64,000 bases of DNA, from assembly GCF_041434935.1 (NCBI RefSeq), contig NZ_CP107964.1, positions 2,356,001 through 2,420,000 of the forward strand, in the 5' to 3' direction. Within the stretch, counting starts at the first letter, position 1; the number at the start of each line of letters is the position of its first letter. The DNA is from Kitasatospora sp. NBC_00374. Its GTDB lineage: Bacteria > Actinomycetota > Actinomycetes > Streptomycetales > Streptomycetaceae. This document shows positions 1-64,000 of the stretch, one piece after another. The notes under the pieces were generated by a model. That model had not been told where the DNA came from. It searched no databases and worked only from the letters and a program-made list of their open reading frames with translations. Made by a program: the position numbers and the translations under genes.

Positions 1-443
1 CGCGTGCCATCATCCTGACCGTCGCCGCCACCACTGCCGTTCTCGGCCTCGCCGCCTGCGACCCCGCCGCCACTTCCACGAGCACCAGTACCGCTGCTGC
101 GGTGCCGGCCGCCACGGAGGCGGGCGGCGCCGCACCCGCGGCGGTCGCGGCCGGCGACGGCGACAAGCTGATGGATGTCGAGATCACCAAGTGCACGGTC
201 GACGCGACGCTGAAGTGGCCGTCCGCCGAGCTGAAGATCACGAACCACAGCAGCAAGAGCTCCAACTACATGGTCCAGGTGGAGTTCCTGGACGAGGCGG
301 GCACACGCATCGGCGAGGGCATGGCCGCCACCAACGGCCTCGCCCCCGGGCAGGCCTCCGTGCAGAAGGCGCAGGGTGCCACCGAGAGCAGGGGCAAGAC
401 CTCCTGCAAGGTCATCGACGTGACCCGCTACGCCGCCCCCTGA
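1..443 (+). CDS. Secreted lipoprotein, 5'-truncated by window edge
   Basis: The reading frame is open from base 3, so the start codon lies just left of the window. The visible N-terminus is a hydrophobic stretch ending in the lipobox LGLAAC, so the mature protein should be lipid-anchored on a Cys at about visible residue 19. A Thr/Ser/Ala-rich tether of about 30 residues follows. The rest is a small domain with DVEITKC at its start and a second Cys near the C-terminus (KTSCKVIDV), which could form a disulfide. This resembles FxLYD/DUF4352-type extracellular beta-sandwich domains of small actinobacterial lipoproteins. Function unknown. The next gene converges on it 23 bp downstream. Confidence 0.75.
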   Translation, partial: RAIILTVAATTAVLGLAACDPAATSTSTSTAAAVPAATEAGGAAPAAVAAGDGDKLMDVEITKCTVDATLKWPSAELKITNHSSKSSNYMVQVEFLDEAGTRIGEGMAATNGLAPGQASVQKAQGATESRGKTSCKVIDVTRYAAP

Positions 444-466
444 TCGGGATGGGACCGGCGCCGTCC

Positions 467-1693
467 TCAGAGCGGAATGGCGAGGCGCCGTGCGGCGTCC
501 GTCGCCGGGCCGGGGGTGCGGGAGCGGTGGGCGGCGGTCAGGACCAGTTCGGGGACCAGGGGGTGGGCGCGGACGGCCTCGGGGGCGATGCGGTCGGCGG
601 CGAGCAACTCCCGTACGGCGGTGGCGTCGTCGCCCGCGCGGGCGAACAGGCGGGCCCGGTCGATGCCGTGTCGGGCGCGGCGTTCCCGGGGGAGGCGACT
701 GAGATCGACCTCCGTGATGCGGTCCAGGACGTCGGGGTCGGCGCCGAGTTCGAGGGCGGCGTGCACGAGGTGGATCGCCAGCTCGCCGGCCGAGAACTCC
801 GTCTGGTGGCCGGGGTGTTCGCCGACCCGGTCGGCCGCCGTGGCCGCCTCCGTCAGGTGTCCGGCGGACTCCGCCTGCCGGCCCAGCTGGGCTTCGAGGA
901 CGGCGCCGACCAGGTGCAGGGTGCCCCACAGGCTCCAGGCGCCCGGTGCGGTGTCGGTGAGCAGTCCGTCCAGGCGGGCGAGTCCGCCGTCGATCAGGGC
1001 CTGCGCCTCGGCGGTGGCGCCGACCGTCAGGCAGACCTCGGCCTGGAGCCACTGCGCCGCGGTGGCCAGCAGCGGGTCCCCGGGCACGGCCGCGGCCTGC
1101 CGGGCCTGGGCCGCCGCGGCGGTGGCCAGGTCCGGGTGGCCGAGCTTCTTGGTCAGCATCGCGGCGTTGTGCCGGGCCTCGGTGAGCAGGTGGTGCGCGA
1201 TGTCCCGGTCGACCCCGGCGGACGTGTCGGCCGCCGCCCGGAGGTCGTCCAGCAACTGCGGTAGCAGGAGGCCCAGTTCGCCGTAGTGGGCGTGGCGGCG
1301 CAGCCGGTCGGTCTCGTCGACCCGTCGGCGCAGGACGTCGAGGGGCGGGGGCTCCTCCTGGACGGTCAGCGGCAGGCCGGCGCGGAGCAGGGCCCGCCGC
1401 AGGGCGGGGACCGTCCGGTGGGCGGGCCGGGTCCGCGGGTCACCGACCGGGGTCGGCCGGCCCAGCAGGTCGACCGGGTCGGCGTCGAGCGCCGCGGCGA
1501 TCGCGTGGACCATGGTGTAGCGGTCCAGCGGCAGGCGTCCGCTCTCGACCGATCTGAGCCAGTCGGCGTTCCGGCCGACCTCCTCGGCGAGTTGCGCCCG
1601 GGACAGGCCGGATGCCTCCCGGTACCGTGCCACCCGCTGCCCGATGGAACGCCGAGCTGCCAACAGGATCCTCCGTCGTCGGTGGTCCTCCAC
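467..1693 (-). CDS. XRE-family helix-turn-helix regulator with C-terminal TPR-like region
   Basis: Residues about 15-75 form an XRE/Cro HTH (IGQRVARYREASGLSRAQLAEE...RSVESG) typical of DNA binding. The remaining 330 residues are Ala/Leu/Arg-rich and helical, like the TPR-type sensor half of streptomycete regulators of this size. The GTG start at 1693 has no Shine-Dalgarno sequence. An in-frame TTG at 1663 has GGAGG six bases upstream and may be the real start, giving 398 instead of 408 residues. The gene is divergent from the SnoaL-like gene, with 270 bp between them. The ligand and target are unknown. Confidence 0.8.
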   Translation of the reverse strand: MEDHRRRRILLAARRSIGQRVARYREASGLSRAQLAEEVGRNADWLRSVESGRLPLDRYTMVHAIAAALDADPVDLLGRPTPVGDPRTRPAHRTVPALRRALLRAGLPLTVQEEPPPLDVLRRRVDETDRLRRHAHYGELGLLLPQLLDDLRAAADTSAGVDRDIAHHLLTEARHNAAMLTKKLGHPDLATAAAAQARQAAAVPGDPLLATAAQWLQAEVCLTVGATAEAQALIDGGLARLDGLLTDTAPGAWSLWGTLHLVGAVLEAQLGRQAESAGHLTEAATAADRVGEHPGHQTEFSAGELAIHLVHAALELGADPDVLDRITEVDLSRLPRERRARHGIDRARLFARAGDDATAVRELLAADRIAPEAVRAHPLVPELVLTAAHRSRTPGPATDAARRLAIPL

Positions 1694-1877
1694 GGTAGGG
1701 CTTGTCCGACGGTTCGCGTCGGATCAGCGCGCGGTGCCGGGCGCCCGGGCGGCGGTTCAGATGCTCGGGGCCTGCCGCCAGGTGGCCCCGACGGGCGTGG
1801 CCGGCCACGACGAGCAGGCGGGAAACCGGTTCCGGACGCGTACCGGCCTCTCTCATCTGCTCGGTCGCCGACGGCTG

Positions 1878-1908
1878 TTGACCTCAAGTCGGCTTGAACT
1901 TCTAGGGT
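1878..1908 (+). promoter_or_regulatory. MerR/SoxR-type promoter with 19-bp spacer and internal dyad
   Basis: TTGACC (1878-1883) and TAGGGT (1903-1908) look like -35 and -10 hexamers but lie 19 bp apart, which is too far for a normal sigma factor. The spacer carries the dyad TCAAG-TCGG-CTTGA (1884-1897). Overlong spacers with a centred dyad are the hallmark of promoters untwisted by MerR-family activators, and the core CCTCAAG...CTTGA resembles SoxR boxes. No MerR gene is present in the window. Confidence 0.6.
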
Positions 1909-1965
1909 GCTTCGTGAGCGGCCGGTCCCGGCCGACGGGGCCCACCAGTATCCGGAGTACCAGTC

Positions 1966-2517
1966 ATGACCGTCTCCATCGCAGAGTTCGCCGCCCTTGA
2001 GGCGCGGGTCCAGGTCCTGGTGGACCGTGCCGACATCACCAACCTCATCGACCGTCACATGATCAGCCTGGACGCCGACCACGCGGCCGGCGTCACGCTG
2101 GACGAGGCCTGGGCGCGCCGGAACTTCACCGAGGACGTGCGGGTCGAGACGCCTGTGGGCGATCACGTGGGGATCGGGGGCCTGGCCGAGTCGCAGCAGA
2201 CGGCACTGTCGCGGTTCGCCCGGACCCAGCACCTGGGCGCCAACCACCTGATCGACCTCGACGGCGACCGCGCCACCGTCCGCTGGAACGTGATCATGAC
2301 GCACGTCCACCTGGCGTCCACACAGCAGGAGCGCGGCGAGGAGCCCGGTGGGCACTTCGACGTGGGTGGCACCTTCGACGGCGAGGTGGTGCGCACGGCC
2401 GAGGGCTGGCGGTTCCGGCGGCTGGCGGTCCGGCCGGTGTGGTTCACCGGCCGGCCGCCACTGGGACTGCCGCCGAAGGGCGAGGCGACGGTGAAGGACC
2501 TGACCGGCGACGCGTAG
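1966..2517 (+). CDS. SnoaL-like / NTF2-fold protein
   Basis: A 183-residue protein that begins with a helical segment (FAALEARVQVLVDRADITNLIDRHM) and continues with the alternating strands of a SnoaL-like polyketide-cyclase/NTF2-fold domain. The C-terminal GGWRFRRLAV-type strand is characteristic of the fold. Members are cyclases, isomerases, dehydratases or non-enzymatic proteins, so the substrate cannot be inferred. GGAG lies eight bases before the ATG. The MerR/SoxR-type promoter at 1878-1908 suggests induction by a redox-active or xenobiotic compound. Monocistronic by spacing, with the HAD gene 56 bp downstream having its own promoter. Confidence 0.75.
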   Translation: MTVSIAEFAALEARVQVLVDRADITNLIDRHMISLDADHAAGVTLDEAWARRNFTEDVRVETPVGDHVGIGGLAESQQTALSRFARTQHLGANHLIDLDGDRATVRWNVIMTHVHLASTQQERGEEPGGHFDVGGTFDGEVVRTAEGWRFRRLAVRPVWFTGRPPLGLPPKGEATVKDLTGDA

Positions 2518-2573
2518 CGCATCCGGGCGCCCGGCTCCACGGCCGGCGGCCGACCCGTCGGTACGGTGACGGC

Positions 2574-3212
2574 ATGCAGCGGCTCGTACTCGTCGACCTG
2601 GACCACACCCTGATCGAGCGTCGGTGTCCGGTACCCGAGTGGACGGCCGAGTTCTGCGCCGCCAGGGAGCTGCCGTCGGACGCCGTGCAGGCGATCCTGG
2701 CGGCCACGACCGCGGAGACCTTCGCCGGGCTCACGCGGCGCCAAGGGCGCGCCGGGGCCGGGGAAGCCATGTGGGCGGAGTACGTGGACGGCCTGGCGGA
2801 GCGGGTCTACTGCCTGCCGGGTGCGGTGGACGCGGTCGGGCGGCTGCGCGCAGCCGGCTGGACGGTCGTCGTCCTGACCAACGGGTACAGCGCGGTCCAG
2901 CGCGCGAAGCTCGCCAGAACGGGCCTGCTGAACGCGGTCGACGGTGTCTGCGTGTCCGAGGAGGCCGGCGCCCGCAAGCCCGACCCGGAGATCTTCCGGG
3001 TGGCGGCCCGGCGCTCGGGCCTCGATCTGGCGGCCGGGGCCTGGATGGTCGGCAACAACCCGGCGACCGACATCCTGGGGGCCCAGGCCGCCGGGGTGGG
3101 GTCGATCTGGATCTCCCCCGCCCTCCCCTGGCAGTCGGAGCAGCCCGCTCCGGACCACACCGTCCCGGACGTTCCGGCGGCGGCGGATCTCCTTCTCGGG
3201 CCGCTCGTCTGA
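2574..3212 (+). CDS. HAD-superfamily hydrolase
   Basis: A 212-residue haloacid-dehalogenase-like phosphatase. Motif I is DLDHTLIE near the N-terminus (nucleophile and acid Asp), motif II is VVLTNGY, motif III Lys is in RKPDPEIF and motif IV is GNNPATDIL, where the first acid is Asn as in many family members. The length matches small C1-cap HADs that hydrolyse phosphorylated metabolites. The frame is open further upstream to 2439, but that would overlap the SnoaL gene. The ATG at 2574 follows a TACGGT -10 motif (2562-2567) by six bases without any Shine-Dalgarno sequence, so a leaderless mRNA starting at this ATG is likely. Confidence 0.82.
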   Translation: MQRLVLVDLDHTLIERRCPVPEWTAEFCAARELPSDAVQAILAATTAETFAGLTRRQGRAGAGEAMWAEYVDGLAERVYCLPGAVDAVGRLRAAGWTVVVLTNGYSAVQRAKLARTGLLNAVDGVCVSEEAGARKPDPEIFRVAARRSGLDLAAGAWMVGNNPATDILGAQAAGVGSIWISPALPWQSEQPAPDHTVPDVPAAADLLLGPLV

Positions 3213-3294
3213 GATTGCGTCAAGCCACCCGGGCGGGCCACCGCCGGGTGCAAGAATGCGATCACATTCGATCAACCATGGGGGATCTTCTTAC

Positions 3295-4185
3295 ATGCGC
3301 ATGTTGACCAAGGGCCTTCCGGTGCTACTGATCGGTGCGGCGCTGGCGGTGGGGACCGGCGCCTCCGGAGCGGCCGCGGCCGGCAGCACCCGGGGCCTGG
3401 AGATCGCCGTCCCGGCGTACGTCCACCCGGGCGAGGCGATGCTGACCGGCATCCAGGCCACCCACCCGGCGCCGTCGATCGTGATCCTGAACCCCAACAA
3501 CGGCTACGACCCGTTCAACGCCGCCTGGCAGGCGCAGGCCGACTCGCTGCGCACCGCCACCACCGCGACCGGCGGGCACACCAAGGTGCTCGGGTACGTC
3601 GACACCAACCGCACCCTGCGGCCGATCGCCGACGTCAAGGCCACGGTCGACAACTACCTCAAGACCAGCGACCACAAGCTCCACGTGGACGGCATCTTCT
3701 TCGACCAGTCCGGCCGGGACTGCGGCACCGACAACGTCACCCGCGACTACTACGCCGAGCTGCGCGCCTACGTGCAGAACGCCGTGTACGCGCTCGACCC
3801 GGAGGCCGAGGAGCTGGTGGTGGACAACCCGGGCACCGCGGTCGCCGACTGCTACCTGGAGCCCGGCCACCGCACCGCCGACACCTTCGTCACCTTCGAG
3901 GGCACCTACGCCGGCTACACCGGCGGCGGCTGGCTCGGCGGCAACGTCTTCAACTACAACGTCGGCTACTACTCCGGCGCCGCGCTCGACCCGAGCGGCA
4001 CCTCCTTCTGGCACCTCGTGCACACCGCCCCGAACGCCGCGGCCTCGAACACCGCACTCGACACCGCCTTCACCCGGGGCGCGGGCTACGCATACGTCAC
4101 CGACGACGTGATGGACAACCCGTGGGACGCCGCCCCGAGTTGGGGCTTCCAGACGGAGACCTCGCACGCCGCCACACTGGGCTGA
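3295..4185 (+). CDS. Secreted spherulation-specific family 4 (spherulin-4-like) protein
   Basis: A 296-residue protein with an N-terminal signal peptide (hydrophobic residues about 7-25 ending in ASGAAAAG). The mature part opens with LEIAVPAYVHPGE and contains SIVILNPNNGYD, KVLGYVDTN and VDGIFFDQ, strands of the TIM-barrel-like spherulation-specific family 4 related to GH114/GH135 polysaccharide hydrolases. Asp residues in YVDT and IFFDQ sit where such barrels carry catalytic acids, so a cell-wall or exopolysaccharide glycosidase is possible but unproven. GGGGGATC upstream may serve as ribosome binding site. An alternative ATG lies two codons in. A strong terminator follows at 4195-4225. Confidence 0.75.
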   Translation: MRMLTKGLPVLLIGAALAVGTGASGAAAAGSTRGLEIAVPAYVHPGEAMLTGIQATHPAPSIVILNPNNGYDPFNAAWQAQADSLRTATTATGGHTKVLGYVDTNRTLRPIADVKATVDNYLKTSDHKLHVDGIFFDQSGRDCGTDNVTRDYYAELRAYVQNAVYALDPEAEELVVDNPGTAVADCYLEPGHRTADTFVTFEGTYAGYTGGGWLGGNVFNYNVGYYSGAALDPSGTSFWHLVHTAPNAAASNTALDTAFTRGAGYAYVTDDVMDNPWDAAPSWGFQTETSHAATLG

Positions 4186-4194
4186 CACCGCACC

Positions 4195-4225
4195 GCCGGG
4201 CGGCGATCCCCGATCGCCGCCCGGC
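4195..4225 (+). terminator. Intrinsic terminator after spherulin-4-like gene
   Basis: Perfect 14-bp inverted repeat GCCGGGCGGCGATC / GATCGCCGCCCGGC with a 3-base loop, starting 10 bp after the stop codon. Like many streptomycete terminators it lacks a long U-tract. Confidence 0.7.
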
Positions 4226-4376
4226 ACCGGCCGAGCCTCCGGACCGGCCGCCCCGAGACCCGCCGCGCGCCGGTGTCCGGGGCGCCGACCTGCGGACCTG
4301 CCGCCCGTACAGCGCCGACCGGGCGGCGGCACGACGTATCGTGAGGGTCGTGCCGAGCAGCCGGGAGGAACAGCAG

Positions 4377-5048
4377 ATGGCCCAGCCACGGGCGCGCCGG
4401 GCCGCGCGGCCCCGCGAGGAGGTCTTCGCGGCCGCCCGGGCGGCGATCGCCGAGTACGGGCTGGCCAAGCTGACCATGGCCGGGCTCGGCAAGGACCTCC
4501 AGATGAGCGCCGGCCACCTGCTCTACTACTTCGGCAGCAAGGACCAGCTGCTGCTGGAGACCCTGCGGTGGAGCGAGGAGCAGCTCGGCGAACGCCGCCG
4601 GGCGGCGCTCACCCGGCCGGACGCCACGGCCCGCGAACGCCTGGCCTCGTACGTCGAGCTGTACCTCCCGGAGGGCCCCGGGGACCCGCGCTGGATCCTC
4701 TGGGTCGAGGTGTGGGGTCGCTCGCCCGCCAGCGCCGAACTCCGGCAGGGTCAGCTGGCCATCGAGATCCCCTGGCAGGCGGACCTGGTGGGCCTGATCG
4801 AGTCCGGGGCCGCCACCGGCGAGTTCACGCCGCGCGCGGCGGAGCACGGGACTGCGGCGGACCTCGGCACGGTGGCGGGTCACGGGACGGCGGCGGGTCA
4901 CGGGACGGCGGCCGATCTCGCGACCCAGATCAGGGCGCTCCTGGACGGCTTCGCGGTGCCGATCGCGATCGGTCTGCCCGGCGCGCGGCGCGAGGACGCG
5001 CTCGGTCAGGTCGCCTCCGCCGCCGCGGCCCTGCTGGGGCACCGCTGA
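4377..5048 (+). CDS. TetR-family transcriptional regulator
   Basis: A 223-residue protein with an N-terminal TetR HTH at residues about 15-60 (VFAAARAAIAEYGLAKLTM...HLLYYFGSKDQLLLETL), including the conserved YYFGSKDQLL recognition-helix end. The C-terminal effector domain is divergent and contains an HGTAA-type repeat from an 18-bp DNA duplication (4877-4912). GGGAGGAA lies seven bases before the ATG. The frame is open upstream to 4122 but that would overlap the terminator. It converges with the PP2C-like gene and has no adjacent target on its strand, so its regulon is unknown. Confidence 0.85.
   Translation: MAQPRARRAARPREEVFAAARAAIAEYGLAKLTMAGLGKDLQMSAGHLLYYFGSKDQLLLETLRWSEEQLGERRRAALTRPDATARERLASYVELYLPEGPGDPRWILWVEVWGRSPASAELRQGQLAIEIPWQADLVGLIESGAATGEFTPRAAEHGTAADLGTVAGHGTAAGHGTAADLATQIRALLDGFAVPIAIGLPGARREDALGQVASAAAALLGHR
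4877..4912 (+). repeat. 18-bp tandem duplication inside the TetR gene
   Basis: GGGTCACGGGACGGCGGC occurs twice in perfect tandem (4877-4894, 4895-4912) and in frame, encoding GHGTAAGHGTAA in the effector domain. A degenerate copy lies just upstream. This is a likely slippage site that changes loop length without frameshift. Confidence 0.85.
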
Positions 5049-5103
5049 GCGCTCGGCCGGATTCCCCGCACGCCGCCGTTGTCACTGTGTCCCGTCCGCG
5101 TCG

Positions 5104-6483
5104 TCACTCCGTCCAGAGCGCGGCCGCGGTGCGGTCGTCGGCGTAGCCCTTGGCGCGGACCTGGACCTGACGCAGGAAGTCGACCGTGCCCGGCGGGTGC
5201 GGGTGCGCCCAGTGGTTGGACAGGAAGTGCGCGACGGCCGGCTCCTGCTCGATGGGCTCGGCCAGGCCGGGGGTGCAGAGCAGCAGGATGTCCCCGGGGG
5301 TGGCCGGGACCAGCCGGAACCTGAAGGGACGCGGCGGCGCCGCCGGAGCGGCCGGCAGCGGTTGGCCGTCGGGGTGGTGCAGCAGGCGCGCCGCGTAGGC
5401 GTCGATCCAGTGCCCGGAGCGGAGCAGGTACAGCGCGCCGGGGCCGGTGCCGAAGGCGGCTCGGTGGGTGGCCGCCTCGTCCAGGGAGACCAGCAGGCAG
5501 TGCAGCGAGCCGAGGTCCGCCTCCGGGTTCGCCTCGGGGGTGGACGCGCGATCCGCGCCTACGGGGTCGGGGTCGACTGCGGTGGCCAGCGGGCCGGCGG
5601 CCAGCACGGTGAGCCGCTGCAGGCCGTACCGCAGCCGGTCACGGGCCCCCGCCCGGAGGTCCGAGGCGAGCTCCGTCCGGTTGCGGCCGATCGCGGCGGC
5701 GAGCCGGCGGGCGGCCTCGGCGGCCGAACCGGCGGCGGCCGCCGCAGACTCGCGCCGGCCGGGCGACGCGAGGACCGCGAGCAGCAGGCCGTCCTCCCCC
5801 TGGCCGAAGCGGGTGACCAGCAGGGCGTCCCGGCGGGACTCGCCCCGGTAGCGGGCGGAGTCGCCGCGGACGGAGACCGCGCGCAGCGTCGCCGTGCCGT
5901 ACTGCGCACCGTCGAGAGCGGTGTCCGGCACCAATCCGGCGAGCGTCTCCGGCTCGGCGGCGGGCAGGGCGGTGGGCTCCGGGCCGTAGGTGGGCGGTCG
6001 GTCGCCGACGTGCGGGACGACGGGCTCCGGCCGGGGACGACGCAACGGCTTAACGGCCTGCGGGGGCTCGGCAGCGGCCTTGGGAAGCTCCGCGGCGGGT
6101 GGCGCAGCGGGTGCCGGGGCGGGCGGCGCGGGTGCCGGGGCGGGCGGCGCGGGTGCCGGGGGCGCAGGTGCACCAACGGCGGTCTGTCCGGGCACCAGGG
6201 GCGCGCGCTCCGCGGCCGGGGTCGGGGTCGGTACAGCCGGCGCGGCCGGCGTCGGTACGGGAGCGGGGGCCGGGGCAGCTGCCGGGGCGGGCGGCGGTGC
6301 GGCGGGCTCCGCCGTGCGCTGGGCGCCGATCATGCCGGCCGCCGAGTCGAACCAGTCGTCCACCGTGCCCGGGCCCGTCGCAGCGTCCGGGGTGTCCGGG
6401 AGAGTGCCGGCGGGTCCCTCGTAGACCGCGTGCCACCAGCCGTCCTCCGGCCGCCGCTGCGGGGGTGCGCCCTGGTCGCTCAA
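5104..6483 (-). CDS. Degenerate PP2C-like protein with Pro/Ala-rich linker
   Basis: A 459-residue protein. An N-terminal segment (about 1-60) with EDGWWHAVY is followed by about 110 residues of Pro/Ala repeats, then a PP2C-like domain at about 200-459 recognisable by AVSVRGDSARYRGE and the terminal GYADDRTAAAL. Metal-binding positions appear lost: the usual ADG is LAS (LLAVLASPGR), the VGDG strand is FGTGPGA, and SDGL is CTPGL. It may be a pseudophosphatase or binding protein. I chose the TTG at 6483 because GAGGAG lies eight bases before it and residue 2 onward (SDQGAPP) looks like a real N-terminus. The open frame extends to 6681. Confidence 0.72.
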   Translation of the reverse strand: MSDQGAPPQRRPEDGWWHAVYEGPAGTLPDTPDAATGPGTVDDWFDSAAGMIGAQRTAEPAAPPPAPAAAPAPAPVPTPAAPAVPTPTPAAERAPLVPGQTAVGAPAPPAPAPPAPAPAPPAPAPAAPPAAELPKAAAEPPQAVKPLRRPRPEPVVPHVGDRPPTYGPEPTALPAAEPETLAGLVPDTALDGAQYGTATLRAVSVRGDSARYRGESRRDALLVTRFGQGEDGLLLAVLASPGRRESAAAAAGSAAEAARRLAAAIGRNRTELASDLRAGARDRLRYGLQRLTVLAAGPLATAVDPDPVGADRASTPEANPEADLGSLHCLLVSLDEAATHRAAFGTGPGALYLLRSGHWIDAYAARLLHHPDGQPLPAAPAAPPRPFRFRLVPATPGDILLLCTPGLAEPIEQEPAVAHFLSNHWAHPHPPGTVDFLRQVQVRAKGYADDRTAAALWTE

Positions 6484-6757
6484 CTGGCCGCTCCTCGTCC
6501 GTGTGTGCCATCTGTCGAGCGGCCTCGTGCCGGACTCGACGTCATTCTCCCCAAGAAGAACGACGGTGTCCGGGATTCGGGGACAACCCACCACCCGATG
6601 GGAGGGGTGTTCCGGCCACGGCGGGTGCCGTTCCGTCCGTGCTTGTCGGAAGTGCCCCAAGCAGGGGCGATGAAGCGGCAACCAGCCTGCGCCCGGCCGG
6701 GGAACGAAGGCCGAAGAGGGGCATCACATCACTCGTTCGGCTGATTAATATGTGCGC

Positions 6758-7246
6758 ATGACCGCGCCAGGACCGACCGTAGCCCCGCCGGGGAGAGCCG
6801 CACTCGCGGTTTCCCGTCCGGCCGTGGTGCTTTGGTCCCTGATTCTGATCGGCCTGATGGCGCTGCTGCCCTGCGCCGACCGGGCCGGAGCGGTCACCGC
6901 GGACCCGGCTCCCCCGGTGGCCGCCGCCACCGGTCCGGTCGCGGACGGCTCGGTGCTCCACCACCACAGCCGGCCGCTCGGCCGGGTCACGGCGGCCGAA
7001 CGGGACCGGACACCGCTGGCCCTGTGCACCGCCGACGACGAGCGCCCCTCGCCGGGCAGCGGGTGTTCCAACCACCCGTTCTGCGCCCCCGAGGCGCAAC
7101 TCCCGAACGCGCCCCCGCAGCCGACCGCCGTCGTGCCGGCCCGGTTGATCACGGTCCGGGCGCTGCCCTGCGGAACGCAGATCGGTGTCCTGTCCGGCCC
7201 CGACCACTCGCCCGACCTGCACGCCCTGCAAGTCCACCGGTCCTGA
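6758..7246 (+). CDS. Hypothetical membrane-anchored His/Cys-containing protein
   Basis: A 162-residue protein with one membrane or signal segment (residues about 22-45, VVLWSLILIGLMALLPCADRAGA) and an extracytoplasmic part holding a HHH cluster and six Cys (ALC, GSGCSNHPFC, ALPCGT). I recognise no domain. A -10-like TAATAT (6746-6751) ends six bases before the ATG, so the message is probably leaderless. A GTG at 6752 is an alternative start. It lies 112 bp before the DUF3105-DUF305 pair on the same strand. The His/Cys content next to DUF305 hints at metal handling, which is inference only. Confidence 0.6.
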   Translation: MTAPGPTVAPPGRAALAVSRPAVVLWSLILIGLMALLPCADRAGAVTADPAPPVAAATGPVADGSVLHHHSRPLGRVTAAERDRTPLALCTADDERPSPGSGCSNHPFCAPEAQLPNAPPQPTAVVPARLITVRALPCGTQIGVLSGPDHSPDLHALQVHRS

Positions 7247-7358
7247 GCGGAACCCACCGCCGGCCCGCAGCCGACCCGGTCGGCCCGGCGGCTCCGCCAA
7301 CCCCACCACCCCCGCACACCGCTGTGCACCAACGCACGGCGGGGACAAGGACATCTCC

Positions 7359-8084
7359 ATGGGTTCCGCCTCCAAGCAGTCCAAGCCGGCCTCGAACAAG
7401 CCCGGTCGCCCCGGCGGCCGCGGCGACCAGGCCGCCGACCGCAAGGCCCGGATCGCCGAGCTGCGCGCGGCCGAGGCGCGCCGCGACCGCCGCAACAAGA
7501 TCGTCGCGATCAGCGTGGCCACCGTCGTGATCGGCGGCATGGTGGCCGCCGGCGGCTGGATCGCCCTCGAAGCCAAGCAGAAGCAGGACGACAAGAAGGC
7601 CGCAGCGGCCGCCGCCGAGAAGGCCCGCCAGGACGCCGCCAACGTGCCGATCGACGGCGTCCAGACGTTCGACAAGCTCGGCCGGAACCACGTCACCACG
7701 CCGGTCACCTACGCGCAGACCCCGCCGGTCGGCGGCGACCACAACCCGGCCTGGCTGACCTGCATGGGCACCGTCTACGACAAGCCGGTGAAGAACGAGA
7801 ACGCCGTTCACTCGCTGGAGCACGGCGCGGTCTGGGTCACCTACAACGCCAAGGCCACCCCGGACGACATCAAGGCGCTCTCCACCAAGGTGAGCACCAC
7901 CCCGTACTCCCTCATGAGCCCCTACCCGGAGGAGCAGGGCACCATCACCCTGAACGCCTGGGGCATCCAGCTCTCCGTGGACAGCGCCACCGACCCGCGG
8001 GTCGAGCAGTTCTTCACCAAGTACGTGCAGGGCCCGCAGACCCAGGAGCCCGGCGCCTCCTGCAGCAACGGGGCCATGCAGTGA
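7359..8084 (+). CDS. DUF3105 domain membrane protein
   Basis: A 241-residue protein with a basic, lysine-rich cytoplasmic N-terminus (1-45), one transmembrane helix (about 48-68, IVAISVATVVIGGMVAAGGWIAL), a charged coiled stretch and a C-terminal DUF3105 domain. The domain shows PVTYAQTPPVGGDHNP, NENAVHSLEHGAVWVTY and SPYPEEQG. The conserved GGDHNP and HSLEHG histidines could bind metal. It is a type II membrane protein with the domain outside. Its stop codon overlaps the GTG of the DUF305 gene (GTGA), so the two are translationally coupled and probably act together. Biochemical role unknown for the family. Confidence 0.82.
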   Translation: MGSASKQSKPASNKPGRPGGRGDQAADRKARIAELRAAEARRDRRNKIVAISVATVVIGGMVAAGGWIALEAKQKQDDKKAAAAAAEKARQDAANVPIDGVQTFDKLGRNHVTTPVTYAQTPPVGGDHNPAWLTCMGTVYDKPVKNENAVHSLEHGAVWVTYNAKATPDDIKALSTKVSTTPYSLMSPYPEEQGTITLNAWGIQLSVDSATDPRVEQFFTKYVQGPQTQEPGASCSNGAMQ

Positions 8085-8782
8085 CCCCGGCCGAGGGGCC
8101 CGGCGCCGAGGAGTCCGGCGCCGAGGAACTGCGCGGTCCGGCCGCGCCGGCGCGCCGTCGGCTCTGGTGGCCCGCGGCGCTGGCCGCGGTGGTCGCGCTC
8201 GGACTCGGCGTGCCGGCGCTGCTGGCGGGCGGGCCGAGCGCCGCCGGGACGGTCGCCGCGGCCTCCACACCGGCGACCGACTCGCCGGAGGCCGGCTTCG
8301 CCCGGGACATGGCGGCCCATCACCAGCAGGCCGTGGACATGTCGTTCATCGTCCGGGACCGCACCGCCGACCCTGCCGTGCGGACCCTGGCCTTCGACAT
8401 CATCAACACGCAGGCCAACCAGCGCGGCATGCTGATGGGCTGGCTCGACCAGTGGGGGCTCACGCAGAACTCCCCGGCCAGGCCGATGGCGTGGATGGGC
8501 CACACCTACGAGGCGCACGACGGCTCGCTGATGCCGGGTATGGCGACCAACACCGAGCTGGACCGGCTCCGCGGCCTGAACGGCCAGGACGCCGAGGTCT
8601 GGTACCTGCAGCTGATGATCGAGCACCACAAGGGCGGGCTCGAAATGGCCCGGGCCTACGTGGACGCGAGCAGCAACCAGGCCGAGAAGCGACTGGCCCA
8701 GACCATGATCAACGGGCAGCAGGCCGAGATCGACCTGATCACCGGCATGCTCGCGGAGCGGGGTGCCAAGCCGCTCAAGTGA
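8081..8782 (+). CDS. DUF305 domain exported protein
   Basis: A 233-residue protein with a membrane/signal segment at about 25-55 (RRRLWWPAALAAVVALGLGVPALLAGG) and a DUF305 ferritin-like four-helix domain. Two signature motifs are present, DMAAHHQQAVDMS (about residue 77) and MIEHHKGGLEMA (about residue 185). Paired HH motifs suggest metal binding, and DUF305 proteins are often encoded beside copper-handling genes. The GTG start overlaps the preceding stop by four bases. A very strong terminator (8797-8839) follows, so this ends the three-gene unit. Confidence 0.85.
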   Translation: MTPAEGPGAEESGAEELRGPAAPARRRLWWPAALAAVVALGLGVPALLAGGPSAAGTVAAASTPATDSPEAGFARDMAAHHQQAVDMSFIVRDRTADPAVRTLAFDIINTQANQRGMLMGWLDQWGLTQNSPARPMAWMGHTYEAHDGSLMPGMATNTELDRLRGLNGQDAEVWYLQLMIEHHKGGLEMARAYVDASSNQAEKRLAQTMINGQQAEIDLITGMLAERGAKPLK

Positions 8783-8796
8783 GGCGGCGGCGTCGT

Positions 8797-8839
8797 GACC
8801 GGGGTGGGCCCGACCGATCCGGTCGGGCCCACCCCGGTC
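8797..8839 (+). terminator. Strong intrinsic terminator after DUF305 gene
   Basis: An inverted repeat with 19 perfect base pairs (left arm 8797-8815, right arm 8821-8839) and a 5-base loop GATCC, 15 bp after the stop codon. It can act in both directions and also shields the convergent MFS gene. Confidence 0.85.
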
Positions 8840-8880
8840 GCGTTGCCGGTCCCACTGGCCCCTGACCCATTCCCAGGGGA

Positions 8881-8976
8881 CGGGCCGGACGGTGTGGCCG
8901 GTAAGGCCGGTGGCAGGGGGGCGGGCCGGACGGTGTGGCCGGTAAGGCCGGTGGCAGGGGGGCGGGCCGGACGGTG
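8881..8976. repeat. 41-bp tandem direct repeat, 2.3 copies
   Basis: A 41-bp unit starting CGGGCCGGACGGTGTGGCCG occupies 8881-8921 and 8922-8962 without mismatch, and its first 14 bases recur at 8963-8976. It lies between the DUF305 terminator and the 3' end of the convergent MFS gene. No coding function is apparent. Confidence 0.9.
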
Positions 8977-9043
8977 GGGGCCGGACCGCGGGGAGTGCCG
9001 CGCGGGCGGATCGCCCTGCGCGGTCCACGCCGGTGAGAGGCGG

Positions 9044-10480
9044 TCAGCGTCGGCCGGGGCGCGCGGTCGCGGTGGCGAGCAGCCCGGCCGCCAGCGCGAC
9101 CAGCGCGAGCAGCACCAACAGACCGCGACCGCCCGCTCCCCGGCCCGCCAGGTGGACGGCCAGTACCGGGAGCGCGGTGCCCAGGGCCGTACCGAGGCTG
9201 CGGACGGTGTTCAGCATGCCGCCGCCGACCGCCGAGCTCTCGGCCGGGACGGCCCGCATCACCAGGGCGTTGTTGGCGGGCAACAGCAGCCCCAGCCCGA
9301 GGCCCACCACGAGCAGCGCCGGCACCGCGGTGGCCGGGCCGACCGGCAGCAGGGCCGACGCGAGCAGACCGGCCGCCGCCCCGAGCGCGCCCAGGCGGCA
9401 GCGCACGGCGTCCGTCCAACCGGCCGGCAGCAGGCTGCCGCCGAGCGTCGCGGCGAGCGCGAAGGCACCGGGCAGCGCGGTGATCACCAGGCCTGCGGTG
9501 GCGACCGGAACACCGGCACCGGACAGCATCACCGGGCCCAGCACCAGCGGGCAGAACAGCAGCAGGTAGCCGACCAGCGCGAGCAGCAGGCCCACCCTGA
9601 TCCCCGGGGTGTTGACCAGGCCCGGGGCGATGATCGGCCGGTCGGCCCGCCGCTCCTGACGGACCAGGCAGACCGAGAACGCGGCCGAGGCCGCGAGCAG
9701 CACGAGCACCGCCCAGCCCGGCAACGGCAGGCCGGAGGCCGCGGACAGCGCCAGCAGCAGCGCGGCGGAGGCACCGGCCAGCAGCAGCATTCCGGCCAGG
9801 TCGAACCGGCCCTCGTCCTGGCCCGCAGGACGGGCGGGGCGCCCGGCCGGGTGCGTACGGGGCAGCAGGAACCAGCCGGCCAGGATGCCCAGCACGCCGA
9901 TCGGCACGTTGATCCAGAACGCCCAGCGCCAGGAGGCCTGGGCCACCAGCAGACCGCCCAGGGTCGGGCCCAGCGCGAGGCCGAGGGCCTGTGCGGCCGC
10001 CTGGACACCGAGCGCGGCGCGCATGGCCCGCTCCGGCACCCCGCGGGCGACCAGGGCGACGCTGTTGGCCTGCATCATCGCGCCGCCGACCGCCTGGAGC
10101 GCCCGGCAGGCGACCAGCAGGCCAAGGCTTCCCGACAGGCCGGCCCCGAGCGAGGCCAGCCCGAAGACGGCGAAGCCGCCGAGATAGACGGTCTTGCGTC
10201 CGACCAGATCCGACAGCCTGCCGACCGGGGCCAGCAGGGCGACCAGGACCACGAGGTAGGCGAGTGCGACCCACTCGACGGCGGCGAGCCCGGCATGGAA
10301 CCGGTCCTGGAGTGCCGGGAAGACGAGCGCCGTGACGCTCGCGGTGAGCTGGCCGAGGAAGGCGCCGACGCAGACCGTGCCGACCGCGAGCCAGTGCGCG
10401 TGCGGCCAGGCGGCGATGGCCCGGGGGCGGGGCCGCTCGGCGAACAGCGACCGGTCGAACAGGCGGGATCGGGCGGGCAT
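9044..10480 (-). CDS. DHA2-type MFS multidrug efflux transporter
   Basis: A 478-residue, very hydrophobic protein with about 14 transmembrane helices, as in the EmrB/QacA DHA2 drug:H+ antiporters. The loop 2-3 motif A appears as GRLSDLVGRKTVYLGG and motif C-like LGLALGPTLGGLL is in helix 5. The frame is open to 10930 upstream, but that extension is Arg-rich translation of the 16-bp repeat array, so I take the ATG at 10480, after which the normal family N-terminus follows. A TATATT -10-like hexamer lies 13 bases before this ATG, with no Shine-Dalgarno sequence. Divergent from a MarR gene, which probably represses it. Confidence 0.85.
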   Translation of the reverse strand: MPARSRLFDRSLFAERPRPRAIAAWPHAHWLAVGTVCVGAFLGQLTASVTALVFPALQDRFHAGLAAVEWVALAYLVVLVALLAPVGRLSDLVGRKTVYLGGFAVFGLASLGAGLSGSLGLLVACRALQAVGGAMMQANSVALVARGVPERAMRAALGVQAAAQALGLALGPTLGGLLVAQASWRWAFWINVPIGVLGILAGWFLLPRTHPAGRPARPAGQDEGRFDLAGMLLLAGASAALLLALSAASGLPLPGWAVLVLLAASAAFSVCLVRQERRADRPIIAPGLVNTPGIRVGLLLALVGYLLLFCPLVLGPVMLSGAGVPVATAGLVITALPGAFALAATLGGSLLPAGWTDAVRCRLGALGAAAGLLASALLPVGPATAVPALLVVGLGLGLLLPANNALVMRAVPAESSAVGGGMLNTVRSLGTALGTALPVLAVHLAGRGAGGRGLLVLLALVALAAGLLATATARPGRR

Positions 10481-10866
10481 CGGCACGCAGGAGAATATAT
10501 CTGCTTCCGACACACTCCTGCACAGAGCCTCTCGGTGTTCGATCTGATCGACCCGCGAGTCATCCGGCCGCCGACCCATTCGGTCGACGAAGAAGGTCGG
10601 CATGAGGACAGTCGGACACGGAGGTGCTCGGACCAAGCAGCACTCGGACGCGGAGGTGTTCGGACGCAGGGACACTCGGACGCAGCGACACTCGGACGTG
10701 GAGGTGCTCGGCCGTGGAGGTGCTCGGCCGGTCCGGCATTCGCCTGCAGAGCCACGCGGCCTCCGAGACGGTCGGCCACCGGGACGGTCGGTCGGCGAGC
10801 GAGCTGTTCGGTCGCCGAGCTGGTCGGCGACCGAGGTGGCCACGGCGAACCGATACGCTGTCGCCC
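10481..10866. promoter_or_regulatory. Divergent MFS/MarR intergenic region
   Basis: A 386-bp stretch without a credible gene. It carries the leftward promoter (TATATT on the minus strand, about 10494-10499), the 16-bp tandem array (10579-10834) and the rightward promoter (TACGCT at 10854-10859, seven bases before the MarR ATG). MarR regulators usually bind here to control both genes. Confidence 0.6.
10579..10834. repeat. Array of about 16 degenerate 16-bp tandem repeats
   Basis: The sequence falls into consecutive 16-base units, best read from 10611: units at 10611, 10627, 10643, 10659, 10675, 10691, 10707, 10723 and 10739 match CTCGGACGCGGAGGTG to varying degrees, with TCGG in almost every unit. 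Weaker units extend left to 10579 (10579, 10595) and right through 10771, 10787, 10803 and 10819. Sixteen is not a multiple of three, so the array is not a coding repeat. It fills the space between two divergent promoters. Confidence 0.85.
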
Positions 10867-11430
10867 ATGCCGCCGCAGCCCGTTCCCACCCCGTCGCAGC
10901 CCGAGTCCTCCGCACTGGAGGAGACGGCACGGCTGGCCCGCGCCCAGCGGCTCACCGATGTGATCACCCGGCTCCGTCGCGCGCTGCGCAGCAGCATCCG
11001 CACCGACTACCCCTGGGAATCGTTGCCCATGGCCCAGGTCGAGCTGCTGCAGACGCTGGCGGCGGCGCCCCTGCGGGTCGGCGAGCTGGCGGACCGCCAG
11101 CGGCTCGCGCCCAACACCGTCAGCGGGCTGATCGGCAAGCTGCTGGACGCCGGATTCGTGGACCGCCAGGCCGACCCCGGCGACCGCCGGACCGCCCGGA
11201 TCGCCCTGACCGAGGCCGGCCACCAGCAGCTGCGGGACTGGCGGCAGGCACACGAGCGCCGGCTGGCGGACGCCCTGGAGAGCCTCTCCCCCACGGATCG
11301 CGACGCAGTGATGCGCGCCCTCCCCGGCCTGGAGCAGCTCGCACGCTCCCTGGCCGGCGGCAGCGGCAGCGGCAGCCCGGTCAACCCTGGTGTCGGCACC
11401 GCCTCCGCCGCCGACAGCCGGAGCGTCTGA
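10867..11430 (+). CDS. MarR-family transcriptional regulator
   Basis: A 187-residue winged-helix repressor. The HTH and wing are at about 50-115 (VELLQTLAAAPLRVGELADRQ, NTVSGLIGKLLDAGFVDRQ, DPGDRRTARIALTEAG), with the DxRxxR-type wing motif clear. N- and C-terminal helices for dimerisation flank it, and a Gly/Ser-rich disordered tail ends the protein. The ATG follows TACGCT by seven bases with no ribosome binding site, pointing to a leaderless transcript. It is divergent from the MFS pump, the classical arrangement for a drug-sensing repressor and its pump. Confidence 0.88.
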   Translation: MPPQPVPTPSQPESSALEETARLARAQRLTDVITRLRRALRSSIRTDYPWESLPMAQVELLQTLAAAPLRVGELADRQRLAPNTVSGLIGKLLDAGFVDRQADPGDRRTARIALTEAGHQQLRDWRQAHERRLADALESLSPTDRDAVMRALPGLEQLARSLAGGSGSGSPVNPGVGTASAADSRSV

Positions 11431-11432
11431 AC

Positions 11433-11449
11433 CGGGCCCGTCAGGCCCG
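11433..11449. terminator. Possible bidirectional terminator between MarR and ogt
   Basis: A 6-bp all-GC stem (CGGGCC / GGCCCG) with a 5-base loop in the 25-bp gap between convergent genes. It is short, so support is moderate. Confidence 0.4.
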
Positions 11450-11455
11450 GGCCCG

Positions 11456-11962
11456 TCAGAACAGGGCCGCGCCGCGCTCCAGTTCCAGCAGGAGCCGCTT
11501 GCTGTCCGTCCCCGCGGCGAACCCGGTGAGCGTCCCGTTGGCGCCGATCACCCGGTGGCAGGGGCGGATCACCAGCAGCGGGTTGGCCCCGACCGCGCCG
11601 CCCACCGCCCGGACCGCGCGCGGCGAGTGTCCGGCGGCCTCGGCGAGTTCGCCGTAGGTGACGGTGGCGCCGTACGGGATGTCGTCGAGGGCGGCCCAGA
11701 CGGACTGCCGGAACTCGGTGCCGACCGGCGCCAGCGGCAGGTCGAACGTGGTCAGCTCGCCCGCGAAGTAGCCGGTCAGCTGCTCCACGGCGGGGGCCAG
11801 GGCGTCCGCGTCCGGCACCCAGCCGTCGGCGGGTTCGCTCAGCGCGCCCTTCTGGCCGGGAGCGGTGACGGCTGTCAGCGCGAGTGGCCCGCCGTCCTGG
11901 TAGACGCCGCTCAGCAGCAGACGCCCGAGCGGGCTGTCCATGGTCGTGAACGCCGTTGTCAT
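11456..11962 (-). CDS. ogt: Methylated-DNA--protein-cysteine S-methyltransferase
   Basis: A 168-residue suicide repair protein that transfers the alkyl group from O6-alkylguanine to its own Cys. The active-site motif is IRPCHRVIG near residue 136. The DNA-binding helix-turn-helix (VWAALDDIPYGATVTYGELA, then RAVGGAVGANP) precedes it and carries the Arg finger. The N-terminal RNase-H-like half starts MTTAFTTMDSPLGRLLL. Its ATG overlaps the stop of the Ada-AlkA gene (ATGA), so both are co-translated as an alkylation-repair operon running left. Confidence 0.93.
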   Translation of the reverse strand: MTTAFTTMDSPLGRLLLSGVYQDGGPLALTAVTAPGQKGALSEPADGWVPDADALAPAVEQLTGYFAGELTTFDLPLAPVGTEFRQSVWAALDDIPYGATVTYGELAEAAGHSPRAVRAVGGAVGANPLLVIRPCHRVIGANGTLTGFAAGTDSKRLLLELERGAALF

Positions 11963-13581
11963 GCCTTCTCCTCCATCGTGCTGTCCACGTTCGATGTCCG
12001 TCCGCCCGGCACCCCGCCGCCCACGGCCCGTCCGCCCGGCACGGGCACCGGCACCGGCACCGGCACGGGCACCGCACCGTCCGCGGCCCCGCCGGGCGGC
12101 GCAGCCGCCACCCAGAGCCGGTGCACGGCGTACGAGCGCCAGGGTGCCCAGGCGGGTGCGGCCCGCTCGGCGGACTTCGGGTCACCGGGCAGGCCCAGGC
12201 GTTGCAGGCCGTGCCGCACGCCCGCGTCGGTCGGCAGGAAGACGTCCGGGTCGGCCAGGGCCCGCATCCGCAGGTAGCCGACCGTCCACGGGCCGATGCC
12301 GGGCAGGGCGAGCAGTTCGGCGGCGGCCTGCTCCCGGTCGACCCCGCCGTCCAGCCGGACGGCGCCCTCGGCGAGGGCCGCGCACAGTCCGCGCAGCGCC
12401 CGGCGCCGCGACTCGGGCATCGCGAGGTGCTCCGGGGCCGCCTGCGCCAGCGCCGCCGCGTCGGGGAAGAGCAGCCGCAGGCCGCCGCTCGGCTCGGGCA
12501 GCGGCACGCCGTACTGCTCGGCGAGCCGGCCGGCCAGCGTCCGGGCGGCCGTGACGGTGATCTGCTGGCCGAGCACGGCGCGGACGGCGAGTTCGTGCGG
12601 GTCGACGTGCCCGGGCGAGCGGATGCCGGGGCGGGCCACGACCAGCGGGGCGAACGCCGGGTCGGCGCCGAGCTGACCGTCCACGGTGTCCGGGTCGGCG
12701 TCGAGGTCGAAGAGGGCGCGTAGCCGGTGCACGGCGGTGGTGAGGTCGCGCAGGTCGGTGAGGACCAGCCGGCAGTCCAGCCAGCCCCGGGTCGGCGGGT
12801 CGGCGGGGCCGAGCCCGTCCACCTCGGCGATGGCGTGGCCGTACGGGAGGGCGAGGGTGCGGCGGTAGGTGCGAACCCCGGGAGGTGTGCCGGGGACGAC
12901 CTCCTCCACGCCGGGCACCGCGCGCAGGGCCAGGAAGTCGATCAGGTGGTCGCTGTCCAGCGCGCCGCGGTAGGCGAGCCGGAGGCTGATGGTGCCGGGC
13001 GTCCCGCCGCCCCGGCGGCCGGCCGCGACCTCGGTGCGCAGTCCGCTCGGGGTGCGGTCGTAGACCTCGCGCACGGTGTCGTTGAACTGGCGGACCGAGG
13101 CGAAGCCGGCCGCGAACGCGACTTCGGTGACCGGGAGTTCGGTGGTCTGCAGGAGCAGACGGGCCGCCTGGGCGCGCTGGGCGCGGGCGAGGGCGAGCGG
13201 GCCGGCACCGAGCTCGGCGGTGAGCTGGCGCTGGAGCTGGCGGGCGCTGTAGCCGAGCCGGCCGGCGAGGCCGGCCACACCCTCGCGGTCGACGATGCCG
13301 TCGCCGATCAGCCGCATGGCGCGGCCGACCAGATCGGCCCGGTGGTTCCACTCGGGCGAGCCGGGGACGGAGTCCGGGCGGCAGCGCCGGCAGGCGCGGT
13401 AGCCGGCGCCCTGGGCGGCGGCGGCGGTCGGGTAGAAGCTGCAGTTCACCCGCTTCGGGGTCACCGCCGGGCAGCTCGGCCGGCAGTAGATACCGGTGGT
13501 CCGGACGGCCGTGAAGAACACCCCGTCGAAGCGGGAGTCACGGCTGTCCACCGCCCGGTACCTGGTCTCGTCGTCGATCAC
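11959..13581 (-). CDS. Ada-AlkA fusion: methylphosphotriester sensor/AraC regulator and 3-methyladenine DNA glycosylase
   Basis: A 540-residue three-part protein. Residues 1-80 are an Ada zinc domain with ligands in GIYCRPSC and RACRRC; the first Cys is the expected methyl acceptor from phosphotriesters. Residues about 85-190 are an AraC HTH (LGYSARQLQRQL, VAFAAGFASVRQFNDTVREVYDRTPS). Residues about 200-490 are AlkA: an N-terminal domain, then HhH-GPD with GQQITVTAART, LPGIGPWTVGYLRMRAL and a likely catalytic Asp in LADPDVF. A low-complexity Val-Pro tail, encoded by GGCACC repeats, ends the protein. Methylation of the sensor Cys should switch on this gene and the overlapping ogt. Confidence 0.9.
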   Translation of the reverse strand: MIDDETRYRAVDSRDSRFDGVFFTAVRTTGIYCRPSCPAVTPKRVNCSFYPTAAAAQGAGYRACRRCRPDSVPGSPEWNHRADLVGRAMRLIGDGIVDREGVAGLAGRLGYSARQLQRQLTAELGAGPLALARAQRAQAARLLLQTTELPVTEVAFAAGFASVRQFNDTVREVYDRTPSGLRTEVAAGRRGGGTPGTISLRLAYRGALDSDHLIDFLALRAVPGVEEVVPGTPPGVRTYRRTLALPYGHAIAEVDGLGPADPPTRGWLDCRLVLTDLRDLTTAVHRLRALFDLDADPDTVDGQLGADPAFAPLVVARPGIRSPGHVDPHELAVRAVLGQQITVTAARTLAGRLAEQYGVPLPEPSGGLRLLFPDAAALAQAAPEHLAMPESRRRALRGLCAALAEGAVRLDGGVDREQAAAELLALPGIGPWTVGYLRMRALADPDVFLPTDAGVRHGLQRLGLPGDPKSAERAAPAWAPWRSYAVHRLWVAAAPPGGAADGAVPVPVPVPVPVPGGRAVGGGVPGGRTSNVDSTMEEKA

Positions 13582-13660
13582 GCTGTCCAGTCTGCGTCAT
13601 CCCGGAGGGCTCGACTGGCGGGAATCGGACACGGTGGTCAGGCGCTGGGCCGGACATCCC

Positions 13661-13676
13661 TTGGGAGCGCTCTCAA
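13661..13676. promoter_or_regulatory. CebR-type operator upstream of the LacI gene
   Basis: TTGGGAGCGCTCTCAA is a near-perfect palindrome whose core differs from the two perfect sites at 18569 and 18744 by one base. It lies about 140 bp before the LacI-family gene, suggesting autoregulation. Confidence 0.75.
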
Positions 13677-13812
13677 GGCCTACCTCGACCCGCTAGGCTC
13701 AGCAGTGAACGGTCGCGGACGGCAACGCGCGATACCGGACGGCCGCGAGCGCCGCGCGGCGGGTCGCAGAGCGTCACAGAGAGTGGTGGACAGTCGTGGA
13801 GAGGAGCGCACG

Positions 13813-14898
13813 GTGACCGAACCGTCGGGGCAGCAGCAGTCGGCCGGGATCGTCGGAGGCGCCGCCGCGCGGCCCACCCTGGAGTCGGTCGCCGAGCTGG
13901 CGGGCGTCTCCCGGGCGACCGCCTCCCGGGTGGTGAACGGCGGGGCGGGCGTGCGCGAGGCCCTCCAGGAGAAGGTCCGCCGTGCGGTGGACGAGCTCGG
14001 GTACGTCCCCAACCTGGCCGCCCGCACCCTGGTCACCCGACGCAACCAGGCGGTCGCCGTGGTGGTCGCCGAACCGGAGAGCCGGATCTTCTCCGACCCG
14101 TTCTTCGCCCAGCACCTGCGCGGCATCAGCCGCGAACTCTCGGCGGCCGACAACCAGATGGTGCTGCTGATGATCGAGGAGCAGCGCGACTACGACCGGG
14201 TGGGCCGCTACCTGGCCGGCGGCCACGTGGACGGCGTCCTGCTGTTCTCGCTGCACCGCTCGGACCCGCTGCCGCAGATCGCCCGGCGGGTCGGCCTGCC
14301 GTTCGTGGTCGGCGGCCGGCCCGGCTGGCCGGGCGCCGAGTCCGACCACGAGCTGGTGTACGTGGACAGCGACAACCGGGGCGGTGCCCGCCAGGCCGTC
14401 CAGCACCTGCGGGAGCTCGGGCGCGCCCGGATCGCCACCATCACCGGCCCGCTCGACCAGACCTCCTCGGTCGACCGCCTGGACGGCTACCGCGACCTGC
14501 TGCCCGACGGCGACCCGGCGCTGATCGCCGAGGGCGACTTCACCCCGGACGGCGGCGGCCGGGCGATGGCCGAACTGCTGGCCCGCCGGCCGGATCTGGA
14601 CGCGGTCTTCGCCGCCTCGGACTCGATGGCCTCCGGCGCGCTGCGGGTCCTGCGCGCGGCCGGGCGCCGGGTGCCCGAGGACGTCGCGGTGGTCGGCTTC
14701 GACGACGTCGAGTCGGTGGCCGCCTGGACCGAGCCACCCCTGACCACCGTCCGGCAGGACATCGAGGAGATGGGGCGGCTGATGGCCCGGATGCTGCTGC
14801 GGCACCTCTCCGGTGAGCCGGAGCAGGCGGTCGGCCGCGGCGCGGCGCCGACGTCGGTGATCATCCCGACCCGTCTGGTCCGGCGGGAGTCGGCCTGA
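13813..14898 (+). CDS. cebR: LacI-family repressor of beta-glucan utilisation (CebR-like)
   Basis: A 361-residue LacI-family regulator. The HTH at about 22-45 reads PTLESVAELAGVSRATASRVVNGG with the hinge helix at GYVPNLAARTLVTRR, followed by a periplasmic-binding-protein-like sugar domain (IFSDPFFAQHLRGIS, VDGVLLFSLHR, VVGFDDVESVAAWTEPPLTTV). It aligns by eye with streptomycete CebR. The GTG at 13813 is preceded by GGAGAGGAG. A longer frame back to 12727 is antisense to Ada-AlkA and rejected. CebR-type operators here, at 18569 and at 18744 link it to the glucanase and transporter genes. The inducer is probably cellobiose or laminaribiose. Confidence 0.85.
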   Translation: MTEPSGQQQSAGIVGGAAARPTLESVAELAGVSRATASRVVNGGAGVREALQEKVRRAVDELGYVPNLAARTLVTRRNQAVAVVVAEPESRIFSDPFFAQHLRGISRELSAADNQMVLLMIEEQRDYDRVGRYLAGGHVDGVLLFSLHRSDPLPQIARRVGLPFVVGGRPGWPGAESDHELVYVDSDNRGGARQAVQHLRELGRARIATITGPLDQTSSVDRLDGYRDLLPDGDPALIAEGDFTPDGGGRAMAELLARRPDLDAVFAASDSMASGALRVLRAAGRRVPEDVAVVGFDDVESVAAWTEPPLTTVRQDIEEMGRLMARMLLRHLSGEPEQAVGRGAAPTSVIIPTRLVRRESA

Positions 14899-15127
14899 CC
14901 TGCCAGAGCCGGTTCCGTCCACGCCCCTGGACGCCCCCGGGCCCGCGCCCACCGCACCGCCGCCGCCTTCCGCCGGATCGCCCGACCGGCACGCGGCCAC
15001 CCCGGAGCGGCACGCCCGACGGTCCGACCCGCACTTGCCGTCCCCGCACGAGGCCGCCCGCCGGCCCCCTGCTGCTCGGTGACTCCGCCCTGCGCGCGGA
15101 CGACGAGGCACTGACGGCCGGAAAATC

Positions 15128-15147
15128 CCGGGCACGCCCGTGCCCGG
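15128..15147. other. Small inverted repeat before ASCH gene
   Basis: CCGGGCAC-GCCC-GTGCCCGG, eight perfect base pairs, ends five bases before a TACGGT -10 motif (15153-15158). It is either an operator or the end of the cebR transcript. I see nothing else in the 266 bp between cebR and this gene. Confidence 0.5.
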
Positions 15148-15165
15148 CGTCATACGGTCGGCCTC

Positions 15166-15588
15166 ATGAGCGATGACCGATACGCCGGCCTGCCGAAGGC
15201 CGAGTTCGCCTTCCCCGGGCCGCTGCGGGACCAGTTGGTGGCCGCGATCCTCAGCGGCGAGAAGACCAGTACCACCGGCCTGATGGCCGAGTACCGCGCA
15301 CTGGGCGAGTCACTGCCGGCCCCCGGCGGCCGGCAGGTGGTGGTGGACTCGGACGACCTTCCGGTGGCGGTGATCGAGGTGACCGAGGTGCGGGTGGTCC
15401 CGCTCGGTGAGGTCGACCTGCAGCACGCCCTCGACGAGGGCGAGGGACTGCGGACGGTGGCCGAGTGGCGGGCCGTGCACGAGAAGTACTGGCGCAGCCC
15501 GGAGATGCTGGCGGAGCTGGCGGAGCCGGAGTTCACCGTGGACGACGCCACCGAGGTGGTGCTGGAGCGGTTCCGGGTGGTCCGGTAG
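15166..15588 (+). CDS. ASCH-domain protein
   Basis: A 140-residue single-domain protein. The ASCH beta-barrel signature is visible as AAILSGEKTSTTGLMAEY (GxKxxT motif, residues about 28-45), VVVDSDDLPVAVIEVTEVRVVPLGEVD and the C-terminal RAVHEKYW helix. ASCH proteins resemble the PUA fold and some hydrolyse N4-acetylcytidine nucleosides or bind RNA; the substrate here is unknown. TACGGT lies seven bases before the ATG without a ribosome binding site, so the mRNA is probably leaderless. It converges on the glucanase gene. Confidence 0.85.
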   Translation: MSDDRYAGLPKAEFAFPGPLRDQLVAAILSGEKTSTTGLMAEYRALGESLPAPGGRQVVVDSDDLPVAVIEVTEVRVVPLGEVDLQHALDEGEGLRTVAEWRAVHEKYWRSPEMLAELAEPEFTVDDATEVVLERFRVVR

Positions 15589-15625
15589 CCGGGCGGCCAC
15601 CGGGCCACCCGGCCACCGGCGGACG

Positions 15626-18526
15626 TCAGTTGAAGGGGATCCGCAGGACCGAGGCGCTGCCCTGGGCCTGGGTCGCGCCGACCCGCAGCTGGGACGGGAC
15701 GTTGCCGATCGCCGACCAGACCTCCACCCGGACGGTCCCGTGGGTGAGGGTGCCGAGCGTGCCGGTCGCGTTGGCCAGGCCCGCGCCTGCGCCCGAGTAG
15801 CGTTCCCAGCCGGCCACCGGGTCGGTCGCGAAGTAGCGGTAGGTCTCGACCCGGTCGAAGGCGCCGTCGCCGGTGAGGTCGTAGGAGACCCGGACCTGCT
15901 GCCCGAGGCCGACCGCGGAGCCGGCGTCCAGGTAGAGGTCGAAGTCGGTGCTCGCACCGGGCTTGAGGGTGCCGCTGAGGTTGCGGATCTCGTAGACCTT
16001 GGCCTGGTACGGCGTGCCGTCGTGGTTGCCACCGCCGGCCGAGGGCACGGTGTCCGTCGCGGCGGCGCTGCCGTAGGCGGTGGTGAGGGTGCCGGCGGGC
16101 TGGAGGTAGAAGGTGTTCCCGCTGCCGGCCGGCACCGACGGTGACGGTGACGGCGACGGCGACGACGAGCCCGACGGCGAGGACGAGGGAGACGGGGACG
16201 GAGAAGGCGACGGCGGGTCGGTCGGCCCGCCCGTGCCGCCGTCCTGGAAGGCGCCGCGCTCGCTGGCCGCCGAGCGGGCCGGCACGGTCAGCGTGTAGCC
16301 GTCGGAGAAGCGGACGGTCCGGGTGGCCGTGGTGTAGTTGTGGGCCACGTGGGTGCGGGTGGCGCCGTTGGCGAAGACGGCGGCCGTCGGGGTGTCGGCG
16401 GTGGTGGCGGGGTCGAGGGTGCCGAGCGCGGCGAGGGCGTAGATCCAGTGGTAGGTGTGTGCCCTGGACTCGCCCTCCTCCGGCGTGTAGCCGCCGTTGC
16501 CGCTGTCCCAGGCGGCCTTGGCGGCGGCCGGGTCGGCGAGGGCCTGGAACTCCCAGAGCAGGTCGCGCCAGTCGGTGAGGACCCCGCCGTTGTTCGCCTT
16601 GAGTTCGGCCAGGTTGGCCCGGATCTCGTCCTGGCGGCGGGCCAGGTAGAGCGAACCTCCGGTGACGGGCAGCACGTTGATGCCGTGGATCATGCCGGGT
16701 GCCGCGGTCCACCAGGTGGAGTAGGCGGCGCCGCTGCCCCAGACCATCCCGACGGTGTCGTGGCCGAAGGCGGCCGGGAAGTTGGCGTGGTCGGCGTCGA
16801 ACCAGTACTGCTCGACCGCGTTCGCCTCGGTGGTGTAGAGGTAGACGCCGAGGTCGCGCAGGGTGGTGTCGCCGGTGGCGGAGCCGTAGAGGATCAGCCC
16901 GGCGCTGAAGTTGAGCGACTCGGAGGAGGACTCCTGGTTGTTGCCCGCGGCGAAGGCCGCGTGGCCGGCGGCCCAGCCGTGGCCGGCGTAGACGTCGAAG
17001 TTGCGCAGCAGCGGGAAGCGGGTGTCGGCGCGGTCGGCGTTGGCGGCGTCCTTGGCGAGCATCCTGACCATGCCGCCCCAGGCGGAGTCGGCGGCCCAGG
17101 CGCTGTCGTAGCGGGCGACGGTGGCGGCGGCCTGGATGAAGTACCCGTAGTGGAAGTGGTGGTCGTTGAGTTCGCCGTCGGTGCCGTAGGAGGCGGGGTA
17201 GCCGATCAGGGTCTTCCACACCGTGTCGTAGGCGAAGCCGGGTGAGCCGGTGCCCTTGAACCAGGTCTGCAGCTTCCCCTTGATCAGGCCGAGCAGCTTG
17301 TCCCTGGTCGCGGCGTCGCCCAGCTGGTCGGCGACGGGGACGAGTTGGGCGAGCCGGCCGAGGGCCTTGCCGGTCCAGTAGGTGTCGGTGGCGCCCGCGA
17401 ACGGGTCGGCGGCGTCGGCCTCCTGGCGGACCAGCGCGCCGAGGGCCGCCCGGTCGTGGCCGCCGACGTCCGGCAGCGAGGGCAGGACGCCGCCGACGCT
17501 CTGCACGGTGGTGAAGCCGCCGCCCTGGCGGACCTTCATCTGCCCGCGCGGCGACACGTAGGTGAGCGCGGTCAACGGGTCGGCGGTGGCCCGCCACTGG
17601 TGCGGGTAGAGCGCGAGCAGGGTGCCGCTCTGGGTGCCCTCCTGGGCGGTGGTGGTGGCGGTGTACGTGGTGGTGAGGGTGCCCGCCGCGGGCTGGTAGC
17701 TCCAGTCGGCCCTGGTGTCGGTGACGAAGCTGTACGCGTAGGTGCGGAAGAGCGCCAGGTCGGACTGGGCGGGCAGGACGGCGACGGAGTAGTAGTCCTT
17801 GGCGCCGAGCGCGGCGCTCAGGGTGGTGCCGTTGACGTTCCAGCTGGTGCCGGTGGGGGCGAACAGGCCGTAGTTGTGGCCACCCACGGTGATGCCGAGG
17901 ACGTTGCCCTGATTGGCGAAGACGGTGGGGGCGGCGGCCGTGGTGATCTGGGCCGCGCCGCCGGTGGCGTGGGCGTAGACGTAGGGCAGGCCGTGTCCGA
18001 CGGTGGCGCTGAAGGTGTGTGCGCCGTCGGCCCAGTACGGGGTGACGGTCCAGTCGGTCCAGCCGTCGACCTTGGTGTCCGGGGAGTTGAGACCGGCCAC
18101 GCCGAGGGTGAGGTCCCGGGTGTGGGTGTAGTCGTACTGGCGCCCGTCCGGGGTGATGGTCGGGGTGGTGGGGTAGCCGACCTCCAGTCCGCCGGCGACC
18201 GCCTTGAAGGTGAGCGGGTGGCCGTACATGTTCTCCGAGTACGGGTTGCCCGCGTAGCGCTGGAAGACCAGGGAGGACCACCAGTCGTTGGTCGGCACGG
18301 CCTTGCCGGCCATCCGCGGGGTGACCTTGGGCGCGACGGGCGCGCCGTCGGAGTTGCTCGGGCCGACCGTGCCGGCGGGGCGGCTGTCGCTGTAGCCGCC
18401 GAGGCCGACGGGGACGGTCGCGGCGGCGGCGCTGCCCGCGCCGACGGTCGCGGCCAGCGCGGCCGCGGCGGCGAGCGCCAGCGCCGTGACGGCGGCTGCC
18501 GGGCGGCGCACGGATCTGAGCTTCAT
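15626..18526 (-). CDS. Secreted GH81 endo-beta-1,3-glucanase with C-terminal accessory domain
   Basis: A 966-residue exoenzyme. Residues 1-36 are a signal peptide (basic start, hydrophobic core, ending GSAAAAT). Residues about 40-720 are a GH81 catalytic region with NDWWSSLVFQRY, SENMYGHPLTF, the GELNDHHFHYGYFIQAA motif holding the likely acid Asp, and NNQESSSESLNF carrying the likely nucleophile/base Glu residues. A Ser/Pro linker (about 770-800) joins a roughly 130-residue beta domain (TFYLQPAGTL) that may bind glucan. GAGGTGG precedes the ATG at 18526; the frame is open to 18670. A CebR-type operator at 18569-18582 lies 43 bp upstream, placing it in the same regulon as the divergent ABC transporter. 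Confidence 0.88.
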   Translation of the reverse strand: MKLRSVRRPAAAVTALALAAAAALAATVGAGSAAAATVPVGLGGYSDSRPAGTVGPSNSDGAPVAPKVTPRMAGKAVPTNDWWSSLVFQRYAGNPYSENMYGHPLTFKAVAGGLEVGYPTTPTITPDGRQYDYTHTRDLTLGVAGLNSPDTKVDGWTDWTVTPYWADGAHTFSATVGHGLPYVYAHATGGAAQITTAAAPTVFANQGNVLGITVGGHNYGLFAPTGTSWNVNGTTLSAALGAKDYYSVAVLPAQSDLALFRTYAYSFVTDTRADWSYQPAAGTLTTTYTATTTAQEGTQSGTLLALYPHQWRATADPLTALTYVSPRGQMKVRQGGGFTTVQSVGGVLPSLPDVGGHDRAALGALVRQEADAADPFAGATDTYWTGKALGRLAQLVPVADQLGDAATRDKLLGLIKGKLQTWFKGTGSPGFAYDTVWKTLIGYPASYGTDGELNDHHFHYGYFIQAAATVARYDSAWAADSAWGGMVRMLAKDAANADRADTRFPLLRNFDVYAGHGWAAGHAAFAAGNNQESSSESLNFSAGLILYGSATGDTTLRDLGVYLYTTEANAVEQYWFDADHANFPAAFGHDTVGMVWGSGAAYSTWWTAAPGMIHGINVLPVTGGSLYLARRQDEIRANLAELKANNGGVLTDWRDLLWEFQALADPAAAKAAWDSGNGGYTPEEGESRAHTYHWIYALAALGTLDPATTADTPTAAVFANGATRTHVAHNYTTATRTVRFSDGYTLTVPARSAASERGAFQDGGTGGPTDPPSPSPSPSPSSSPSGSSSPSPSPSPSVPAGSGNTFYLQPAGTLTTAYGSAAATDTVPSAGGGNHDGTPYQAKVYEIRNLSGTLKPGASTDFDLYLDAGSAVGLGQQVRVSYDLTGDGAFDRVETYRYFATDPVAGWERYSGAGAGLANATGTLGTLTHGTVRVEVWSAIGNVPSQLRVGATQAQGSASVLRIPFN

Positions 18527-18568
18527 GGATCCACCTCGGGTGGGGGGACGGTGGGTGCGAGCACCGCA

Positions 18569-18582
18569 TGAGAGCGCTCTCA
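18569..18582. promoter_or_regulatory. CebR-type operator (glucanase side)
   Basis: TGAGAGCGCTCTCA, a perfect 14-bp palindrome, 43 bp upstream of the glucanase start on the minus strand. LacI-family repressors of the CebR type bind such sites. Confidence 0.88.
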
Positions 18583-18743
18583 GCGTTGGGACGCTAGAGC
18601 CACCGAAAGCCACTGTCAACGCTCCGGACACAATCCCCGCCTTCACCCTCTGAACGCGGTTCGGCGCCAACCCCGAAGATTACGTTCGGGTTTCGGGCCC
18701 TTGACGAGCGTGAACGCCACCGGGCACTCTCCTGACATCGCAT

Positions 18744-18757
18744 TGAGAGCGCTCTCA
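18744..18757. promoter_or_regulatory. CebR-type operator (transporter side)
   Basis: An identical perfect palindrome TGAGAGCGCTCTCA, 58 bp before the cebE-like ATG and 175 bp from the glucanase-side copy. The two boxes could be bridged by a repressor dimer pair. Confidence 0.88.
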
Positions 18758-18814
18758 GAACTTCCCGGCACCTACGCCGCCACCCACCGACCTGCTGCGC
18801 CAGGAGGCACCCCC

Positions 18815-20122
18815 ATGCGCCCGTTCAGAAGCCGCACCACCGCCGCCGCTCTCGGATCCACCGCACTCGCCGCCGCCCTGCTGCTCACCGGCTGCGGATC
18901 CGGCGGCCCGGCCTCCAAGGACACCGCCGCCGACGCCAAGGTCACCCTCACGGTGGACCTCTTCGGCACCTTCGGTTTCAAGGAGAGCGGCCTCTACGAC
19001 GAGTACTCCAAGCTCCACCCCAACGTCACCATCAAGCAGACCGACACCCAGGACGAGGCCCAGTACTGGCAGGCGCTGCAGACCAAGCTCGCGGGCGGCG
19101 GCGGCCTCGCCGACGTCCAGGGCCTGGAGGTCGGCCGGGCGGCGAGCGTGGTGCAGAAGCAGGCGGACAAGTTCACCGACCTGAAGACCCTCGGCCTCGG
19201 CGGGGTCAACGACGAGCTGGTGCCGTGGAAGGGTGCCGCCGTCAAGACCGCCGACGGCCGGGTGCTGGGCGCCGGCACCGACATCGGCCCGGAGGCGATC
19301 TGCTACCGCACCGACCTCTTCAAGGCCGCCGGCCTGCCCACCGACCGCACCGAGCTGGCCGCCAAGTGGTCCACCTGGCAGGGCTACCTGGACCTCGGCA
19401 AGACGTACGCCGGCAAGGCCGAGCCCGGCAACGCCTGGACCGACAGCGCGGCCGGCATGTTCACCGCCGAGGTCGGCCAGCAGAAGGTCCGGTACGCCGA
19501 CGAGAGCGGGAAGCCCGTCTTCGACACCAGCGCGGCCGTCAGGACCGCCTGGACGGACGCCAACCGGCTGGTGGCCGACGGCCTGTCCGCCAAGCTGCCG
19601 CAGTGGACCCCGGAGTGGAACAAGGCCTTCACCACCGGCAAGTTCGCCACCCTCAGCTGCCCCGCCTGGATGATCGGCTACATCAAGGGCCAGGCCGGTG
19701 ACGCCGGCACGGGCAAGTGGGACATCGCCCCCGGCCCCGGCAAGACCGGCAACTGGGGCGGCTCGTACCTGACGATCCCGCGTACCGCCAAGCACCCGAA
19801 GGAGGCCGCCGAGCTGGTCAAGTGGCTCACCGCCAAGGAGCAGCAGGCCAAGCTCTTCACCAAGCAGGGCTCCTTCCCGTCCAGCACCGGGGCGCAGGCC
19901 GAGATCAAGGCCACCACGGACCCGTACTTCAACAACGCCCCGATCGGCCAGATCTTCAGCGAGTCGGCCGCCAACATGCCCGCCCAGGTGCTCGGCACCG
20001 AGGACGGCGTGATCGGCAAGGCCTTCACCGACGCCCTGGGCGAGGTGGAGCGCACCGCCACCGCTCCGGACACCGCCTGGCAGCACGCCATGGACAACAT
20101 CAGGAAGGCCAACGGCAACTGA
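18815..20122 (+). CDS. cebE: Sugar ABC transporter substrate-binding lipoprotein (CebE-like)
   Basis: A 435-residue extracellular solute-binding protein (family 1). The signal peptide ends in the lipobox LLLTGC with the lipidated Cys at residue 27. The mature domain has the family pattern KVTLTVDLFGTFGFKE, GLEVGRAASVVQKQ, GPEAICYRTDLFKAAGLP and GGSYLTIPRTAKHP. It should capture beta-gluco-oligosaccharides outside the cell. AGGAGG lies nine bases before the ATG. First gene of the cebE-cebF-cebG-bglC operon. No ATP-binding subunit is encoded nearby, as expected, since CebEFG systems use the shared MsiK ATPase. Confidence 0.88.
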   Translation: MRPFRSRTTAAALGSTALAAALLLTGCGSGGPASKDTAADAKVTLTVDLFGTFGFKESGLYDEYSKLHPNVTIKQTDTQDEAQYWQALQTKLAGGGGLADVQGLEVGRAASVVQKQADKFTDLKTLGLGGVNDELVPWKGAAVKTADGRVLGAGTDIGPEAICYRTDLFKAAGLPTDRTELAAKWSTWQGYLDLGKTYAGKAEPGNAWTDSAAGMFTAEVGQQKVRYADESGKPVFDTSAAVRTAWTDANRLVADGLSAKLPQWTPEWNKAFTTGKFATLSCPAWMIGYIKGQAGDAGTGKWDIAPGPGKTGNWGGSYLTIPRTAKHPKEAAELVKWLTAKEQQAKLFTKQGSFPSSTGAQAEIKATTDPYFNNAPIGQIFSESAANMPAQVLGTEDGVIGKAFTDALGEVERTATAPDTAWQHAMDNIRKANGN

Positions 20123-20199
20123 CCCGCCGGCAGCCACCCGCTCCCGGCCCGGCCGGCCGTCGCCGGCCCGGGCCGGGAGCCCCGTCGAAGGACTCCTCC

Positions 20200-21138
20200 A
20201 TGGCCATCTCCTCCGCCCGGCTGCCCGCCGTGGCATCCGCCGGGCCCCGGCCCCGGCGGGCCGGCCGGCTCGCCCCGTACGGCTTCGTCGCCCCCTTCTT
20301 CGTCCTGTTCGCGGCCTTCGGCCTGTTCCCGCTGCTCTACACCGCGTACGTCTCACTGCACCGGGTCGAGCTGCAGACGGCGGACCGGATGGACTGGCTC
20401 GGGCTGCAGAACTACACCCGCCTCCTCGAGGACCCGTTCTTCTGGAACGCGCTGCGCAACACCTTCACCATCGGGGTGCTCTCCACCGTCCCGCAGCTGC
20501 TGATGGCGCTGGGCCTGGCCCATCTGCTCAACTACCGGCTGCGCGGCCGGACGTTCTTCCGGGTCGCGATGCTGATGCCGTACGCGACCTCGGTGGCCGC
20601 CGCGACCCTGGTGTTCGCGCAGCTCTTCGGCCGGGACTACGGCCTGATCAACTGGGCGCTCGGCAGCGTCGGACTGGACCCGGTGGACTGGCAGGCCGAC
20701 ACCTGGGCCTCGCAGTTCGGCGTCTCGGCCATCGTCACCTGGCGCTGGACCGGCTACAACGCGCTGATCTACCTGGCCGGCATGCAGGCCATCCCGGCCG
20801 ACCTGTACGAGTCCGCGGCCGTGGACGGCGCCTCCCGCTGGCAGCAGTTCCGCCACATCACCGTGCCGGGCCTGCGGCCGACCATCGTCTTCACCGTGGT
20901 GGTGTCCACCATCGGCGCCACCCAGCTGTTCGGCGAACCGCTGCTGTACGAGGGCAACTCGGGCGGCGGCATCTCGCACCAGTACCAGACCCTCGGCCTC
21001 TACATGTACGAGCAGGGCTGGTCCTTCTTCCACCTGGGCCGGGCGGCCGCCGTGGCCTGGGTGATGTTCCTGCTGATCGTGGTGCTGGCCCTGGTCAACG
21101 CGGCCGTCGCCGCCCGTCGCAACCGTACGGACCGGTGA
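20200..21138 (+). CDS. cebF: Sugar ABC transporter permease (CebF-like)
   Basis: A 312-residue MalF-type permease with six predicted membrane helices after a short basic N-terminus ([26 protein letters not shown] starts helix 1). The EAA loop that contacts the ATPase is [20 protein letters not shown]. It forms the channel with CebG. The frame is open further left but overlaps cebE. The ATG at 20200 lies 77 bp after the cebE stop. The stop overlaps the GTG of cebG. Confidence 0.87.
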
Positions 21139-21980
21139 TCGAGATGAAGCCCGCCAAGCGCTCCCCCCTGCAGGGCGGCCCGCTCGCCTACGCGGTGCTG
21201 GGCGTCGCCACCCTGCTGGCCGTGTTCCCGTTCTACTGGACCCTGGTGGCCGCCAGCCGGTCCAACTCCGAGCTCAGCGCGGCGACTCCGGCGCTGACCC
21301 CGGGGCCCAACCTGTTCCACAACCTCGGCGAGGCGCTGCAGCAGGCCGCCATCGGCACCGCGCTGCTCAACTCGCTGCTGGTCTCGTCCGTCGTGACGGC
21401 GGGCGTGGTGCTCTCCTCCACCCTGGCCGGGTTCGCCTTCGCCAAGCTGCGGTTCCGCGGCCGCGGGCTGCTGCTCGCCGTCACCGTCGGCACGATGATG
21501 ATCCCGCCGCAGCTCGGCGTGATCCCGCTGTTCATGGTGATCGTCAAGCTGGACCTGCAGAACAAGCTGCCGGCCGTCGTGCTGCCCTCGCTGGTGTCGG
21601 CCTTCGGGGTGTTCTTCATGCGGCAGTTCCTGCTCCAGGCGCTGCCCGACGAGCTGATCGAGGCCGGCCGGGTCGACGGCGCCTCGCTGCTGCGGATCTT
21701 CCGGTCGATCGTGCTGCCGGTGGCCCGCCCGGGGATGGCCGTGCTCGGCATGCTGACCTTCATGGCCACCTGGAACGACTTCTTCTGGCCGATCGTCGCG
21801 CTCAGCTCGCAGAACCCCACGGTACAGGTGGCGCTCAAGTCCCTCGGCCAGGGCTACGTGCCCGACCAGTCCATCGTCATGGCGGGCACCCTGCTCGGGA
21901 CCCTGCCCGTGCTGGTGGTCTTCGCCCTGCTCGGCCGCCAGATCGTCGGCGGCATCATGCAGGGCGCGGTCAAGGGATGA
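21135..21980 (+). CDS. cebG: Sugar ABC transporter permease (CebG-like)
   Basis: A 281-residue MalG-type permease with six membrane helices. The EAA loop reads [20 protein letters not shown], and the typical NP-region motif [11 protein letters not shown] lies in the penultimate helix. The GTG start forms a GTGA overlap with cebF; an ATG three codons later is an alternative. The stop overlaps the ATG of the beta-glucosidase gene, so transport and intracellular hydrolysis are translationally linked. Confidence 0.87.
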
Positions 21981-23434
21981 ACACTCAACTCACGATCTTG
22001 GAAGGCGAGATGACAGTCGAAGCCCTGCCCTCCCCGGTCCGCACCGGCTTCCCCGCCGACTTCGTCTGGGGCGCGGCCACCGCCGCGTACCAGATCGAGG
22101 GCGCGGCGGCGCTGGACGGCCGCACGCCGTCCATCTGGGACACCTTCAGCCACACCCCCGGCAAGGTCCGCAACGGGGACACCGGCGACATCGCCGCGGA
22201 CCACTACCACCGATACCGCGAGGACATCGCCCTGATGTCCGAACTCGGCCTGGGCGCCTACCGGTTCTCGCTGTCCTGGCCACGGGTGCGGCCGGGCGGA
22301 CAGGGGCCCGCCAACCGGGCCGGGCTGGACTTCTACGACCGCCTGGTGGACGAGCTGCTGGCCAACGGCGTCACCCCCGTCGCCACCCTCTACCACTGGG
22401 ACCTGCCGCAGGAGCTGGAGGACGAAGGCGGCTGGACCGACCGGGACACCGCGTACCGCTTCGCCGAGTACGCCGCGATCGCCGCCGAGGCGCTCGGCGA
22501 CCGGGTCCCCACCTGGACCACCCTCAACGAGCCCTGGTGCAGCGCCTTCCTCGGCTACGGCAACGGCGTGCACGCACCCGGGCGCACCGACCCGGTGGCG
22601 GCCCTGACCGCCCACCACCACCTGCTGCTGGCGCACGGCCTGGGCACCGCCGCGCTGCGGTCCGCGCTGCCCGCCGGTGCGCAGGTCTCGCTCACCCTCA
22701 ACCTGGCCGCGGTGCGCCCGCTCTCGACCGACCCCGGGGATCTCGACGCGGCCCGCCGGATCGACGGCCTGGCCAACCGGATCTTCCTGGACCCGGTCTT
22801 CCACGGCCGCTACCCCGCCGACGTGCTCGCCGACACCGCGCAGCTGACCGACTGGGCCTTCGTCCGGGACGGCGACCTGGCCGAGATCTCCCGCCCGATC
22901 GACTCGCTGGGGATCAACTACTACACCCCGACGGTGGTCGCGGCCGACGACCCGGCGGCGCCGGCCCCCCGCCAGGACGGCCACGCCGGCGAGCTCTCCC
23001 CGTGGCCCGCCGACCGGGGCGTGCGGTTCCTGCCGGCCGAGGGCAGCCGCACCGCGATGGGCTGGCCGGTGGACGCCGACGGCCTGTACGAGCTGCTCAC
23101 CCGGCTGCGCGACGACCTGCCGGGCCTGCCGCTGCTGGTCACCGAGAACGGCGCCGCGTACGAGGACTACACCGACCCCTCGGGTGCGGTGCACGATCCG
23201 GAGCGGGTCGCGTACCTGCACGGACACCTGTCGGCGGTGCGCCGGGCGATGGCCGACGGCGCCCCGGTGCGCGGGTACTTCCTGTGGTCGCTGCTGGACA
23301 ACTTCGAGTGGGCGTACGGGTACAGCAAGCGGTTCGGGATCGTGCACGTGGACTTCGCCAGCCAGCGTCGCACGCCCAAGGACAGCGCGCGCTGGTACGC
23401 CCGGGTGATCCGGACCGGTGACCTGCCGCAGTGA
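21977..23434 (+). CDS. bglC: Intracellular GH1 beta-glucosidase (BglC-like)
   Basis: A 485-residue GH1 enzyme that should hydrolyse imported beta-linked disaccharides to glucose. Signature regions are [19 protein letters not shown] near the N-terminus, the acid/base Glu in [10 protein letters not shown] and the nucleophile Glu in [11 protein letters not shown], with [19 protein letters not shown] near the C-terminus. There is no signal peptide, consistent with a cytoplasmic role. The first ATG overlaps the cebG stop (ATGA). An in-frame ATG at 22010 has GGAAGGCGAG directly before it and may be the main start. A strong terminator follows at 23454. Confidence 0.93.
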
Positions 23435-23453
23435 CCGGGCCGACCCCCCGACG

Positions 23454-23499
23454 GCCGCGAGGCCGCCCCGAGACCTGACGGCCGGGGCGGCCTCGCGGC
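23454..23499. terminator. Terminator between bglC and rsgA
   Basis: A perfect 17-bp inverted repeat (23454-23470 / 23483-23499) with a 12-base loop between the convergent bglC and rsgA genes. It can serve both. Confidence 0.85.
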
Positions 23500-23534
23500 A
23501 CGCACGGTGAGCGCTGCGGGTGGTGTGAGCGGTG

Positions 23535-24626
23535 TCAGCGGTGCCGGGTCGGGCTGTTCGGCCCGCGCATCGACTTGGTGATCGTCTTCCACTTCTGCAA
23601 CTGCTCCTTGCGCAGCCGGGCGTCGGTGCGCGAGGCGATCCAGGCACCCTCCCGCTGGAGCTTGCGGTAGCTCTCCATCCGCCGGTACGGCAGGATGCCG
23701 TCCTCCAGCGCGGCCAGCACGGCGCAGCCCGGCTCGCTCTGGTGCCCGCAGTCGTCGAAGCGGCACTGCTCGGCGAGCTCCTCAATCTCGGAGAAGGCCT
23801 GGCCGAGGCCCTCGCCGCCGTAGAGGCCGACCTCCCGCAGACCGGGGGTGTCGATCACCAGGCCGCCGCCGGGCAGCGCGATGAGCTCGCGGGTGGTGGT
23901 GGTGTGCCGGCCCTTGCCGTCACTGTCGCGGGTCTGCTGGACGGTCATCACCTCCCGTCCGGCGAGCGCGTTGGTCAGGGTGGACTTGCCGGCTCCGGAC
24001 TGCCCGATCAGGGCGCTGGAGCCGGGTGCGCAGGCACGCAGCACGTCGATGCCCTCGCCGGTCTCGGCGCTGACCGCGAGCACGGTCACGCCGGGCGCGA
24101 TGTGCTCGACGTCGGCCCGGATGTGGTCGGCGTCGTCCACCAGGTCGGCCTTGGTGAGGACGACGACCGGTTCGGCGCCGGACTCCCAGGCCAGGGCGAG
24201 GAAGCGTTCGATCCGGCCGAGGTCGGGATCGAGGGCGAGCGAGACGGCGATCAGGACGGTGTCGATGTTGGCGGCCAGCACCTGGCCGTCCGAGCGACCG
24301 CCGGAGGCCTTGCGGACGATGGCGGTGGAGCGCGGCAGCAGGGCGCTGACGGTGGGCAGTGGGGCGGCGGCCAGGTCGACGGCGGCCCAGTCGCCGGTGC
24401 ACGGGCCGTGCACCGGGTCGGAGCTGCCGACCGGCCGGGAGTCGGCGCGGACGGTGCGCAGTTCGCCGGTTTCGGGGTCGGCCAGCAGGACGTCGCAGCG
24501 TCCGCGGTCGACCCGGGCGATCCGCGCGGGGGTGAGACCCGCCTCGGCGAGGGGGGCGAATTCGGCGGCCCTGCTCTGGTCCCAGCCGTGGCCGGAGAGC
24601 GGGTGGGCAGCGGAAACGGAGTTCAA
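23535..24626 (-). CDS. rsgA: Ribosome small-subunit-dependent GTPase A
   Basis: A 363-residue circularly permuted GTPase that helps mature 30S subunits. An N-terminal OB-like domain (about 20-110) is followed by G4 (VVLTKADLV), G1 (IGQSGAGKST) and G3 (DTPGLREVG) in permuted order, then a C-terminal zinc site CRFDDCGHQSEPGC. The TTG at 24626 has GAAGGG seven bases upstream and gives the family N-terminus (NSVSAAHPLSGHGWDQ). A longer frame to 24854 would run through the upstream ORF. Streptomycetes usually encode another rsgA beside aroA, so this could be a second copy, which cannot be checked here. Confidence 0.88.
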   Translation of the reverse strand: MNSVSAAHPLSGHGWDQSRAAEFAPLAEAGLTPARIARVDRGRCDVLLADPETGELRTVRADSRPVGSSDPVHGPCTGDWAAVDLAAAPLPTVSALLPRSTAIVRKASGGRSDGQVLAANIDTVLIAVSLALDPDLGRIERFLALAWESGAEPVVVLTKADLVDDADHIRADVEHIAPGVTVLAVSAETGEGIDVLRACAPGSSALIGQSGAGKSTLTNALAGREVMTVQQTRDSDGKGRHTTTTRELIALPGGGLVIDTPGLREVGLYGGEGLGQAFSEIEELAEQCRFDDCGHQSEPGCAVLAALEDGILPYRRMESYRKLQREGAWIASRTDARLRKEQLQKWKTITKSMRGPNSPTRHR

Positions 24627-24670
24627 CGGGGTGACCCTTCGGAGGGTGTGGCCCCGGCTGTGTGCGCGCA

Positions 24671-24699
24671 CGGCGCGGCACGCACCGACGGTGCGTGGT
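24671..24699 (-). promoter_or_regulatory. Stem-loop between leader ORF and rsgA
   Basis: On the minus strand CACGCACCG-T-CGGTGCGTG (24698-24680) forms a strong hairpin starting 18 bases after the leader ORF stop. The following GC-rich segment can pair alternatively with its right arm, the layout of a translation-dependent attenuator. Inference from sequence only. Confidence 0.4.
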
Positions 24700-24715
24700 G
24701 GAACAGCGGTTGGAG

Positions 24716-24790
24716 TCAGCCGGAGACCACGGAGATAAGAACAGTGGGCTTCTGAGCGCTCGCAGCACTCACCGTAACGACGGCCATCAC
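24716..24790 (-). CDS. Short upstream ORF / leader peptide of rsgA
   Basis: A 24-codon ORF with GTG start at 24790, or ATG at 24787, preceded by the near-consensus Shine-Dalgarno AGGAGGTG (24804-24797). The peptide begins MAVVTVSAASAQKP and ends SVVSG. It stops 90 bases before the rsgA start. The ribosome binding site is far better than that of rsgA itself, so it is very likely translated. It resembles regulatory leader peptides whose translation controls the downstream gene. I do not recognise it from a named family. Confidence 0.55.
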   Translation of the reverse strand: MMAVVTVSAASAQKPTVLISVVSG

Positions 24791-24904
24791 GGTCCTCACC
24801 TCCTGATTCATTCCAAGCTGACGGGCGCGGCCCACCGCGGGCCGGTCCGAACACGGGAACCGTAGCCCGGCCGGGCGGTGGGCCGCCACCGATTTACCGC
24901 GCGG

Positions 24905-25870
24905 TCAGGAAAGAAGCAGCAGCTTTCCGGTGGTGGCGCGGGACTCCAGCAGTTCGTGCGCCTTGGCGGCCTCGTCGAGCGGGAGTTCGGCGTGGATCCT
25001 GGGGCGCAGCCGGCCGTCCGCCAGGTGGGCGAGGACGGCGGCGGCGGAGTCGGTGAGTGCCTGCCGGTCGCGGACGTGGTCGGCCAGGCTGGGCCGGGTG
25101 ACCTTGAGCGAGCCGAGGGCGCGCAGCCGCTCCAGGTCGAACGGCGGGACCTTGCCGCTGGAGAGTCCGCACAGGACGAGCAGTCCGCGCGGGGCCAGGG
25201 CGTGCAGGCTGGACTCGAAGGTGTCGGCACCGACCGAGTCGTAGACGACGGTGGCGCCGCCGCCGGTCAGTTCCTCGATCTGGCGGCGCATGCGCTCGGG
25301 TTCCAGGTAGGGCAGGACGAAGTCGGCGCCGTGTTCGCGGGCGGTCTCCCGTTTGGCCTCGGTGGAGGCGGTGGCGAGCACGGTGGCGCCGCGGGCCGCC
25401 GCGAACTGGACCAGCAGCCCGCCGAGCCCGCCCGCGCCGGCGTGCACCAGGACGGTGTCCCCGGCGCCGATCGGGTGGGTGGTGTGGCTGAGGTAGTGGG
25501 CGGCGAGCCCCTGCAGCAGGACCGCGGCGGCGGCCCGGGAGGAGACCTCGGGCGGCACCGGTACGGCCTTGGCGGCGGGCAGGACGGCGTACTCGGCGTA
25601 GGCGCCGAGCGCCGTCGCGTAGGCCACCCGGTCGCCGGTGGCGAATCCGGCGCCGGGGCCGGCCTCGACGACCGTCCCGGCGGCCTCCTGGCCGGGGACC
25701 AGCGGGAGGGGGGCGGGGTAGGTGCCGTCGCGGTAGTAGACGTCGATGAAGTTGACGCCGACGGCCTCGTGCCGGACGAGGATCTCGCCCGGCCCGGGCG
25801 CGGGCGTCGCCACCTCGCGTGCGACCAGGACCTCGGGCCCGCCGGGTTGCTCCACCAGGGTCGCGCGCAT
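24905..25870 (-). CDS. Quinone oxidoreductase / MDR-family NADPH reductase
   Basis: A 321-residue zeta-crystallin-type medium-chain reductase. The N-terminal GroES-like half has VGVNFIDVYYRDGTYP and LVPGQEAAGTV. The Rossmann half has TVLVHAGAGGLGGLLVQFAAARGATV, which binds NADPH, and VVYDSVGADTFE. The Cys/His ligands of zinc alcohol dehydrogenases are missing, as in QOR enzymes, which reduce quinones or enoyl compounds. AAAGGAA precedes the ATG. It is the last gene of the leftward glutamate-mutase set, 32 bp after the aminotransferase, and probably co-transcribed. It may instead be a general stress reductase. Confidence 0.85.
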   Translation of the reverse strand: MRATLVEQPGGPEVLVAREVATPAPGPGEILVRHEAVGVNFIDVYYRDGTYPAPLPLVPGQEAAGTVVEAGPGAGFATGDRVAYATALGAYAEYAVLPAAKAVPVPPEVSSRAAAAVLLQGLAAHYLSHTTHPIGAGDTVLVHAGAGGLGGLLVQFAAARGATVLATASTEAKRETAREHGADFVLPYLEPERMRRQIEELTGGGATVVYDSVGADTFESSLHALAPRGLLVLCGLSSGKVPPFDLERLRALGSLKVTRPSLADHVRDRQALTDSAAAVLAHLADGRLRPRIHAELPLDEAAKAHELLESRATTGKLLLLS

Positions 25871-25902
25871 GGCAATTCCTTTCGTCAGCAGCTGTGTTGA
25901 TG

Positions 25903-27312
25903 TTACGTCAGATAGGAGTCCGCGACCGTGAGCGCCTCGTCGACGACGGCCAGGCCCTCGCGGGCCTCCTCCTCGCTGGTGGTGCAGGGCGGCAGGATGT
26001 GCAGGCGGTTGTAGTTGGCGAAGGGCCACACGCCGCGCTTGCGGCAGGCCGCCATCACCTGGTTGACGGGCTCCGCCTCGGCCGGGGTGGCGGCGTACGG
26101 GACGAGCATCTCCCGGCTCTCGCGGTCGCGGACCAGCTCCAGGGCCCACATCACGCCGAGGCCGCGGACCTCGCCGACCGAGGGGTGGCGCTCGGCGATC
26201 TCCCGCAGGCCGGGGCCGAGGACGTGCTCGCCGAGCCGGGCGGCGTTCTCCACGATGCCCTCGTCCTCCATGGCCCGGATGGTGGCGACGGCGGCGGCGC
26301 AGGCGAGCGGGTGCCCGGAGTAGGTCAACCCGCCCGGGTAGACCCGGTGTTCGAACTCGGCGGCGACCCGTTCGGAGATCAGCACCCCGCCGAGCGGGAC
26401 GTAGCCGGAGTTGACGCCCTTGGCGAAGGTCATCAGGTCCGGCACCACGTCCCAGTTGTCGACCGCGAACCACCGGCCGGTGCGTCCGAAGCCGACCATC
26501 ACCTCGTCGGTGATCAGCAGGACGCCGTACTCGTCGCAGAGCTGCCGGACGCCCGCCAGGTAGCCCGCCGGGGGCACCAGCACGCCGCCGGTGCCGATCA
26601 CCGGTTCGAGCAGGACGGCGGCGATCGTCGACGGGCCCTCCATCCTGATCACCAGGTCGAGGTGGGCGAGGGCGCGCTCGCACTCCTCCTGCTCGGTGGT
26701 GGAGTTGAACGGCGAGCGGTAGAGGTAGGGGCCGAAGAAGTGGGCGACGCCGGCCGCGCCGGTGTCGGTGGCCCAGCGCCGGGGGTCACCGGTGAGGTGC
26801 ATCGAGGTGGCGGTGGAGCCGTGGTACGAGCGGTACGCGGACAGGACCTTGGGGCGGCCGGTGGTCAGCCGGGCCATCCGGACGGCGTGTTCGTTGGCCT
26901 CGGTGCCGCCGTTGGTGAAGAAGACCTTGTCCAGGTCGCCGGGTGCGTGCGCGGCGACCAGCCCCGCCGCCTCGCTGCGCCGGTCGTTGGCGAAGTGCGG
27001 GGCGATGGTGCACAGGCGGGCGGCCTGCTCCTGGATCGCCTGGACGACCTTGGGGTGGGCGTGGCCGATGTTGAGGTTGACGAACTGGGACGAGAAGTCG
27101 AGGTAGCGGTTGCCCTCGTAGTCCCAGAAGTAGGAGCCGGCCGCGCCGGCCACCGGCACCGGGCTGATCTGCCCCTGCGCCGACCAGGAGTGGAAGACGT
27201 GCGCCCGGTCGGCGGCCCGGATCTCCTGGGCGAGTGCGGGGTCACGGTCCCGGGTGACGGCCCGGTCGAGGGCGGTGGTGGCGGCGGGGGTGTCGATGTC
27301 GTCGACGGTCAT
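25903..27312 (-). CDS. Class III PLP-dependent aminotransferase
   Basis: A 469-residue fold-type I omega-aminotransferase. Markers are VFHSWSAQGQ, FTNGGTEANEHAVRMAR, AYRSYHGSTATSMHLTG, the PLP-binding LLITDEVMVGFGRTG and the Schiff-base Lys in MTFAKGVNSGYVPLGG. Family members move amino groups from omega- or beta-amino acids, so 3-aminoisobutyrate or a related product of this cluster is a plausible substrate, which is inference. ATG 27312 is preceded by CGAGGTG; a GTG at 27321 overlapping the glmE stop is an alternative. Confidence 0.87.
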   Translation of the reverse strand: MTVDDIDTPAATTALDRAVTRDRDPALAQEIRAADRAHVFHSWSAQGQISPVPVAGAAGSYFWDYEGNRYLDFSSQFVNLNIGHAHPKVVQAIQEQAARLCTIAPHFANDRRSEAAGLVAAHAPGDLDKVFFTNGGTEANEHAVRMARLTTGRPKVLSAYRSYHGSTATSMHLTGDPRRWATDTGAAGVAHFFGPYLYRSPFNSTTEQEECERALAHLDLVIRMEGPSTIAAVLLEPVIGTGGVLVPPAGYLAGVRQLCDEYGVLLITDEVMVGFGRTGRWFAVDNWDVVPDLMTFAKGVNSGYVPLGGVLISERVAAEFEHRVYPGGLTYSGHPLACAAAVATIRAMEDEGIVENAARLGEHVLGPGLREIAERHPSVGEVRGLGVMWALELVRDRESREMLVPYAATPAEAEPVNQVMAACRKRGVWPFANYNRLHILPPCTTSEEEAREGLAVVDEALTVADSYLT

Positions 27313-27317
27313 GGTGT

Positions 27318-28679
27318 TCACCTCGTGGGCTCAAGGAAGTAGTTGATGTCCGCGGTGACGCTCTCGATGATCCGGTCGGGGTCCGCCCTGGCTCCGAGCC
27401 GGCTCTCGTGGAAGTGCCGGGTCCGGGCGGAGAACGGCAGCCCGGCGTGGTGGAGGTAGCGGACGGCCCCGGAGGGGTCCCGGCCGGGGATGACCTCCGA
27501 GCGGGCGTGTCGGCTGGCGCTGAACGGGATGTCGAGCCGGCCTGCCGCGAAGGCCCGGGCGACGGCGCCGGCCAGGTCGTCGGCGCCGTCCTGCAGGACG
27601 GGCTCGACCAGTTCCTCGACCTCACGCCGGATCCAGTGCTCCTCCTCGGCGATCCGCTCCTCGTCGAGCCGGACGAAGTCCAGCAGTCCGGAGAGGGCGA
27701 GCGAGGTGGTGCGGATGCCGTGGGCGTTGGCGGCGGCGTCGGGGATGCCGTGCGCCTCCTGGTTGGTCTTGTTGATCACCTTGGTGGCGCGGCCCAGCCG
27801 GGCGACCAGCCCGCCGTAGAGGATCAGCTCGTCGGCGGCCCGCTCGGAGTGCGGGAAGACGCCCATGAACTGGTGCAGCACCGGGAAGACCTCGACCGAG
27901 TCCGGCAGGTAGCGGCGGGCCAGGGTGCGCACCGACCGCAGGGCGGCGATGTCCTGGTGCGCCTCGCCGCCCTGCGGGTAGGCGATCGACAGGCACCGCA
28001 CGCCGGCCCGGGCCGCCAGTACGGCCTCCAGCAGGGTGAGGGCGAGGCTGATGGACGGCGGTACCAGGACGGCGGTCAGGGTGCCGAACAGTTCGCGGTC
28101 CACCACCACGCCCTGCTCGGCCAGCCGCCCGCAGGCCGCGTCCACCTGCTGCCAGGCGCGCAGCGAGCGCTCCAGCGGGACGTCCTTCGAGTAGGGGAGG
28201 TTGTAGGTCACGCCGCCCCCCTCGAAGGAGCTGATCCCGGAGGCCACCGTGACGGCGAACAGGTCGCGGGCGTCGGGCGATCCGTGCCGGACCTCCAGCG
28301 GGACGGCGACCGCCTCGTTGAGCTCGCGCCCGCGCTGCCAGCCGTGGGCGACCAGCGGGTAGCCGTTGAGGTCGCCGGGGCTCTCCAGGAGCAGCCGCCG
28401 GGCGGTGGCGAACTGCTTCAGCCGGGTGTACGAGTCGATGGTGAGGGTCAGGATGCCGGGCCCGGCCCGTTCCAGGGTGCGCAGCAGGGTGGTCATCTGC
28501 TCGTGGCCGCCGACCCCGCAGCGGGGCTGGACGACCGGCCGCCCGGTCCGGTCGGCCTCCCGCAGGACGTCGACGGCCAGGGGCTTTCCGCAGTCCCGGA
28601 GGTAGCCGACGGCCTCTGCGGCGGGCGGCAGGGACGCCGCCACCTCGGGGTGCAGCTCCAGTTCGTCGAACGCGGACAC
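27318..28679 (-). CDS. glmE: Glutamate (methylaspartate) mutase, large subunit E
   Basis: A 453-residue TIM-barrel subunit of coenzyme-B12-dependent glutamate mutase, which converts L-glutamate to (2S,3S)-3-methylaspartate. Substrate-binding residues known from the clostridial enzyme are all recognisable: Arg in VVQPRCGVG, Arg in TIDSYTR, Arg in LEVRHGS, Glu in SSFEGGG, the two Tyr in [10 protein letters not shown], and the Lys/Lys/Glu of [15 protein letters not shown]. The length matches the family. The GTG start has GGGGGAG upstream, 13 bp after the glmS stop. No MutL-type reactivating protein is nearby. Confidence 0.93.
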
Positions 28680-28692
28680 GGCACTCCCCCGG

Positions 28693-29121
28693 TCAGGCGC
28701 CGGCGAGCTGGGTCGCCCGGGCGGCGCTGATGAGGTCGAGCAGGACGGGCAGCTGGGTGGCGTCGGCGAGCAGGTGGTCGACGCCGAGGGAGCGCAGGCG
28801 TTCCTCCTCGTCGCCGTTCTTGCGGCTGCCGACGGAGAGGTTGCCGCCGACCACCACCGGGCAGTGCAGCAGGCCGCGGGCGCGCAGCTCGGGCAGGGTG
28901 CGCAGGTCCTGGTGGGCGTGGCCGTTGAGGCTGCCGATGACGACGGCCTCGGCGTGCGGGTGGGCGGCGTGGGCCTCGGCGAAGTCGGCGAGCGGGGTGC
29001 ACACGCCGAGGTTGAGCACCTGGAGTCCGTGCAGGCGCAGTTGCATCGCGATCAGGTGGTTGGCGACGGCGTGGGCGTCACTCTCGGCCACGCCGAGGAT
29101 GACCAGTCGGTCCTCGCTCAT
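28693..29121 (-). CDS. glmS: Glutamate (methylaspartate) mutase, B12-binding subunit S
   Basis: A 142-residue flavodoxin-like cobalamin-binding subunit that docks on GlmE. The axial His ligand is in ESDAHAVANHLI, the SxL motif is GSLNGHAHQD and the GG motif is VVVGGNLSVG. The classic DxHxxG reads DxHxxA here. The ATG has GAGAGGAA upstream. It should form an epsilon-2/sigma-2 complex with the adjacent GlmE. The name should not be confused with glucosamine-phosphate synthase GlmS. Confidence 0.92.
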   Translation of the reverse strand: MSEDRLVILGVAESDAHAVANHLIAMQLRLHGLQVLNLGVCTPLADFAEAHAAHPHAEAVVIGSLNGHAHQDLRTLPELRARGLLHCPVVVGGNLSVGSRKNGDEEERLRSLGVDHLLADATQLPVLLDLISAARATQLAGA

Positions 29122-29159
29122 GGGTTCCTCTCAGGGGCGGACGGTGGTTCTCGGCCGGG

Positions 29160-29223
29160 CCGGCCGTGGCAGGCCGTGGTCGGCGCCGGTCGGCCGTGGT
29201 CGGCGCCGGCCTGCCGCGGCCGG
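29160..29223. repeat. Long hairpin with nested 20-bp direct repeats
   Basis: Arms 29160-29176 and 29207-29223 pair over 17 positions with one mismatch. The loop region contains a near-exact 20-bp direct repeat (29174-29193 and 29194-29213). It fills the 105-bp gap between the desaturase and glmS on the minus strand and may terminate or attenuate readthrough, or stabilise a processed 3' end. Confidence 0.6.
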
Positions 29224-29226
29224 GTC

Positions 29227-30447
29227 TCAGTCGTCGAAGGCGGCGAACAGCTCGCGTCCGCTGACCTCGGCGAGCCGGGCCGGGTCGTACTCGGCCGGGT
29301 CGGCCGCCGCCAGCGAGTCGAAGACCAGGTTGACGGCGGGGACCAGTCCCCAGACCTCCCGGTAGGGCGGCCAGCCGCGCCCGGGTGTGCGGTCGTCCGC
29401 GGCGCGCTCGAAGATGTACCCGGCCCAGCGGCGGCTCATCGGGTGGCGGTGGTGGAAGTCGTGGCACACGGTGTCCCCGGTGAGGACCAGGTAGCGGGCC
29501 GGGAAGTGGACCAGCAGCATCCTGGCCCACCAGCGGGTCCAGCCGAGCAGGCGGCGCGGGAGCGGCAGTCCCGGCGCCGGGGCGCGCTCGCCGAGGAAGA
29601 TCGCGTTGGTGAGGCTGCCGAAGTAGGCCTTGCCGCGGCGCTCGGTGGTGTCGGCGGACGGGAAGGTGTGCTTCACGCACAGCCGCAGGGTGTTGCTGAG
29701 CTGGTAGAAGAAGGTGAGCGGCAGGACCCAGGCGACCAGCAGGAAGGTCCAGCCGTGCAGCCAGCCGGCCAGGGCGGCCGCCGCCGCGTACCCGGTGAGG
29801 GTGAGCGTGCGTTCGGTACGGGAGGCGGTCGACCAGTACGAGCGGGCGCGGGCGACCAGGAAGCGGGCGTGGAAGGACGGCGAGGCCAGTTTGCCGAGCA
29901 GCACCTTGCGCCACATCTGGCGTCGGGTCATGCCGGGACGCAGTTCCAGGCTGACCAGGAAGGCCTGCACGGTCGGGTCGCGCAGGGTCATGTGGTGCAG
30001 GGCGTGGTGGTCGGCGACGTGTTCGGTCCGGTACCGCTCGAAGTGCTGGATCATCAGGGTGGCGGCGATGATCCGGCCGAGCACGCGGTCCGGGCGCGGT
30101 CGGGCCCACATGTTCTGGTGGGCGCACTGGTGGAAGATCATCATTCGTAGGTTGCGCATGCCGTGCAGGGTCATGGCCCAGCCGACGGGCAGCAGCGCGA
30201 GCCACCCGCCGGCCAGGGTCAGGGCGGCGCCGGTGACGGCGAGGCCGCAGCCGATCGAGATCAGCGCGTTCAGCAGGTGGGCGGTGGGTGACAGCCGCAC
30301 GGGGCGCTGGTCGGTGTGGGGTTTGCCGGTCAGGAAGGTCAGTGGCAGGGCGAGCACACCCGGGAGGGTGTGCATCGAGTCCCGGATCCCGGCCGCGTCG
30401 GCGCCGCGGCCGGCTCCCGGCTCGTAGCCCCGGTCGAGGAGTACCAC
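29227..30447 (-). CDS. Membrane fatty-acid desaturase
   Basis: A 406-residue di-iron membrane desaturase. The three His boxes are HQCAHQN (about 109), EHVADHHALHH (about 141) and HDFHHRH (about 330), separated by hydrophobic segments, with four predicted membrane helices. It should introduce a double bond into an acyl chain or a carrier-bound acid. Its placement between a PLP decarboxylase and glutamate mutase is unusual. GAAGGG lies nine bases before the GTG start. The 54-bp spacing to the upstream decarboxylase suggests co-transcription. Confidence 0.85.
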   Translation of the reverse strand: MVLLDRGYEPGAGRGADAAGIRDSMHTLPGVLALPLTFLTGKPHTDQRPVRLSPTAHLLNALISIGCGLAVTGAALTLAGGWLALLPVGWAMTLHGMRNLRMMIFHQCAHQNMWARPRPDRVLGRIIAATLMIQHFERYRTEHVADHHALHHMTLRDPTVQAFLVSLELRPGMTRRQMWRKVLLGKLASPSFHARFLVARARSYWSTASRTERTLTLTGYAAAAALAGWLHGWTFLLVAWVLPLTFFYQLSNTLRLCVKHTFPSADTTERRGKAYFGSLTNAIFLGERAPAPGLPLPRRLLGWTRWWARMLLVHFPARYLVLTGDTVCHDFHHRHPMSRRWAGYIFERAADDRTPGRGWPPYREVWGLVPAVNLVFDSLAAADPAEYDPARLAEVSGRELFAAFDD

Positions 30448-30501
30448 GTGTCGTGCCCTTCTCGTGTCGAGGTCCGAGGTTCGCCTAGAGGTGACGTGCC
30501 G

Positions 30502-32022
30502 TCAGCTCTGCTGCTCGGCCAGGGCCTTGGCGGCGGTGTCGAGCACCGAGTCGATCACCAGGTCGAGGTCGGCGTCGGCCGTCGCGGGGTTGAGCATCAT
30601 CAGCTTCAGGAAGACCGGCTGGGAGCCGTCCGCCCGCGGGACCCTGGTCCGGGCGAGCAGGGCGGTGCCCTCGGCCATCAGCCGGCGGCGCAGGGCGCCG
30701 TTGAAGGCGTCCGCGTCGATCCGGTCGTCGGCCGGCAGGTAGCGGAACAGCACGGTGCTGAAGGCGGGTTCGGCGGCCAGTTCCAGCCGCGGTTCGGCGG
30801 CGATCCGGGCGGCGGCGTGCCGGGCCTGGTCGTGGCAGCGGTCGACCATCGCGGCGAGCCCGTCCCGGCCCAGGGTGCGCAGGGTGACAGCGATCTTCAG
30901 GGCGTCGGAGCGCCGGGTGGCCTGGATCGAGGTGCCGTAGAGCCCGAAGTACCCGGCTTCCTTGTCGTCGCCGGCGTTCAGGGTCGTGGTCTGCTGGGCG
31001 AGCGGGCCGAACGAGTCGGCGTCCTTGACCAGGAAGATGCCGGAGGAGGCCGGGGTCCAGCCGAACTTGTGCAGGTCCATGGTGATGGAGTCGGCCTCGG
31101 CCAGGCCGTCCAGCATGCCGCGCAGCCGGGGCGAGAACAGCGCGCCGCCGCCGTAGGCGGCGTCCGCGTGCAGCCAGACGTTGTGCCGCCGGGCGATCTC
31201 GGCCAGCTCGGGGAGCGGGTCGACCCAGCCCTCGTCGGTGGAGCCGGCGCAGGCGATCAGGGCGATCGGCAGGACGTCGTCGCCGAGTTCGGCGAGCATC
31301 CGGTCGGTCTCCGCGGGGAGGATCCGGCCGACCAGGTCGGTGGGGACCCGCAGGATGGCGTCCTCGCCGATGCCGACGATGCCGGCGGCGCGGCCGATCG
31401 AGAAGTGGGTGGCCGGGGAGCAGAGCACGACCGGGCGGCGTTCCAGGGCGGCGATGCCGTCCTGGAAGGGGCGGCCGGCGCCGCGGCGGGCGGCGGTGTT
31501 GTCGCGGGCGGCGAGCAGCGCCATCAGGTTCGAGAGCGAGCCGCCCGCGGTGAGCGTGCCGCCCGAGCCGGGGCCGTAACCGGCCAGCCGGGTCAGCTCG
31601 CCGACCACGTACTTCTCCAGCTCCAGCGCGAACGGGCCGCTCTCCCAGGCGTGCAGTGACTGGTTGAGGGTCGCGGTGACCAGCTCGGCCGCGGCGGCGA
31701 CCGTGGTCGGCGGGCACTGCATCCGGGCGACCGCCGCCGGGTGGGTCACGTCGACCGAGAACTCGGCGTAGGCCTCGATCAGTTCGCGGAACGCCGTCGC
31801 GGGTTCGGCGGGCTCGGCGGGCAGCAGCGGCCCGGCCAGCGCGCGGCGGGCGGCCTCGGCGGCGGCGGCCGGACCGCCCTCGCGGACCGGGCCGCCGCGG
31901 ACGGTGTGCGCGGCGGCCAGCACGTCGATCGCGGTGTTGACCAGGGAGCGCAGCTCCTCCAGCCCTTCGACCGTTCCGGCCGGCCGGAACACGGACGTGC
32001 TCGCATGCTCGATCTTGACCAT
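30502..32022 (-). CDS. PLP-dependent group II amino-acid decarboxylase
   Basis: A 506-residue fold-type I decarboxylase of the glutamate/diaminobutyrate group. Visible motifs are HPAAVARMQCPPT, TAGGSLSNLMALLAARD, WLHADAAYGGGALFS and the PLP Lys in SITMDLHKFGWTPASSGIFL. The DLHKFGW form is closer to L-2,4-diaminobutyrate decarboxylases than to glutamate decarboxylase. In context it could decarboxylate 3-methylaspartate or a diamino acid, which is inference. AGGAGG precedes the ATG. The upstream gap holds 11-bp-spaced TCGATA repeats typical of SARP sites, so the adjacent SARP probably activates this gene. Confidence 0.85.
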   Translation of the reverse strand: MVKIEHASTSVFRPAGTVEGLEELRSLVNTAIDVLAAAHTVRGGPVREGGPAAAAEAARRALAGPLLPAEPAEPATAFRELIEAYAEFSVDVTHPAAVARMQCPPTTVAAAAELVTATLNQSLHAWESGPFALELEKYVVGELTRLAGYGPGSGGTLTAGGSLSNLMALLAARDNTAARRGAGRPFQDGIAALERRPVVLCSPATHFSIGRAAGIVGIGEDAILRVPTDLVGRILPAETDRMLAELGDDVLPIALIACAGSTDEGWVDPLPELAEIARRHNVWLHADAAYGGGALFSPRLRGMLDGLAEADSITMDLHKFGWTPASSGIFLVKDADSFGPLAQQTTTLNAGDDKEAGYFGLYGTSIQATRRSDALKIAVTLRTLGRDGLAAMVDRCHDQARHAAARIAAEPRLELAAEPAFSTVLFRYLPADDRIDADAFNGALRRRLMAEGTALLARTRVPRADGSQPVFLKLMMLNPATADADLDLVIDSVLDTAAKALAEQQS

Positions 32023-32054
32023 GGTGAAGCCCTCCTGGCGTGCGTCCGGTACGT

Positions 32055-32069
32055 CACCTGTGACAGGTG
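32055..32069. promoter_or_regulatory. Palindrome in decarboxylase promoter region
   Basis: CACCTGT-G-ACAGGTG, seven perfect base pairs around one base, 33 bp upstream of the decarboxylase start on the minus strand. Possible operator or 5'-UTR hairpin. Confidence 0.45.
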
Positions 32070-32108
32070 CTGGTCAGCAGGTGCTCGACCGATTGCACGC
32101 GGAGGGGA

Positions 32109-32125
32109 TATCGAATCGGTATCGA
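32109..32125 (-). promoter_or_regulatory. Candidate SARP-binding direct repeats
   Basis: On the minus strand TCGATA occurs twice with starts exactly 11 bases apart (32125-32120 and 32114-32109). SARP proteins of the ActII-4/DnrI type bind TCGA-containing repeats at 11-bp spacing just upstream of -10 regions. The site lies about 90 bp before the decarboxylase ATG, next to a SARP gene. Confidence 0.5.
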
Positions 32126-32129
32126 CCGC

Positions 32130-33131
32130 CTATTGCCGCTCCTCGGCCCGCGCCGAGCGCGCGCCGGGCGCCACCGTGCGGGACCGTGGGGGGATGTGCC
32201 CGGTGCGGCGGATCGCGGCGTGGCAGAGCCGGGTCAGGAAGGTCGCGTCGTACGCGCCGGTGCCGAGCAGCTCGACCAGGACGCTCTCGTCGGCGTCGCG
32301 CCAGCGGGCGGTGCCGTCGGCGATCACCGCGCCGAGTCTCGACTCAACCGGCCGTCGACCGCCGGTGAGTTCGAGCGCCCGGCAGGCCTCGCTGCGCCGG
32401 GTGAACAGCCGGCGGCCGTCCTCGGCCGGCCCGAGGAACCGCCAGTCGTCCACCACCAGGTGGTCGGCGAACACGTACATCTCCTCCGGGAGGTCCGCGC
32501 CGGTGGCGTTGACCAGCACCGCGCCCGGGGCGGTCCAGTCCGGGCGCGGTTGCTCGGCCTCGCCGGTCAGCAGCACCAGGTCGGCGCCGAGCAGGGTCTC
32601 GCGGACGTCGGCGGCGAAGGTCAGCCCGACGCCCCGCTCGCGCAGCGCGCGGGCCAGCCGCCACCACAGCCGAGCCGTCCGGGCCGGGTCCCGGTCGTGC
32701 AGCGCCACATGGGTCAACCCGGGTAGCCGTACCGCCAGTTGAACCAGCTGCGCCTCGGCCAGCGCGCCCGCCCCGACCACCCCGGCGGTGACCACCCCGC
32801 CGGGGGCGAGGGCGCACATCGCGGCGGTGCTCAGGCAGGCCGTCCACAGCCGCAGCGCGCAGGACGCCGACAGCGCCCACTCCCGCTTCAACAGGCCGTC
32901 GTAGAGCCGGACCTCGTCCGTGTCCGCGCACACCCGCAGCACCGCGTGCGAGGAGCCCCCGCCACCGGCCGGCCGGGCCAGCGCCTCGCGCACCACCGCC
33001 AGCGGGTCCAGGGCCCGGAAGGTCGCCTCGGCCTCCTCGTCGCTCAGCCGCAGGACCGGGCCGTCCCCGTCGCACCGGCCGCCCCGGTCCTGGCGGGCCG
33101 CCAGGTGCGCGGGGTCGGACGGACGCTTCAC
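32130..33131 (-). CDS. Divergent ornithine cyclodeaminase / mu-crystallin family protein
   Basis: A 333-residue NAD-dependent OCD-family protein. The N-terminus (VLRLSDEEAEATFRALDP) and the Rossmann part (TAGVVGAGALAEAQLVQLAV, ALHDRDPARTARLWW, VLVNATGADLPEEMYV with the catalytic Asp) fit the family. The usual GxKxxxxxPxN substrate loop is not recognisable, and the GxGxQA fingerprint is GAGALAEAQ, so the reaction may differ from ornithine to proline. SbnB-like and reductive-deamination relatives exist. The GTG start overlaps the SARP stop (GTGA), so the two are co-translated. Confidence 0.75.
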   Translation of the reverse strand: MKRPSDPAHLAARQDRGGRCDGDGPVLRLSDEEAEATFRALDPLAVVREALARPAGGGGSSHAVLRVCADTDEVRLYDGLLKREWALSASCALRLWTACLSTAAMCALAPGGVVTAGVVGAGALAEAQLVQLAVRLPGLTHVALHDRDPARTARLWWRLARALRERGVGLTFAADVRETLLGADLVLLTGEAEQPRPDWTAPGAVLVNATGADLPEEMYVFADHLVVDDWRFLGPAEDGRRLFTRRSEACRALELTGGRRPVESRLGAVIADGTARWRDADESVLVELLGTGAYDATFLTRLCHAAIRRTGHIPPRSRTVAPGARSARAEERQ

Positions 33132-36100
33132 TCCCCCACCGCCCGCAGCCCGCCGCGCGGGTCCCGGCCGACGCCCGGTGCGCGGCGCTGCGGGTGGCCG
33201 TCGGCCGCGCCGGTCGCCCAGTGCCACCGGCGCAGCGAGTCCCGCACGGCGGACTGCCCCCGCGGATGCCCCAGCTCCACGAACACCTCCAGCGCGTCCC
33301 GCAGTTGGACCTGGGCGGCGCTGGTACGGCCCTGCGCGAGGCTGGTGTCCCCGAGGGTGTGCATCACCCGGCCGTACAGCAGCCGGTCGCCGGCGTGCAG
33401 CGCGATCCGCAGCGCGTGCTGGAGGGCCGGCCCGGCCTCGTCCGGCCGGCCCTGGCGCAGCCGGACCCGGCCGAGGCCGTGCAGGGCGTGCGCCTCGCCG
33501 ATCCGGTCCCGGGTGTCCCGGGCCGTCCGCAGGGTCTGGTGGAAGCCGCACTCGGCCGCCCCGCTGTGCCCGGTGAGCAGTTGCAGCTCGCTCACGCAGT
33601 GCCGGACCCGGGCCTGGACCCGGCCGTTGCCGGAGCGGACACCGAGCTCCAGGGCGCGTTCCAGCAGCTTCCCGGCCGGCCGGTGGTGGCCGGACTCCAG
33701 GCCGGCCCCGGCCAGGTCGCACAGCACGTGGGCCTGCCCGGCGGTGTCGCCCGCGGCGTCCAGACCGGCCAGCGCCTGCGCCCACTGGCGCTGCGCCGCC
33801 GGGCCGTCGCCGAGCAGCTGGCTGACCCCGCCGAGGGCGCGCAGCACCAGCCCGAGGCCGTGCCGGTCACCGAGCTCCGCGAACAGCGCCCGGGCCCGCT
33901 CCAGCCGCTCCCGGGCGTCCGTCAGCCGGCCCTGGGCCGCGTCGACCGCGCCGAGCGAGTACAGCGCGGCCGCGTGGCCGCGGGCGTCGCCCGCCGGGCC
34001 GCCGGTCACCGCGACCGCCGCCTGCGCGGTGCGGCGCCAGTCGGCCAGGTGGCCGCCGGTCGCCAGGAAGTCGGCGGCGGCCAGCGCCAGGCCCCAGCAC
34101 AGGCCGGCGAGTCCGTGCTCGGCCGCCTGCCGGACGGCCGCGACCAGCGCCTGTTGCTCGCTCTCCAGCCAGGCCGTCGGTCGGCGCAGCAGTTCCCGGG
34201 TGAACGGCTGCGGCAGCGGCCAGCGGTCGGTGTCGCCGGACGGGCTGGGCAGGCCTGCGCCGTACTCCCGGCGGTGTGCCTCCTCGGTCAGCGCGAGCCA
34301 GGCGCCGAGTGCCCGGCGCAGCGCGGCCTCCTGGGCGATGTCCCGCTCCTCGGCGTCCAGCCGCTCGCGGGCGAAGGAGCGGATCAGGTTGTGCAGCCGG
34401 TAGCGGACCGGGCGGCTGCCGCCGCCCGAGGAGGCGACCTCGACCAGCCGGACGTCCACCAGGATCTCCAGCAGGTCCTCGGCCCGGCCGGGGTCGAGCT
34501 CGCACAGCGGCGCCGCGACCCAGCCGGGGAACTCGGGGACGTCCAGTACGGCCAGCCGGCGGAACAGCCGGCGGGCCCCGGCGGACAGCGCGTCGTAGGT
34601 CTCCTGGAAGCAGCTGCGCACGGCCAGCCCGTCGTGCACCAGTTCGCCCAGCGCGCCCTCCCGGCTGCGCAGCCGGGCGACCAGCTTGCCGACCGGCCAG
34701 TGCGGTCGCGAGGCGAGCCGCGCGCCCGCGATCCGCAGTGCCACGGGCAGCCCGCCGCACTGCTGGACGAGCTGCGCGGTCGCGTCGCGGTCGGCGTCGA
34801 TCCGCTCGCGACCGGCGACCCGGCCGAGCAGCTCCACCGCGTCGGCGGGGCCGAGGACGCCGACGTCGACCGGCAGCACCCCCGGCAGGCCGGTCATCCG
34901 GTGCCGGCTGGTGGTGATCACCGCGCAGCCGCCGCTGCCGGGCAGCAGCGGCCACACCGGCTCCGCCGACAGGACGTTGTCGAGCACGATCAGCACCCTG
35001 GCCTCGGCAAGGGTGTCGCGGTACATCTCGGTGCGCTCGGCGGGGTCGTCGGGGATGGCGCGTTCGCTGACGCCGAGCGCCTTGAGGAAGCGGACCATGA
35101 CGTGCTGGGCGCCGCCGGCGTCGCGGTGGCCGTCCAGGTTGGCGAACAGCTGGCCGCCCGGGAAGGCGTCCCTGACCTGGTGGGCGACGCCGACGGCCAG
35201 GCTGGTCTTGCCCACGCCCGCGGTGCCGCTGATCGCCACCACCCGGGGGGCGGCCCGGCAGGGCGTGCCGGGCTCGGCCAGCAGGTGGTCGCGGATCCGC
35301 CGGGCGTCGTCCTGCCGTCCGACGAAGTCCACCAGGCCGGGCGGGAGCTGACGCGGGACGGCGAGCCGGCCGGTGCCGTCGCCGCGCTGTCGGCCGCGCT
35401 CGCGACGGCCCCGCCCGGAGCTCCGCTCGCGGCCGCCGGGGCCGAGGTCGAGTGCGGGCCGGCGGGCCAGGATGTCGCGGTGCAGGCGCCGCAGCTCGGG
35501 GCCGGGCGAGACGCCGAGCTCCTCGGCGAGGGCGCGGTGGGTGCGCAGGTAGACGTCGAGGGCGTCGGCCTGACGGCCCGAGCGGTAGAGCGCGAGCATC
35601 AGGTAGCCCTGGAGCTTCTCCCAGAACGGGTTGGCCGAGGCCAGTGCGGTCAGTTCGCCCAGCAGGTCGTCGTGCCGGCCGAGCGCGAGGTCGAGCCGCA
35701 GCCGCTCGTTCAGCGCCCCGCGCCTGGCCTCCTCCAGCCGGACGGCCTTCTCCTGGACGAGCCGGCTGGGGATCCCGGCGAGGGCGGCGCCGCGCCAGAC
35801 GGCCAGCGCGGCCTGCAGCAGGTCGGCGGCCTGGGCGAGGTGGTCGCGCTGGACGGCGGCGCGGGCCCGGGCCACCAGGTCCTCGTAGGTGTGGACGTCC
35901 AGGCTGCCCTCGGGCAGGGCCAGCAGGTAGCCGGGTGCGCGGGTGTGGATGAGGGTGCGGTGGCCGGCGGCGGCGAACCTGCGGCGCAGCGCGGAGACGC
36001 AGATCCGGATCTGGTCGCGCGCCGTCGGCGGCGGGCTGTCGTTCCAGACGGCGTCGATCAGGCGCTCCACCGAGACGACCCGCTCGGCCTCCAGGGCGAG

Positions 36101-36193
36101 GACGGCCAGGATGATCTGCTGCCGCACGCCGCCGAGGCCCACCGGCCGGCCGTCGACCTCGACCTCGATCGGGCCGAGTATCCGAAAGTCCAT
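33128..36193 (-). CDS. Large SARP regulator (winged helix-BTAD-NB-ARC-TPR)
   Basis: A 1021-residue AfsR-like regulator. Residues about 1-95 are an OmpR-type winged helix (MDFRILGPIEVEVDGRPVGLGG, APGYLLALP), about 97-245 the BTAD (LAEELGVSPGPELRRLHRDIL), then a basic linker, an NB-ARC ATPase with Walker A GTAGVGKTS (about 325) and Walker B VLIVLDN, and a C-terminal TPR array (about 700-1000). Such proteins activate antibiotic gene clusters in response to ATP/ADP state or phosphorylation. The ATG has AAAGG upstream. It overlaps the OCD gene and is the likely activator of the leftward set. Confidence 0.92.
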   Translation of the reverse strand: MDFRILGPIEVEVDGRPVGLGGVRQQIILAVLALEAERVVSVERLIDAVWNDSPPPTARDQIRICVSALRRRFAAAGHRTLIHTRAPGYLLALPEGSLDVHTYEDLVARARAAVQRDHLAQAADLLQAALAVWRGAALAGIPSRLVQEKAVRLEEARRGALNERLRLDLALGRHDDLLGELTALASANPFWEKLQGYLMLALYRSGRQADALDVYLRTHRALAEELGVSPGPELRRLHRDILARRPALDLGPGGRERSSGRGRRERGRQRGDGTGRLAVPRQLPPGLVDFVGRQDDARRIRDHLLAEPGTPCRAAPRVVAISGTAGVGKTSLAVGVAHQVRDAFPGGQLFANLDGHRDAGGAQHVMVRFLKALGVSERAIPDDPAERTEMYRDTLAEARVLIVLDNVLSAEPVWPLLPGSGGCAVITTSRHRMTGLPGVLPVDVGVLGPADAVELLGRVAGRERIDADRDATAQLVQQCGGLPVALRIAGARLASRPHWPVGKLVARLRSREGALGELVHDGLAVRSCFQETYDALSAGARRLFRRLAVLDVPEFPGWVAAPLCELDPGRAEDLLEILVDVRLVEVASSGGGSRPVRYRLHNLIRSFARERLDAEERDIAQEAALRRALGAWLALTEEAHRREYGAGLPSPSGDTDRWPLPQPFTRELLRRPTAWLESEQQALVAAVRQAAEHGLAGLCWGLALAAADFLATGGHLADWRRTAQAAVAVTGGPAGDARGHAAALYSLGAVDAAQGRLTDARERLERARALFAELGDRHGLGLVLRALGGVSQLLGDGPAAQRQWAQALAGLDAAGDTAGQAHVLCDLAGAGLESGHHRPAGKLLERALELGVRSGNGRVQARVRHCVSELQLLTGHSGAAECGFHQTLRTARDTRDRIGEAHALHGLGRVRLRQGRPDEAGPALQHALRIALHAGDRLLYGRVMHTLGDTSLAQGRTSAAQVQLRDALEVFVELGHPRGQSAVRDSLRRWHWATGAADGHPQRRAPGVGRDPRGGLRAVGE

Positions 36194-36269
36194 CTGTGGC
36201 CTTTGCTCCTCGGTCTACGGGGGTGTCCACGTGCGAGGTTCGAGGCTGAGCGGGTGGTGCCGGGGTGGG

Positions 36270-37286
36270 TCAGAGCCGGGCCTTCGGCCGGTCGCCGGGG
36301 AGCGGGCGCGGGCTGTCGGCCGCCGGTACGGGCCGCGCCAAGGGCTCGCGCCGCTCGGCCCGCTGGAGGTGGACGATGCCGCCCAGCAGCACGGCGGTGC
36401 CGACGAGCTGGAGGGCGTTCAGGGCCTGTCCGAGCCAGGCCCAGGCCAGGACGGCGCCCGCGAGCGGTTCCAGGGAGATGTTGACCGCCCCGGCCTGCGC
36501 GCCCACCCGGGCGGTGCCCCAGGAGTAGAGCAGGAACGGCAGCAGGGTGCCGAACACGCCGATCACGGCGGCGCCGAGCAGCAGCCTCGGGTGGTGGAAC
36601 AGCTCCGGTACGCCGTGGGCGGCCTGGAAGGCCAGCCAGAGCGCGCCGGCCACCCCGAACGCCCAGGTGTTGGCGGTGAGCGCGCCGCAGACCCGGGCCG
36701 CGTGCCCGCCGAAGGCCGAGAAGCAGGCCACACCGGCCGCGGTGAGCAGGCCGAAGCCGATGCCGGGCAGGTCGAGGCCGTCGAGCGGGGTGGTCGGCAG
36801 CTCCACCACGAGGGCCACCCCGACCAGGGCGGCGGCCAGGCCGGCCAGCATCCGCAGGGAGGGCGCCCGGCGGGTGGCCGCCAGGGTCCAGGCCATCACG
36901 AAGGCGGGGGCGAGGTTCTGCAGGACCAGCGCGACCGCCACCGGCAGCCGCTGGATGGCCAGGAACAGCCCCGCGTTGGCGACCGAGACGGACACCCCGA
37001 AGCCGATCACCCAGAGCCAGGGGACCGGGGCCTTCGGCCGGGCCGGGCCGGTCCGCTGGTCCGCTCCGGCCGCCCGGCGGCGGGCGAGGGCCGACAGCAC
37101 GGCCAGTCCGGCGAGCGCGATCCAGGTCCGGAACGCGACCACCTCCAGCGGGTCCGCGCCCTGGCCGAAGAGCTTGCTCGCGAGGGTGCCGCCGAGCCCC
37201 CAGAGCGTCGCGGCGGCGATCACGGCCGCCAGCCCGCCGTGCCGGGCCACCGCGGCGGCGAGCTGGTGTGCGTGGATGCGTGGCAT
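36270..37286 (-). CDS. EamA/DMT-family exporter
   Basis: A 338-residue protein with ten predicted helices made of two EamA repeats (AAATLWGLGGTLASKLFGQGADPLEVVAFRTW opens repeat 1; the repeat 2 end reads VGAQAGAVNISLEPLAGAVLAW). The drug/metabolite transporter family includes amino-acid and metabolite exporters such as RhtA. The ATG at 37286 has GGAG upstream; the frame extends to 37352. It is 76 bp beyond the SARP start on the same strand and divergent from a CGNR regulator. It may export the product of the neighbouring cluster, or belong only to the regulator. Confidence 0.85.
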   Translation of the reverse strand: MPRIHAHQLAAAVARHGGLAAVIAAATLWGLGGTLASKLFGQGADPLEVVAFRTWIALAGLAVLSALARRRAAGADQRTGPARPKAPVPWLWVIGFGVSVSVANAGLFLAIQRLPVAVALVLQNLAPAFVMAWTLAATRRAPSLRMLAGLAAALVGVALVVELPTTPLDGLDLPGIGFGLLTAAGVACFSAFGGHAARVCGALTANTWAFGVAGALWLAFQAAHGVPELFHHPRLLLGAAVIGVFGTLLPFLLYSWGTARVGAQAGAVNISLEPLAGAVLAWAWLGQALNALQLVGTAVLLGGIVHLQRAERREPLARPVPAADSPRPLPGDRPKARL

Positions 37287-37353
37287 GGCCGGACTCCGAG
37301 GATTGACGGGGCCCGTGGGCACCCGAGCGGTTGATCCACAGCGCAGCATCAAG

Positions 37354-37379
37354 TAACCTACAAACCATTTAGCCGGTTA
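37354..37379. promoter_or_regulatory. AT-rich divergent promoter with dyad
   Basis: TAACC (37354-37358) and GGTTA (37375-37379) form a dyad in a conspicuously AT-rich 30-bp stretch between the divergent EamA and CGNR genes. The likely operator for the CGNR regulator. Confidence 0.5.
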
Positions 37380-37385
37380 GTCAAG

Positions 37386-37979
37386 ATGGCTGGTGAACCA
37401 CCGATGAAGCGCCAGGAAGCCCCGGGTCCGCTGGAACTGGTCCGCGGGTTCATCAACACGCACGACCTGGAGAAGGGGACCGACGAGCTGTCGACCCCCG
37501 CCCGGGCACAGGCCTGGCTGGCCGACCGGCGGCTGCTGCGCCCGTCCGCGCAGGTCGACGAGGTGCTGCGGCTGCGCGCGGTCGAGATCCGGGAGGCGCT
37601 GCGCGCACTGGCCGGCGCCAACTCGGGCGCCGCGGCGGACCCGACGGCCGTCCGGGCCCTGGACGAGCTCGCCGGCGCGGCCACCGTCCGGCTGCGCTTC
37701 GGCCCGGACGGCAGCCCGGACGTCGCGCCGGACTGCGGCACGGCGGCGGCCCGGGACGTCACGGGCGCGCTCGGGCTGCTGCTCGCCGTCACCGGCCGGG
37801 CGGCCTTCGACGGCACCTGGCGACGGCTGAAGGTCTGCCCCGCGCCGGACTGCCGGTGGGCGTTCTACGACCACTCCAAGAACCGCTCCGGCACCTGGTG
37901 CCAGATGGCCGAGTGCGGCAACCGCGCCAAGGCCCGCGCCTTCCGCACCCGCCGCGGCGACCCGGCGGCCACGAGCTGA
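37386..37979 (+). CDS. CGNR zinc-finger (ABATE) transcriptional regulator
   Basis: A 197-residue protein with an N-terminal ABATE domain (ELVRGFINTHDLEKGTDEL, about 12-130) and a C-terminal CGNR zinc finger CPAPDCRWAFYDHSKNRSG...CQMAECGNRAKARAFR. Four Cys should bind zinc. Streptomycete members are often encoded divergently from an EamA exporter or MFS pump, as here, and are thought to control it. The second Met (37404) is an alternative start. No ribosome binding site is obvious. Confidence 0.87.
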   Translation: MAGEPPMKRQEAPGPLELVRGFINTHDLEKGTDELSTPARAQAWLADRRLLRPSAQVDEVLRLRAVEIREALRALAGANSGAAADPTAVRALDELAGAATVRLRFGPDGSPDVAPDCGTAAARDVTGALGLLLAVTGRAAFDGTWRRLKVCPAPDCRWAFYDHSKNRSGTWCQMAECGNRAKARAFRTRRGDPAATS

Positions 37980-38000
37980 ACCGCCCCCCCGGAGGCCGGC

Positions 38001-39290
38001 CTACCGGCCGTCCCAGGAACCGGGCACGGGGTAGGACGGCGGCGTCGGCGGCCAGTCCGGGCGGTCGCTGTCCGGCGGCGGCGGGGGCTGGCGGCGACGG
38101 GGGGTGCCACCGCCGCCGAGCCGGCCGCGGACGTTGTGCGGTGGCAGCACCTCGGCCCAGCGCTCGGGGTACTCGGAGGGCGGCATGCCGTCGTCGTCGT
38201 CCTCGTCCGGCTCCTCCTCGGCCCCGTCGCCCAGGCCGAGCTCCCGGGCCCGCACCGCCCGCTGGACGGCGCGCCGCGCGGCCACCTCGCGGACCAGCGT
38301 CGCGGCCGCCTCCTCGCTGGCGCGCTCGTTCTCGGCGCGGGCGTCGGCGGTCTCGACGGTCGGCCAGCGCCGGTCTATGGCGGCGTTCATGGCCGCGCCG
38401 ATGAGCACCGCGAGCGCCACCACGCCGATCCACAGCAGGACGGCGACGGGCGCCGCGAGCGAGCCGTACACCGACGGGCCCTCCACCGAGCTGACCAGGT
38501 AGAGCCGCAGCAGCACGCTGCAGACCACCAGCACCACCAGGGCCACCAGGGCGCCCGGGATGTCCTCGCGCCAGGGCGTGCTGACGGGCACCGCCACGTG
38601 GTAGAGCGTGGTCAGGAAGACCACCAGCAGCAGGATCGCGGCTGGCCAGTACAGCGCGCTGACCAGCCCGGCCGAGTCCGGCAGGGTGTGCACCACCAGT
38701 CCGGGGCCGGCCACCAGCAGGGGCATCACCAGCGAGCCGATCGCCAGCGCACCGAGGTAGAGGCCGAGCGACATCAGCCGGGTCTTGACGATGCCCCGCT
38801 TGCCGTCGAGGCCGTACATCACGGTGATGGTGTCGATGAAGATGTAGAGCGCCCGGGAACCGGACCACAGCGAGAGCAGGAAGCCGATCGAGATCAGGTC
38901 CGGCCGGCCGGCGTCGAAGACGCCCTTCAGCAGCGGTTGCACGATCTGCTCGACCGAGCTCGGTGAGAGCACCGTCCCGGATGCCGAGACGATGTCCTGC
39001 TTCAGCTTGTCGATGGTGCCGGCGCCGAGGATGTCGTCCAGGTAGCCGAGGGTGCCCGCCAGGCAGAGCAGCAGCGGCGGGATGGACAGCAGCGTGAAGA
39101 ACGCCGCCTCCGCGGCCAGGCCGGTCACCCGGTACTCGACGCAGGTGTTGGTGGTGTCCTTGAGCAGGCCCCACAGTGTCCGGCGCCAGGTGTTCTGCTT
39201 CGCCGCGCGCCGACGGCCGCCCCGTCGGCGGACGGGACGCTCGACGGCCTGGCCCTGGGTGTCCTGCGAAGTACTGCCGGCTGCTTGCAC
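38001..39290 (-). CDS. YihY/BrkB-family membrane protein
   Basis: A 429-residue inner-membrane protein. A basic N-terminal tail (about 1-40) is followed by six predicted helices with the family motifs GLAAEAAFFTLLSIPPLLLCLAG, SLWSGSRALYIFIDTITVMYG and YGSLAAPVAVLLWIGVVALAVLIGAAMNA. The C-terminal 110 residues are charged, Glu/Asp- then Pro-rich and cytoplasmic. Earlier annotation as RNase BN is obsolete and the function is unknown. I chose GTG 39290; a TACCGT hexamer ending six bases before it suggests a leaderless mRNA. The frame extends to 39335. Confidence 0.85.
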   Translation of the reverse strand: MQAAGSTSQDTQGQAVERPVRRRGGRRRAAKQNTWRRTLWGLLKDTTNTCVEYRVTGLAAEAAFFTLLSIPPLLLCLAGTLGYLDDILGAGTIDKLKQDIVSASGTVLSPSSVEQIVQPLLKGVFDAGRPDLISIGFLLSLWSGSRALYIFIDTITVMYGLDGKRGIVKTRLMSLGLYLGALAIGSLVMPLLVAGPGLVVHTLPDSAGLVSALYWPAAILLLVVFLTTLYHVAVPVSTPWREDIPGALVALVVLVVCSVLLRLYLVSSVEGPSVYGSLAAPVAVLLWIGVVALAVLIGAAMNAAIDRRWPTVETADARAENERASEEAAATLVREVAARRAVQRAVRARELGLGDGAEEEPDEDDDDGMPPSEYPERWAEVLPPHNVRGRLGGGGTPRRRQPPPPPDSDRPDWPPTPPSYPVPGSWDGR

Positions 39291-39445
39291 GCCTCTACGG
39301 TATCGGCCCACGCCACCCGATCCGCGCGCACGCACGCGCGAGGCCCGCGCCGGGAACGCCCCGGGTACGGTGACGGGCCCGGTACGGGTCCGAGCGGCCC
39401 GGAGCTCCGCGATTCGACGGCCATCTCACAGTGCGAAACCATTGC

Positions 39446-39470
39446 GTCCACCATGCGGACGTTGGTGGAC
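39446..39470. promoter_or_regulatory. Inverted repeat upstream of the cysteine leader ORF
   Basis: GTCCACC (39446-39452) and GGTGGAC (39464-39470) form a 7-bp dyad about 30 bp before the leader peptide ATG, suitably placed for a regulator of the sulfur operon promoter. Confidence 0.45.
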
Positions 39471-39501
39471 CGGGGGTCGCCCGCCGTGCGAATCTCTTGC
39501 C

Positions 39502-39585
39502 ATGCCAAGCGCCGGAGCCACCCTAGTAGGTCGACTGCACGTCGATCTCCTTCGCGTGTCCAGCGCCATCTGTCCGGTGACCTGA
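39502..39585 (+). CDS. Cysteine-attenuator leader peptide of the sulfate-assimilation operon
   Basis: A 27-codon ORF ending in HVDLLRVSSAICPVT. The HVDLLRxSSAxC pattern is the widespread actinobacterial leader peptide found before sulfur-assimilation and related genes. In mycobacteria, Cys-containing leaderless peptides of this type act as cysteine-responsive attenuators. No Shine-Dalgarno sequence precedes the ATG, and a weak -10 (GAATCT, 39490-39495) ends six bases before it, fitting leaderless translation. Stalling at the Cys codon near the end should tune expression of the sulfite reductase operon, whose first long gene starts 194 bp downstream. Confidence 0.75.
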   Translation: MPSAGATLVGRLHVDLLRVSSAICPVT

Positions 39586-39778
39586 GCCCACCCCCGCCGC
39601 CACCACCGCACCCGGCGCCACCACCGCCGTCGCCGCTCCAGCGGATGCGCGAGCCCCCCGGGCAACAGGTCACTGCTCATCGACTCCCTGCCGCACTTCG
39701 CCAAGAACGCGCAGGTCGGAGCAGGACGTGCCCGGGACGTAGTGCCCCGAACCACGCCAGCCGATTGAGGACGACACC

Positions 39779-41503
39779 ATGGCCCCCACTCCCGAACCGG
39801 TCGAGCCCCAGGTCGACAGCGCCCCCGCGCGCCGTCCCGCCGCCGCCCGCAAGGTGACCCGCCACCGCGGCGAGGGCCAGTGGGGCATGGGGCACTTCAC
39901 CCCGCTCAACCCCAACGAGCAGTTCAAGAAGGACGACGACGGTCTCAACGTGCGGACACGCATTGAGACGATCTACGCGCACCGCGGCTTCGACTCGATC
40001 GACCCGGCCGACCTGCGCGGCCGGATGCGCTGGTGGGGTCTGTACACCCAGCGCAAGGAGGGCATCGACGGCGGCAAGACCGCGATCCTGGACCCGCACG
40101 AGCTGGACGCCGAGTACTTCATGCTGCGGGTCCGGATCGACGGCGGCCGCCTGACGGTGGCCCAGCTGAAGGCGATCGCCGAGGTCTCCGAGCAGTACGG
40201 CCGGGGCACCGCCGACCTGACCGACCGGCAGAACGTCCAGTACCACTGGATCCGGATCGAGGACATGCCCGCGATCTGGCAGAAGCTGGAAGGCGTCGGC
40301 CTGTCCACCACCGAGGCCTGCGGCGACACCCCGCGGGTCATCCTCGGCTCCCCGGTCGCCGGCATCGCCGAGGACGAGATCATCGACGGCACCCCCGCCA
40401 TCGACGAGATCCAGCGCCGTTTCATCGGCAACCCCGAGTTCTCCAACCTGCCGCGCAAGTTCAAGTCGGCGGTCTCCGGTTCGCCGCTGCTGGACGTGGC
40501 CCACGAGATCAACGACATCGCCTTCGTCGGCGTGGTCCACCCCGAGCACGGCCCCGGCTTCGACCTCTGGGTCGGCGGCGGCCTGTCCACCAACCCCAAG
40601 CTCGGCGTCCGGCTGGGCGCCTGGGTTCCGCTGGAGGAGGTCGCGGACGTCTACGGCGGCGTCATCGGCATCTTCCGCGACTACGGCTACCGCCGGCTGC
40701 GCAACCGCGCCCGGCTGAAGTTCCTGGTCGCCGACTGGGGTGTGGAGAAGTTCCGCCAGGTGCTGCAGGACGAGTACCTGAAGTACGACCTGGTCGACGG
40801 GCCCGCGCCCGAGGAGCCCAGCGGCACCTGGCGCGACCACGTCGGCGTCCACCGGCAGAAGGACGGGAAGTTCTACGTCGGCTTCGCGCCGCGGGTCGGC
40901 CGGGTCAACGGCGAGCTGCTCGGGCAGGTGGCCGACCTGGCCGCCGCCCACGGCAGCGACCGCCTGCGCACCACCGCCGAGCAGAAGATGCTGGTCCTGG
41001 ACGTCGCGGAGGACCGGGTCGAGTCCCTGGTGGCCGGGCTGGAGGCGCTGGACCTGCGGGTCACCCCGTCCCCGTTCCGCCGCGGCACCATGGCCTGCAC
41101 CGGCATCGAGTACTGCAAGCTCGCCATCGTCGAGACCAAGGAGCGCGGCCGCACGCTCATCGACGAGCTGGAGAAGCGCCTGCCGGAGTTCGGCGAGCCG
41201 CTCACCATCAACATCAACGGCTGCCCGAACGCCTGCGCCCGGATCCAGGTCGCGGACATCGGTCTCAAGGGCCAGCTGGTGACCGACGAGAACGGCGACC
41301 AGGTCGAGGGCTACCAGGTGCACCTCGGTGGCGCGCTGGGCCTGGAGGCCGGCTTCGGCCGCAAGGTCCGCGGGCTCAAGGTCACCAAGGACGGCCTGCC
41401 GGACTACGTCGAGCGCGTGCTGACCCGCTTCCAGGCGGAGCGCGCCGAGGGCGAGCGGTTCGCCCAGTGGACCGCCCGCGCGAGTGAGGAGGCACTGTCG
41501 TGA
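39779..41503 (+). CDS. sirA: Ferredoxin-dependent sulfite reductase
   Basis: A 574-residue siroheme/4Fe-4S enzyme reducing sulfite to sulfide. It shows both nitrite/sulfite reductase ferredoxin-like repeats (LRVRIDGGRLTVAQL; VGFAPRVGRVNGELLG). The cluster and siroheme ligands are TACGD-like in STTEACGDTPR and ACTGIEYCKLA plus NGCPNACARIQ, giving the Cys-x5-Cys ... Cys-x3-Cys pattern. The ATG has GAGGA upstream. First structural gene of the sulfur operon. The stop overlaps the GTG of the small zinc-ribbon gene. Confidence 0.92.
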   Translation: MAPTPEPVEPQVDSAPARRPAAARKVTRHRGEGQWGMGHFTPLNPNEQFKKDDDGLNVRTRIETIYAHRGFDSIDPADLRGRMRWWGLYTQRKEGIDGGKTAILDPHELDAEYFMLRVRIDGGRLTVAQLKAIAEVSEQYGRGTADLTDRQNVQYHWIRIEDMPAIWQKLEGVGLSTTEACGDTPRVILGSPVAGIAEDEIIDGTPAIDEIQRRFIGNPEFSNLPRKFKSAVSGSPLLDVAHEINDIAFVGVVHPEHGPGFDLWVGGGLSTNPKLGVRLGAWVPLEEVADVYGGVIGIFRDYGYRRLRNRARLKFLVADWGVEKFRQVLQDEYLKYDLVDGPAPEEPSGTWRDHVGVHRQKDGKFYVGFAPRVGRVNGELLGQVADLAAAHGSDRLRTTAEQKMLVLDVAEDRVESLVAGLEALDLRVTPSPFRRGTMACTGIEYCKLAIVETKERGRTLIDELEKRLPEFGEPLTININGCPNACARIQVADIGLKGQLVTDENGDQVEGYQVHLGGALGLEAGFGRKVRGLKVTKDGLPDYVERVLTRFQAERAEGERFAQWTARASEEALS

Positions 41504-41676
41504 GCGAACGCGCCGCGCCGTTCTTCTGCCCGTACTGCGGCGACGAGGACCTGCGCCCGTCCGAGGCCGGGCACGGCGCCTGGGAGTGCCACAGCTGCCG
41601 CCGGGCCTTCCAGCTGAAGTTCCTCGGCCTGCTGTCACCCACCAACGGGGGGAGTTCGGATGAGCACGGCGACTGA
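41500..41676 (+). CDS. Small zinc-ribbon protein between sirA and cysH
   Basis: A 58-residue ORF with GTG overlapping the sirA stop (GTGA) and its end overlapping cysH by 17 bases. Two CxxC knuckles, FFCPYCGDEDL and WECHSCRRAF, predict one bound zinc. The C-terminal LKFLGLL segment follows. Streptomycete sulfur operons commonly carry such a gene at this position. Its role is unknown; it might help the assembly of, or electron transfer to, the reductases. The tight coupling on both sides argues that it is real. Confidence 0.8.
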   Translation: MSERAAPFFCPYCGDEDLRPSEAGHGAWECHSCRRAFQLKFLGLLSPTNGGSSDEHGD

Positions 41677-42358
41677 CCTGGAGGCGCTGGCCACCGCGGC
41701 CGGCCGCGACCTGGAGGAGGCCTCCGCGCAGGAGGTCCTGCGCTGGGCCGCCGACAACTTCGGCAAGCGGTTCTGCGTCACCTCCTCGATGGAGGACGCG
41801 GTGGTCGCCCACCTCGCCTCCTCGGTCTTCCCGGGTGTGGACGTGGTGTTCCTGGACACCGGCTACCACTTCGCCGAGACCATCGGCACCCGGGACGCGG
41901 TGGCGGCGGTGATGCCGGTCAACGTCATCACCCTCACCCCGAAGCTCACCGTGGCCGAGCAGGACGCCGAGTACGGGCCGCAGCTGCACGACCGCGACCC
42001 GGACCTGTGCTGCTCGCTGCGCAAGGTCGAACCGCTGAACCGCGGCCTCGGCGGCTACGACGCCTGGGCGACCGGTCTGCGCCGCGACGAGTCCCCCAGC
42101 CGGGCGAACACCCCGGTGGTCTCCTGGGACCCGAAGCGCCGCAAGGTGAAGATCGCCCCGATCGCCCGCTGGACCCAGGAGGACGTGGACGCCTACGTCG
42201 CCGCCAACGGCGTGCTGCTCAACCCACTGCTGTGGGAGGGCTACACCTCGATCGGCTGCTCGCCGCTGTCCTGCACCGCCAAGCCCGGCGAGGGCGAGCA
42301 GGGCCGGGCCGGCCGCTGGGCGGGCTCCGGCAAGACCGAGTGCGGCATCCACCTCTGA
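41660..42358 (+). CDS. cysH: Adenylylsulfate (APS/PAPS) reductase
   Basis: A 232-residue reductase forming sulfite from activated sulfate. The PP-loop-like region has CVTSSMEDAVVAHLA, then VFLDTGYHFAET; the CC motif is DPDLCCSLRKVEPL and the C-terminal catalytic Cys is in KTECGIHL. The second Cys pair, CxxC in family members I know, reads CSPLSC (Cx4C) here. CC plus a second Cys pair normally means a 4Fe-4S APS reductase. The ATG overlaps the zinc-ribbon gene. Confidence 0.9.
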   Translation: MSTATDLEALATAAGRDLEEASAQEVLRWAADNFGKRFCVTSSMEDAVVAHLASSVFPGVDVVFLDTGYHFAETIGTRDAVAAVMPVNVITLTPKLTVAEQDAEYGPQLHDRDPDLCCSLRKVEPLNRGLGGYDAWATGLRRDESPSRANTPVVSWDPKRRKVKIAPIARWTQEDVDAYVAANGVLLNPLLWEGYTSIGCSPLSCTAKPGEGEQGRAGRWAGSGKTECGIHL

Positions 42359-42398
42359 CCCCGCACCAACCCCCTACGCACCATCAGGAGATCTCACC

Positions 42399-42998
42399 GT
42401 GACGACAGCCGACACCTCGGCCGCCGGGGCCACCGCAGAGGCGGCCCCCCCGGCCGCCACCTGCGAGCGCGGCGCCACCGTGTGGCTGACCGGGCTGCCC
42501 AGCGCGGGCAAGACCACGCTCGCCTTCGCCCTGGCCGACCGGCTGCGCGCCGAGGGCCACAAGGTCGAGGTCCTGGACGGTGACGAGATCCGGGAGTTCC
42601 TCTCCAAGGGCCTCGGCTTCACCAAGGAGGACCGGCACACCAACGTGACCCGGATCGGCTTCGTCGCCGAGAAGCTGGCCGCGCACGGCGTGAAGGTGCT
42701 GGCGCCGGTGATCGCTCCGTACGCCGACTCCCGCGCGGCCGTGCGCGAGCTGCACGCCGCCAGGGGCACCGACTTCCTGGAGATCCACGTCGCGACCCCG
42801 GTCGAGCTCTGCGCCGAGCGCGACGTCAAGGGCCTGTACGCCAAGCAGGCCGCTGGCGAGATCTCCGGCCTGACCGGGGTCGACGACCCGTACGAGGCTC
42901 CGGTCGACCCGGAGCTGCGTATTCAGACGCAGGGCCGCGAGGTGGCCGACTCGGCCGCCGAGCTGCACGCCTTCCTGACCCAGAGGGGCCTGGCATGA
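42399..42998 (+). CDS. cysC: Adenylylsulfate kinase
   Basis: A 199-residue P-loop kinase phosphorylating APS to PAPS. Walker A is TGLPSAGKTT, followed by VEVLDGDEIREFLSKGLGF and KEDRHTNVTRIGFVAE, which bind APS. The GTG start has AGGAG nine bases upstream. Its stop overlaps the ATG of cysD. Having both an APS-type CysH and CysC suggests that PAPS is made for sulfotransferases rather than only for assimilation. Confidence 0.92.
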   Translation: MTTADTSAAGATAEAAPPAATCERGATVWLTGLPSAGKTTLAFALADRLRAEGHKVEVLDGDEIREFLSKGLGFTKEDRHTNVTRIGFVAEKLAAHGVKVLAPVIAPYADSRAAVRELHAARGTDFLEIHVATPVELCAERDVKGLYAKQAAGEISGLTGVDDPYEAPVDPELRIQTQGREVADSAAELHAFLTQRGLA

Positions 42999-43933
42999 CG
43001 ACCGCGACCCACCGCCTGCTCGACACCCACGAGAGCCCGTTCGCGCTGTCGCACCTCGACGCCCTGGAGGCGGAGTCGGTGCACATCTTCCGCGAGGTGG
43101 CCGGCGAGTTCGAGCGCCCGGTGATCCTGTTCTCCGGCGGCAAGGACTCCATCGTCATGCTGCACCTGGCGCTCAAGGCCTTCTGGCCCGCCCCGGTGCC
43201 GTTCGCCCTGCTGCACGTGGACACCGGCCACAACTTCCCCGAGGTCATCGCCTACCGCGACCGCGTGGTGGCCCAGTACGGCCTGCGCCTGCACGTGGCG
43301 CACGTCCAGGACTTCATCGACGACGGCCGGCTGCGCGAGCGGCCCGACGGCACCCGCAACCCGCTGCAGACCGTCCCGCTGCTGGACGCCATCGAGTCCA
43401 ACAAGTTCGACGCCGTCTTCGGCGGCGGCCGCCGGGACGAGGAGAAGGCCCGCGCCAAGGAGCGCGTGTTCTCCCTGCGCGACGAGTTCGGTGCCTGGGA
43501 CCCGCGCCGTCAGCGCCCCGAGCTGTGGAGCCTGTACAACGGCCGGCACGCGGTCGGCGAGCACGTCCGGGTCTTCCCGCTCTCCAACTGGACCGAGCTG
43601 GACGTCTGGCAGTACATCGAGCGCGAGAGGATCGAGCTCCCGGAGATCTACTACGCCCACGAGCGGGACGTCTTCGCCCGCGACGGCATGTGGCTGACCG
43701 CCGGCGAGTGGGGCGGCCCCAAGGAGAGCGAGCCCGTCCAGCGGCGGCTGATCCGCTACCGGACGGTGGGCGACATGTCCTGCACCGGAGCGGTCGACTC
43801 GCACGCGGCGACCATCGCCGACGTGATCGCCGAGATCGCCGCCAGCCGCCTCACCGAGCGCGGCGCCACCCGGGCCGACGACAAGCTCTCCGAGGCCGCC
43901 ATGGAAGACCGTAAGCGCGAGGGGTACTTCTAG
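42995..43933 (+). CDS. cysD: Sulfate adenylyltransferase subunit 2
   Basis: A 312-residue PP-loop ATP-binding subunit that makes APS from sulfate and ATP with CysN. The PP-loop is VILFSGGKDSIVML (about 46-59). Downstream are LLHVDTGHNFPEVI, FGGGRRDEEKARAKER and NWTELDVWQYIERE. The length matches the family (about 300). The ATG overlaps the cysC stop (ATGA); cysN follows after two bases. Confidence 0.94.
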   Translation: MTTATHRLLDTHESPFALSHLDALEAESVHIFREVAGEFERPVILFSGGKDSIVMLHLALKAFWPAPVPFALLHVDTGHNFPEVIAYRDRVVAQYGLRLHVAHVQDFIDDGRLRERPDGTRNPLQTVPLLDAIESNKFDAVFGGGRRDEEKARAKERVFSLRDEFGAWDPRRQRPELWSLYNGRHAVGEHVRVFPLSNWTELDVWQYIERERIELPEIYYAHERDVFARDGMWLTAGEWGGPKESEPVQRRLIRYRTVGDMSCTGAVDSHAATIADVIAEIAASRLTERGATRADDKLSEAAMEDRKREGYF

Positions 43934-43935
43934 AC

Positions 43936-45300
43936 ATGCCGACCGACCTGCAGGCCGATTCGACGGCCGAGAACCCCTTCGGCGAGGCCTCCGCCACCGC
44001 GCTGCTGCGCTTCGCCACCGCCGGCTCCGTGGACGACGGCAAGTCGACCCTGGTCGGCCGCCTGCTGCACGACTCCAAGTCGGTGCTGGCGGACCAGCTG
44101 GAGGCCGTCGAGCACGCCTCCCGCAGCCGCGGCCAGGAGGCGCCCGACCTGGCGCTGCTCACCGACGGCCTGCGTGCCGAGCGCGAGCAGGGCATCACCA
44201 TCGACGTGGCCTACCGCTACTTCGCCACCCCCCGGCGGCGGTTCATCCTCGCCGACACTCCCGGGCACGTGCAGTACACCCGCAACATGGTGACCGGCGC
44301 CTCCACCGCCGAGCTGGCCGTCGTGCTGGTCGACGCCCGCAACGGCGTCGTCGAGCAGACCCGCCGGCACGCCGCGGTGGCCGCCCTGCTGCGGGTGCCG
44401 CACGTGGTGCTCGCGGTCAACAAGATGGACCTGGTCGAGTACGCCGAGCCCGTCTTCGCCGCGATCGCCGAGGAGTTCACCGCCTACGCGGCCTCGCTGG
44501 GCGTGCGCGACGTGGTGGCCGTGCCGATCTCGGCGCTGGCCGGGGACAACGTCGTCGTCCCCTCCGCGCACATGGACTGGTACGGCGGCCCGACCCTGCT
44601 GGAGCACCTGGAGACCGTGCCGGTCGGCACCGACCCCAGCGAGGAGCCGGCCCGGTTCCCGGTCCAGTACGTGATCCGCCCGCAGAGCGAGGAGCACCGC
44701 GACTACCGCGGCTACGCCGGGCAGCTGGCCTCCGGCGTGCTGCGGGTCGGCGACCCGGTCACCGTGCTGCCCTCGGGCCACACCAGCACCGTCGCGGGCA
44801 TCGACGCCCTCGGCCGGCCGACCGACATCGCCTGGGCTCCCCAGTCGGTCACCGTCCGCCTCGCCGACGACATCGACATCTCGCGCGGCGACCTGATCGC
44901 GGCCGGCCAGGCCCCGGTGCCCACCAAGGACATCGTGGCCACCGTCGCCCACCTCAACGAGCGCCCGCTGCGCGCCGGCGACAAGGTGCTGCTCAAGCAC
45001 ACCACCCGCACCGTGCGGGCGCTGGTGAAGGAGATCTCGTACCGGATCGACATCACCACGCTCGAACAGCGCAGCGGCGCCGAGGGCCTGGACGTCAACG
45101 ACCTCGGCCACGTGGTGCTGCGCACCGCCGAGCCGCTGGCCCTCGACGACTACAGCGCCAACCGCCGGACCGGATCGTTTCTGCTGATCGACCCGTCCGA
45201 CGGCACCACCCTCACCGCCGGCATGGCGGGCGAGGCGTTCGACACCGTCCGCATCACCACGGACGACACCGTTTCGGGCGACGAGGAGGACTGGGTCTGA
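43936..45300 (+). CDS. cysN: Sulfate adenylyltransferase GTPase subunit 1
   Basis: A 454-residue EF-Tu-like GTPase that drives the CysD reaction. G1 is SVDDGKSTLVGRLLHDSK, the switch region is EREQGITIDVAYRYF, G3 is DTPGHVQYTRNM and G4 is NKMDLVEY, followed by beta-barrel domains 2 and 3. It is not fused to CysC, in line with the separate cysC gene. It starts two bases after cysD, and a small ORF overlaps its stop as TGATG. Confidence 0.94.
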   Translation: MPTDLQADSTAENPFGEASATALLRFATAGSVDDGKSTLVGRLLHDSKSVLADQLEAVEHASRSRGQEAPDLALLTDGLRAEREQGITIDVAYRYFATPRRRFILADTPGHVQYTRNMVTGASTAELAVVLVDARNGVVEQTRRHAAVAALLRVPHVVLAVNKMDLVEYAEPVFAAIAEEFTAYAASLGVRDVVAVPISALAGDNVVVPSAHMDWYGGPTLLEHLETVPVGTDPSEEPARFPVQYVIRPQSEEHRDYRGYAGQLASGVLRVGDPVTVLPSGHTSTVAGIDALGRPTDIAWAPQSVTVRLADDIDISRGDLIAAGQAPVPTKDIVATVAHLNERPLRAGDKVLLKHTTRTVRALVKEISYRIDITTLEQRSGAEGLDVNDLGHVVLRTAEPLALDDYSANRRTGSFLLIDPSDGTTLTAGMAGEAFDTVRITTDDTVSGDEEDWV

Positions 45301-45413
45301 TGCCCAGCGAGGCGTTCTCGGGCATGGACAAGGAAGGCGGCCGCATCGGCAGCGGCGTCCTCGGCAGCGGCCAGGGCGGACTGACGCGATGTGGGGGCGG
45401 ACAGGGGCACTGA
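45300..45413 (+). CDS. Possible 37-codon ORF coupled to cysN
   Basis: The ATG shares bases with the cysN stop (TGATG), which favours translational reinitiation. The peptide is Gly-rich (MPSEAFSGMDKEGGRIGSG...), has one Cys and ends 113 bp before the transporter lipoprotein gene. No domain is recognisable and it could be chance. Confidence 0.3.
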   Translation: MPSEAFSGMDKEGGRIGSGVLGSGQGGLTRCGGGQGH

Positions 45414-45425
45414 TCCCCTGTCACC

Positions 45426-45455
45426 GGGCCGGCCCTTCCCACAGCAGGGCCGGCC
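45426..45455 (+). other. Stem-loop upstream of the SsuA-like gene
   Basis: GGCCGGCCC and GGGCCGGCC (9 bp, 11-base loop) followed at once by a second small hairpin (CGGCAT-CCCG-ATGCCG). It may separate transcript segments between cysN and the binding-protein gene, for processing or partial termination. Confidence 0.4.
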
Positions 45456-45526
45456 GGGCCTGCCCGGCATCCCGATGCCGACAGCACCACCGCACCTTCA
45501 CCTTCCATGGAACAGGGACGACTCTC

Positions 45527-46681
45527 ATGGCACCCAGCACCTCCCTCACGCATACCCCGGCCCGCCCGAACGCCGGCCGGATCAGACGGTCCGCCGTCGC
45601 CGTCGTCGCCGCGGTCACCGTCGCGGGCCTGCTCAGCGCCTGCAGCTACGGCTCGAAGAGCACCGACAAGACCTCGGCCGCCCCGGTCGCCGCGTCCGGC
45701 GCCTCCGGCCAGAAGCTCTCCGCCGACACCGTGAAGATCGGCTACTTCGCCAACCTGACCCACGGCACCCCGCTGGTCGGCCTGCAGGAGGGCCTGATCC
45801 AGAAGGAGCTCGGCGCCACCCAGGTCAAGACCCAGATCTTCAACGCCGGCCCGGCCGAGATCGAGGCGCTGAACGCCGGTTCGATCGACATCGGCTGGAT
45901 CGGCCCCTCCCCGGCGATCAACGGCTTCACCAAGTCCAAGGGCGCCTCGCTGCGGGTCATCGGCGGCTCCGCCTCCGGCGGTGTGAAGCTGGTGGTCAAC
46001 CCGGACAAGATCAAGACCCTGGACGACCTCAAGGGCAAGAAGATCGCCACCCCGCAGCTCGGCAACACCCAGGACGTGGCGCTGCTCAACTACCTGGCCG
46101 AGAAGGGCTACAAGGTCGACGCGCAGTCCGGCGCCGGTGACGTCTCGGTGGTCCGCTCGGACAACAAGGTCACCCCGGACGCCTACAAGTCGGGCTCCAT
46201 CGACGGCGCCTGGGTGCCGGAGCCGACCGCGTCCAAGCTGGTCTCGCTGGGCGCCAAGGAGCTGCTCAACGAGAAGCAGGTCTGGCCGGACGGCAAGTTC
46301 GTGATCACCAACATCATCGTCTCGCAGAAGTTCCTCAAGGAGCACCCGGACGTGGTGGAGGCCGTGCTGCGCGGCTCGGTGAACACCAACGCCTTCATCA
46401 AGGCCGACCCGGACAAGGCCAAGGCCGACGCCAACGAGGCCATCAAGGCCGCCGCGGGCAACGCCCTGGAGCCGGCGGTCCTCGACCCGGCGTGGAAGGA
46501 CATCGAGTTCCTCGACGACCCGCTGGCCAGCACCTTCCAGGCGGAGGCCGACCACGCGGTCACGGCGGGCCTGCTGGAGAAGCCGGCCCTGACCGGCATC
46601 TACGACCTGACCCTGCTCAACAAGGTGCTCAAGGAGAAGGGCCGGCCGGCCGTCGCGGACGCCGGCCTCGGGGTCAAGTGA
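45527..46681 (+). CDS. Sulfonate/taurine-type ABC substrate-binding lipoprotein
   Basis: A 384-residue SsuA/TauA-like binding protein. The long signal peptide ends in LLSAC with the lipid-modified Cys at residue 39. The mature domain shows VKIGYFANLTHGTPLVGLQEGL, NAGPAEIEALNAGSIDIGWIGPSPAINGF, KKIATPQLGNTQDVALLNYLAEKG and SGSIDGAWVPEP, the NMT1/OpuAC-like pattern for organosulfonates. Linkage to cysteine synthesis genes supports an organosulfur or sulfate substrate. AGGGA lies ten bases before the ATG. Confidence 0.85.
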   Translation: MAPSTSLTHTPARPNAGRIRRSAVAVVAAVTVAGLLSACSYGSKSTDKTSAAPVAASGASGQKLSADTVKIGYFANLTHGTPLVGLQEGLIQKELGATQVKTQIFNAGPAEIEALNAGSIDIGWIGPSPAINGFTKSKGASLRVIGGSASGGVKLVVNPDKIKTLDDLKGKKIATPQLGNTQDVALLNYLAEKGYKVDAQSGAGDVSVVRSDNKVTPDAYKSGSIDGAWVPEPTASKLVSLGAKELLNEKQVWPDGKFVITNIIVSQKFLKEHPDVVEAVLRGSVNTNAFIKADPDKAKADANEAIKAAAGNALEPAVLDPAWKDIEFLDDPLASTFQAEADHAVTAGLLEKPALTGIYDLTLLNKVLKEKGRPAVADAGLGVK

Positions 46682-46746
46682 CCCTCACCCCGTGACTCCG
46701 CGGCCCGCGCCCCGCTCCCGTCCGGTCGATGCCCAATCACAGGACG

Positions 46747-46775
46747 GGCGCGGGGCCGGGCCCCGGCCCCGCGCC
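46747..46775 (+). other. 11-bp GC hairpin between binding protein and ATPase genes
   Basis: GGCGCGGGGCC / GGCCCCGCGCC with a 7-base loop, 66 bp after the lipoprotein stop. Hairpins here commonly protect the upstream message and reduce readthrough, so that the binding protein is made in excess over membrane components. Confidence 0.6.
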
Positions 46776-46819
46776 GCAGGCCCATGCCAGACCCATCACG
46801 CAGGACAGGAGGTGCCCGG

Positions 46820-47623
46820 ATGACCCCGGCACTGACCACCTCGCAAGACGCTCCCGGCGTCGAGCTGCCGACCGGCCGCCCCGCCGTCCGGCTCTCGCAC
46901 GTGCACAAGACCTTCGGCCGCCCCGGCACCGCCGCCCCCGTCCTGGAGGACATCTCCCTGGACGTGGCCCCCGGCGAGTTCGTCACCCTGCTCGGCGCCT
47001 CCGGCTGCGGCAAGTCCACCCTGCTCAACCTGGTCGCCGGACTCGACCGGCCCACCTCCGGCACCATCGAGGTGCCCGGCGGCCGCCCGGCCCTGATGTT
47101 CCAGGACCACGCGCTCTTCCCCTGGCTCACCGCCGGCCGCAACATCGAGCTGGCCCTGCGACTGGCCGGCGTGCCGCGCGAGGAGCGCCGCCCCGAGGCC
47201 GAACGGCTGCTGGAACTGGTCCGGCTCGGCGGCTCGTACCGGAAGCGGGTGCACGAGCTGTCCGGCGGCATGCGCCAGCGCGTCGCCCTGGCCCGCTCGC
47301 TCGCCCAGGGCGGCAACGTGCTGCTGATGGACGAGCCGTTCGCCGCGCTCGACGCCATCACCCGCGACGTGCTGCACGACGAGATCACCCGGATCTGGGC
47401 CGAGCGGCAGCTGACCGTCCTGTTCGTGACCCACAACGTGCGCGAGGCCGTCCGGCTGGCCCAGCGCGTCGTCCTGCTCTCCTCCCGCCCCGGCCGGATC
47501 GCCCGCGAGTGGCGGATCGACCTGCCGCAGCCGCGCCGGATCGAGTCCGCCGGTGTCGCCGATCTGTCCATCGAGATCACCGAAGAACTGCGTGGGGAGA
47601 TCCGCCGCCATGTCCAGCACTGA
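46820..47623 (+). CDS. Sulfonate-type ABC transporter ATP-binding protein
   Basis: A 267-residue SsuB/TauB-like ATPase. Walker A is GASGCGKST, the Q-loop is MFQDHALFPW, the signature is LSGGMRQRVALARSLA, Walker B is VLLMDEPFAALD and the switch His is FVTHNVREA. AGGAGG lies eight bases before the ATG at 46820. It overlaps the permease gene by 14 bases. Confidence 0.92.
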   Translation: MTPALTTSQDAPGVELPTGRPAVRLSHVHKTFGRPGTAAPVLEDISLDVAPGEFVTLLGASGCGKSTLLNLVAGLDRPTSGTIEVPGGRPALMFQDHALFPWLTAGRNIELALRLAGVPREERRPEAERLLELVRLGGSYRKRVHELSGGMRQRVALARSLAQGGNVLLMDEPFAALDAITRDVLHDEITRIWAERQLTVLFVTHNVREAVRLAQRVVLLSSRPGRIAREWRIDLPQPRRIESAGVADLSIEITEELRGEIRRHVQH

Positions 47624-48503
47624 CACCACGCTCGCCAAGGAGCCGACCGACTCCGCCAGCGTCGAGGCCGGCCTCGACGCGCTGGAGACCGTCCAGGTCC
47701 AGCGCACCCCCGTCACCCAGGTGCTGCGCCAGAAGGTGCTGCCGCCGGTGCTCGGCGTCCTGCTGGTGCTGGGTGTCTGGCAGCTCGCCGTCACCCTGGA
47801 GCTGACCACCACCGACAAGCTGCCCAGCCCCGGCGAGGTCTGGCAGTCGCTCACCAAGCTCTGGTACGCGGGCACCCTGTTCGAGATCATCTGGACCAGC
47901 CTCTGGCGCGGCCTGTCCGGCTTCCTCGCCGCCGTGGTCATCGGCACCCCGATCGGCCTGGTCGTCGCCCGGGTCAAGCCGGTACGGGCGGCGCTCGGCC
48001 CGGTGCTCTCCGGCCTGCAGTCGCTGCCGTCGGTCGCCTGGGTGCCCGCCGCCGTCATCTGGCTCGGCATCAACAACTCGGCGATGTACGCCGTGATCCT
48101 GCTCGGCGCCGTCCCCTCCATCGCCAACGGCCTGATCTCCGGCATCGACCAGGTGCCGCCGATCTACCTGCGGGCCGGCCGCACCCTCGGCGCCACCGGC
48201 CTGGCCGGCGCCCGGCACGTGCTGCTGCCCGCCGCCCTCCCGGGCTACCTGGCCGGCCTCAAGCAGGGCTGGGCGTTCTCCTGGCGTTCGCTGATGGCCG
48301 CCGAACTCATCGCCGCCTCCCCCGACCTGGGCGTCGGCCTCGGCCGGTACCTGGAGAACCAGCGCGAGTTCTCCGACATGTCCGGCGTGCTGCTCGGCAT
48401 CATCCTGATCCTGGTCGTCGGCGTCGCCATCGACCTGCTGATCTTCTCCCCCGTCGAGCGCCGGGTGCTGCGCAGCCGCGGCCTGCTCGTCACCACCCGC
48501 TGA
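47610..48503 (+). CDS. Sulfonate-type ABC transporter permease
   Basis: A 297-residue SsuC/TauC-like permease with six predicted helices. The first is VLPPVLGVLLVLGVWQLAV and the ATPase-contact loop region is TLGATGLAGARHVLLPAALPGYLAGL. The ATG at 47610 lies inside the ATPase gene with GGGGAGA upstream. It forms the importer with the two preceding genes. Confidence 0.9.
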   Translation: MSSTDTTLAKEPTDSASVEAGLDALETVQVQRTPVTQVLRQKVLPPVLGVLLVLGVWQLAVTLELTTTDKLPSPGEVWQSLTKLWYAGTLFEIIWTSLWRGLSGFLAAVVIGTPIGLVVARVKPVRAALGPVLSGLQSLPSVAWVPAAVIWLGINNSAMYAVILLGAVPSIANGLISGIDQVPPIYLRAGRTLGATGLAGARHVLLPAALPGYLAGLKQGWAFSWRSLMAAELIAASPDLGVGLGRYLENQREFSDMSGVLLGIILILVVGVAIDLLIFSPVERRVLRSRGLLVTTR

Positions 48504-48521
48504 GCCGCTGAGGTACCGCCC

Positions 48522-49325
48522 ATGAGCAACGGCCGGCTGTCCGCCCTCCCCTGCCCGCTCCCCGCCGGCCCGGCGGCGGGCAGCCCCGTGCTGCTCCTGA
48601 TCGCCCACGGCAGCCGGGACCCTCGGCACGCCGCCACCGTGGACGCCCTGGTCGGGCTGGTGCGCCGGGCGCGCCCGTCCGTCGAGGTCGCCACCGCGTA
48701 CCTGGACCACTGCGCGCCCCGGATCCCCCAGGTGGTCGACCGCCTCGACGGCCGGGCCGCGGTGGCCGTACCGCTGCTGCTCGGCCGGGCCTTCCACGCG
48801 AAGAGCGACATCCCGGCCGCCCTGCGCGCCACCGGCGCCGACCTGCCGGTCGCCGACGTGCTCGGTCCCTCCCCGCTGCTGCTGGACGCCCTCGACCGCC
48901 GCCTCGCCGAGGCCGGCCTCGACCTCGGCTCCGCCGCCGTCCGCCGCCGGACCGGCGTCCTGCTCGCCTCGGCGGGCTCCTCCGACCCGGCCGCCAACGC
49001 CGCCACCCGCGCACTCGCCGCCGAGTGGCAGCGCACCCGGGGCTGGGCCGCCGTCGGGACCGCCCACGCCTCCGCCGTCCCCCCGCACGTCCCGGACGCC
49101 ATCGCGGCCCTGCGCGCGGCCCCCGGCGTCGCACGGGTGGCCGTCGCGCCGTACCTGCTGGCCCCCGGCCTGCTCCCGGACCGGATCACCACGGCCGCCA
49201 CCGCCGCCGGCGCGGACCTGGTCGCGGACACCCTCGGCGCGGCCCCCGAAATCGCCGCCCTCCTGCTGCACCGCTACGAGCACGCCCGGCACGCCGCCCC
49301 GGCCGCCCGCGCGCTCAGCGCCTGA
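48522..49325 (+). CDS. Sirohydrochlorin ferrochelatase / CbiX-type chelatase
   Basis: A 267-residue two-repeat chelatase. The N-terminal repeat begins LLLIAHGSRDPRHAATVDALV with the active-site His, has VAVPLLLGRAFHAKSDIPAAL with the second metal-binding His, and the second half repeats the fold (VLLASAGSSDPAANAATRALA). It inserts Fe2+ into sirohydrochlorin to give siroheme for the sulfite reductase at the operon head, explaining its presence here. GAGG precedes the ATG. Last gene of the operon. Confidence 0.88.
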   Translation: MSNGRLSALPCPLPAGPAAGSPVLLLIAHGSRDPRHAATVDALVGLVRRARPSVEVATAYLDHCAPRIPQVVDRLDGRAAVAVPLLLGRAFHAKSDIPAALRATGADLPVADVLGPSPLLLDALDRRLAEAGLDLGSAAVRRRTGVLLASAGSSDPAANAATRALAAEWQRTRGWAAVGTAHASAVPPHVPDAIAALRAAPGVARVAVAPYLLAPGLLPDRITTAATAAGADLVADTLGAAPEIAALLLHRYEHARHAAPAARALSA

Positions 49326-49374
49326 CGCTCCGGCGGGGGCGTCCGGAGGCAGGGCACGTCCAGCGCGAGCGCGA

Positions 49375-49884
49375 TCAGCCGGTCGCGGCCGCGAAGCGGG
49401 CCGACAGGTCCGCCAGCGCCTCCCGCTCCGCGCGGCTGGTCGCCGTCGGGCGGTCCTCCCGGCGGGCCTGCTCGCTCGCGTACCGCAGCGGCGGCTCGGC
49501 CCAGCGCCAGGCGTGCGCGGCGCAGCGGCGCTCGTCCGGGGTGCCGTGTTCGGCCGCGCGCAGCAGGTCCGCCAGCACTCGCCGGCGGCCGACCGCCGCG
49601 ACCAGGACGGCGGTGAGCCAGCGCGGCGAGCTGGGGTCGTCGTCGTACAGCAGGACGGCGAGCGCCCGGTCGTAGTGGTGCGCGGCCGCCGCACGGTCGG
49701 CCTCCAGGGCGCGGCAGACCGTCTGCCGCTTGTGCCCGATCCGGTGGTACTGCGGATAGAGCGGCTGATGCTCGGCCAGCCGCGCCACCCGCTCGTCGAA
49801 CGGTTCCTCGCAGACCAGCCCGAGCCCGGCCAGCAGCCCGTCGAGGCCGCGTTCCTGTGCGGCGAGCCGCTCCCCGAGTTCCAT
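49375..49884 (-). CDS. Conserved protein of unknown function
   Basis: A 169-residue, Arg/Ala-rich, helical cytoplasmic protein without membrane segments (MELGERLAAQERGLDG..., LYPQYHRIGHKRQTVCRALEADRAA). Helical pairs with RRRVLADLLRAAEHG and RRCAAHAWRWAEPPLRYASE could be HEAT-like. I do not recognise a family. GGAGGAGGA right before the ATG supports the start. It converges with the chelatase gene and is divergent from the lectin gene. Confidence 0.7.
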   Translation of the reverse strand: MELGERLAAQERGLDGLLAGLGLVCEEPFDERVARLAEHQPLYPQYHRIGHKRQTVCRALEADRAAAAHHYDRALAVLLYDDDPSSPRWLTAVLVAAVGRRRVLADLLRAAEHGTPDERRCAAHAWRWAEPPLRYASEQARREDRPTATSRAEREALADLSARFAAATG

Positions 49885-50046
49885 CCCGTCCTCCTCCGCT
49901 CCCGGTCGGTCGCCCACCCTACGCGGCCCCGGTCGCGTGCCCCGACCCGCTCTGGCAGCATCCGCAGGGCGGGAGCCCCGGCCGCCGTCCGGGCCCCGGC
50001 GTACCGTGGTCGCGGACGGGCACGCGAGCATCCTGGGGGTCGGGCG

Positions 50047-50502
50047 ATGGGACGGGCGGCGCAGGGGCGCGGACCGGTGGCGCAGGGGCGGTACCGGCTG
50101 CGGAACGTCGGGAGCGGGCTGCTGCTGGAGGTCGCCGGGGGCAGTACCCGGCACGGGGCCAAGGTCCGGCACGGGCGCGACGACGACAGTGCGGCCCAGG
50201 TGTGGCGGGTGTCGGCCGTGCACGAGGGGGCGGGCCTGTACCACCTGGAGAACGCCGCCAGCGGCAAGCGGCTCGACGTGACGGGTGCCCGTACCGACGA
50301 CGGGGTGCCGCTGCAGCAGTGGTCGGCGAACGCGTTCGGTGCCCAGGAGTGGCTGTTCGAGCGGCATGTGGACGCGCCCGGCACCTTCACCGTGACGGCG
50401 TTCGTGAGCGGCAAGGTGATGGAGGCTGCGGACGACGGCACGGTCCGGCAGTGGGAGGACACCGACACCCCGGCGCAGTGGTGGCGCCTGGAGCAGGCCT
50501 GA
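50047..50502 (+). CDS. Ricin-type beta-trefoil lectin-domain protein, no signal peptide
   Basis: A 151-residue protein consisting of one RICIN/beta-trefoil domain. The three QxW motifs are QVW, QEW and QWW, each ending a subdomain that begins YRLRNVGSGLLLEV, YHLENAASGKRLDV and FTVTAFVSGKVMEA. Beta-trefoils of this kind bind sugars. Unlike most streptomycete RICIN domains it is not attached to a secreted enzyme and has no signal peptide, so it is presumably cytoplasmic or released otherwise. GGGGGTCGGG precedes the ATG. Confidence 0.85.
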   Translation: MGRAAQGRGPVAQGRYRLRNVGSGLLLEVAGGSTRHGAKVRHGRDDDSAAQVWRVSAVHEGAGLYHLENAASGKRLDVTGARTDDGVPLQQWSANAFGAQEWLFERHVDAPGTFTVTAFVSGKVMEAADDGTVRQWEDTDTPAQWWRLEQA

Positions 50503-50535
50503 GAGCGGGCGGACACCGCCGCCCGGTACGCCGAA

Positions 50536-50566
50536 GGGCGCCGGACCGGGTCACGGTCGGGCGCCC
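50536..50566. terminator. Bidirectional terminator between lectin and helicase genes
   Basis: A 13-bp stem with one mismatch (50536-50548 / 50554-50566) and 5-base loop GGTCA in the gap between the convergent genes. Confidence 0.75.
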
Positions 50567-50584
50567 CACAGGCGTGCGGACGGG

Positions 50585-52228
50585 TCAGTCGGACTTGCGG
50601 CGCTGGCGGCCGGTGCCGTAGTTGGAGCCGCTCTTGGTGCCCGAGCCGGGCTGGGCCCGGCCCGAGGTCTTGCCGATGAACCCGGCGGCCTGCCTGCTGC
50701 CGCCGGCCGCCGCGCGGGTGCCGCCGGTCGCCGCGCCGAGGCGCTGCTTGGGGCGCGGCCGGCGGGGGTTGCCGTTGAGGTCGACGTCCTTGGGGAGCGC
50801 GGACCGCTTGGACTGCGGACGGCGGCGGGGCTGGCCGTCGGCGCCGCTCTCGGCCTTGGCCGCGGCCTGGGCCGCCTGCGCCACCTGGGCGGGGGCGAGC
50901 AGCGGCAGGACCGCGACGCCGCTGGGGGTGCGGGCGCCGGTGATCCGGTTCAGCTCGCCGTCGCCGGGGCGGACCTTGGTGACGGTCGGCCGGATGCCGG
51001 CGGTGGTCATCAGCCGCGAGACCTCGCGGCGCTGCTCGGGCAGGACGAGGGTGACCACGGTGCCGGACTCGCCGGCCCGGGCGGTGCGGCCGCCGCGGTG
51101 CAGGTAGTCCTTGTGGTCGATCGGCGGGTCGACGTTGACGACCAGGTCGAGGCCGTCGATGTGGATGCCGCGGGCCGCGACGTTGGTCGCGATGAGCGCG
51201 CTGACCTGGCCTTCACGGAACTGGTCCAGGGTGCGGTTGCGCTGCGGCTGGGACTTGCCGCCGTGCAGCGCGGCGGCCTGCACACCGGCGGCGCGCAGCT
51301 GCTTGGCGAGCCGGTCGGCGCCGTGCTTGGTGTGCACGAACATGATCACGCGGCCGTCGCGGGCGGCGATCCGGGCGGTCGCCTCGGCCTTGTCGGCCGG
51401 CTCCAGCTGGATGACGTGGTGGTCCATGGTGGTGACGGCGCCGGCCGACGGGTCCACCGAGTGGGTCACCGGGTCGGTCAGGAAGCGGGTCACCAGGCGG
51501 TCGACGTTACGGTCGAGGGTGGCGGAGAAGAGCATCCGCTGCCCGCCGGGGGCGACCTGCTCCAGCAGCTTGGCGACCTGGGGCAGGAAGCCCATGTCGG
51601 CCATCTGGTCGGCCTCGTCCAGCACGGTGATCTTCACGTGGTCGAGCCGGACGTCACCGCGGTTGATCAGGTCGTCCAGTCGGCCGGGGGTGGCGACCAG
51701 GACCTCGGTGCCGCGGCGCACCTGGTTGGACTGGCGGGTGATCGACATGCCGCCGACCACGGTGGTGATCCGCAGGTTGAGGCCGATCGCGTACGGGCTC
51801 AGCGCCTCGGTGACCTGCTGGGCCAGCTCGCGGGTGGGCACCAGGACCAGGGCCAGCGGGTAGCGGGAGTCGGCGCGCTGGCCGGCCGTGCGGGCCAGCA
51901 GCGGCAGGCCGAAGGCCAGCGTCTTGCCGGAGCCGGTACGGCCGCGGCCGAGCACGTCGCGTCCGGCGAGGGCGTCCGGCAGGGTGGCGGCCTGGATCGG
52001 GAAGGGCTCGGTGACGCCTTCCCGGCCGAGCGCGGTGAGCAGCGCCTTCGGCATGTCCAGCTCGGCGAAGCTCGCCGCCGGCGGACGCGCCGGGGTGCCC
52101 TGGACGACGGTGAACTCCTCGGCCGGGCGCGGGGCCGCGGTGCGCGGGCGGGCGGAGGCGCCGGCGCTCTTGCGCGGCGGGCGGCCGCCGCCGGTGCGGG
52201 TGCGCTGGGTGCGTGCGGGGTCGGTCAT
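50585..52228 (-). CDS. DEAD-box ATP-dependent RNA helicase
   Basis: A 547-residue helicase. Residues about 1-60 are a basic tail; then the Q motif region (FAELDMPKALLTALGREGVTEPFPIQAATLP), motif I GRTGSGKT, Ia VPTRELAQQ, Ib TPGR, II DEAD (ITVLDEADQM), III SAT, then motif V/VI TNVAARGIHIDG and HRGGRTARAGE. A disordered Arg/Gly-rich tail of about 120 residues probably binds RNA. The ATG 52228 has GGAG upstream; the frame extends to 52582. It follows the cold-shock gene on the same strand after a terminator; the pair fits a role in unwinding structured RNA in the cold. Confidence 0.92.
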   Translation of the reverse strand: MTDPARTQRTRTGGGRPPRKSAGASARPRTAAPRPAEEFTVVQGTPARPPAASFAELDMPKALLTALGREGVTEPFPIQAATLPDALAGRDVLGRGRTGSGKTLAFGLPLLARTAGQRADSRYPLALVLVPTRELAQQVTEALSPYAIGLNLRITTVVGGMSITRQSNQVRRGTEVLVATPGRLDDLINRGDVRLDHVKITVLDEADQMADMGFLPQVAKLLEQVAPGGQRMLFSATLDRNVDRLVTRFLTDPVTHSVDPSAGAVTTMDHHVIQLEPADKAEATARIAARDGRVIMFVHTKHGADRLAKQLRAAGVQAAALHGGKSQPQRNRTLDQFREGQVSALIATNVAARGIHIDGLDLVVNVDPPIDHKDYLHRGGRTARAGESGTVVTLVLPEQRREVSRLMTTAGIRPTVTKVRPGDGELNRITGARTPSGVAVLPLLAPAQVAQAAQAAAKAESGADGQPRRRPQSKRSALPKDVDLNGNPRRPRPKQRLGAATGGTRAAAGGSRQAAGFIGKTSGRAQPGSGTKSGSNYGTGRQRRKSD

Positions 52229-52373
52229 GGTGCTCCAAATCCTGCTCGGCCGACCGCTGCGGGTTGGTGCCGCGGGCGGTGGGACCTTGGGGGCAACCCC
52301 CGGCCGGTGGGCTGGGGGAAGGTCGGCCGTTACAGGAGTGGGAGTGCGCCGCCCCGGCCGTTCGGCGGCATGG

Positions 52374-52407
52374 GCGAGGGCCCGCACCCTGCGGTACGGG
52401 CCCTCGC
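52374..52407 (-). terminator. Terminator downstream of the cold-shock gene
   Basis: A perfect 11-bp stem GCGAGGGCCCG / CGGGCCCTCGC with 12-base loop, 33 bp after the cold-shock stop on the minus strand and before the helicase gene. It may be leaky and let some transcription reach the helicase. Confidence 0.75.
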
Positions 52408-52439
52408 GCAGCACTTTTGAGTCGGCTGGAAGCCGGGTC

Positions 52440-52643
52440 TCAGATGGTGCGGATGTTCTCGGCCTGCGGGCCCTTCTGGCCCTGCGTGACGTCGAACTCG
52501 ACCTGCTGGCCCTCGATGAGCTCGCGGAAGCCGTTGGACTGGATGTTCGAGTAGTGGGCGAACACGTCAGCGCCGCCACCATCCTGCTCGATGAAGCCGA
52601 AGCCCTTTTCGCTGTTGAACCACTTCACGGTGCCGGTAGCCAT
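52440..52643 (-). CDS. Cold-shock protein (CspA family)
   Basis: A 67-residue OB-fold nucleic-acid chaperone. RNP1 is KGFGFIEQ and RNP2 is [16 protein letters not shown] near the N-terminus is diagnostic. The ATG at 52643 has GGAGACGG seven bases upstream; an in-frame GTG/ATG a few codons earlier is less likely. The 5' leader (52644 to about 52830) contains a striking hairpin and U-rich tract (52742-52771), suggesting post-transcriptional control as in other cold-shock genes. Confidence 0.95.
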
Positions 52644-52741
52644 AACCGTCTCCATATTTCACTGGGGCGTCAGGGTCCACACCTCGTGAACCCCAAGTAG
52701 CCGCGATCCCCATCCGGAGACAAAACACCGGACAAAACAAA

Positions 52742-52771
52742 TGCGCCTGTTGGTTGATACCAGCAGGCGCA
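52742..52771 (-). promoter_or_regulatory. Hairpin plus U-rich tract in the cold-shock 5' leader
   Basis: On the minus strand TGCGCCTG pairs with CAGGCGCA (8 bp), then after a 1x1 mismatch TGG with CCA, around the loop TATCAA. It is followed directly by TTTGTTTTGTCC, a U-tract rare in this genome. It is a terminator-like attenuator or structured thermosensor candidate about 100 bases before the csp start. Confidence 0.6.
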
Positions 52772-52877
52772 CACACACGTTCATGGGAACCAATACTGCA
52801 ACTGCCTCGACTGTAGCACGGCCGATCGGTGTGGTGATCGGAAAGTTCCCCTGGTCACACCACGTTTGGCCGACGCA

Positions 52878-52916
52878 GCGAGGGGGCACGCGGATCAGCT
52901 CCGCACGCCCCCTCGC
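52878..52916 (-). terminator. Terminator downstream of the first MMPL gene
   Basis: GCGAGGGGGC...GCCCCCTCGC, a stem of about 17 bp with two mismatches and a 5-base loop, 34 bp after the MMPL stop on the minus strand. Confidence 0.7.
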
Positions 52917-52949
52917 CTTCAAGCAGTGAACGCGGTGAACGCCGTGGGC

Positions 52950-55250
52950 TCAGCGCCGGCCGGCGGGCTCCAGCTCGTCGGCGGCCACCGGGGTGTCCCC
53001 GGCGTGGCCGGGGATCCGGGAGTGACCGGGCCACCAGGCCGCGCGGCCGAGCAGCGCGGTGAGGGCCGGGGTGAAGAACATCGCCATCACGAAGGCCGAG
53101 ACGGCGATGCCGAAGGCCACCGAGAAGCCGATCTGGCTGAACAGCGAGTTGCCGGCCAGCAGCATGGTGGCGAAGGTCAGGGCCAGGATGCTGCCCGCCG
53201 CCGCGACCGTGGGGCCGCCGTGGCGCATGGCCAGTCCGGCCGCCTTGCGCGGGCTGTGGCCCTCGGCCGCCTCCTCGCGCAGGCGGGCGATCATCAGGAT
53301 GTTGTAGTCGGTGCCGATCGCCACCACGAACAGGTAGATGAACATCGGCAGCATGAACATCAGGCCGGGCTCACCCTGGAACCGCTGGAAGACCAGGCTG
53401 GTGGCGCCGACGGTGGCACCGAAGCCGAGGCCGACCGCCGCCATCAGGTACCAGGGGGCGACGATGCTGCGCAGCAGCAGCGCCAGGATCAGCATGATGA
53501 GCAGTGCGGCGACCGGGAAGACCAGCGAGTAGTCGCGGGCCATCGCGGTGTTGATGTCCTTGTACACCGAGGTGATACCGCCGACGTAGGCCTCGGTGCC
53601 CTGCGGGGCGGAGCCGTGCGCGACCTTGCGCAGGCCGTCGATGGTGTCGATGGCCCGGTTCGTCGCCGGGGCGTCCTTGAGCATCACGGTGATGTCGGCG
53701 GTGGCGCCGTCCTGGCTCAGGTGGGGCTGCGGCACGACCTGGGCCACGCCGGGGACCTTGCCGAGCTCCGCGACGTACCCGGTCAGCGCGGAGGCGTCGA
53801 GCTTGGCGCCCTCCTTGGTGCTGGTCAGGTAGATGTGGCTGGGGTCGGCGGCGCCGGCCGAGAAGGCCGTCATCAGGGTGTCCTGGACGACCATCGACTC
53901 CTTGGTCTTCGGCATCGAGCCGGAGGCCAGGTCGAAGGTGCCCTTGTAGCCGAAGGCGGCGAAGGAGAGCACCACCAGCATCGCGCCGGAGACCAGGGTG
54001 ACCAGCAGCGGGCGGCGCTCGACGGTCCGGCCGAGCGCGGCGAAGCGGGCGTTCTCGGGCTCGATCCGCCAGGCCTCGGGGAAGTTGCAGCGGGGGCGCG
54101 AGCGCAGCGTGGGCAGGAAGGTCCCGACCGCACCGGGCGCGGCCCAGGGCTTGGTCCGCGGGAGCAACACGAGCCACTTCAGGTGGCGCCAGTCCCAGCG
54201 GAACCACTGGACCATGCGGCGGAACAGCACCCGCTCGGGGATCACCGAGAGCACGGCGGGCACCAGGGTGACGGAGGCGAGCGCGGTGACCGCGACGGCG
54301 ATCGCCAGCGAGGGGCCGAGCGCCTTGAACATGCCGAGGCTGGACAGCAGCAGGACGCTGAAGGCCACGATGACCGCGCCGGCCGCCGAGGAGATGGCTT
54401 CGCCGACCCGGCCGACGGCGTTGACCACAGCCGTCTTACGGTCCTCGCCGGCCCGCATCCGCTCGCGGTAGCGGAACATCAGGAAGAGGAAGTAGTCCGT
54501 CCCGACACCGAACAGCACGATGATCAGGATGGCCGACACCGAGCTGTCGGCCTTGAGCCCGAAGGCCTTGCTGGCGTCGGCGATCAGGCCGTTGGCGACC
54601 ATCGAGTAGACGAAGATCGACACGATCGGCAGCAGCGCGATGATCGGGCTGCGGAAGATCAGCCAGAGCGTGAGCAGGATGATCACGATCGTGCCGATGC
54701 CGATCAGGGCGTTGGCCAGTTCCGAGGAGTCCTTCTGGTCCAGGTTCTGTGCGGCCTGACCGCCCAGCTGCACCTTGAGGTTGGTGCCCTCGGCCAGCTT
54801 CTTGGCCTCGTCGCGCAGCTCCTTGGCCGAGTCGGCGGCCTCGGGCTTGTGCGCCGAGTTCTTCTCCATGCCGACCATGGACAGCGCGTAGCGGCCGTCC
54901 TTGGAGGTGGACTGCTCACTCACCGGCAGAATGGTCTCGACCATCTTGACGTGCTTGTCGGTGAGGCCCTGGACGACCTTGCCCATGGCCGCCGTGTCGG
55001 CGCCGTCCAGCTTGCCGCCGTCGGTCCGCTCGAAGAGCACCATCGCGGCCGGGGTGAAGTTGGCCGGGAAGGCCTTCTCCTGCACCTGCGCGGCCTGGAT
55101 GGACTCGTAGTGCTTGGGCAGGAACGCGCTCTCGTCGGTCTGCGCGGTCAGCGTCGGGGCGGTGGCGATGATCGCGACAGCGGCGACCAGCCAGCCGACG
55201 ATCACCCACCAGGCCCGCCTGACGACGAAGTGTCCTATTCGGTGGAACAT
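52950..55250 (-). CDS. MMPL/RND-family transporter 1
   Basis: A 766-residue RND-type transporter with twelve predicted helices in two halves (TM1, about 130-residue exoplasmic loop, TM2-6, then TM7, loop, TM8-12). Typical segments are VRRAWWVIVGWLVAAVAIIATAP at the start, FGVGTDYFLFLMFRYRERM (proton-relay Asp) and AIGTDYNILMIARLREE in the second half. Members export lipids, siderophores or drugs. It is divergent from a second MMPL gene; a palindromic TetR-type operator covers its promoter (TAGGAT, 55376-55381 read on minus), so a distant TetR repressor probably controls it. Confidence 0.9.
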   Translation of the reverse strand: MFHRIGHFVVRRAWWVIVGWLVAAVAIIATAPTLTAQTDESAFLPKHYESIQAAQVQEKAFPANFTPAAMVLFERTDGGKLDGADTAAMGKVVQGLTDKHVKMVETILPVSEQSTSKDGRYALSMVGMEKNSAHKPEAADSAKELRDEAKKLAEGTNLKVQLGGQAAQNLDQKDSSELANALIGIGTIVIILLTLWLIFRSPIIALLPIVSIFVYSMVANGLIADASKAFGLKADSSVSAILIIVLFGVGTDYFLFLMFRYRERMRAGEDRKTAVVNAVGRVGEAISSAAGAVIVAFSVLLLSSLGMFKALGPSLAIAVAVTALASVTLVPAVLSVIPERVLFRRMVQWFRWDWRHLKWLVLLPRTKPWAAPGAVGTFLPTLRSRPRCNFPEAWRIEPENARFAALGRTVERRPLLVTLVSGAMLVVLSFAAFGYKGTFDLASGSMPKTKESMVVQDTLMTAFSAGAADPSHIYLTSTKEGAKLDASALTGYVAELGKVPGVAQVVPQPHLSQDGATADITVMLKDAPATNRAIDTIDGLRKVAHGSAPQGTEAYVGGITSVYKDINTAMARDYSLVFPVAALLIMLILALLLRSIVAPWYLMAAVGLGFGATVGATSLVFQRFQGEPGLMFMLPMFIYLFVVAIGTDYNILMIARLREEAAEGHSPRKAAGLAMRHGGPTVAAAGSILALTFATMLLAGNSLFSQIGFSVAFGIAVSAFVMAMFFTPALTALLGRAAWWPGHSRIPGHAGDTPVAADELEPAGRR

Positions 55251-55750
55251 GCTCGTAGTGCCTCCTGGGCATGGTTCACCGCAGCCCTGGGGGGACGGGA
55301 CGCCGGGCGACGGCAGGACCGGGCGGCGAGCGGCAGCGCCTGCTCTTAGCCGGTCGGCAGGTAAGTACGGTCAGCATCCTACGGGAATTTACTTGCCGCC
55401 CGGCAAGTGGATTTCCCGCGGACCGCCCCCTAGGGGTGGCCCCGTGCCGCCCCCGGACCATCCTGACCTGCGGACGGCACCCGACACCTCGTGCTCCGGG
55501 TGGAGACGCCTCCCCCTCAGGGTGGACTCCGGTCCTCCCCGTCAAGGAGGAGATCTCGGGGGCCCGAGTAGGGGAAACCCCACCCCCGGGGTGAGGGAAG
55601 GCCCAGGGAAGACTCCCCCGCCAGCCCGATGTTGCGTCAGGCCGCGTTTTCCTAGCCTTCCTCATGCAGCTTCCACAGCGCGCCGGACCGCAGCCGGCGA
55701 CCGCTTCCGGCGGCATCCGGCCGCCGCACTCCCTGGGGGGACGAACACCC
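55251..55750. promoter_or_regulatory. Divergent MMPL intergenic region
   Basis: A 500-bp region with no credible gene. Left part: MMPL1 promoter and operator palindromes (55351-55408). Middle (55420-55620): GC-rich, nothing recognised. Right end: TTGCGT (55632-55637) and TAGCCT (55653-55658), a likely rightward promoter for MMPL2 with a short 15-bp spacer. Confidence 0.55.
55391..55408. promoter_or_regulatory. TetR-type operator palindrome
   Basis: ACTTGCCG-CC-CGGCAAGT, 8-bp perfect arms, overlapping the -35/spacer of the leftward promoter. A related half site CGGCAGGT-AAGTAC (55355-55367) lies downstream of the -10. Two sites bracketing a promoter fit repression by a TetR-family protein. 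Confidence 0.7.
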
Positions 55751-57979
55751 GTGAAACCTGGACTCGCCGCGACGATGGGCGCCTGGAGCGCCCGGCACAG
55801 AAAGACGGCCGTCTTCGGCTGGCTGCTGTTCGTGGTGCTCGCCGCCTACCTCGGCGGCGTGCACGGCAGCACCAAGGTCGAGCAGTCGGAGTCGATGCCC
55901 GGCCAGGTGGCCCGGGCCGCCAAGATCCTCGACGAGGCCGGGATCAAGCGCCCGGCGGGCGAGACCGTCCTGGTCCAGAGCTCCGCCCTGACCGCCGACG
56001 ACCCGGCCTTCCGGCGCGTGGTGGACGAGGTCGCGGGCGCCGTCACCGGCACCGGCAGGACCGCCGACCTGCACAGCCCGTACGACAGCGGGGCGATATC
56101 GGCCGACCGGCACTCCGCCCTGCTGCAGTTCACCCTGGCGGGCCAGGACGAGAAGGCGGTGGAGGACGTCCCCGCCGTGCTGGCCGCCGTCGGCAAGGTC
56201 CAGGCGGCCCACCGGGACCTCACCGTCGAGGAGTTCGGCGAGGCCAGCGCCGGGAAGTGGTTCCAGGACCAGTTCAAGAACGACTTCAGCCGCGCCGAGT
56301 GGACGGCCGTCCCGCTCGCGCTGGGCATCCTGCTGATCGCCTTCGGCGCGCTGGTGGCCGCCGTCCTGCCGGTGCTGCTCGCCCTCACCGCGTTCATCGC
56401 GGCCGGCGGCCTGGTCGCGCTGAGCAGCGGACTGCTGCACACCAGCGACGACGCCAGCTCGGTGATGCTGCTGGTCGGCCTCGCGGTCGGGGTCGACTAC
56501 TGCCTCTTCTACCTGCGCCGCGAGCGCGAGGAGCGGGCCGCCGGACGGGACGCCGCGACCGCCCTGCAGATCGCCGCCGCCACCTCGGGCCGGGCCGTCC
56601 TGGTCTCCGGTGTCACCGTCGTGGTCGCGATGGCCGGCATGTTCCTCACCGGCATCGCCGACTTCCAGGCCATGTCACTGGCCACCATCATCGTGGTGGT
56701 CACCGCCGTCCTCGGTTCGCTGACCGTCCTGCCCGCGCTGCTCTCCATGCTCGGCGACCGGGTGGACAAGGGCCGGGTGCCGTTCCTGCACCGGCTCCGC
56801 CGGAGCGACGCCGCCGGCGGCCGGGTCTGGAACGCCGTGCTCACCCCGGTGCTGCGCCGCCCGCTGGCCGCGACCGTCCTGGCCGGCGGCCTGCTGCTGG
56901 GCCTGGCCGCCCCGATGCTCACCATGCACACCGCCAACCTGACCTTCCAGCAGCAACTGCCCAAGGGCAACGCGCTGGTGGCCACCTCGGCCCGGATCGA
57001 GGCGGCCTTCCCCGGCAGCCCGTCACCGGCCACCGTCGTGGTCAAGGCCAGGGACATCGACTCCCCGGAGATGACCAGGGCGATCGCCGACTTCCAGGCC
57101 AGGGCGCTCACCACCAAGGGCATGCACGGCCCGATCCAGGTCACCGTCCACCAGGCGCAGAACGTCGCCACCATCGACGTCCCCCTGCTCGGCAGCGGCA
57201 ACGACGCCACCAGCAACGACGCCCTCGACGCGCTGCGCGGCACGGTGGTCGCCGACACCCTGCTCAAGGTGCCCGGCACCGAGGCCCCGGTGACCGGCCA
57301 GACCGCGGGCTCGCACGACTTCAACCGGCAGATGTCGGACTCGATGCTCCCGGTCTTCGGCTTCGTGGTGGCCTTCGCCTTCCTGCTGATGCTCACCTCC
57401 TTCCGCTCCCTGGGCATCGCCGTCACCGCCGTGGTGCTCAACCTGCTGTCGGTCGGCGCGGCGTACGGGGTGCTGTCGCTGGTCTTCCAGCACGGCGTCG
57501 GGGCGTCCCTGCTCGGTACCGCCGGGGTGGGCGCGGTGGAGTCCTGGGTGCCGCTCTTCCTCTTCGTGATCCTCTTCGGGCTGAGCATGGACTACCACGT
57601 GTTCGTGGTCTCCCGGATCAAGGAGGCGCACGACCGCGGCCTGTCCACCCAGGCCGCCATCTCGTACGGCATCCGCAGCACGGCCGGCGTGGTGACCAGC
57701 GCGGCCGTGATCATGGTCGGCGTGTTCGCGGTGTTCGGCACCCTGTCGATGCAGTCGATGAAGCAGATGGGCGTCGGCCTCGCGGTGGCGGTGCTGATCG
57801 ACGCCACCGTGATCCGGGCGGTCCTGCTGCCCGCCGCGATGAGCCTGCTGGGCGAGCGCAACTGGTACCTGCCGAACTGGCTGTCCTGGCTGCCGAAGCT
57901 CGAACACGGCGAGCCCACGCCGCCGGCCGCCGCGGCCCCGGCCCGGCACGCCGCCGAGCGCGAGCCCGCCGCGCACTGA
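55751..57979 (+). CDS. MMPL/RND-family transporter 2
   Basis: A 742-residue paralogue with the same twelve-helix layout. TM1 (TAVFGWLLFVVLAAYLGG) is followed by an exoplasmic loop, then VGLAVGVDYCLFYLRREREE and, in the second half, ILFGLSMDYHVFVVSRIKE, each with the conserved membrane Asp. The GTG at 55751 has a GGGGGGA sequence upstream and gives the usual family N-terminus. An in-frame ATG at 55664 directly follows a TAGCCT hexamer and would add 29 residues by leaderless translation. It is only distantly similar to the divergent MMPL, so substrates may differ. Confidence 0.9.
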   Translation: MKPGLAATMGAWSARHRKTAVFGWLLFVVLAAYLGGVHGSTKVEQSESMPGQVARAAKILDEAGIKRPAGETVLVQSSALTADDPAFRRVVDEVAGAVTGTGRTADLHSPYDSGAISADRHSALLQFTLAGQDEKAVEDVPAVLAAVGKVQAAHRDLTVEEFGEASAGKWFQDQFKNDFSRAEWTAVPLALGILLIAFGALVAAVLPVLLALTAFIAAGGLVALSSGLLHTSDDASSVMLLVGLAVGVDYCLFYLRREREERAAGRDAATALQIAAATSGRAVLVSGVTVVVAMAGMFLTGIADFQAMSLATIIVVVTAVLGSLTVLPALLSMLGDRVDKGRVPFLHRLRRSDAAGGRVWNAVLTPVLRRPLAATVLAGGLLLGLAAPMLTMHTANLTFQQQLPKGNALVATSARIEAAFPGSPSPATVVVKARDIDSPEMTRAIADFQARALTTKGMHGPIQVTVHQAQNVATIDVPLLGSGNDATSNDALDALRGTVVADTLLKVPGTEAPVTGQTAGSHDFNRQMSDSMLPVFGFVVAFAFLLMLTSFRSLGIAVTAVVLNLLSVGAAYGVLSLVFQHGVGASLLGTAGVGAVESWVPLFLFVILFGLSMDYHVFVVSRIKEAHDRGLSTQAAISYGIRSTAGVVTSAAVIMVGVFAVFGTLSMQSMKQMGVGLAVAVLIDATVIRAVLLPAAMSLLGERNWYLPNWLSWLPKLEHGEPTPPAAAAPARHAAEREPAAH

Positions 57980-58010
57980 CCGCCGTGCGCTGACCGCTGA
58001 CCGCTCCAGG

Positions 58011-58061
58011 CGGCACAACCCCCACCGACCGCACAGGGGACGGCCGGTGGGGGTTGTGCCG
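58011..58061. terminator. Terminator after MMPL2
   Basis: A perfect 17-bp inverted repeat (58011-58027 / 58045-58061) with 17-base loop, 32 bp after the stop codon. Confidence 0.85.
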
Positions 58062-58164
58062 TCCGGGCGGACGGGCCGGGCACCCGGACGCGCCGACCGC
58101 GCGCCGTTCGTGTCCGACGCTTGCGGCAGGATTGACCGGCACCAGGCAGAACGGAGCCGCCACG

Positions 58165-59058
58165 ATGACCACCGAAGCCCCCTTCGACGAGCCCCGCGCC
58201 CGCGCCCTGCTCGCCGCCGCCTGCACCACGGCCGGCCTGCCCCGGCCCGACGCGGCCGAACTGCTGGCGCTCGGCGAGAACGCGGTCTTCGACCTGGGCG
58301 GCCCGGCCGTGGTGGCCAAGGTCGGCCGCAGCCCGGCCACCGCCGAACGGGCCGACCGCGAGCTGACCACGGCTCAGTGGCTGGACGGCCAGGGCGTACC
58401 GGTGGTCCGCCCGTACCTGCCGGGGCCGGTGGTCCCGGACGGGCACCCCGTCACCTTCTGGCACCGGCTGCCGGCGGCCGTCCGCGCCGCCCGGCCCGCG
58501 GACCTGGCCCCGCTGCTGCGGGCGCTGCACCGGCTGGCCCCGCCGCCGTTCCCACTGCGGCCCCGCGACCTGCTGGCCCCGGTCGACCGCTGGCTGGCCG
58601 CCGCCGACGGGCGGATCGACCCGGCCGACGCCCGCTTCCTGCGCGAACGCAAGGAGCGGTTCACCGCGGCCGCGGCCGAGCTGACCCCCCACCTGCCGCC
58701 GGGCACGATCCACGGGGACGCGCTGCCGCGCAACGTCCACGTCGGGCCGGACGGGCCCGTCCTGCTCGATCTGGAGAACGTCGCCCAGGACCTGCGGGAG
58801 CACGACCTGGTGGTGCTCGCCCTCAGCCACGACCGGTACGGCGTCCCCACCGAGGACTACCTCGCCTTCACCGAGGCGTACGGCTGGGACGTCCGCGCGT
58901 GGCCCGGCTTCGCGGTGCTGCGCGGTGCGCGGGAGACCGCCAGCGCCGCCTGGGTGGCCCAGCAGGCGGCGACCGCCCCGGCGGCCCTGGCCGAGTTCCG
59001 CCGCCGGGTGGACTCGCTGCGGGCCGACGACCCCCGGGTGCGCTGGTACGCGTTCTGA
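58165..59058 (+). CDS. Aminoglycoside phosphotransferase (APH)-fold protein
   Basis: A 297-residue small-molecule kinase-like protein. The N-lobe has VFDLGGPAVVAKVGR with the ATP-binding Lys. The catalytic loop is IHGDALPRN (Brenner motif HxDxxxxN) and the metal-binding Asp is in VLLDLENVAQD. The C-lobe continues with DRYGVPTEDYLAFTEAYGWD. The phosphoryl acceptor is unknown; many actinobacterial APH proteins are not resistance enzymes. The ATG at 58165 is chosen because the longer frame would overlap the terminator; only a GGAG nine bases upstream supports initiation. Confidence 0.85.
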   Translation: MTTEAPFDEPRARALLAAACTTAGLPRPDAAELLALGENAVFDLGGPAVVAKVGRSPATAERADRELTTAQWLDGQGVPVVRPYLPGPVVPDGHPVTFWHRLPAAVRAARPADLAPLLRALHRLAPPPFPLRPRDLLAPVDRWLAAADGRIDPADARFLRERKERFTAAAAELTPHLPPGTIHGDALPRNVHVGPDGPVLLDLENVAQDLREHDLVVLALSHDRYGVPTEDYLAFTEAYGWDVRAWPGFAVLRGARETASAAWVAQQAATAPAALAEFRRRVDSLRADDPRVRWYAF

Positions 59059-59224
59059 GGACGTCCGGCAGCCGGGGGATCCCCCTAATCCGGCCACCGC
59101 CCCGGCCGGTTCCGGTCATCGGCACCGCTCGTACGCGGCAGCGGAACCGGCCCGCACGGCCCCGCGTCCATGGCAGCACACGGCCCGCCCCGAGCCGGCC
59201 GGTACGACACCAGGAGTCGCCACC

Positions 59225-60217
59225 ATGCTGCCTCCCCGTCACCTGTCCCCGCACCGCCGCGCCATGGGCGGGGCGGTCACCGCGCTGCTGCTCCCCGCCC
59301 TGCTCGCGGGCTGCGGGCGCGCCGAGGGCCACACGACGCGGGCGGCCGGCACCCCGGCCGCCTCCGTGTCGACGGGCACCGCACCGTCGGGCGCCTCGCC
59401 GTCCGCCGCACCGGCGCCCGGTACCACCGACGGGACCGGCACCTCGGGCGGGCCGAGCACACCGGGCAGCCCGGCTCCCACCACCGGCCGTCCGGCCACG
59501 CCGACCGCCCCCGCCACCACGAAGCCGGCCGTCCCGAGGCCGAGCACACCGGCCGCCACGAAGCCCACCACCGGCCGGACGGCGACGAGCACCCCGCCGG
59601 CGCCGCCACCGAAACCGGCCGTCTCGCTGGTGCGCTCCACCGCCTCCGGCGGCCGGAGTGTCGCCCTGACCTTCGACGACGGCCCCGGCCCGGCGACCGG
59701 CCAGATCCTCGACCTGCTCGCCCAGTACCACGTCCGCGCGACCTTCTGCCTGATCGGGACGGACGCCGCCGCCAACCCGGCCGCGGTGCGGCGGATCGTC
59801 GCCGAGGGGCACCGGCTGTGCGACCACACCGTGCACCACCCGCAGCCCCTGCACGCGCTCCCCCACGACCGGCAGGTGCAGGAGATAGCCGCCGCCAAGG
59901 ACATGATCGTCAACGCCGCGGGCCCGGGCACCCCGGTGAGCTGGTTCCGCGCGCCGGGCGGGGACTTCACCGCCGAGAACGAGCAGATCGCCGCCCAGGC
60001 CGGGATGCGCTCGCTGAGCTGGTCGGTCGACCCGCGCGACTGGTCCCGCCCCGGCACGGCGGCGATCGTGTCCGCCGTCCAGCGCGGTCTGCGGCCGGGC
60101 GGGGTGGTGCTGCTGCACGACGGCGGCGGCGACCGCAGCCAGACCGTCGCGGCGCTCAGGCAGCTGCTGCCGTGGCTGACCGCGCAGGGGTACTGCTTCG
60201 ACCTCCCGGCCTCCTGA
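59225..60217 (+). CDS. Lipoprotein polysaccharide deacetylase (NodB domain)
   Basis: A 330-residue protein. The signal peptide ends in the lipobox LLAGC with Cys at residue 30. A Pro/Thr/Ser/Ala linker of about 100 residues spans the wall. The NodB domain (about 140-330) has TFDDGPGP (catalytic and metal Asp), the metal His motif DHTVHH, FRAPGGDF and LLHDGGGD. It should de-N-acetylate peptidoglycan, chitin or another wall glycan from the cell surface. The frame extends upstream into the APH gene. The stop region carries a duplicated CTCCTGACCACCCCC (about 60211 and 60227). Confidence 0.9.
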   Translation: MLPPRHLSPHRRAMGGAVTALLLPALLAGCGRAEGHTTRAAGTPAASVSTGTAPSGASPSAAPAPGTTDGTGTSGGPSTPGSPAPTTGRPATPTAPATTKPAVPRPSTPAATKPTTGRTATSTPPAPPPKPAVSLVRSTASGGRSVALTFDDGPGPATGQILDLLAQYHVRATFCLIGTDAAANPAAVRRIVAEGHRLCDHTVHHPQPLHALPHDRQVQEIAAAKDMIVNAAGPGTPVSWFRAPGGDFTAENEQIAAQAGMRSLSWSVDPRDWSRPGTAAIVSAVQRGLRPGGVVLLHDGGGDRSQTVAALRQLLPWLTAQGYCFDLPAS

Positions 60218-60259
60218 CCACCCCCTCCTGACCACCCCCACCTGCCGGCCCGCCGGAGG

Positions 60260-60961
60260 TCAGCGCAGCGGCCAGCGCCCGTCCACCACGGCCGCGGGCT
60301 CCTTGCCCTGGCGCAGCCAGCTCTGCAGGCCCTCGGCCCAGGCGCGGTACCAGTCGACCTGACGGTCGTGCAGTTGCTCGGGGGTCAGCTCGCCGGCCTG
60401 GGCCGGGTACCGCTCGCCGAGCGCCACCGCGACCCGGACGGCGGCCAGCGCGTCACTGCCGGCCTCGTGCGCGTCGGCCAGCTCCACCCCGTACACCTCG
60501 CAGACCCGCTGCAGGGTGCGCGAGCCCTTGCGGTACTTGTCGACCGTGCGGTCGATCACCAGCGCGTCCAGCACCGGCCCGACCCGGCCGCCGAGCCGGT
60601 CGGCCAGGCTGGGCAGCCCGTACCGGCGCAGCTCCGCGTCGAGCAGCGAGAGGTCGAACGGCGCGTTGAAGACGACCACCGGACGGCCGGCCAGCAGCCG
60701 GGAGCAGAGCGCCCGGGCTATCTCCTCCACGCCCTCGGCGGCGGGGCTGCCGTGGGTGCGGGCGTACTCGTCGGCTATGCCGTGGACGGCGGTGGCCTCG
60801 GCCGGCACCGGGACGCCCGGGTCGAGCAGCCAGCCGGCGGCGGCCTCGGTGCGGCCGCCCAGCGTGTCCACCAGGGCCGCGCTGACGATCCGGGACTCCG
60901 CCGGATCGGTGCCCGTGGTCTCCAGGTCGAAGCCGACCAGTGGCCCCTTCCACCAGCTCAT
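60260..60961 (-). CDS. DEDDh 3'-5' exonuclease (DnaQ-like)
   Basis: A 233-residue RNase-T/DnaQ-type exonuclease. Exo I is VGFDLETTGTDP (DE pair), Exo II lies in VVVFNAPFDLSLLDAELRR, and Exo III is DAHEAGSDALAAVRVA with the catalytic His and Asp. The size fits free-standing actinobacterial exonucleases that act on RNA or DNA ends; the exact substrate is unknown. GAAGGA lies before the ATG. It converges with the deacetylase gene. Confidence 0.9.
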   Translation of the reverse strand: MSWWKGPLVGFDLETTGTDPAESRIVSAALVDTLGGRTEAAAGWLLDPGVPVPAEATAVHGIADEYARTHGSPAAEGVEEIARALCSRLLAGRPVVVFNAPFDLSLLDAELRRYGLPSLADRLGGRVGPVLDALVIDRTVDKYRKGSRTLQRVCEVYGVELADAHEAGSDALAAVRVAVALGERYPAQAGELTPEQLHDRQVDWYRAWAEGLQSWLRQGKEPAAVVDGRWPLR

Positions 60962-61226
60962 GTGGCACGTCCTTCCGTCTGTGCTGCCGTGACGTGCTCC
61001 ATCATGGCGGGCACCTGTGACAGCCCGGCCGCCGGGACCGGCGCTGCGGGCGGCCGGCCGGCCGGTGCCGGCCCGCCGCGCGGCGCCGGTCTGCGCTGAT
61101 CAGGTGAGCCTGCGGGCGCGCTGGGCGGCGCCGGTGGTTCGCCTTCGTACGGTGGCCGCTCAGGGCCGTTCCGGCGCACGAGTCCCCGTGCGGGCAGACG
61201 GGCGGCCGACGAACGGAGCACCTCTG

Positions 61227-62150
61227 ATGACACGTAGGGTCCTGCGCACGCTGCTGCCCGCAGCCGCACTCGTCTGGACGGCCGCGGTCGGCCCGGCCGC
61301 GGCGGCCGTCCCGCTGCCGATCGACGCGCCGCTCTGCGGCCCGGCGGAGCTGGAGCGGCTGGACGGTCTGCAGGCCGACCTGGACGCCAAGGCCGCCGCG
61401 GGCGAGGCCGGCCGGGCCCAGTACTGGTACGTCGACCCGCGGGCCTGCCGGCTGAGCGTCGCGGTGCTGCGCGGCGCCGAGGACGCGCACACCGAGGGCT
61501 TCGTCGGCGCCGCGCTGGCCGCGTCCGCGCTGCCCGCGCCGACCTCGCTGACCGAGGTGGACGAGCCGGTCGACCGCCGGATCGCCCGGGTGCCCGCCCC
61601 CGCGCAGCGGGGCGCGCGGGCCGCCGGGACGCTGCACGGCGGCAGCGCGATCTACAGCGGGACCTCCGGGCTGGTCTACGAGTGCACCAGCGGCCTCAAC
61701 AACTACCGCCCGGGTACCACGACCACCGCGGGCCACTGCGCCGACGCCGCGACGACCTGGTACGACGCCCGGGGCAACCGGATCGGCGCGGTCACCGACT
61801 GGCGCTACCCGGGCACGGACTGGGCGGTGATCACCCCGGTCGCGGGCTGGAGCCTGCCGAACGACGTGCTGGGCTCGACGGTGCCGGTCGCCCGGTTCGG
61901 CAAGGCGTCCCTGGGCGAGGCGGTCTGCGGCCGGGGCGCCACCAGCGGCACCCGGTGCGGCTCGGTCACGGCGGTGAACGTCACCGTCAACTACCCGGAC
62001 GGGCTGGTGAAGGGCCTGGTCAGGAGCAGCCAGAGCGGCGGCGAGGGCGACTCGGGCGGGCCGGTCTACGACGGCGGCACCGGGCTCGGCCTGATCAGCG
62101 GCGGCGCGTCGAGCGGCAGCCCCACCTTCTTCCAGCCGCTGACCTTCTGA
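61227..62150 (+). CDS. Secreted S1-family (chymotrypsin-like) serine protease
   Basis: A 307-residue exoprotease. Signal peptide about 1-27 (LLPAAALVWTAAVGPAAAA), a prodomain-like segment (28-130), then a chymotrypsin-type catalytic domain with the triad His in TTTAGHCAD, Asp in GTDWAVITP and Ser in GEGDSGGPVYD. Four Cys can form two disulfides (ECTS/GHC; VCGR/RCGS). It resembles streptogrisin-like proteases but the prodomain is short. GGAG precedes the ATG at 61227. A perfect bidirectional terminator follows. Confidence 0.88.
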   Translation: MTRRVLRTLLPAAALVWTAAVGPAAAAVPLPIDAPLCGPAELERLDGLQADLDAKAAAGEAGRAQYWYVDPRACRLSVAVLRGAEDAHTEGFVGAALAASALPAPTSLTEVDEPVDRRIARVPAPAQRGARAAGTLHGGSAIYSGTSGLVYECTSGLNNYRPGTTTTAGHCADAATTWYDARGNRIGAVTDWRYPGTDWAVITPVAGWSLPNDVLGSTVPVARFGKASLGEAVCGRGATSGTRCGSVTAVNVTVNYPDGLVKGLVRSSQSGGEGDSGGPVYDGGTGLGLISGGASSGSPTFFQPLTF

Positions 62151-62159
62151 CCTCGCGGG

Positions 62160-62200
62160 CCGGCGGTGCGGCCGCCCGGTCGGGGCGGCCGCACCGCCGG
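62160..62200. terminator. Bidirectional terminator between protease and DyP genes
   Basis: A perfect 18-bp inverted repeat (62160-62177 / 62183-62200) with a 5-base loop between convergent genes, 9 bp from the protease stop. Confidence 0.88.
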
Positions 62201-62207
62201 CGGCGGG

Positions 62208-63383
62208 TCAGCCGGCGGCCAGCAGGCTCCGGCCCAGCCAGTCGTCCTCGTCCCGCACCCCGGGCAGCACGAAGAAGTACCCGCCGCCGACCGGCACCGT
62301 GAAGTCGGCCAGCGGTTCCCCGGCCAGCCGGCGCTGAACGGCCTCGAACTGGCGGGCCACGTCCTGCTGGTAGCAGCAGAACAGCAGGCCGAGGTCGAGC
62401 CGGCCGCTCGCGTCGACGCCCCGGTCGAAGTTGTAGCCGCGGCGCAGGATCCGGCTGTCGGCGGTCTGCGGGGTCTTCGGGTCGGCCAGCCGGATGTGCG
62501 CGCGGTCGGGGATCTCGTCGAGCGGTGCGCCGCTGTCCTTGCGGCGGCCGACGACCCGCTCCTGGTCGGCGGCCGGCACCCGGTCCCAGGCCTCGCTGAG
62601 CATCTGGATCACCCGGACCACCTGGTAGCTGCCGCCGGCCGCCCAGGCGGGTTCGCCGCCCGCCTCGGAGACCCAGACCAGCCGGTCCATCTCCCGTTCG
62701 GAGTCGGTGTCGGGGTTGACGATGCCGTCCTTGAAGCCCATCAGGTTGCGCTGGGCGCCGGCCGGCCGGGGCCGGTTCTGGAAGCCGTCCACCCGCCAGC
62801 GCAGCTGCAGGCCGCCGTCGCTGTGCGCGAGCAGGTCGCGCAGCGCGTGCAGCACGGTGTCCCGGCTGTCGGCGCAGATCTGCAGCGAGAGGTCGCCGTG
62901 GGCGTCGCCGGGTTCCATCCGGTCCTCGGGGAAGGCGCGCATCGCGGTCAGCCGGACGGGCTTCGCCGCGGCCAGGCCGTAGCGGTCGTCGAAGAGCGAG
63001 GCGCCGACGCCGACCGTGACGGTGAGGTTGTCGGCCGGGACGAGGGGACCGAGCATCCCGTTGTCGCCGTCCGGGTCGGGCGGGGCGCCGCCGGTGGTGA
63101 GGAAGGCGATCCGCCCGGTGAGGGTGCGCAGCAGCCGTTCGAGGGCGGCCCGGTCGGGGGCCTGGACGTTGCAGGCGGCGAAGGCGGCGAAGGCCTGCGG
63201 CGGGGTGGTCACACCGGACTGGTGGGGGCCGAGGAACGGGATCCGGCCGAGCTCGGTGGGCTCGTCGGCCCGGGCCGGGGCGGCGGCGACGGGCAGGGCC
63301 AGGGCGCCGGTGGCGAGCGCGGCGGTCTTGAGCAGGCTGCGGCGGGCCGGGCCGCCGTCGACGTCGGGGGGCTGACTGGTCAT
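62208..63383 (-). CDS. Tat-exported DyP-type heme peroxidase (EfeB-like)
   Basis: A 391-residue DyP peroxidase. The Tat signal RRSLLKTAALATGALALPVAAA indicates folded export with heme. The DyP signature GxxDG is in MGFKDGIVNPD, the proximal His region is DRAHIRLADP, and RRGYNFD with LLFCCYQQDV complete the pattern of the EfeB/deferrochelatase subgroup. EfeB normally works with EfeU and EfeO in iron uptake, but neither is adjacent here. It could be a stand-alone peroxidase. Confidence 0.88.
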   Translation of the reverse strand: MTSQPPDVDGGPARRSLLKTAALATGALALPVAAAPARADEPTELGRIPFLGPHQSGVTTPPQAFAAFAACNVQAPDRAALERLLRTLTGRIAFLTTGGAPPDPDGDNGMLGPLVPADNLTVTVGVGASLFDDRYGLAAAKPVRLTAMRAFPEDRMEPGDAHGDLSLQICADSRDTVLHALRDLLAHSDGGLQLRWRVDGFQNRPRPAGAQRNLMGFKDGIVNPDTDSEREMDRLVWVSEAGGEPAWAAGGSYQVVRVIQMLSEAWDRVPAADQERVVGRRKDSGAPLDEIPDRAHIRLADPKTPQTADSRILRRGYNFDRGVDASGRLDLGLLFCCYQQDVARQFEAVQRRLAGEPLADFTVPVGGGYFFVLPGVRDEDDWLGRSLLAAG

Positions 63384-63523
63384 CGGACGGGCTCCCGGGT
63401 CTGGGTTTCAGGGCGGGGCGGTCCGCGCGGGAAGGGGAGGACGAACCGCTCACCTGTTTGGTATCCGCGCCGCCCGGCACCGGCAACCGGAGCTGGGCCG
63501 CCTGGCCGAGGGGTGAGCGCCCG

Positions 63524-64000
63524 TCAGGAGACCGCCCGGGAGTCGGCCCAGACCCCCTCGAACTCCTCGCGGTAGACCTCCAGCAGGCCCGGCTCGGTGC
63601 CGCCCGGCTCCTGCCCCGCCCCGCCGCGCAGCACCAGCGCGGGCGACTCGATGCCCCGGGCCCGGCGCAGGTACGGCTGGACCACCCCGAGGTCGGTCGA
63701 GCGGCGCCGCCCGCCCGGGCCGGCCGTCCGCGGCCCCTCCACCAGGTACGCGGTGAACCGGGGCATCTCGTCGAAGACCCTGATCTCGAAGCCGCCCTGG
63801 TCGCGCAGCCGGGCCCGGACCCGGCGCACGTGCATGATGTTCATCTCGATCGACCGGGACAGCTCACCGCGTCCGATGCCCAGCTCGCGCTCGCGCCGGC
63901 GCACCGCGCTGGAGGCCGGGTTGAGGAAGAGCAGCCGGACCCGGCAGCCCTCGGTGGCGAGCCGCACCAGCCGCTTGCCGGTGTAGTTCTGGCAGAGCAT
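63524..64000 (-). CDS. Conserved actinobacterial protein, truncated at window edge
   Basis: The 158 visible residues run off the right edge; the Met at the edge may be internal. They show VRLATEGCRVRLLFLNPASSAVRRRERELG, which resembles the end of a phospholipase-D-like or DUF5919-type sensor domain, and a C-terminal LLEVYREEFEGVWADSRAV helix common to such proteins. The N-terminal part, possibly a DNA-binding domain, is outside the window. Function not assigned. Confidence 0.6.
   Translation of the reverse strand: MLCQNYTGKRLVRLATEGCRVRLLFLNPASSAVRRRERELGIGRGELSRSIEMNIMHVRRVRARLRDQGGFEIRVFDEMPRFTAYLVEGPRTAGPGGRRRSTDLGVVQPYLRRARGIESPALVLRGGAGQEPGGTEPGLLEVYREEFEGVWADSRAVS

What the first reader, a model, noticed from the sequence alone, without database searches (positions are those of the whole stretch)
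52644..52830. Structured cold-shock 5' leader with terminator-like hairpin
A perfect-looking hairpin followed by TTTGTTTTG in a very GC-rich genome sits about 100 bases before the csp start, separate from the MMPL terminator further upstream. It could be an attenuator relieved in the cold or by the Csp protein itself, or a thermosensor. A 41-codon frame also runs through it from an ATG just before the hairpin.
Basis: partly seen in the sequence, partly recalled or inferred. Interest (0 to 1): 0.55.

Follow-up and report, generated by a model that had tools for sequence, protein, structure and literature searches.

The report
Actinobacterial cold-shock gene leader RNA
The stretch before this cold-shock gene is a conserved regulatory RNA with a fixed 5' end and a built-in stop-signal-like hairpin, seen before cold-shock genes in many Actinomycetes, and we found no earlier description of it.

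Summary
On the minus strand a hairpin (52771-52742) with tail TTTGTTTTG lies 98 nt before a cold-shock gene (52643-52440). It belongs to a leader RNA: extended -10 promoter, a near-invariant motif AGTTGCAGTATTGGTTCCCATGAAC at the predicted 5' end, terminator-like hairpin H1, hairpins H2 and H3, then csp, often followed by a DEAD-box helicase gene. Covariance models match 61 of 61 genomes of the window's genus (probably Kitasatospora), 167 of 197 of the order and 110 of 345 of the class. H1 changes sequence between lineages but keeps pairing and U-rich tail (8 of 10 pairs covary). Matches sit before csp: 5 of 5 strong ones in the own genome, 42 of 44 fetched R2 matches, 20 of 20 R3 matches. The 41-codon frame is not conserved; H1 is predicted too stable for a thermometer; the motif co-evolves with none of six segments tested, so a base-paired antiterminator is unlikely. 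Best explanation: a transcription attenuator, with a trans-acting factor, perhaps Csp, reading the motif. Transcript ends and the factor are untested. No Rfam family matches at its cut-off and ten paper searches showed no description. New variant of a known kind.

The parts
52810..52818 (-). extended -10 promoter TGCTACAGT (predicted +1 = 52803)
   Evidence: TGnTAnnnT found 5-10 nt before GTTG in 81 of 86 non-redundant leaders; identity among 30 same-genus leaders is 0.26 at -32..-21 and 0.83-0.90 from -20 to +3; start site inferred, not measured
52779..52803 (-). conserved 5'-end motif AGTTGCAGTATTGGTTCCCATGAAC
   Evidence: nearly all positions invariant in 31 leaders, about half invariant in 57 long leaders (leaders in both sets were collected with motif patterns); no pairing co-evolution with six segments tested
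52742..52771 (-). H1, terminator-like hairpin
   Evidence: pairs with a change on both sides: 9 of 11, 8 of 10 in the class-wide set
52733..52741 (-). U-rich tail TTTGTTTTG directly after H1
   Evidence: hairpin plus T-rich tail in 64 of 86 leaders, shuffles mean 5.55
52713..52732 (-). H2, CCGG/CCGG hairpin; its GTCTCC (52721-52716) is complementary to the SD
   Evidence: 4 of 5 pairs with a both-side change in A4 but only 1 of 5 in A5; SD complementarity without significant co-variation
52697..52707 (-). conserved ATCGCGGCTAC, could pair with GTTGC of the 5' motif
   Evidence: pairing kept in 93.7% of cells, 0 of 5 pairs with a both-side change; absent from short-type leaders
52673..52694 (-). 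H3 hairpin
   Evidence: inner helix 5 of 5 and outer helix 2 of 3 pairs with a both-side change
52648..52653 (-). Shine-Dalgarno GGAGAC
52440..52643 (-). csp gene, 67 aa, cold-shock domain
50585..52228 (-). DEAD-box RNA helicase gene downstream, same strand (start codon chosen by eye); co-transcription with csp not shown
   Evidence: PF00270 and PF00271; helicase motif within 1.3 kb downstream of the csp start in 129 of 154 distinct leaders, upstream in 1 of 154

Best explanation
It is a csp leader RNA, widespread in the class, that works as a transcription attenuator. Transcription starts about 160 nt before csp, at an extended -10 promoter without a conserved -35. RNA polymerase first makes the motif GUUGCAGU..UGGUWCCC at the very 5' end, then H1. 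In the default state it stops at the U-rich tail, leaving a short RNA of about 70 nt; in the other state it reads through into csp and perhaps the DEAD-box helicase gene. Because H1 changes freely while the motif does not, and the motif co-evolves with none of the segments tested, the switch is probably not a competing RNA helix but a factor that reads the motif, perhaps with the U-rich tail. The most likely candidate is Csp itself as negative feedback: free Csp favours termination, and cold, which ties Csp up on other structured RNAs, allows read-through. SHOWN: the conserved leader, H1 with U-rich tail, covariation, csp specificity, gene order with the helicase. INFERRED: start site, termination at H1, regulated read-through. 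GUESSED: Csp as the factor and the sign of its effect.
For: Conservation and spread (own genome counted in each): 37 of 37 same-genus genomes by DNA search, 61 of 61 by model R1, 167 of 197 of the order, 110 of 345 of the class by R3, 45 of 127 genera, 33 of the 110 being of the window's own family. Specificity: in the own genome 5 matches at E at most 1.7e-10, all before csp genes, the next at 0.05 (coordinates); 110 of 119 motif places before csp, 8 of the other 9 cut off by the locus end; 42 of 44 fetched R2 matches of 30 bits or more, 6 of the 44 from the own family; 20 of 20 hand-picked R3 matches, one of them used to build R3. Terminator character: 64 of 86 leaders, shuffles mean 5.55 and maximum 9 of 86 in 20 rounds; H1 keeps its pairing while its sequence changes. 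No RNA competitor seen: motif against six leader or CDS segments z -1.9 to +3.1, H1 arms as control z -14; two specific pairings at chance level. Precedent: E. coli CspD binds nascent RNA and weakens intrinsic termination (PMC9765468, passages); B. subtilis CspB/CspD alter read-through at terminators, and a point mutation in or next to a cold shock box of the cspC 5' UTR about doubles reporter activity (PMC8307031, abstract and passages).
Against: No transcript end was measured. The U-tract is interrupted (TTTGTTTTG) and 22 of 86 leaders fail the strict terminator rule; by eye most of these still show a hairpin with a second mismatch, but L316, L329 and L334 do not clearly. The simple terminator scan found nothing here. 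H2, H3 and the SD region are also conserved, which a pure attenuator would not need, and the H2-to-GGGG segment shows a weak hint of pairing with the last 40 nt (z -2.46). The hairpin could equally be a stability or processing structure. The motif could act as DNA. The precedents disagree in sign: CspD weakens termination in E. coli, CspB/CspD mostly support it in B. subtilis. A strong hairpin lies between csp and helicase. 235 of 345 class genomes had no R3 match at E 0.001. GTTG[CT][AG]GT was required in selecting the leaders, so its invariance there is by construction.
Confidence: 0.5

Rival explanations
1. Translation-level regulation, like a thermosensor: the leader folds around the SD and start codon, and temperature or Csp shifts the balance between H2/H3 and SD-blocking pairings. 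H1 is then only a stable spacer or processing hairpin.
For: H2, H3, the AUCGCGGC segment and the SD region are conserved. Predicted AUG openness rises from 0.02 at 10 C to 0.67 at 42 C in the window leader. Six S. coelicolor cold-shock genes are among 74 translationally induced by heat shock; the authors speculate about a thermosensor near +63 of the coding region (PMC6009599, passages). GTCTCC in H2 is complementary to the SD; the H2-to-GGGG segment against the last 40 nt gives z -2.46.
Against: The predicted change runs the wrong way for cold induction. SD-antiSD co-variation is not significant (65 of 86 leaders parsed, permutation fraction 0.07). Short-type leaders lack H3 and the GCGGC segment but keep the 5' motif and H1. 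It does not explain the T-rich tail after H1.
Confidence: 0.25
2. The 5' motif is a DNA site or initially transcribed promoter element (repressor site or escape signal), and the conserved RNA hairpins only protect or process the transcript.
For: The motif begins at about the predicted +1, at a nearly constant distance from the -10, and shows no pairing co-evolution with the leader segments tested.
Against: It occurs joined to H1 with a U-rich tail even where H1 is unrelated in sequence. No candidate DNA-binding regulator was looked for here.
Confidence: 0.15
3. The leader yields a small RNA acting in trans, csp regulation being secondary.
For: A terminated product of about 70 nt would carry the motif and could be made from 5 loci in the own genome. 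Twelve earlier-reported or predicted S. coelicolor sRNAs look like highly expressed 5' UTRs (PMC3765725, passage; csp does not occur in its main text).
Against: Copies stay attached to csp; a trans RNA would more often be free-standing.
Confidence: 0.07
4. Leader-peptide attenuation through the 41-codon frame.
For: The window frame is open through H1.
Against: ATG absent in 40 of 86 leaders, peptides of 2 to 60 codons in the others, SD-like sequence in 2 of 86.
Confidence: 0.02

Closest known systems
Rfam RF01766, cspA thermoregulator (E. coli cspA 5' UTR)
   Same: Long structured 5' leader of a cold-shock gene.
   Different: No match in the window; in 11 of 20 related loci only matches below the cut-off (best 42.9 bits, E 3e-8, against 78), all overlapping the csp reading frame. 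Here a terminator-like hairpin and a 5'-end motif stand at the centre.
Cold shock boxes of B. subtilis cspB/cspC 5' UTRs (RNA feature S179)
   Same: Conserved boxes in csp 5' UTRs; a mutation in or next to a box raises cspC expression (PMC8307031, passages).
   Different: No terminator hairpin in that leader is mentioned in the passages seen; sequences were not compared here.
E. coli cold box of cspA, cspB, cspG and csdA (recalled, from no call)
   Same: A short conserved 5'-leader motif shared by csp genes and, as recalled, a DEAD-box helicase gene.
   Different: Sequence not compared; no terminator hairpin recalled there.
Csp-dependent changes of intrinsic termination (E. coli CspD, CspA/C/E; B. 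subtilis CspB/CspD)
   Same: Csp proteins act at terminators (PMC9765468, passages; PMC8307031, abstract and passages).
   Different: The sites described in the passages seen are not a leader of the csp gene itself.
C. glutamicum cg0215 (cspA) 5' UTR
   Same: Actinobacterial csp 5' UTR seen by RNA-seq and labelled RF01766 (PMC3890552, passages).
   Different: Whether it carries the motif described here was not tested.

Membership tests
Rfam RF01766 cspA thermoregulator | covariance-model score at or above the gathering cut-off (78 bits) | tested here: not met
   none in the window; best of 20 related loci 42.9 bits
Rfam RF01766 cspA thermoregulator | temperature-dependent refolding that changes translation | not testable with these tools
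   only folding predictions at six temperatures for one leader
Intrinsic (Rho-independent) terminator | G+C-rich stem directly followed by a U-rich tract, conserved | tested here: met
   (64 of 86); tract interrupted by G in the window
Intrinsic (Rho-independent) terminator | transcripts end in the U-tract | not testable with these tools
RNA-switch attenuator with antiterminator helix | conserved alternative pairing that competes with the terminator | tested here: not met
   for the partners tested only: no co-evolving partner for the 5' motif among six segments; UUGGUU/AACCAA at chance
Leader-peptide attenuator | conserved short reading frame with ribosome-binding site | tested here: not met
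Protein-dependent attenuator | a protein binds the leader and changes read-through | not testable with these tools
   inferred only from the near-invariant motif
B. subtilis cold shock boxes / E. coli cold box | shared box sequence | not tested
   those sequences were not fetched

The most novel reading that the evidence does not exclude
A class-wide RNA sensor of free RNA-chaperone capacity: the near-invariant 5'-end motif binds Csp co-transcriptionally and sets termination at a freely evolving hairpin, thereby controlling a csp plus DEAD-box helicase unit in Streptomyces, Kitasatospora and many other Actinomycetes.
Probability: 0.25. Interest if true: 0.8.

Novelty: new variant of a known kind. 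Interest (0 to 1): 0.6.

Why it matters
How actinobacteria control their cold-shock proteins is little known as far as my searches showed, although two of them are reported as highly abundant in S. coelicolor without stress (PMC6009599, passage). A leader found across a class, in up to six copies per genome and next to a DEAD-box helicase gene, makes the question directly testable in laboratory Streptomyces: there is a defined 5' motif and hairpin to mutate, and a covariance model for annotation. If Csp is the factor, it would be a simple sensor of RNA-chaperone demand and a candidate temperature-responsive control part for expression hosts.

Tried and rejected
Rejected: the 41-codon frame as a leader peptide. 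H1 as a thermometer. Mini-hairpin GUUC/GAAC in the 5' motif: 82.0% of cells paired, shuffles 81.9%. Pairing of UUGGUU with AACCAA of the H1 loop, which looked like covariation in one paralogue: 60.1% against 61.0%. Pairing of the motif with the csp start region: weaker than permuted, z +3.06. Long-range GUUGC/GCGGC: compatible, 0 of 5 pairs with a both-side change, and short leaders lack the partner. GGGG/CCCC helix before the SD: 57.5% of cells paired, with a weak hint (z -2.46). SD-antiSD pairing: not significant (65 of 86 parsed; a first parse caught only 25 of 86 and was replaced).

Led nowhere: Rfam searches of the window. Ten paper searches, of which I saw the listings, showed no description of this leader; only open-licence papers are held, and one survey of structured RNAs was not held.

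Rows dropped: from 62 long representatives five with insertions (L087, L104, L109, L203, L214) were left out of A4. From 71 representatives nine were not parsed and L093 was left out by hand, giving 61 in A5. A7 (43 rows) is hand-picked: 41 parsed, minus L290, L291, L316, plus L308, L317, L324, L325, L331. In one search, 57 of the 63 matches were used; the other six repeat the same places or their other strand. The places fetched were chosen by hand from listings, not all listed places. In one search, 370 raw leaders became 260 after nested ones were dropped, then 86 representatives below 85% identity.

Full report
WHAT IS THERE. Reading downstream: extended -10 TGCTACAGT (52818-52810), AGTTGCAGTATTGGTTCCCATGAAC (52803-52779), hairpin H1 (52771-52742) with tail TTTGTTTTG (52741-52733), hairpin H2 (52732-52713), ATCGCGGCTAC (52707-52697), hairpin H3 (52694-52673), SD GGAGAC (52653-52648), ATG (52643). 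The stretch 52600-52799 is 55% G+C; the other 100-base windows of 50000-55999 are at 59-86%. H1 has one C.A mismatch.

IS IT MORE THAN CHANCE. Folding energies alone are not convincing (z -2.08, 8 of 200 shuffles; z -1.26, 23 of 200), and the simple scan found no terminator or promoter on this strand. Comparison settles it. A DNA search with the leader in 61 genomes, own included, matched all 37 of the same genus. Among 30 same-genus leaders, mean identity per 12 bases is 0.26 at -32..-21, 0.83-1.00 from -20 to +124, 0.66-0.72 between H3 and the SD, and 0.78-1.00 in the coding sequence; upstream of -32 there are patches between 0.08 and 0.82.

HOW FAR IT REACHES. Three covariance models were built, from 29, 61 and 43 leaders. 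R1 matched 61 of 61 genomes of the genus with 1 to 6 copies and 167 of 197 of the order. R2 matched 89 of 345 of the class, with all 32 other same-family genomes listed there (genus g15, probably Streptomyces) among the matches, and 18 of 198 of the phylum; of the 8 matches from outside the class, all fetched, none showed csp, L297 having only 93 nt to look at. R3 matched 110 of 345 of the class at E 0.001, 33 of them of the window's family.

IT BELONGS TO csp. The models end before the coding sequence, yet matches sit before csp: 110 of 119 motif places, 8 of the other 9 cut by the locus end and one (L168) before a csp that has lost its 5' part; 42 of 44 fetched R2 matches of 30 bits or more, the exceptions being L314, where the frame after MTTGT is no longer csp, and L330; below 30 bits 4 of 13. 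R3 matches picked by hand: 20 of 20, 19 of them not used to build R3. Two R1 matches (L124, L125) stand before another gene, see below, and L119 before a broken csp-like frame. In the own genome the five strong matches all precede csp genes, out of 12 csp-like matches; the sixth match is at E 0.05.

STRUCTURE. On 57 long leaders (A4, a plain MAFFT alignment; the structure was named from the window row) 84.8% of cells pair against 80.8% in column shuffles, and 21 of 33 pairs have a change on both sides against 12.4, with 0 of 500 shuffles as high; sliding the partner by 1 to 3 columns drops pairing to 42-52%. By helix, pairs with a both-side change: H1 9 of 11, H2 4 of 5, H3 inner 5 of 5 and outer 2 of 3; GUUGC/GCGGC 0 of 5; GGGG/CCCC 1 of 4 at 57.5% pairing. 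The core set of 61 gives 10 of 16 pairs (1 of 500 shuffles as high), H1 9 of 11 but H2 only 1 of 5. The class-wide set gives 8 of 10 H1 pairs (3 of 500 shuffles as high) with 88.5% of cells paired against 77.2%. Related sequences inflate such counts, as the tool warns. H1 stems differ widely, for example TGCGCCTG..CAGGCGCA, AAGTGCTCTCGCC..GGTGAGCGCACTT and ACGCCCGCGG..CAGCGGGCGT, followed by T-rich tails.

TERMINATOR CHARACTER. With a fixed rule (7 or more pairs, 5 or more G-C, at most one mismatch, 5 or more T in the next 8), 64 of 86 non-redundant leaders have a hit, and 201 of 260 distinct leaders; in 20 rounds of dinucleotide shuffling of the 86 the mean is 5.55 and the maximum 9. By eye most of the 22 misses have a second mismatch in an otherwise clear hairpin.

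THE 5' MOTIF. It starts about where the -10 predicts +1. It does not co-evolve with any of six leader or CDS segments (z -1.91 to +3.06), while the H1 arms as positive control give z -14.1 and H3 z -5.0; H2, whose arms hardly vary, gives +1.27. Two specific pairings are at chance level. The motif is also kept in short-type leaders (about 115-125 nt), which lack the GCGGC segment and H3. It is therefore probably read by a protein or acts at the promoter. Selection of leaders for required GTTG[CT][AG]GT, so that part is constant by construction; model-found matches show variants such as GTTGTAGT, GTGGCAGT and GTTACAGT.

LINKED HELICASE. Of 154 distinct leaders with enough flank, 129 have a DEAD-box helicase motif within 1.3 kb downstream of the csp start on the same strand, 1 upstream, 0 on the antisense strand; among 37 representatives 22, 0 and 0. 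In the own genome 3 of the 5 leader-bearing csp genes have it. In the window the helicase is at 50585-52228; a strong hairpin lies between it and csp, and co-transcription is not shown. In two genomes (L124, L125, probably Catenulispora) the leader stands directly before a helicase of this kind, with no csp between.

MECHANISM. I commit to transcription attenuation at H1 (about 0.5 for the statement as a whole), with a trans-acting factor reading the motif. Csp as that factor, by negative feedback, is my first guess and untested. Support from elsewhere: CspD of E. coli binds nascent transcripts and weakens termination (PMC9765468, passages); in B. subtilis CspB/CspD alter terminator read-through, mostly favouring termination, and a cspC 5'-UTR mutation about doubles reporter activity (PMC8307031, abstract and passages). 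The signs differ between the two, so the direction here is open. H1 melting is excluded by prediction (-19.5 kcal/mol at 42 C, still folded at 75 C). A translational effect remains the main rival, helped by the report that six S. coelicolor cold-shock genes are translationally induced by heat (PMC6009599, passages); whether those genes carry this leader was not tested.

KNOWN OR NEW. No Rfam family matches the window at its cut-off; RF01766 appears below its cut-off in 11 of 20 related loci, over the csp frame. Ten paper searches (listings seen) and the passages I saw in papers describe no such leader; the closest actinobacterial report labels the C. glutamicum cspA 5' UTR as RF01766. I rate it a new variant of a known kind (csp 5'-leader regulators), not a member of RF01766.

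Noticed in passing
L124:112-811 and L125:119-821 (+ strand): The csp-type leader stands directly before a DEAD-box helicase gene without a csp between, in two genomes of the same order; either csp was lost or the leader was taken over by the helicase.
   Followed up: partly
window 50585-52643 (-): Leader, csp and DEAD-box helicase form a recurrent gene order (129 of 154 distinct leaders), with a strong hairpin without U-tract between csp and helicase.
   Followed up: partly
G000:C1:4869250-4869355 (-), L308: A fifth, diverged copy in the own genome with an unrelated H1 stem (GAGCCTGCGG..CCGCAGGC) and a long T-rich tail, before another csp gene.
   Followed up: yes
L105, L106, L108, L142, L194: Short-type leaders without H3 and the GCGGC segment; several precede csp genes starting MAQGTVKWF, which may mark a csp subfamily.
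   Followed up: no
window 52836-52871 (-), about -68 to -33 of the predicted start: Moderate conservation (64-73% identity) upstream of the unconserved -32..-21 stretch, possibly an upstream promoter element or protein site.
   Followed up: no
L168, minus strand, oriented position 1718: A leader (Kitasatospora phosalacinea) followed by a csp that has lost its 5' part, with the helicase frame still downstream.
   Followed up: no
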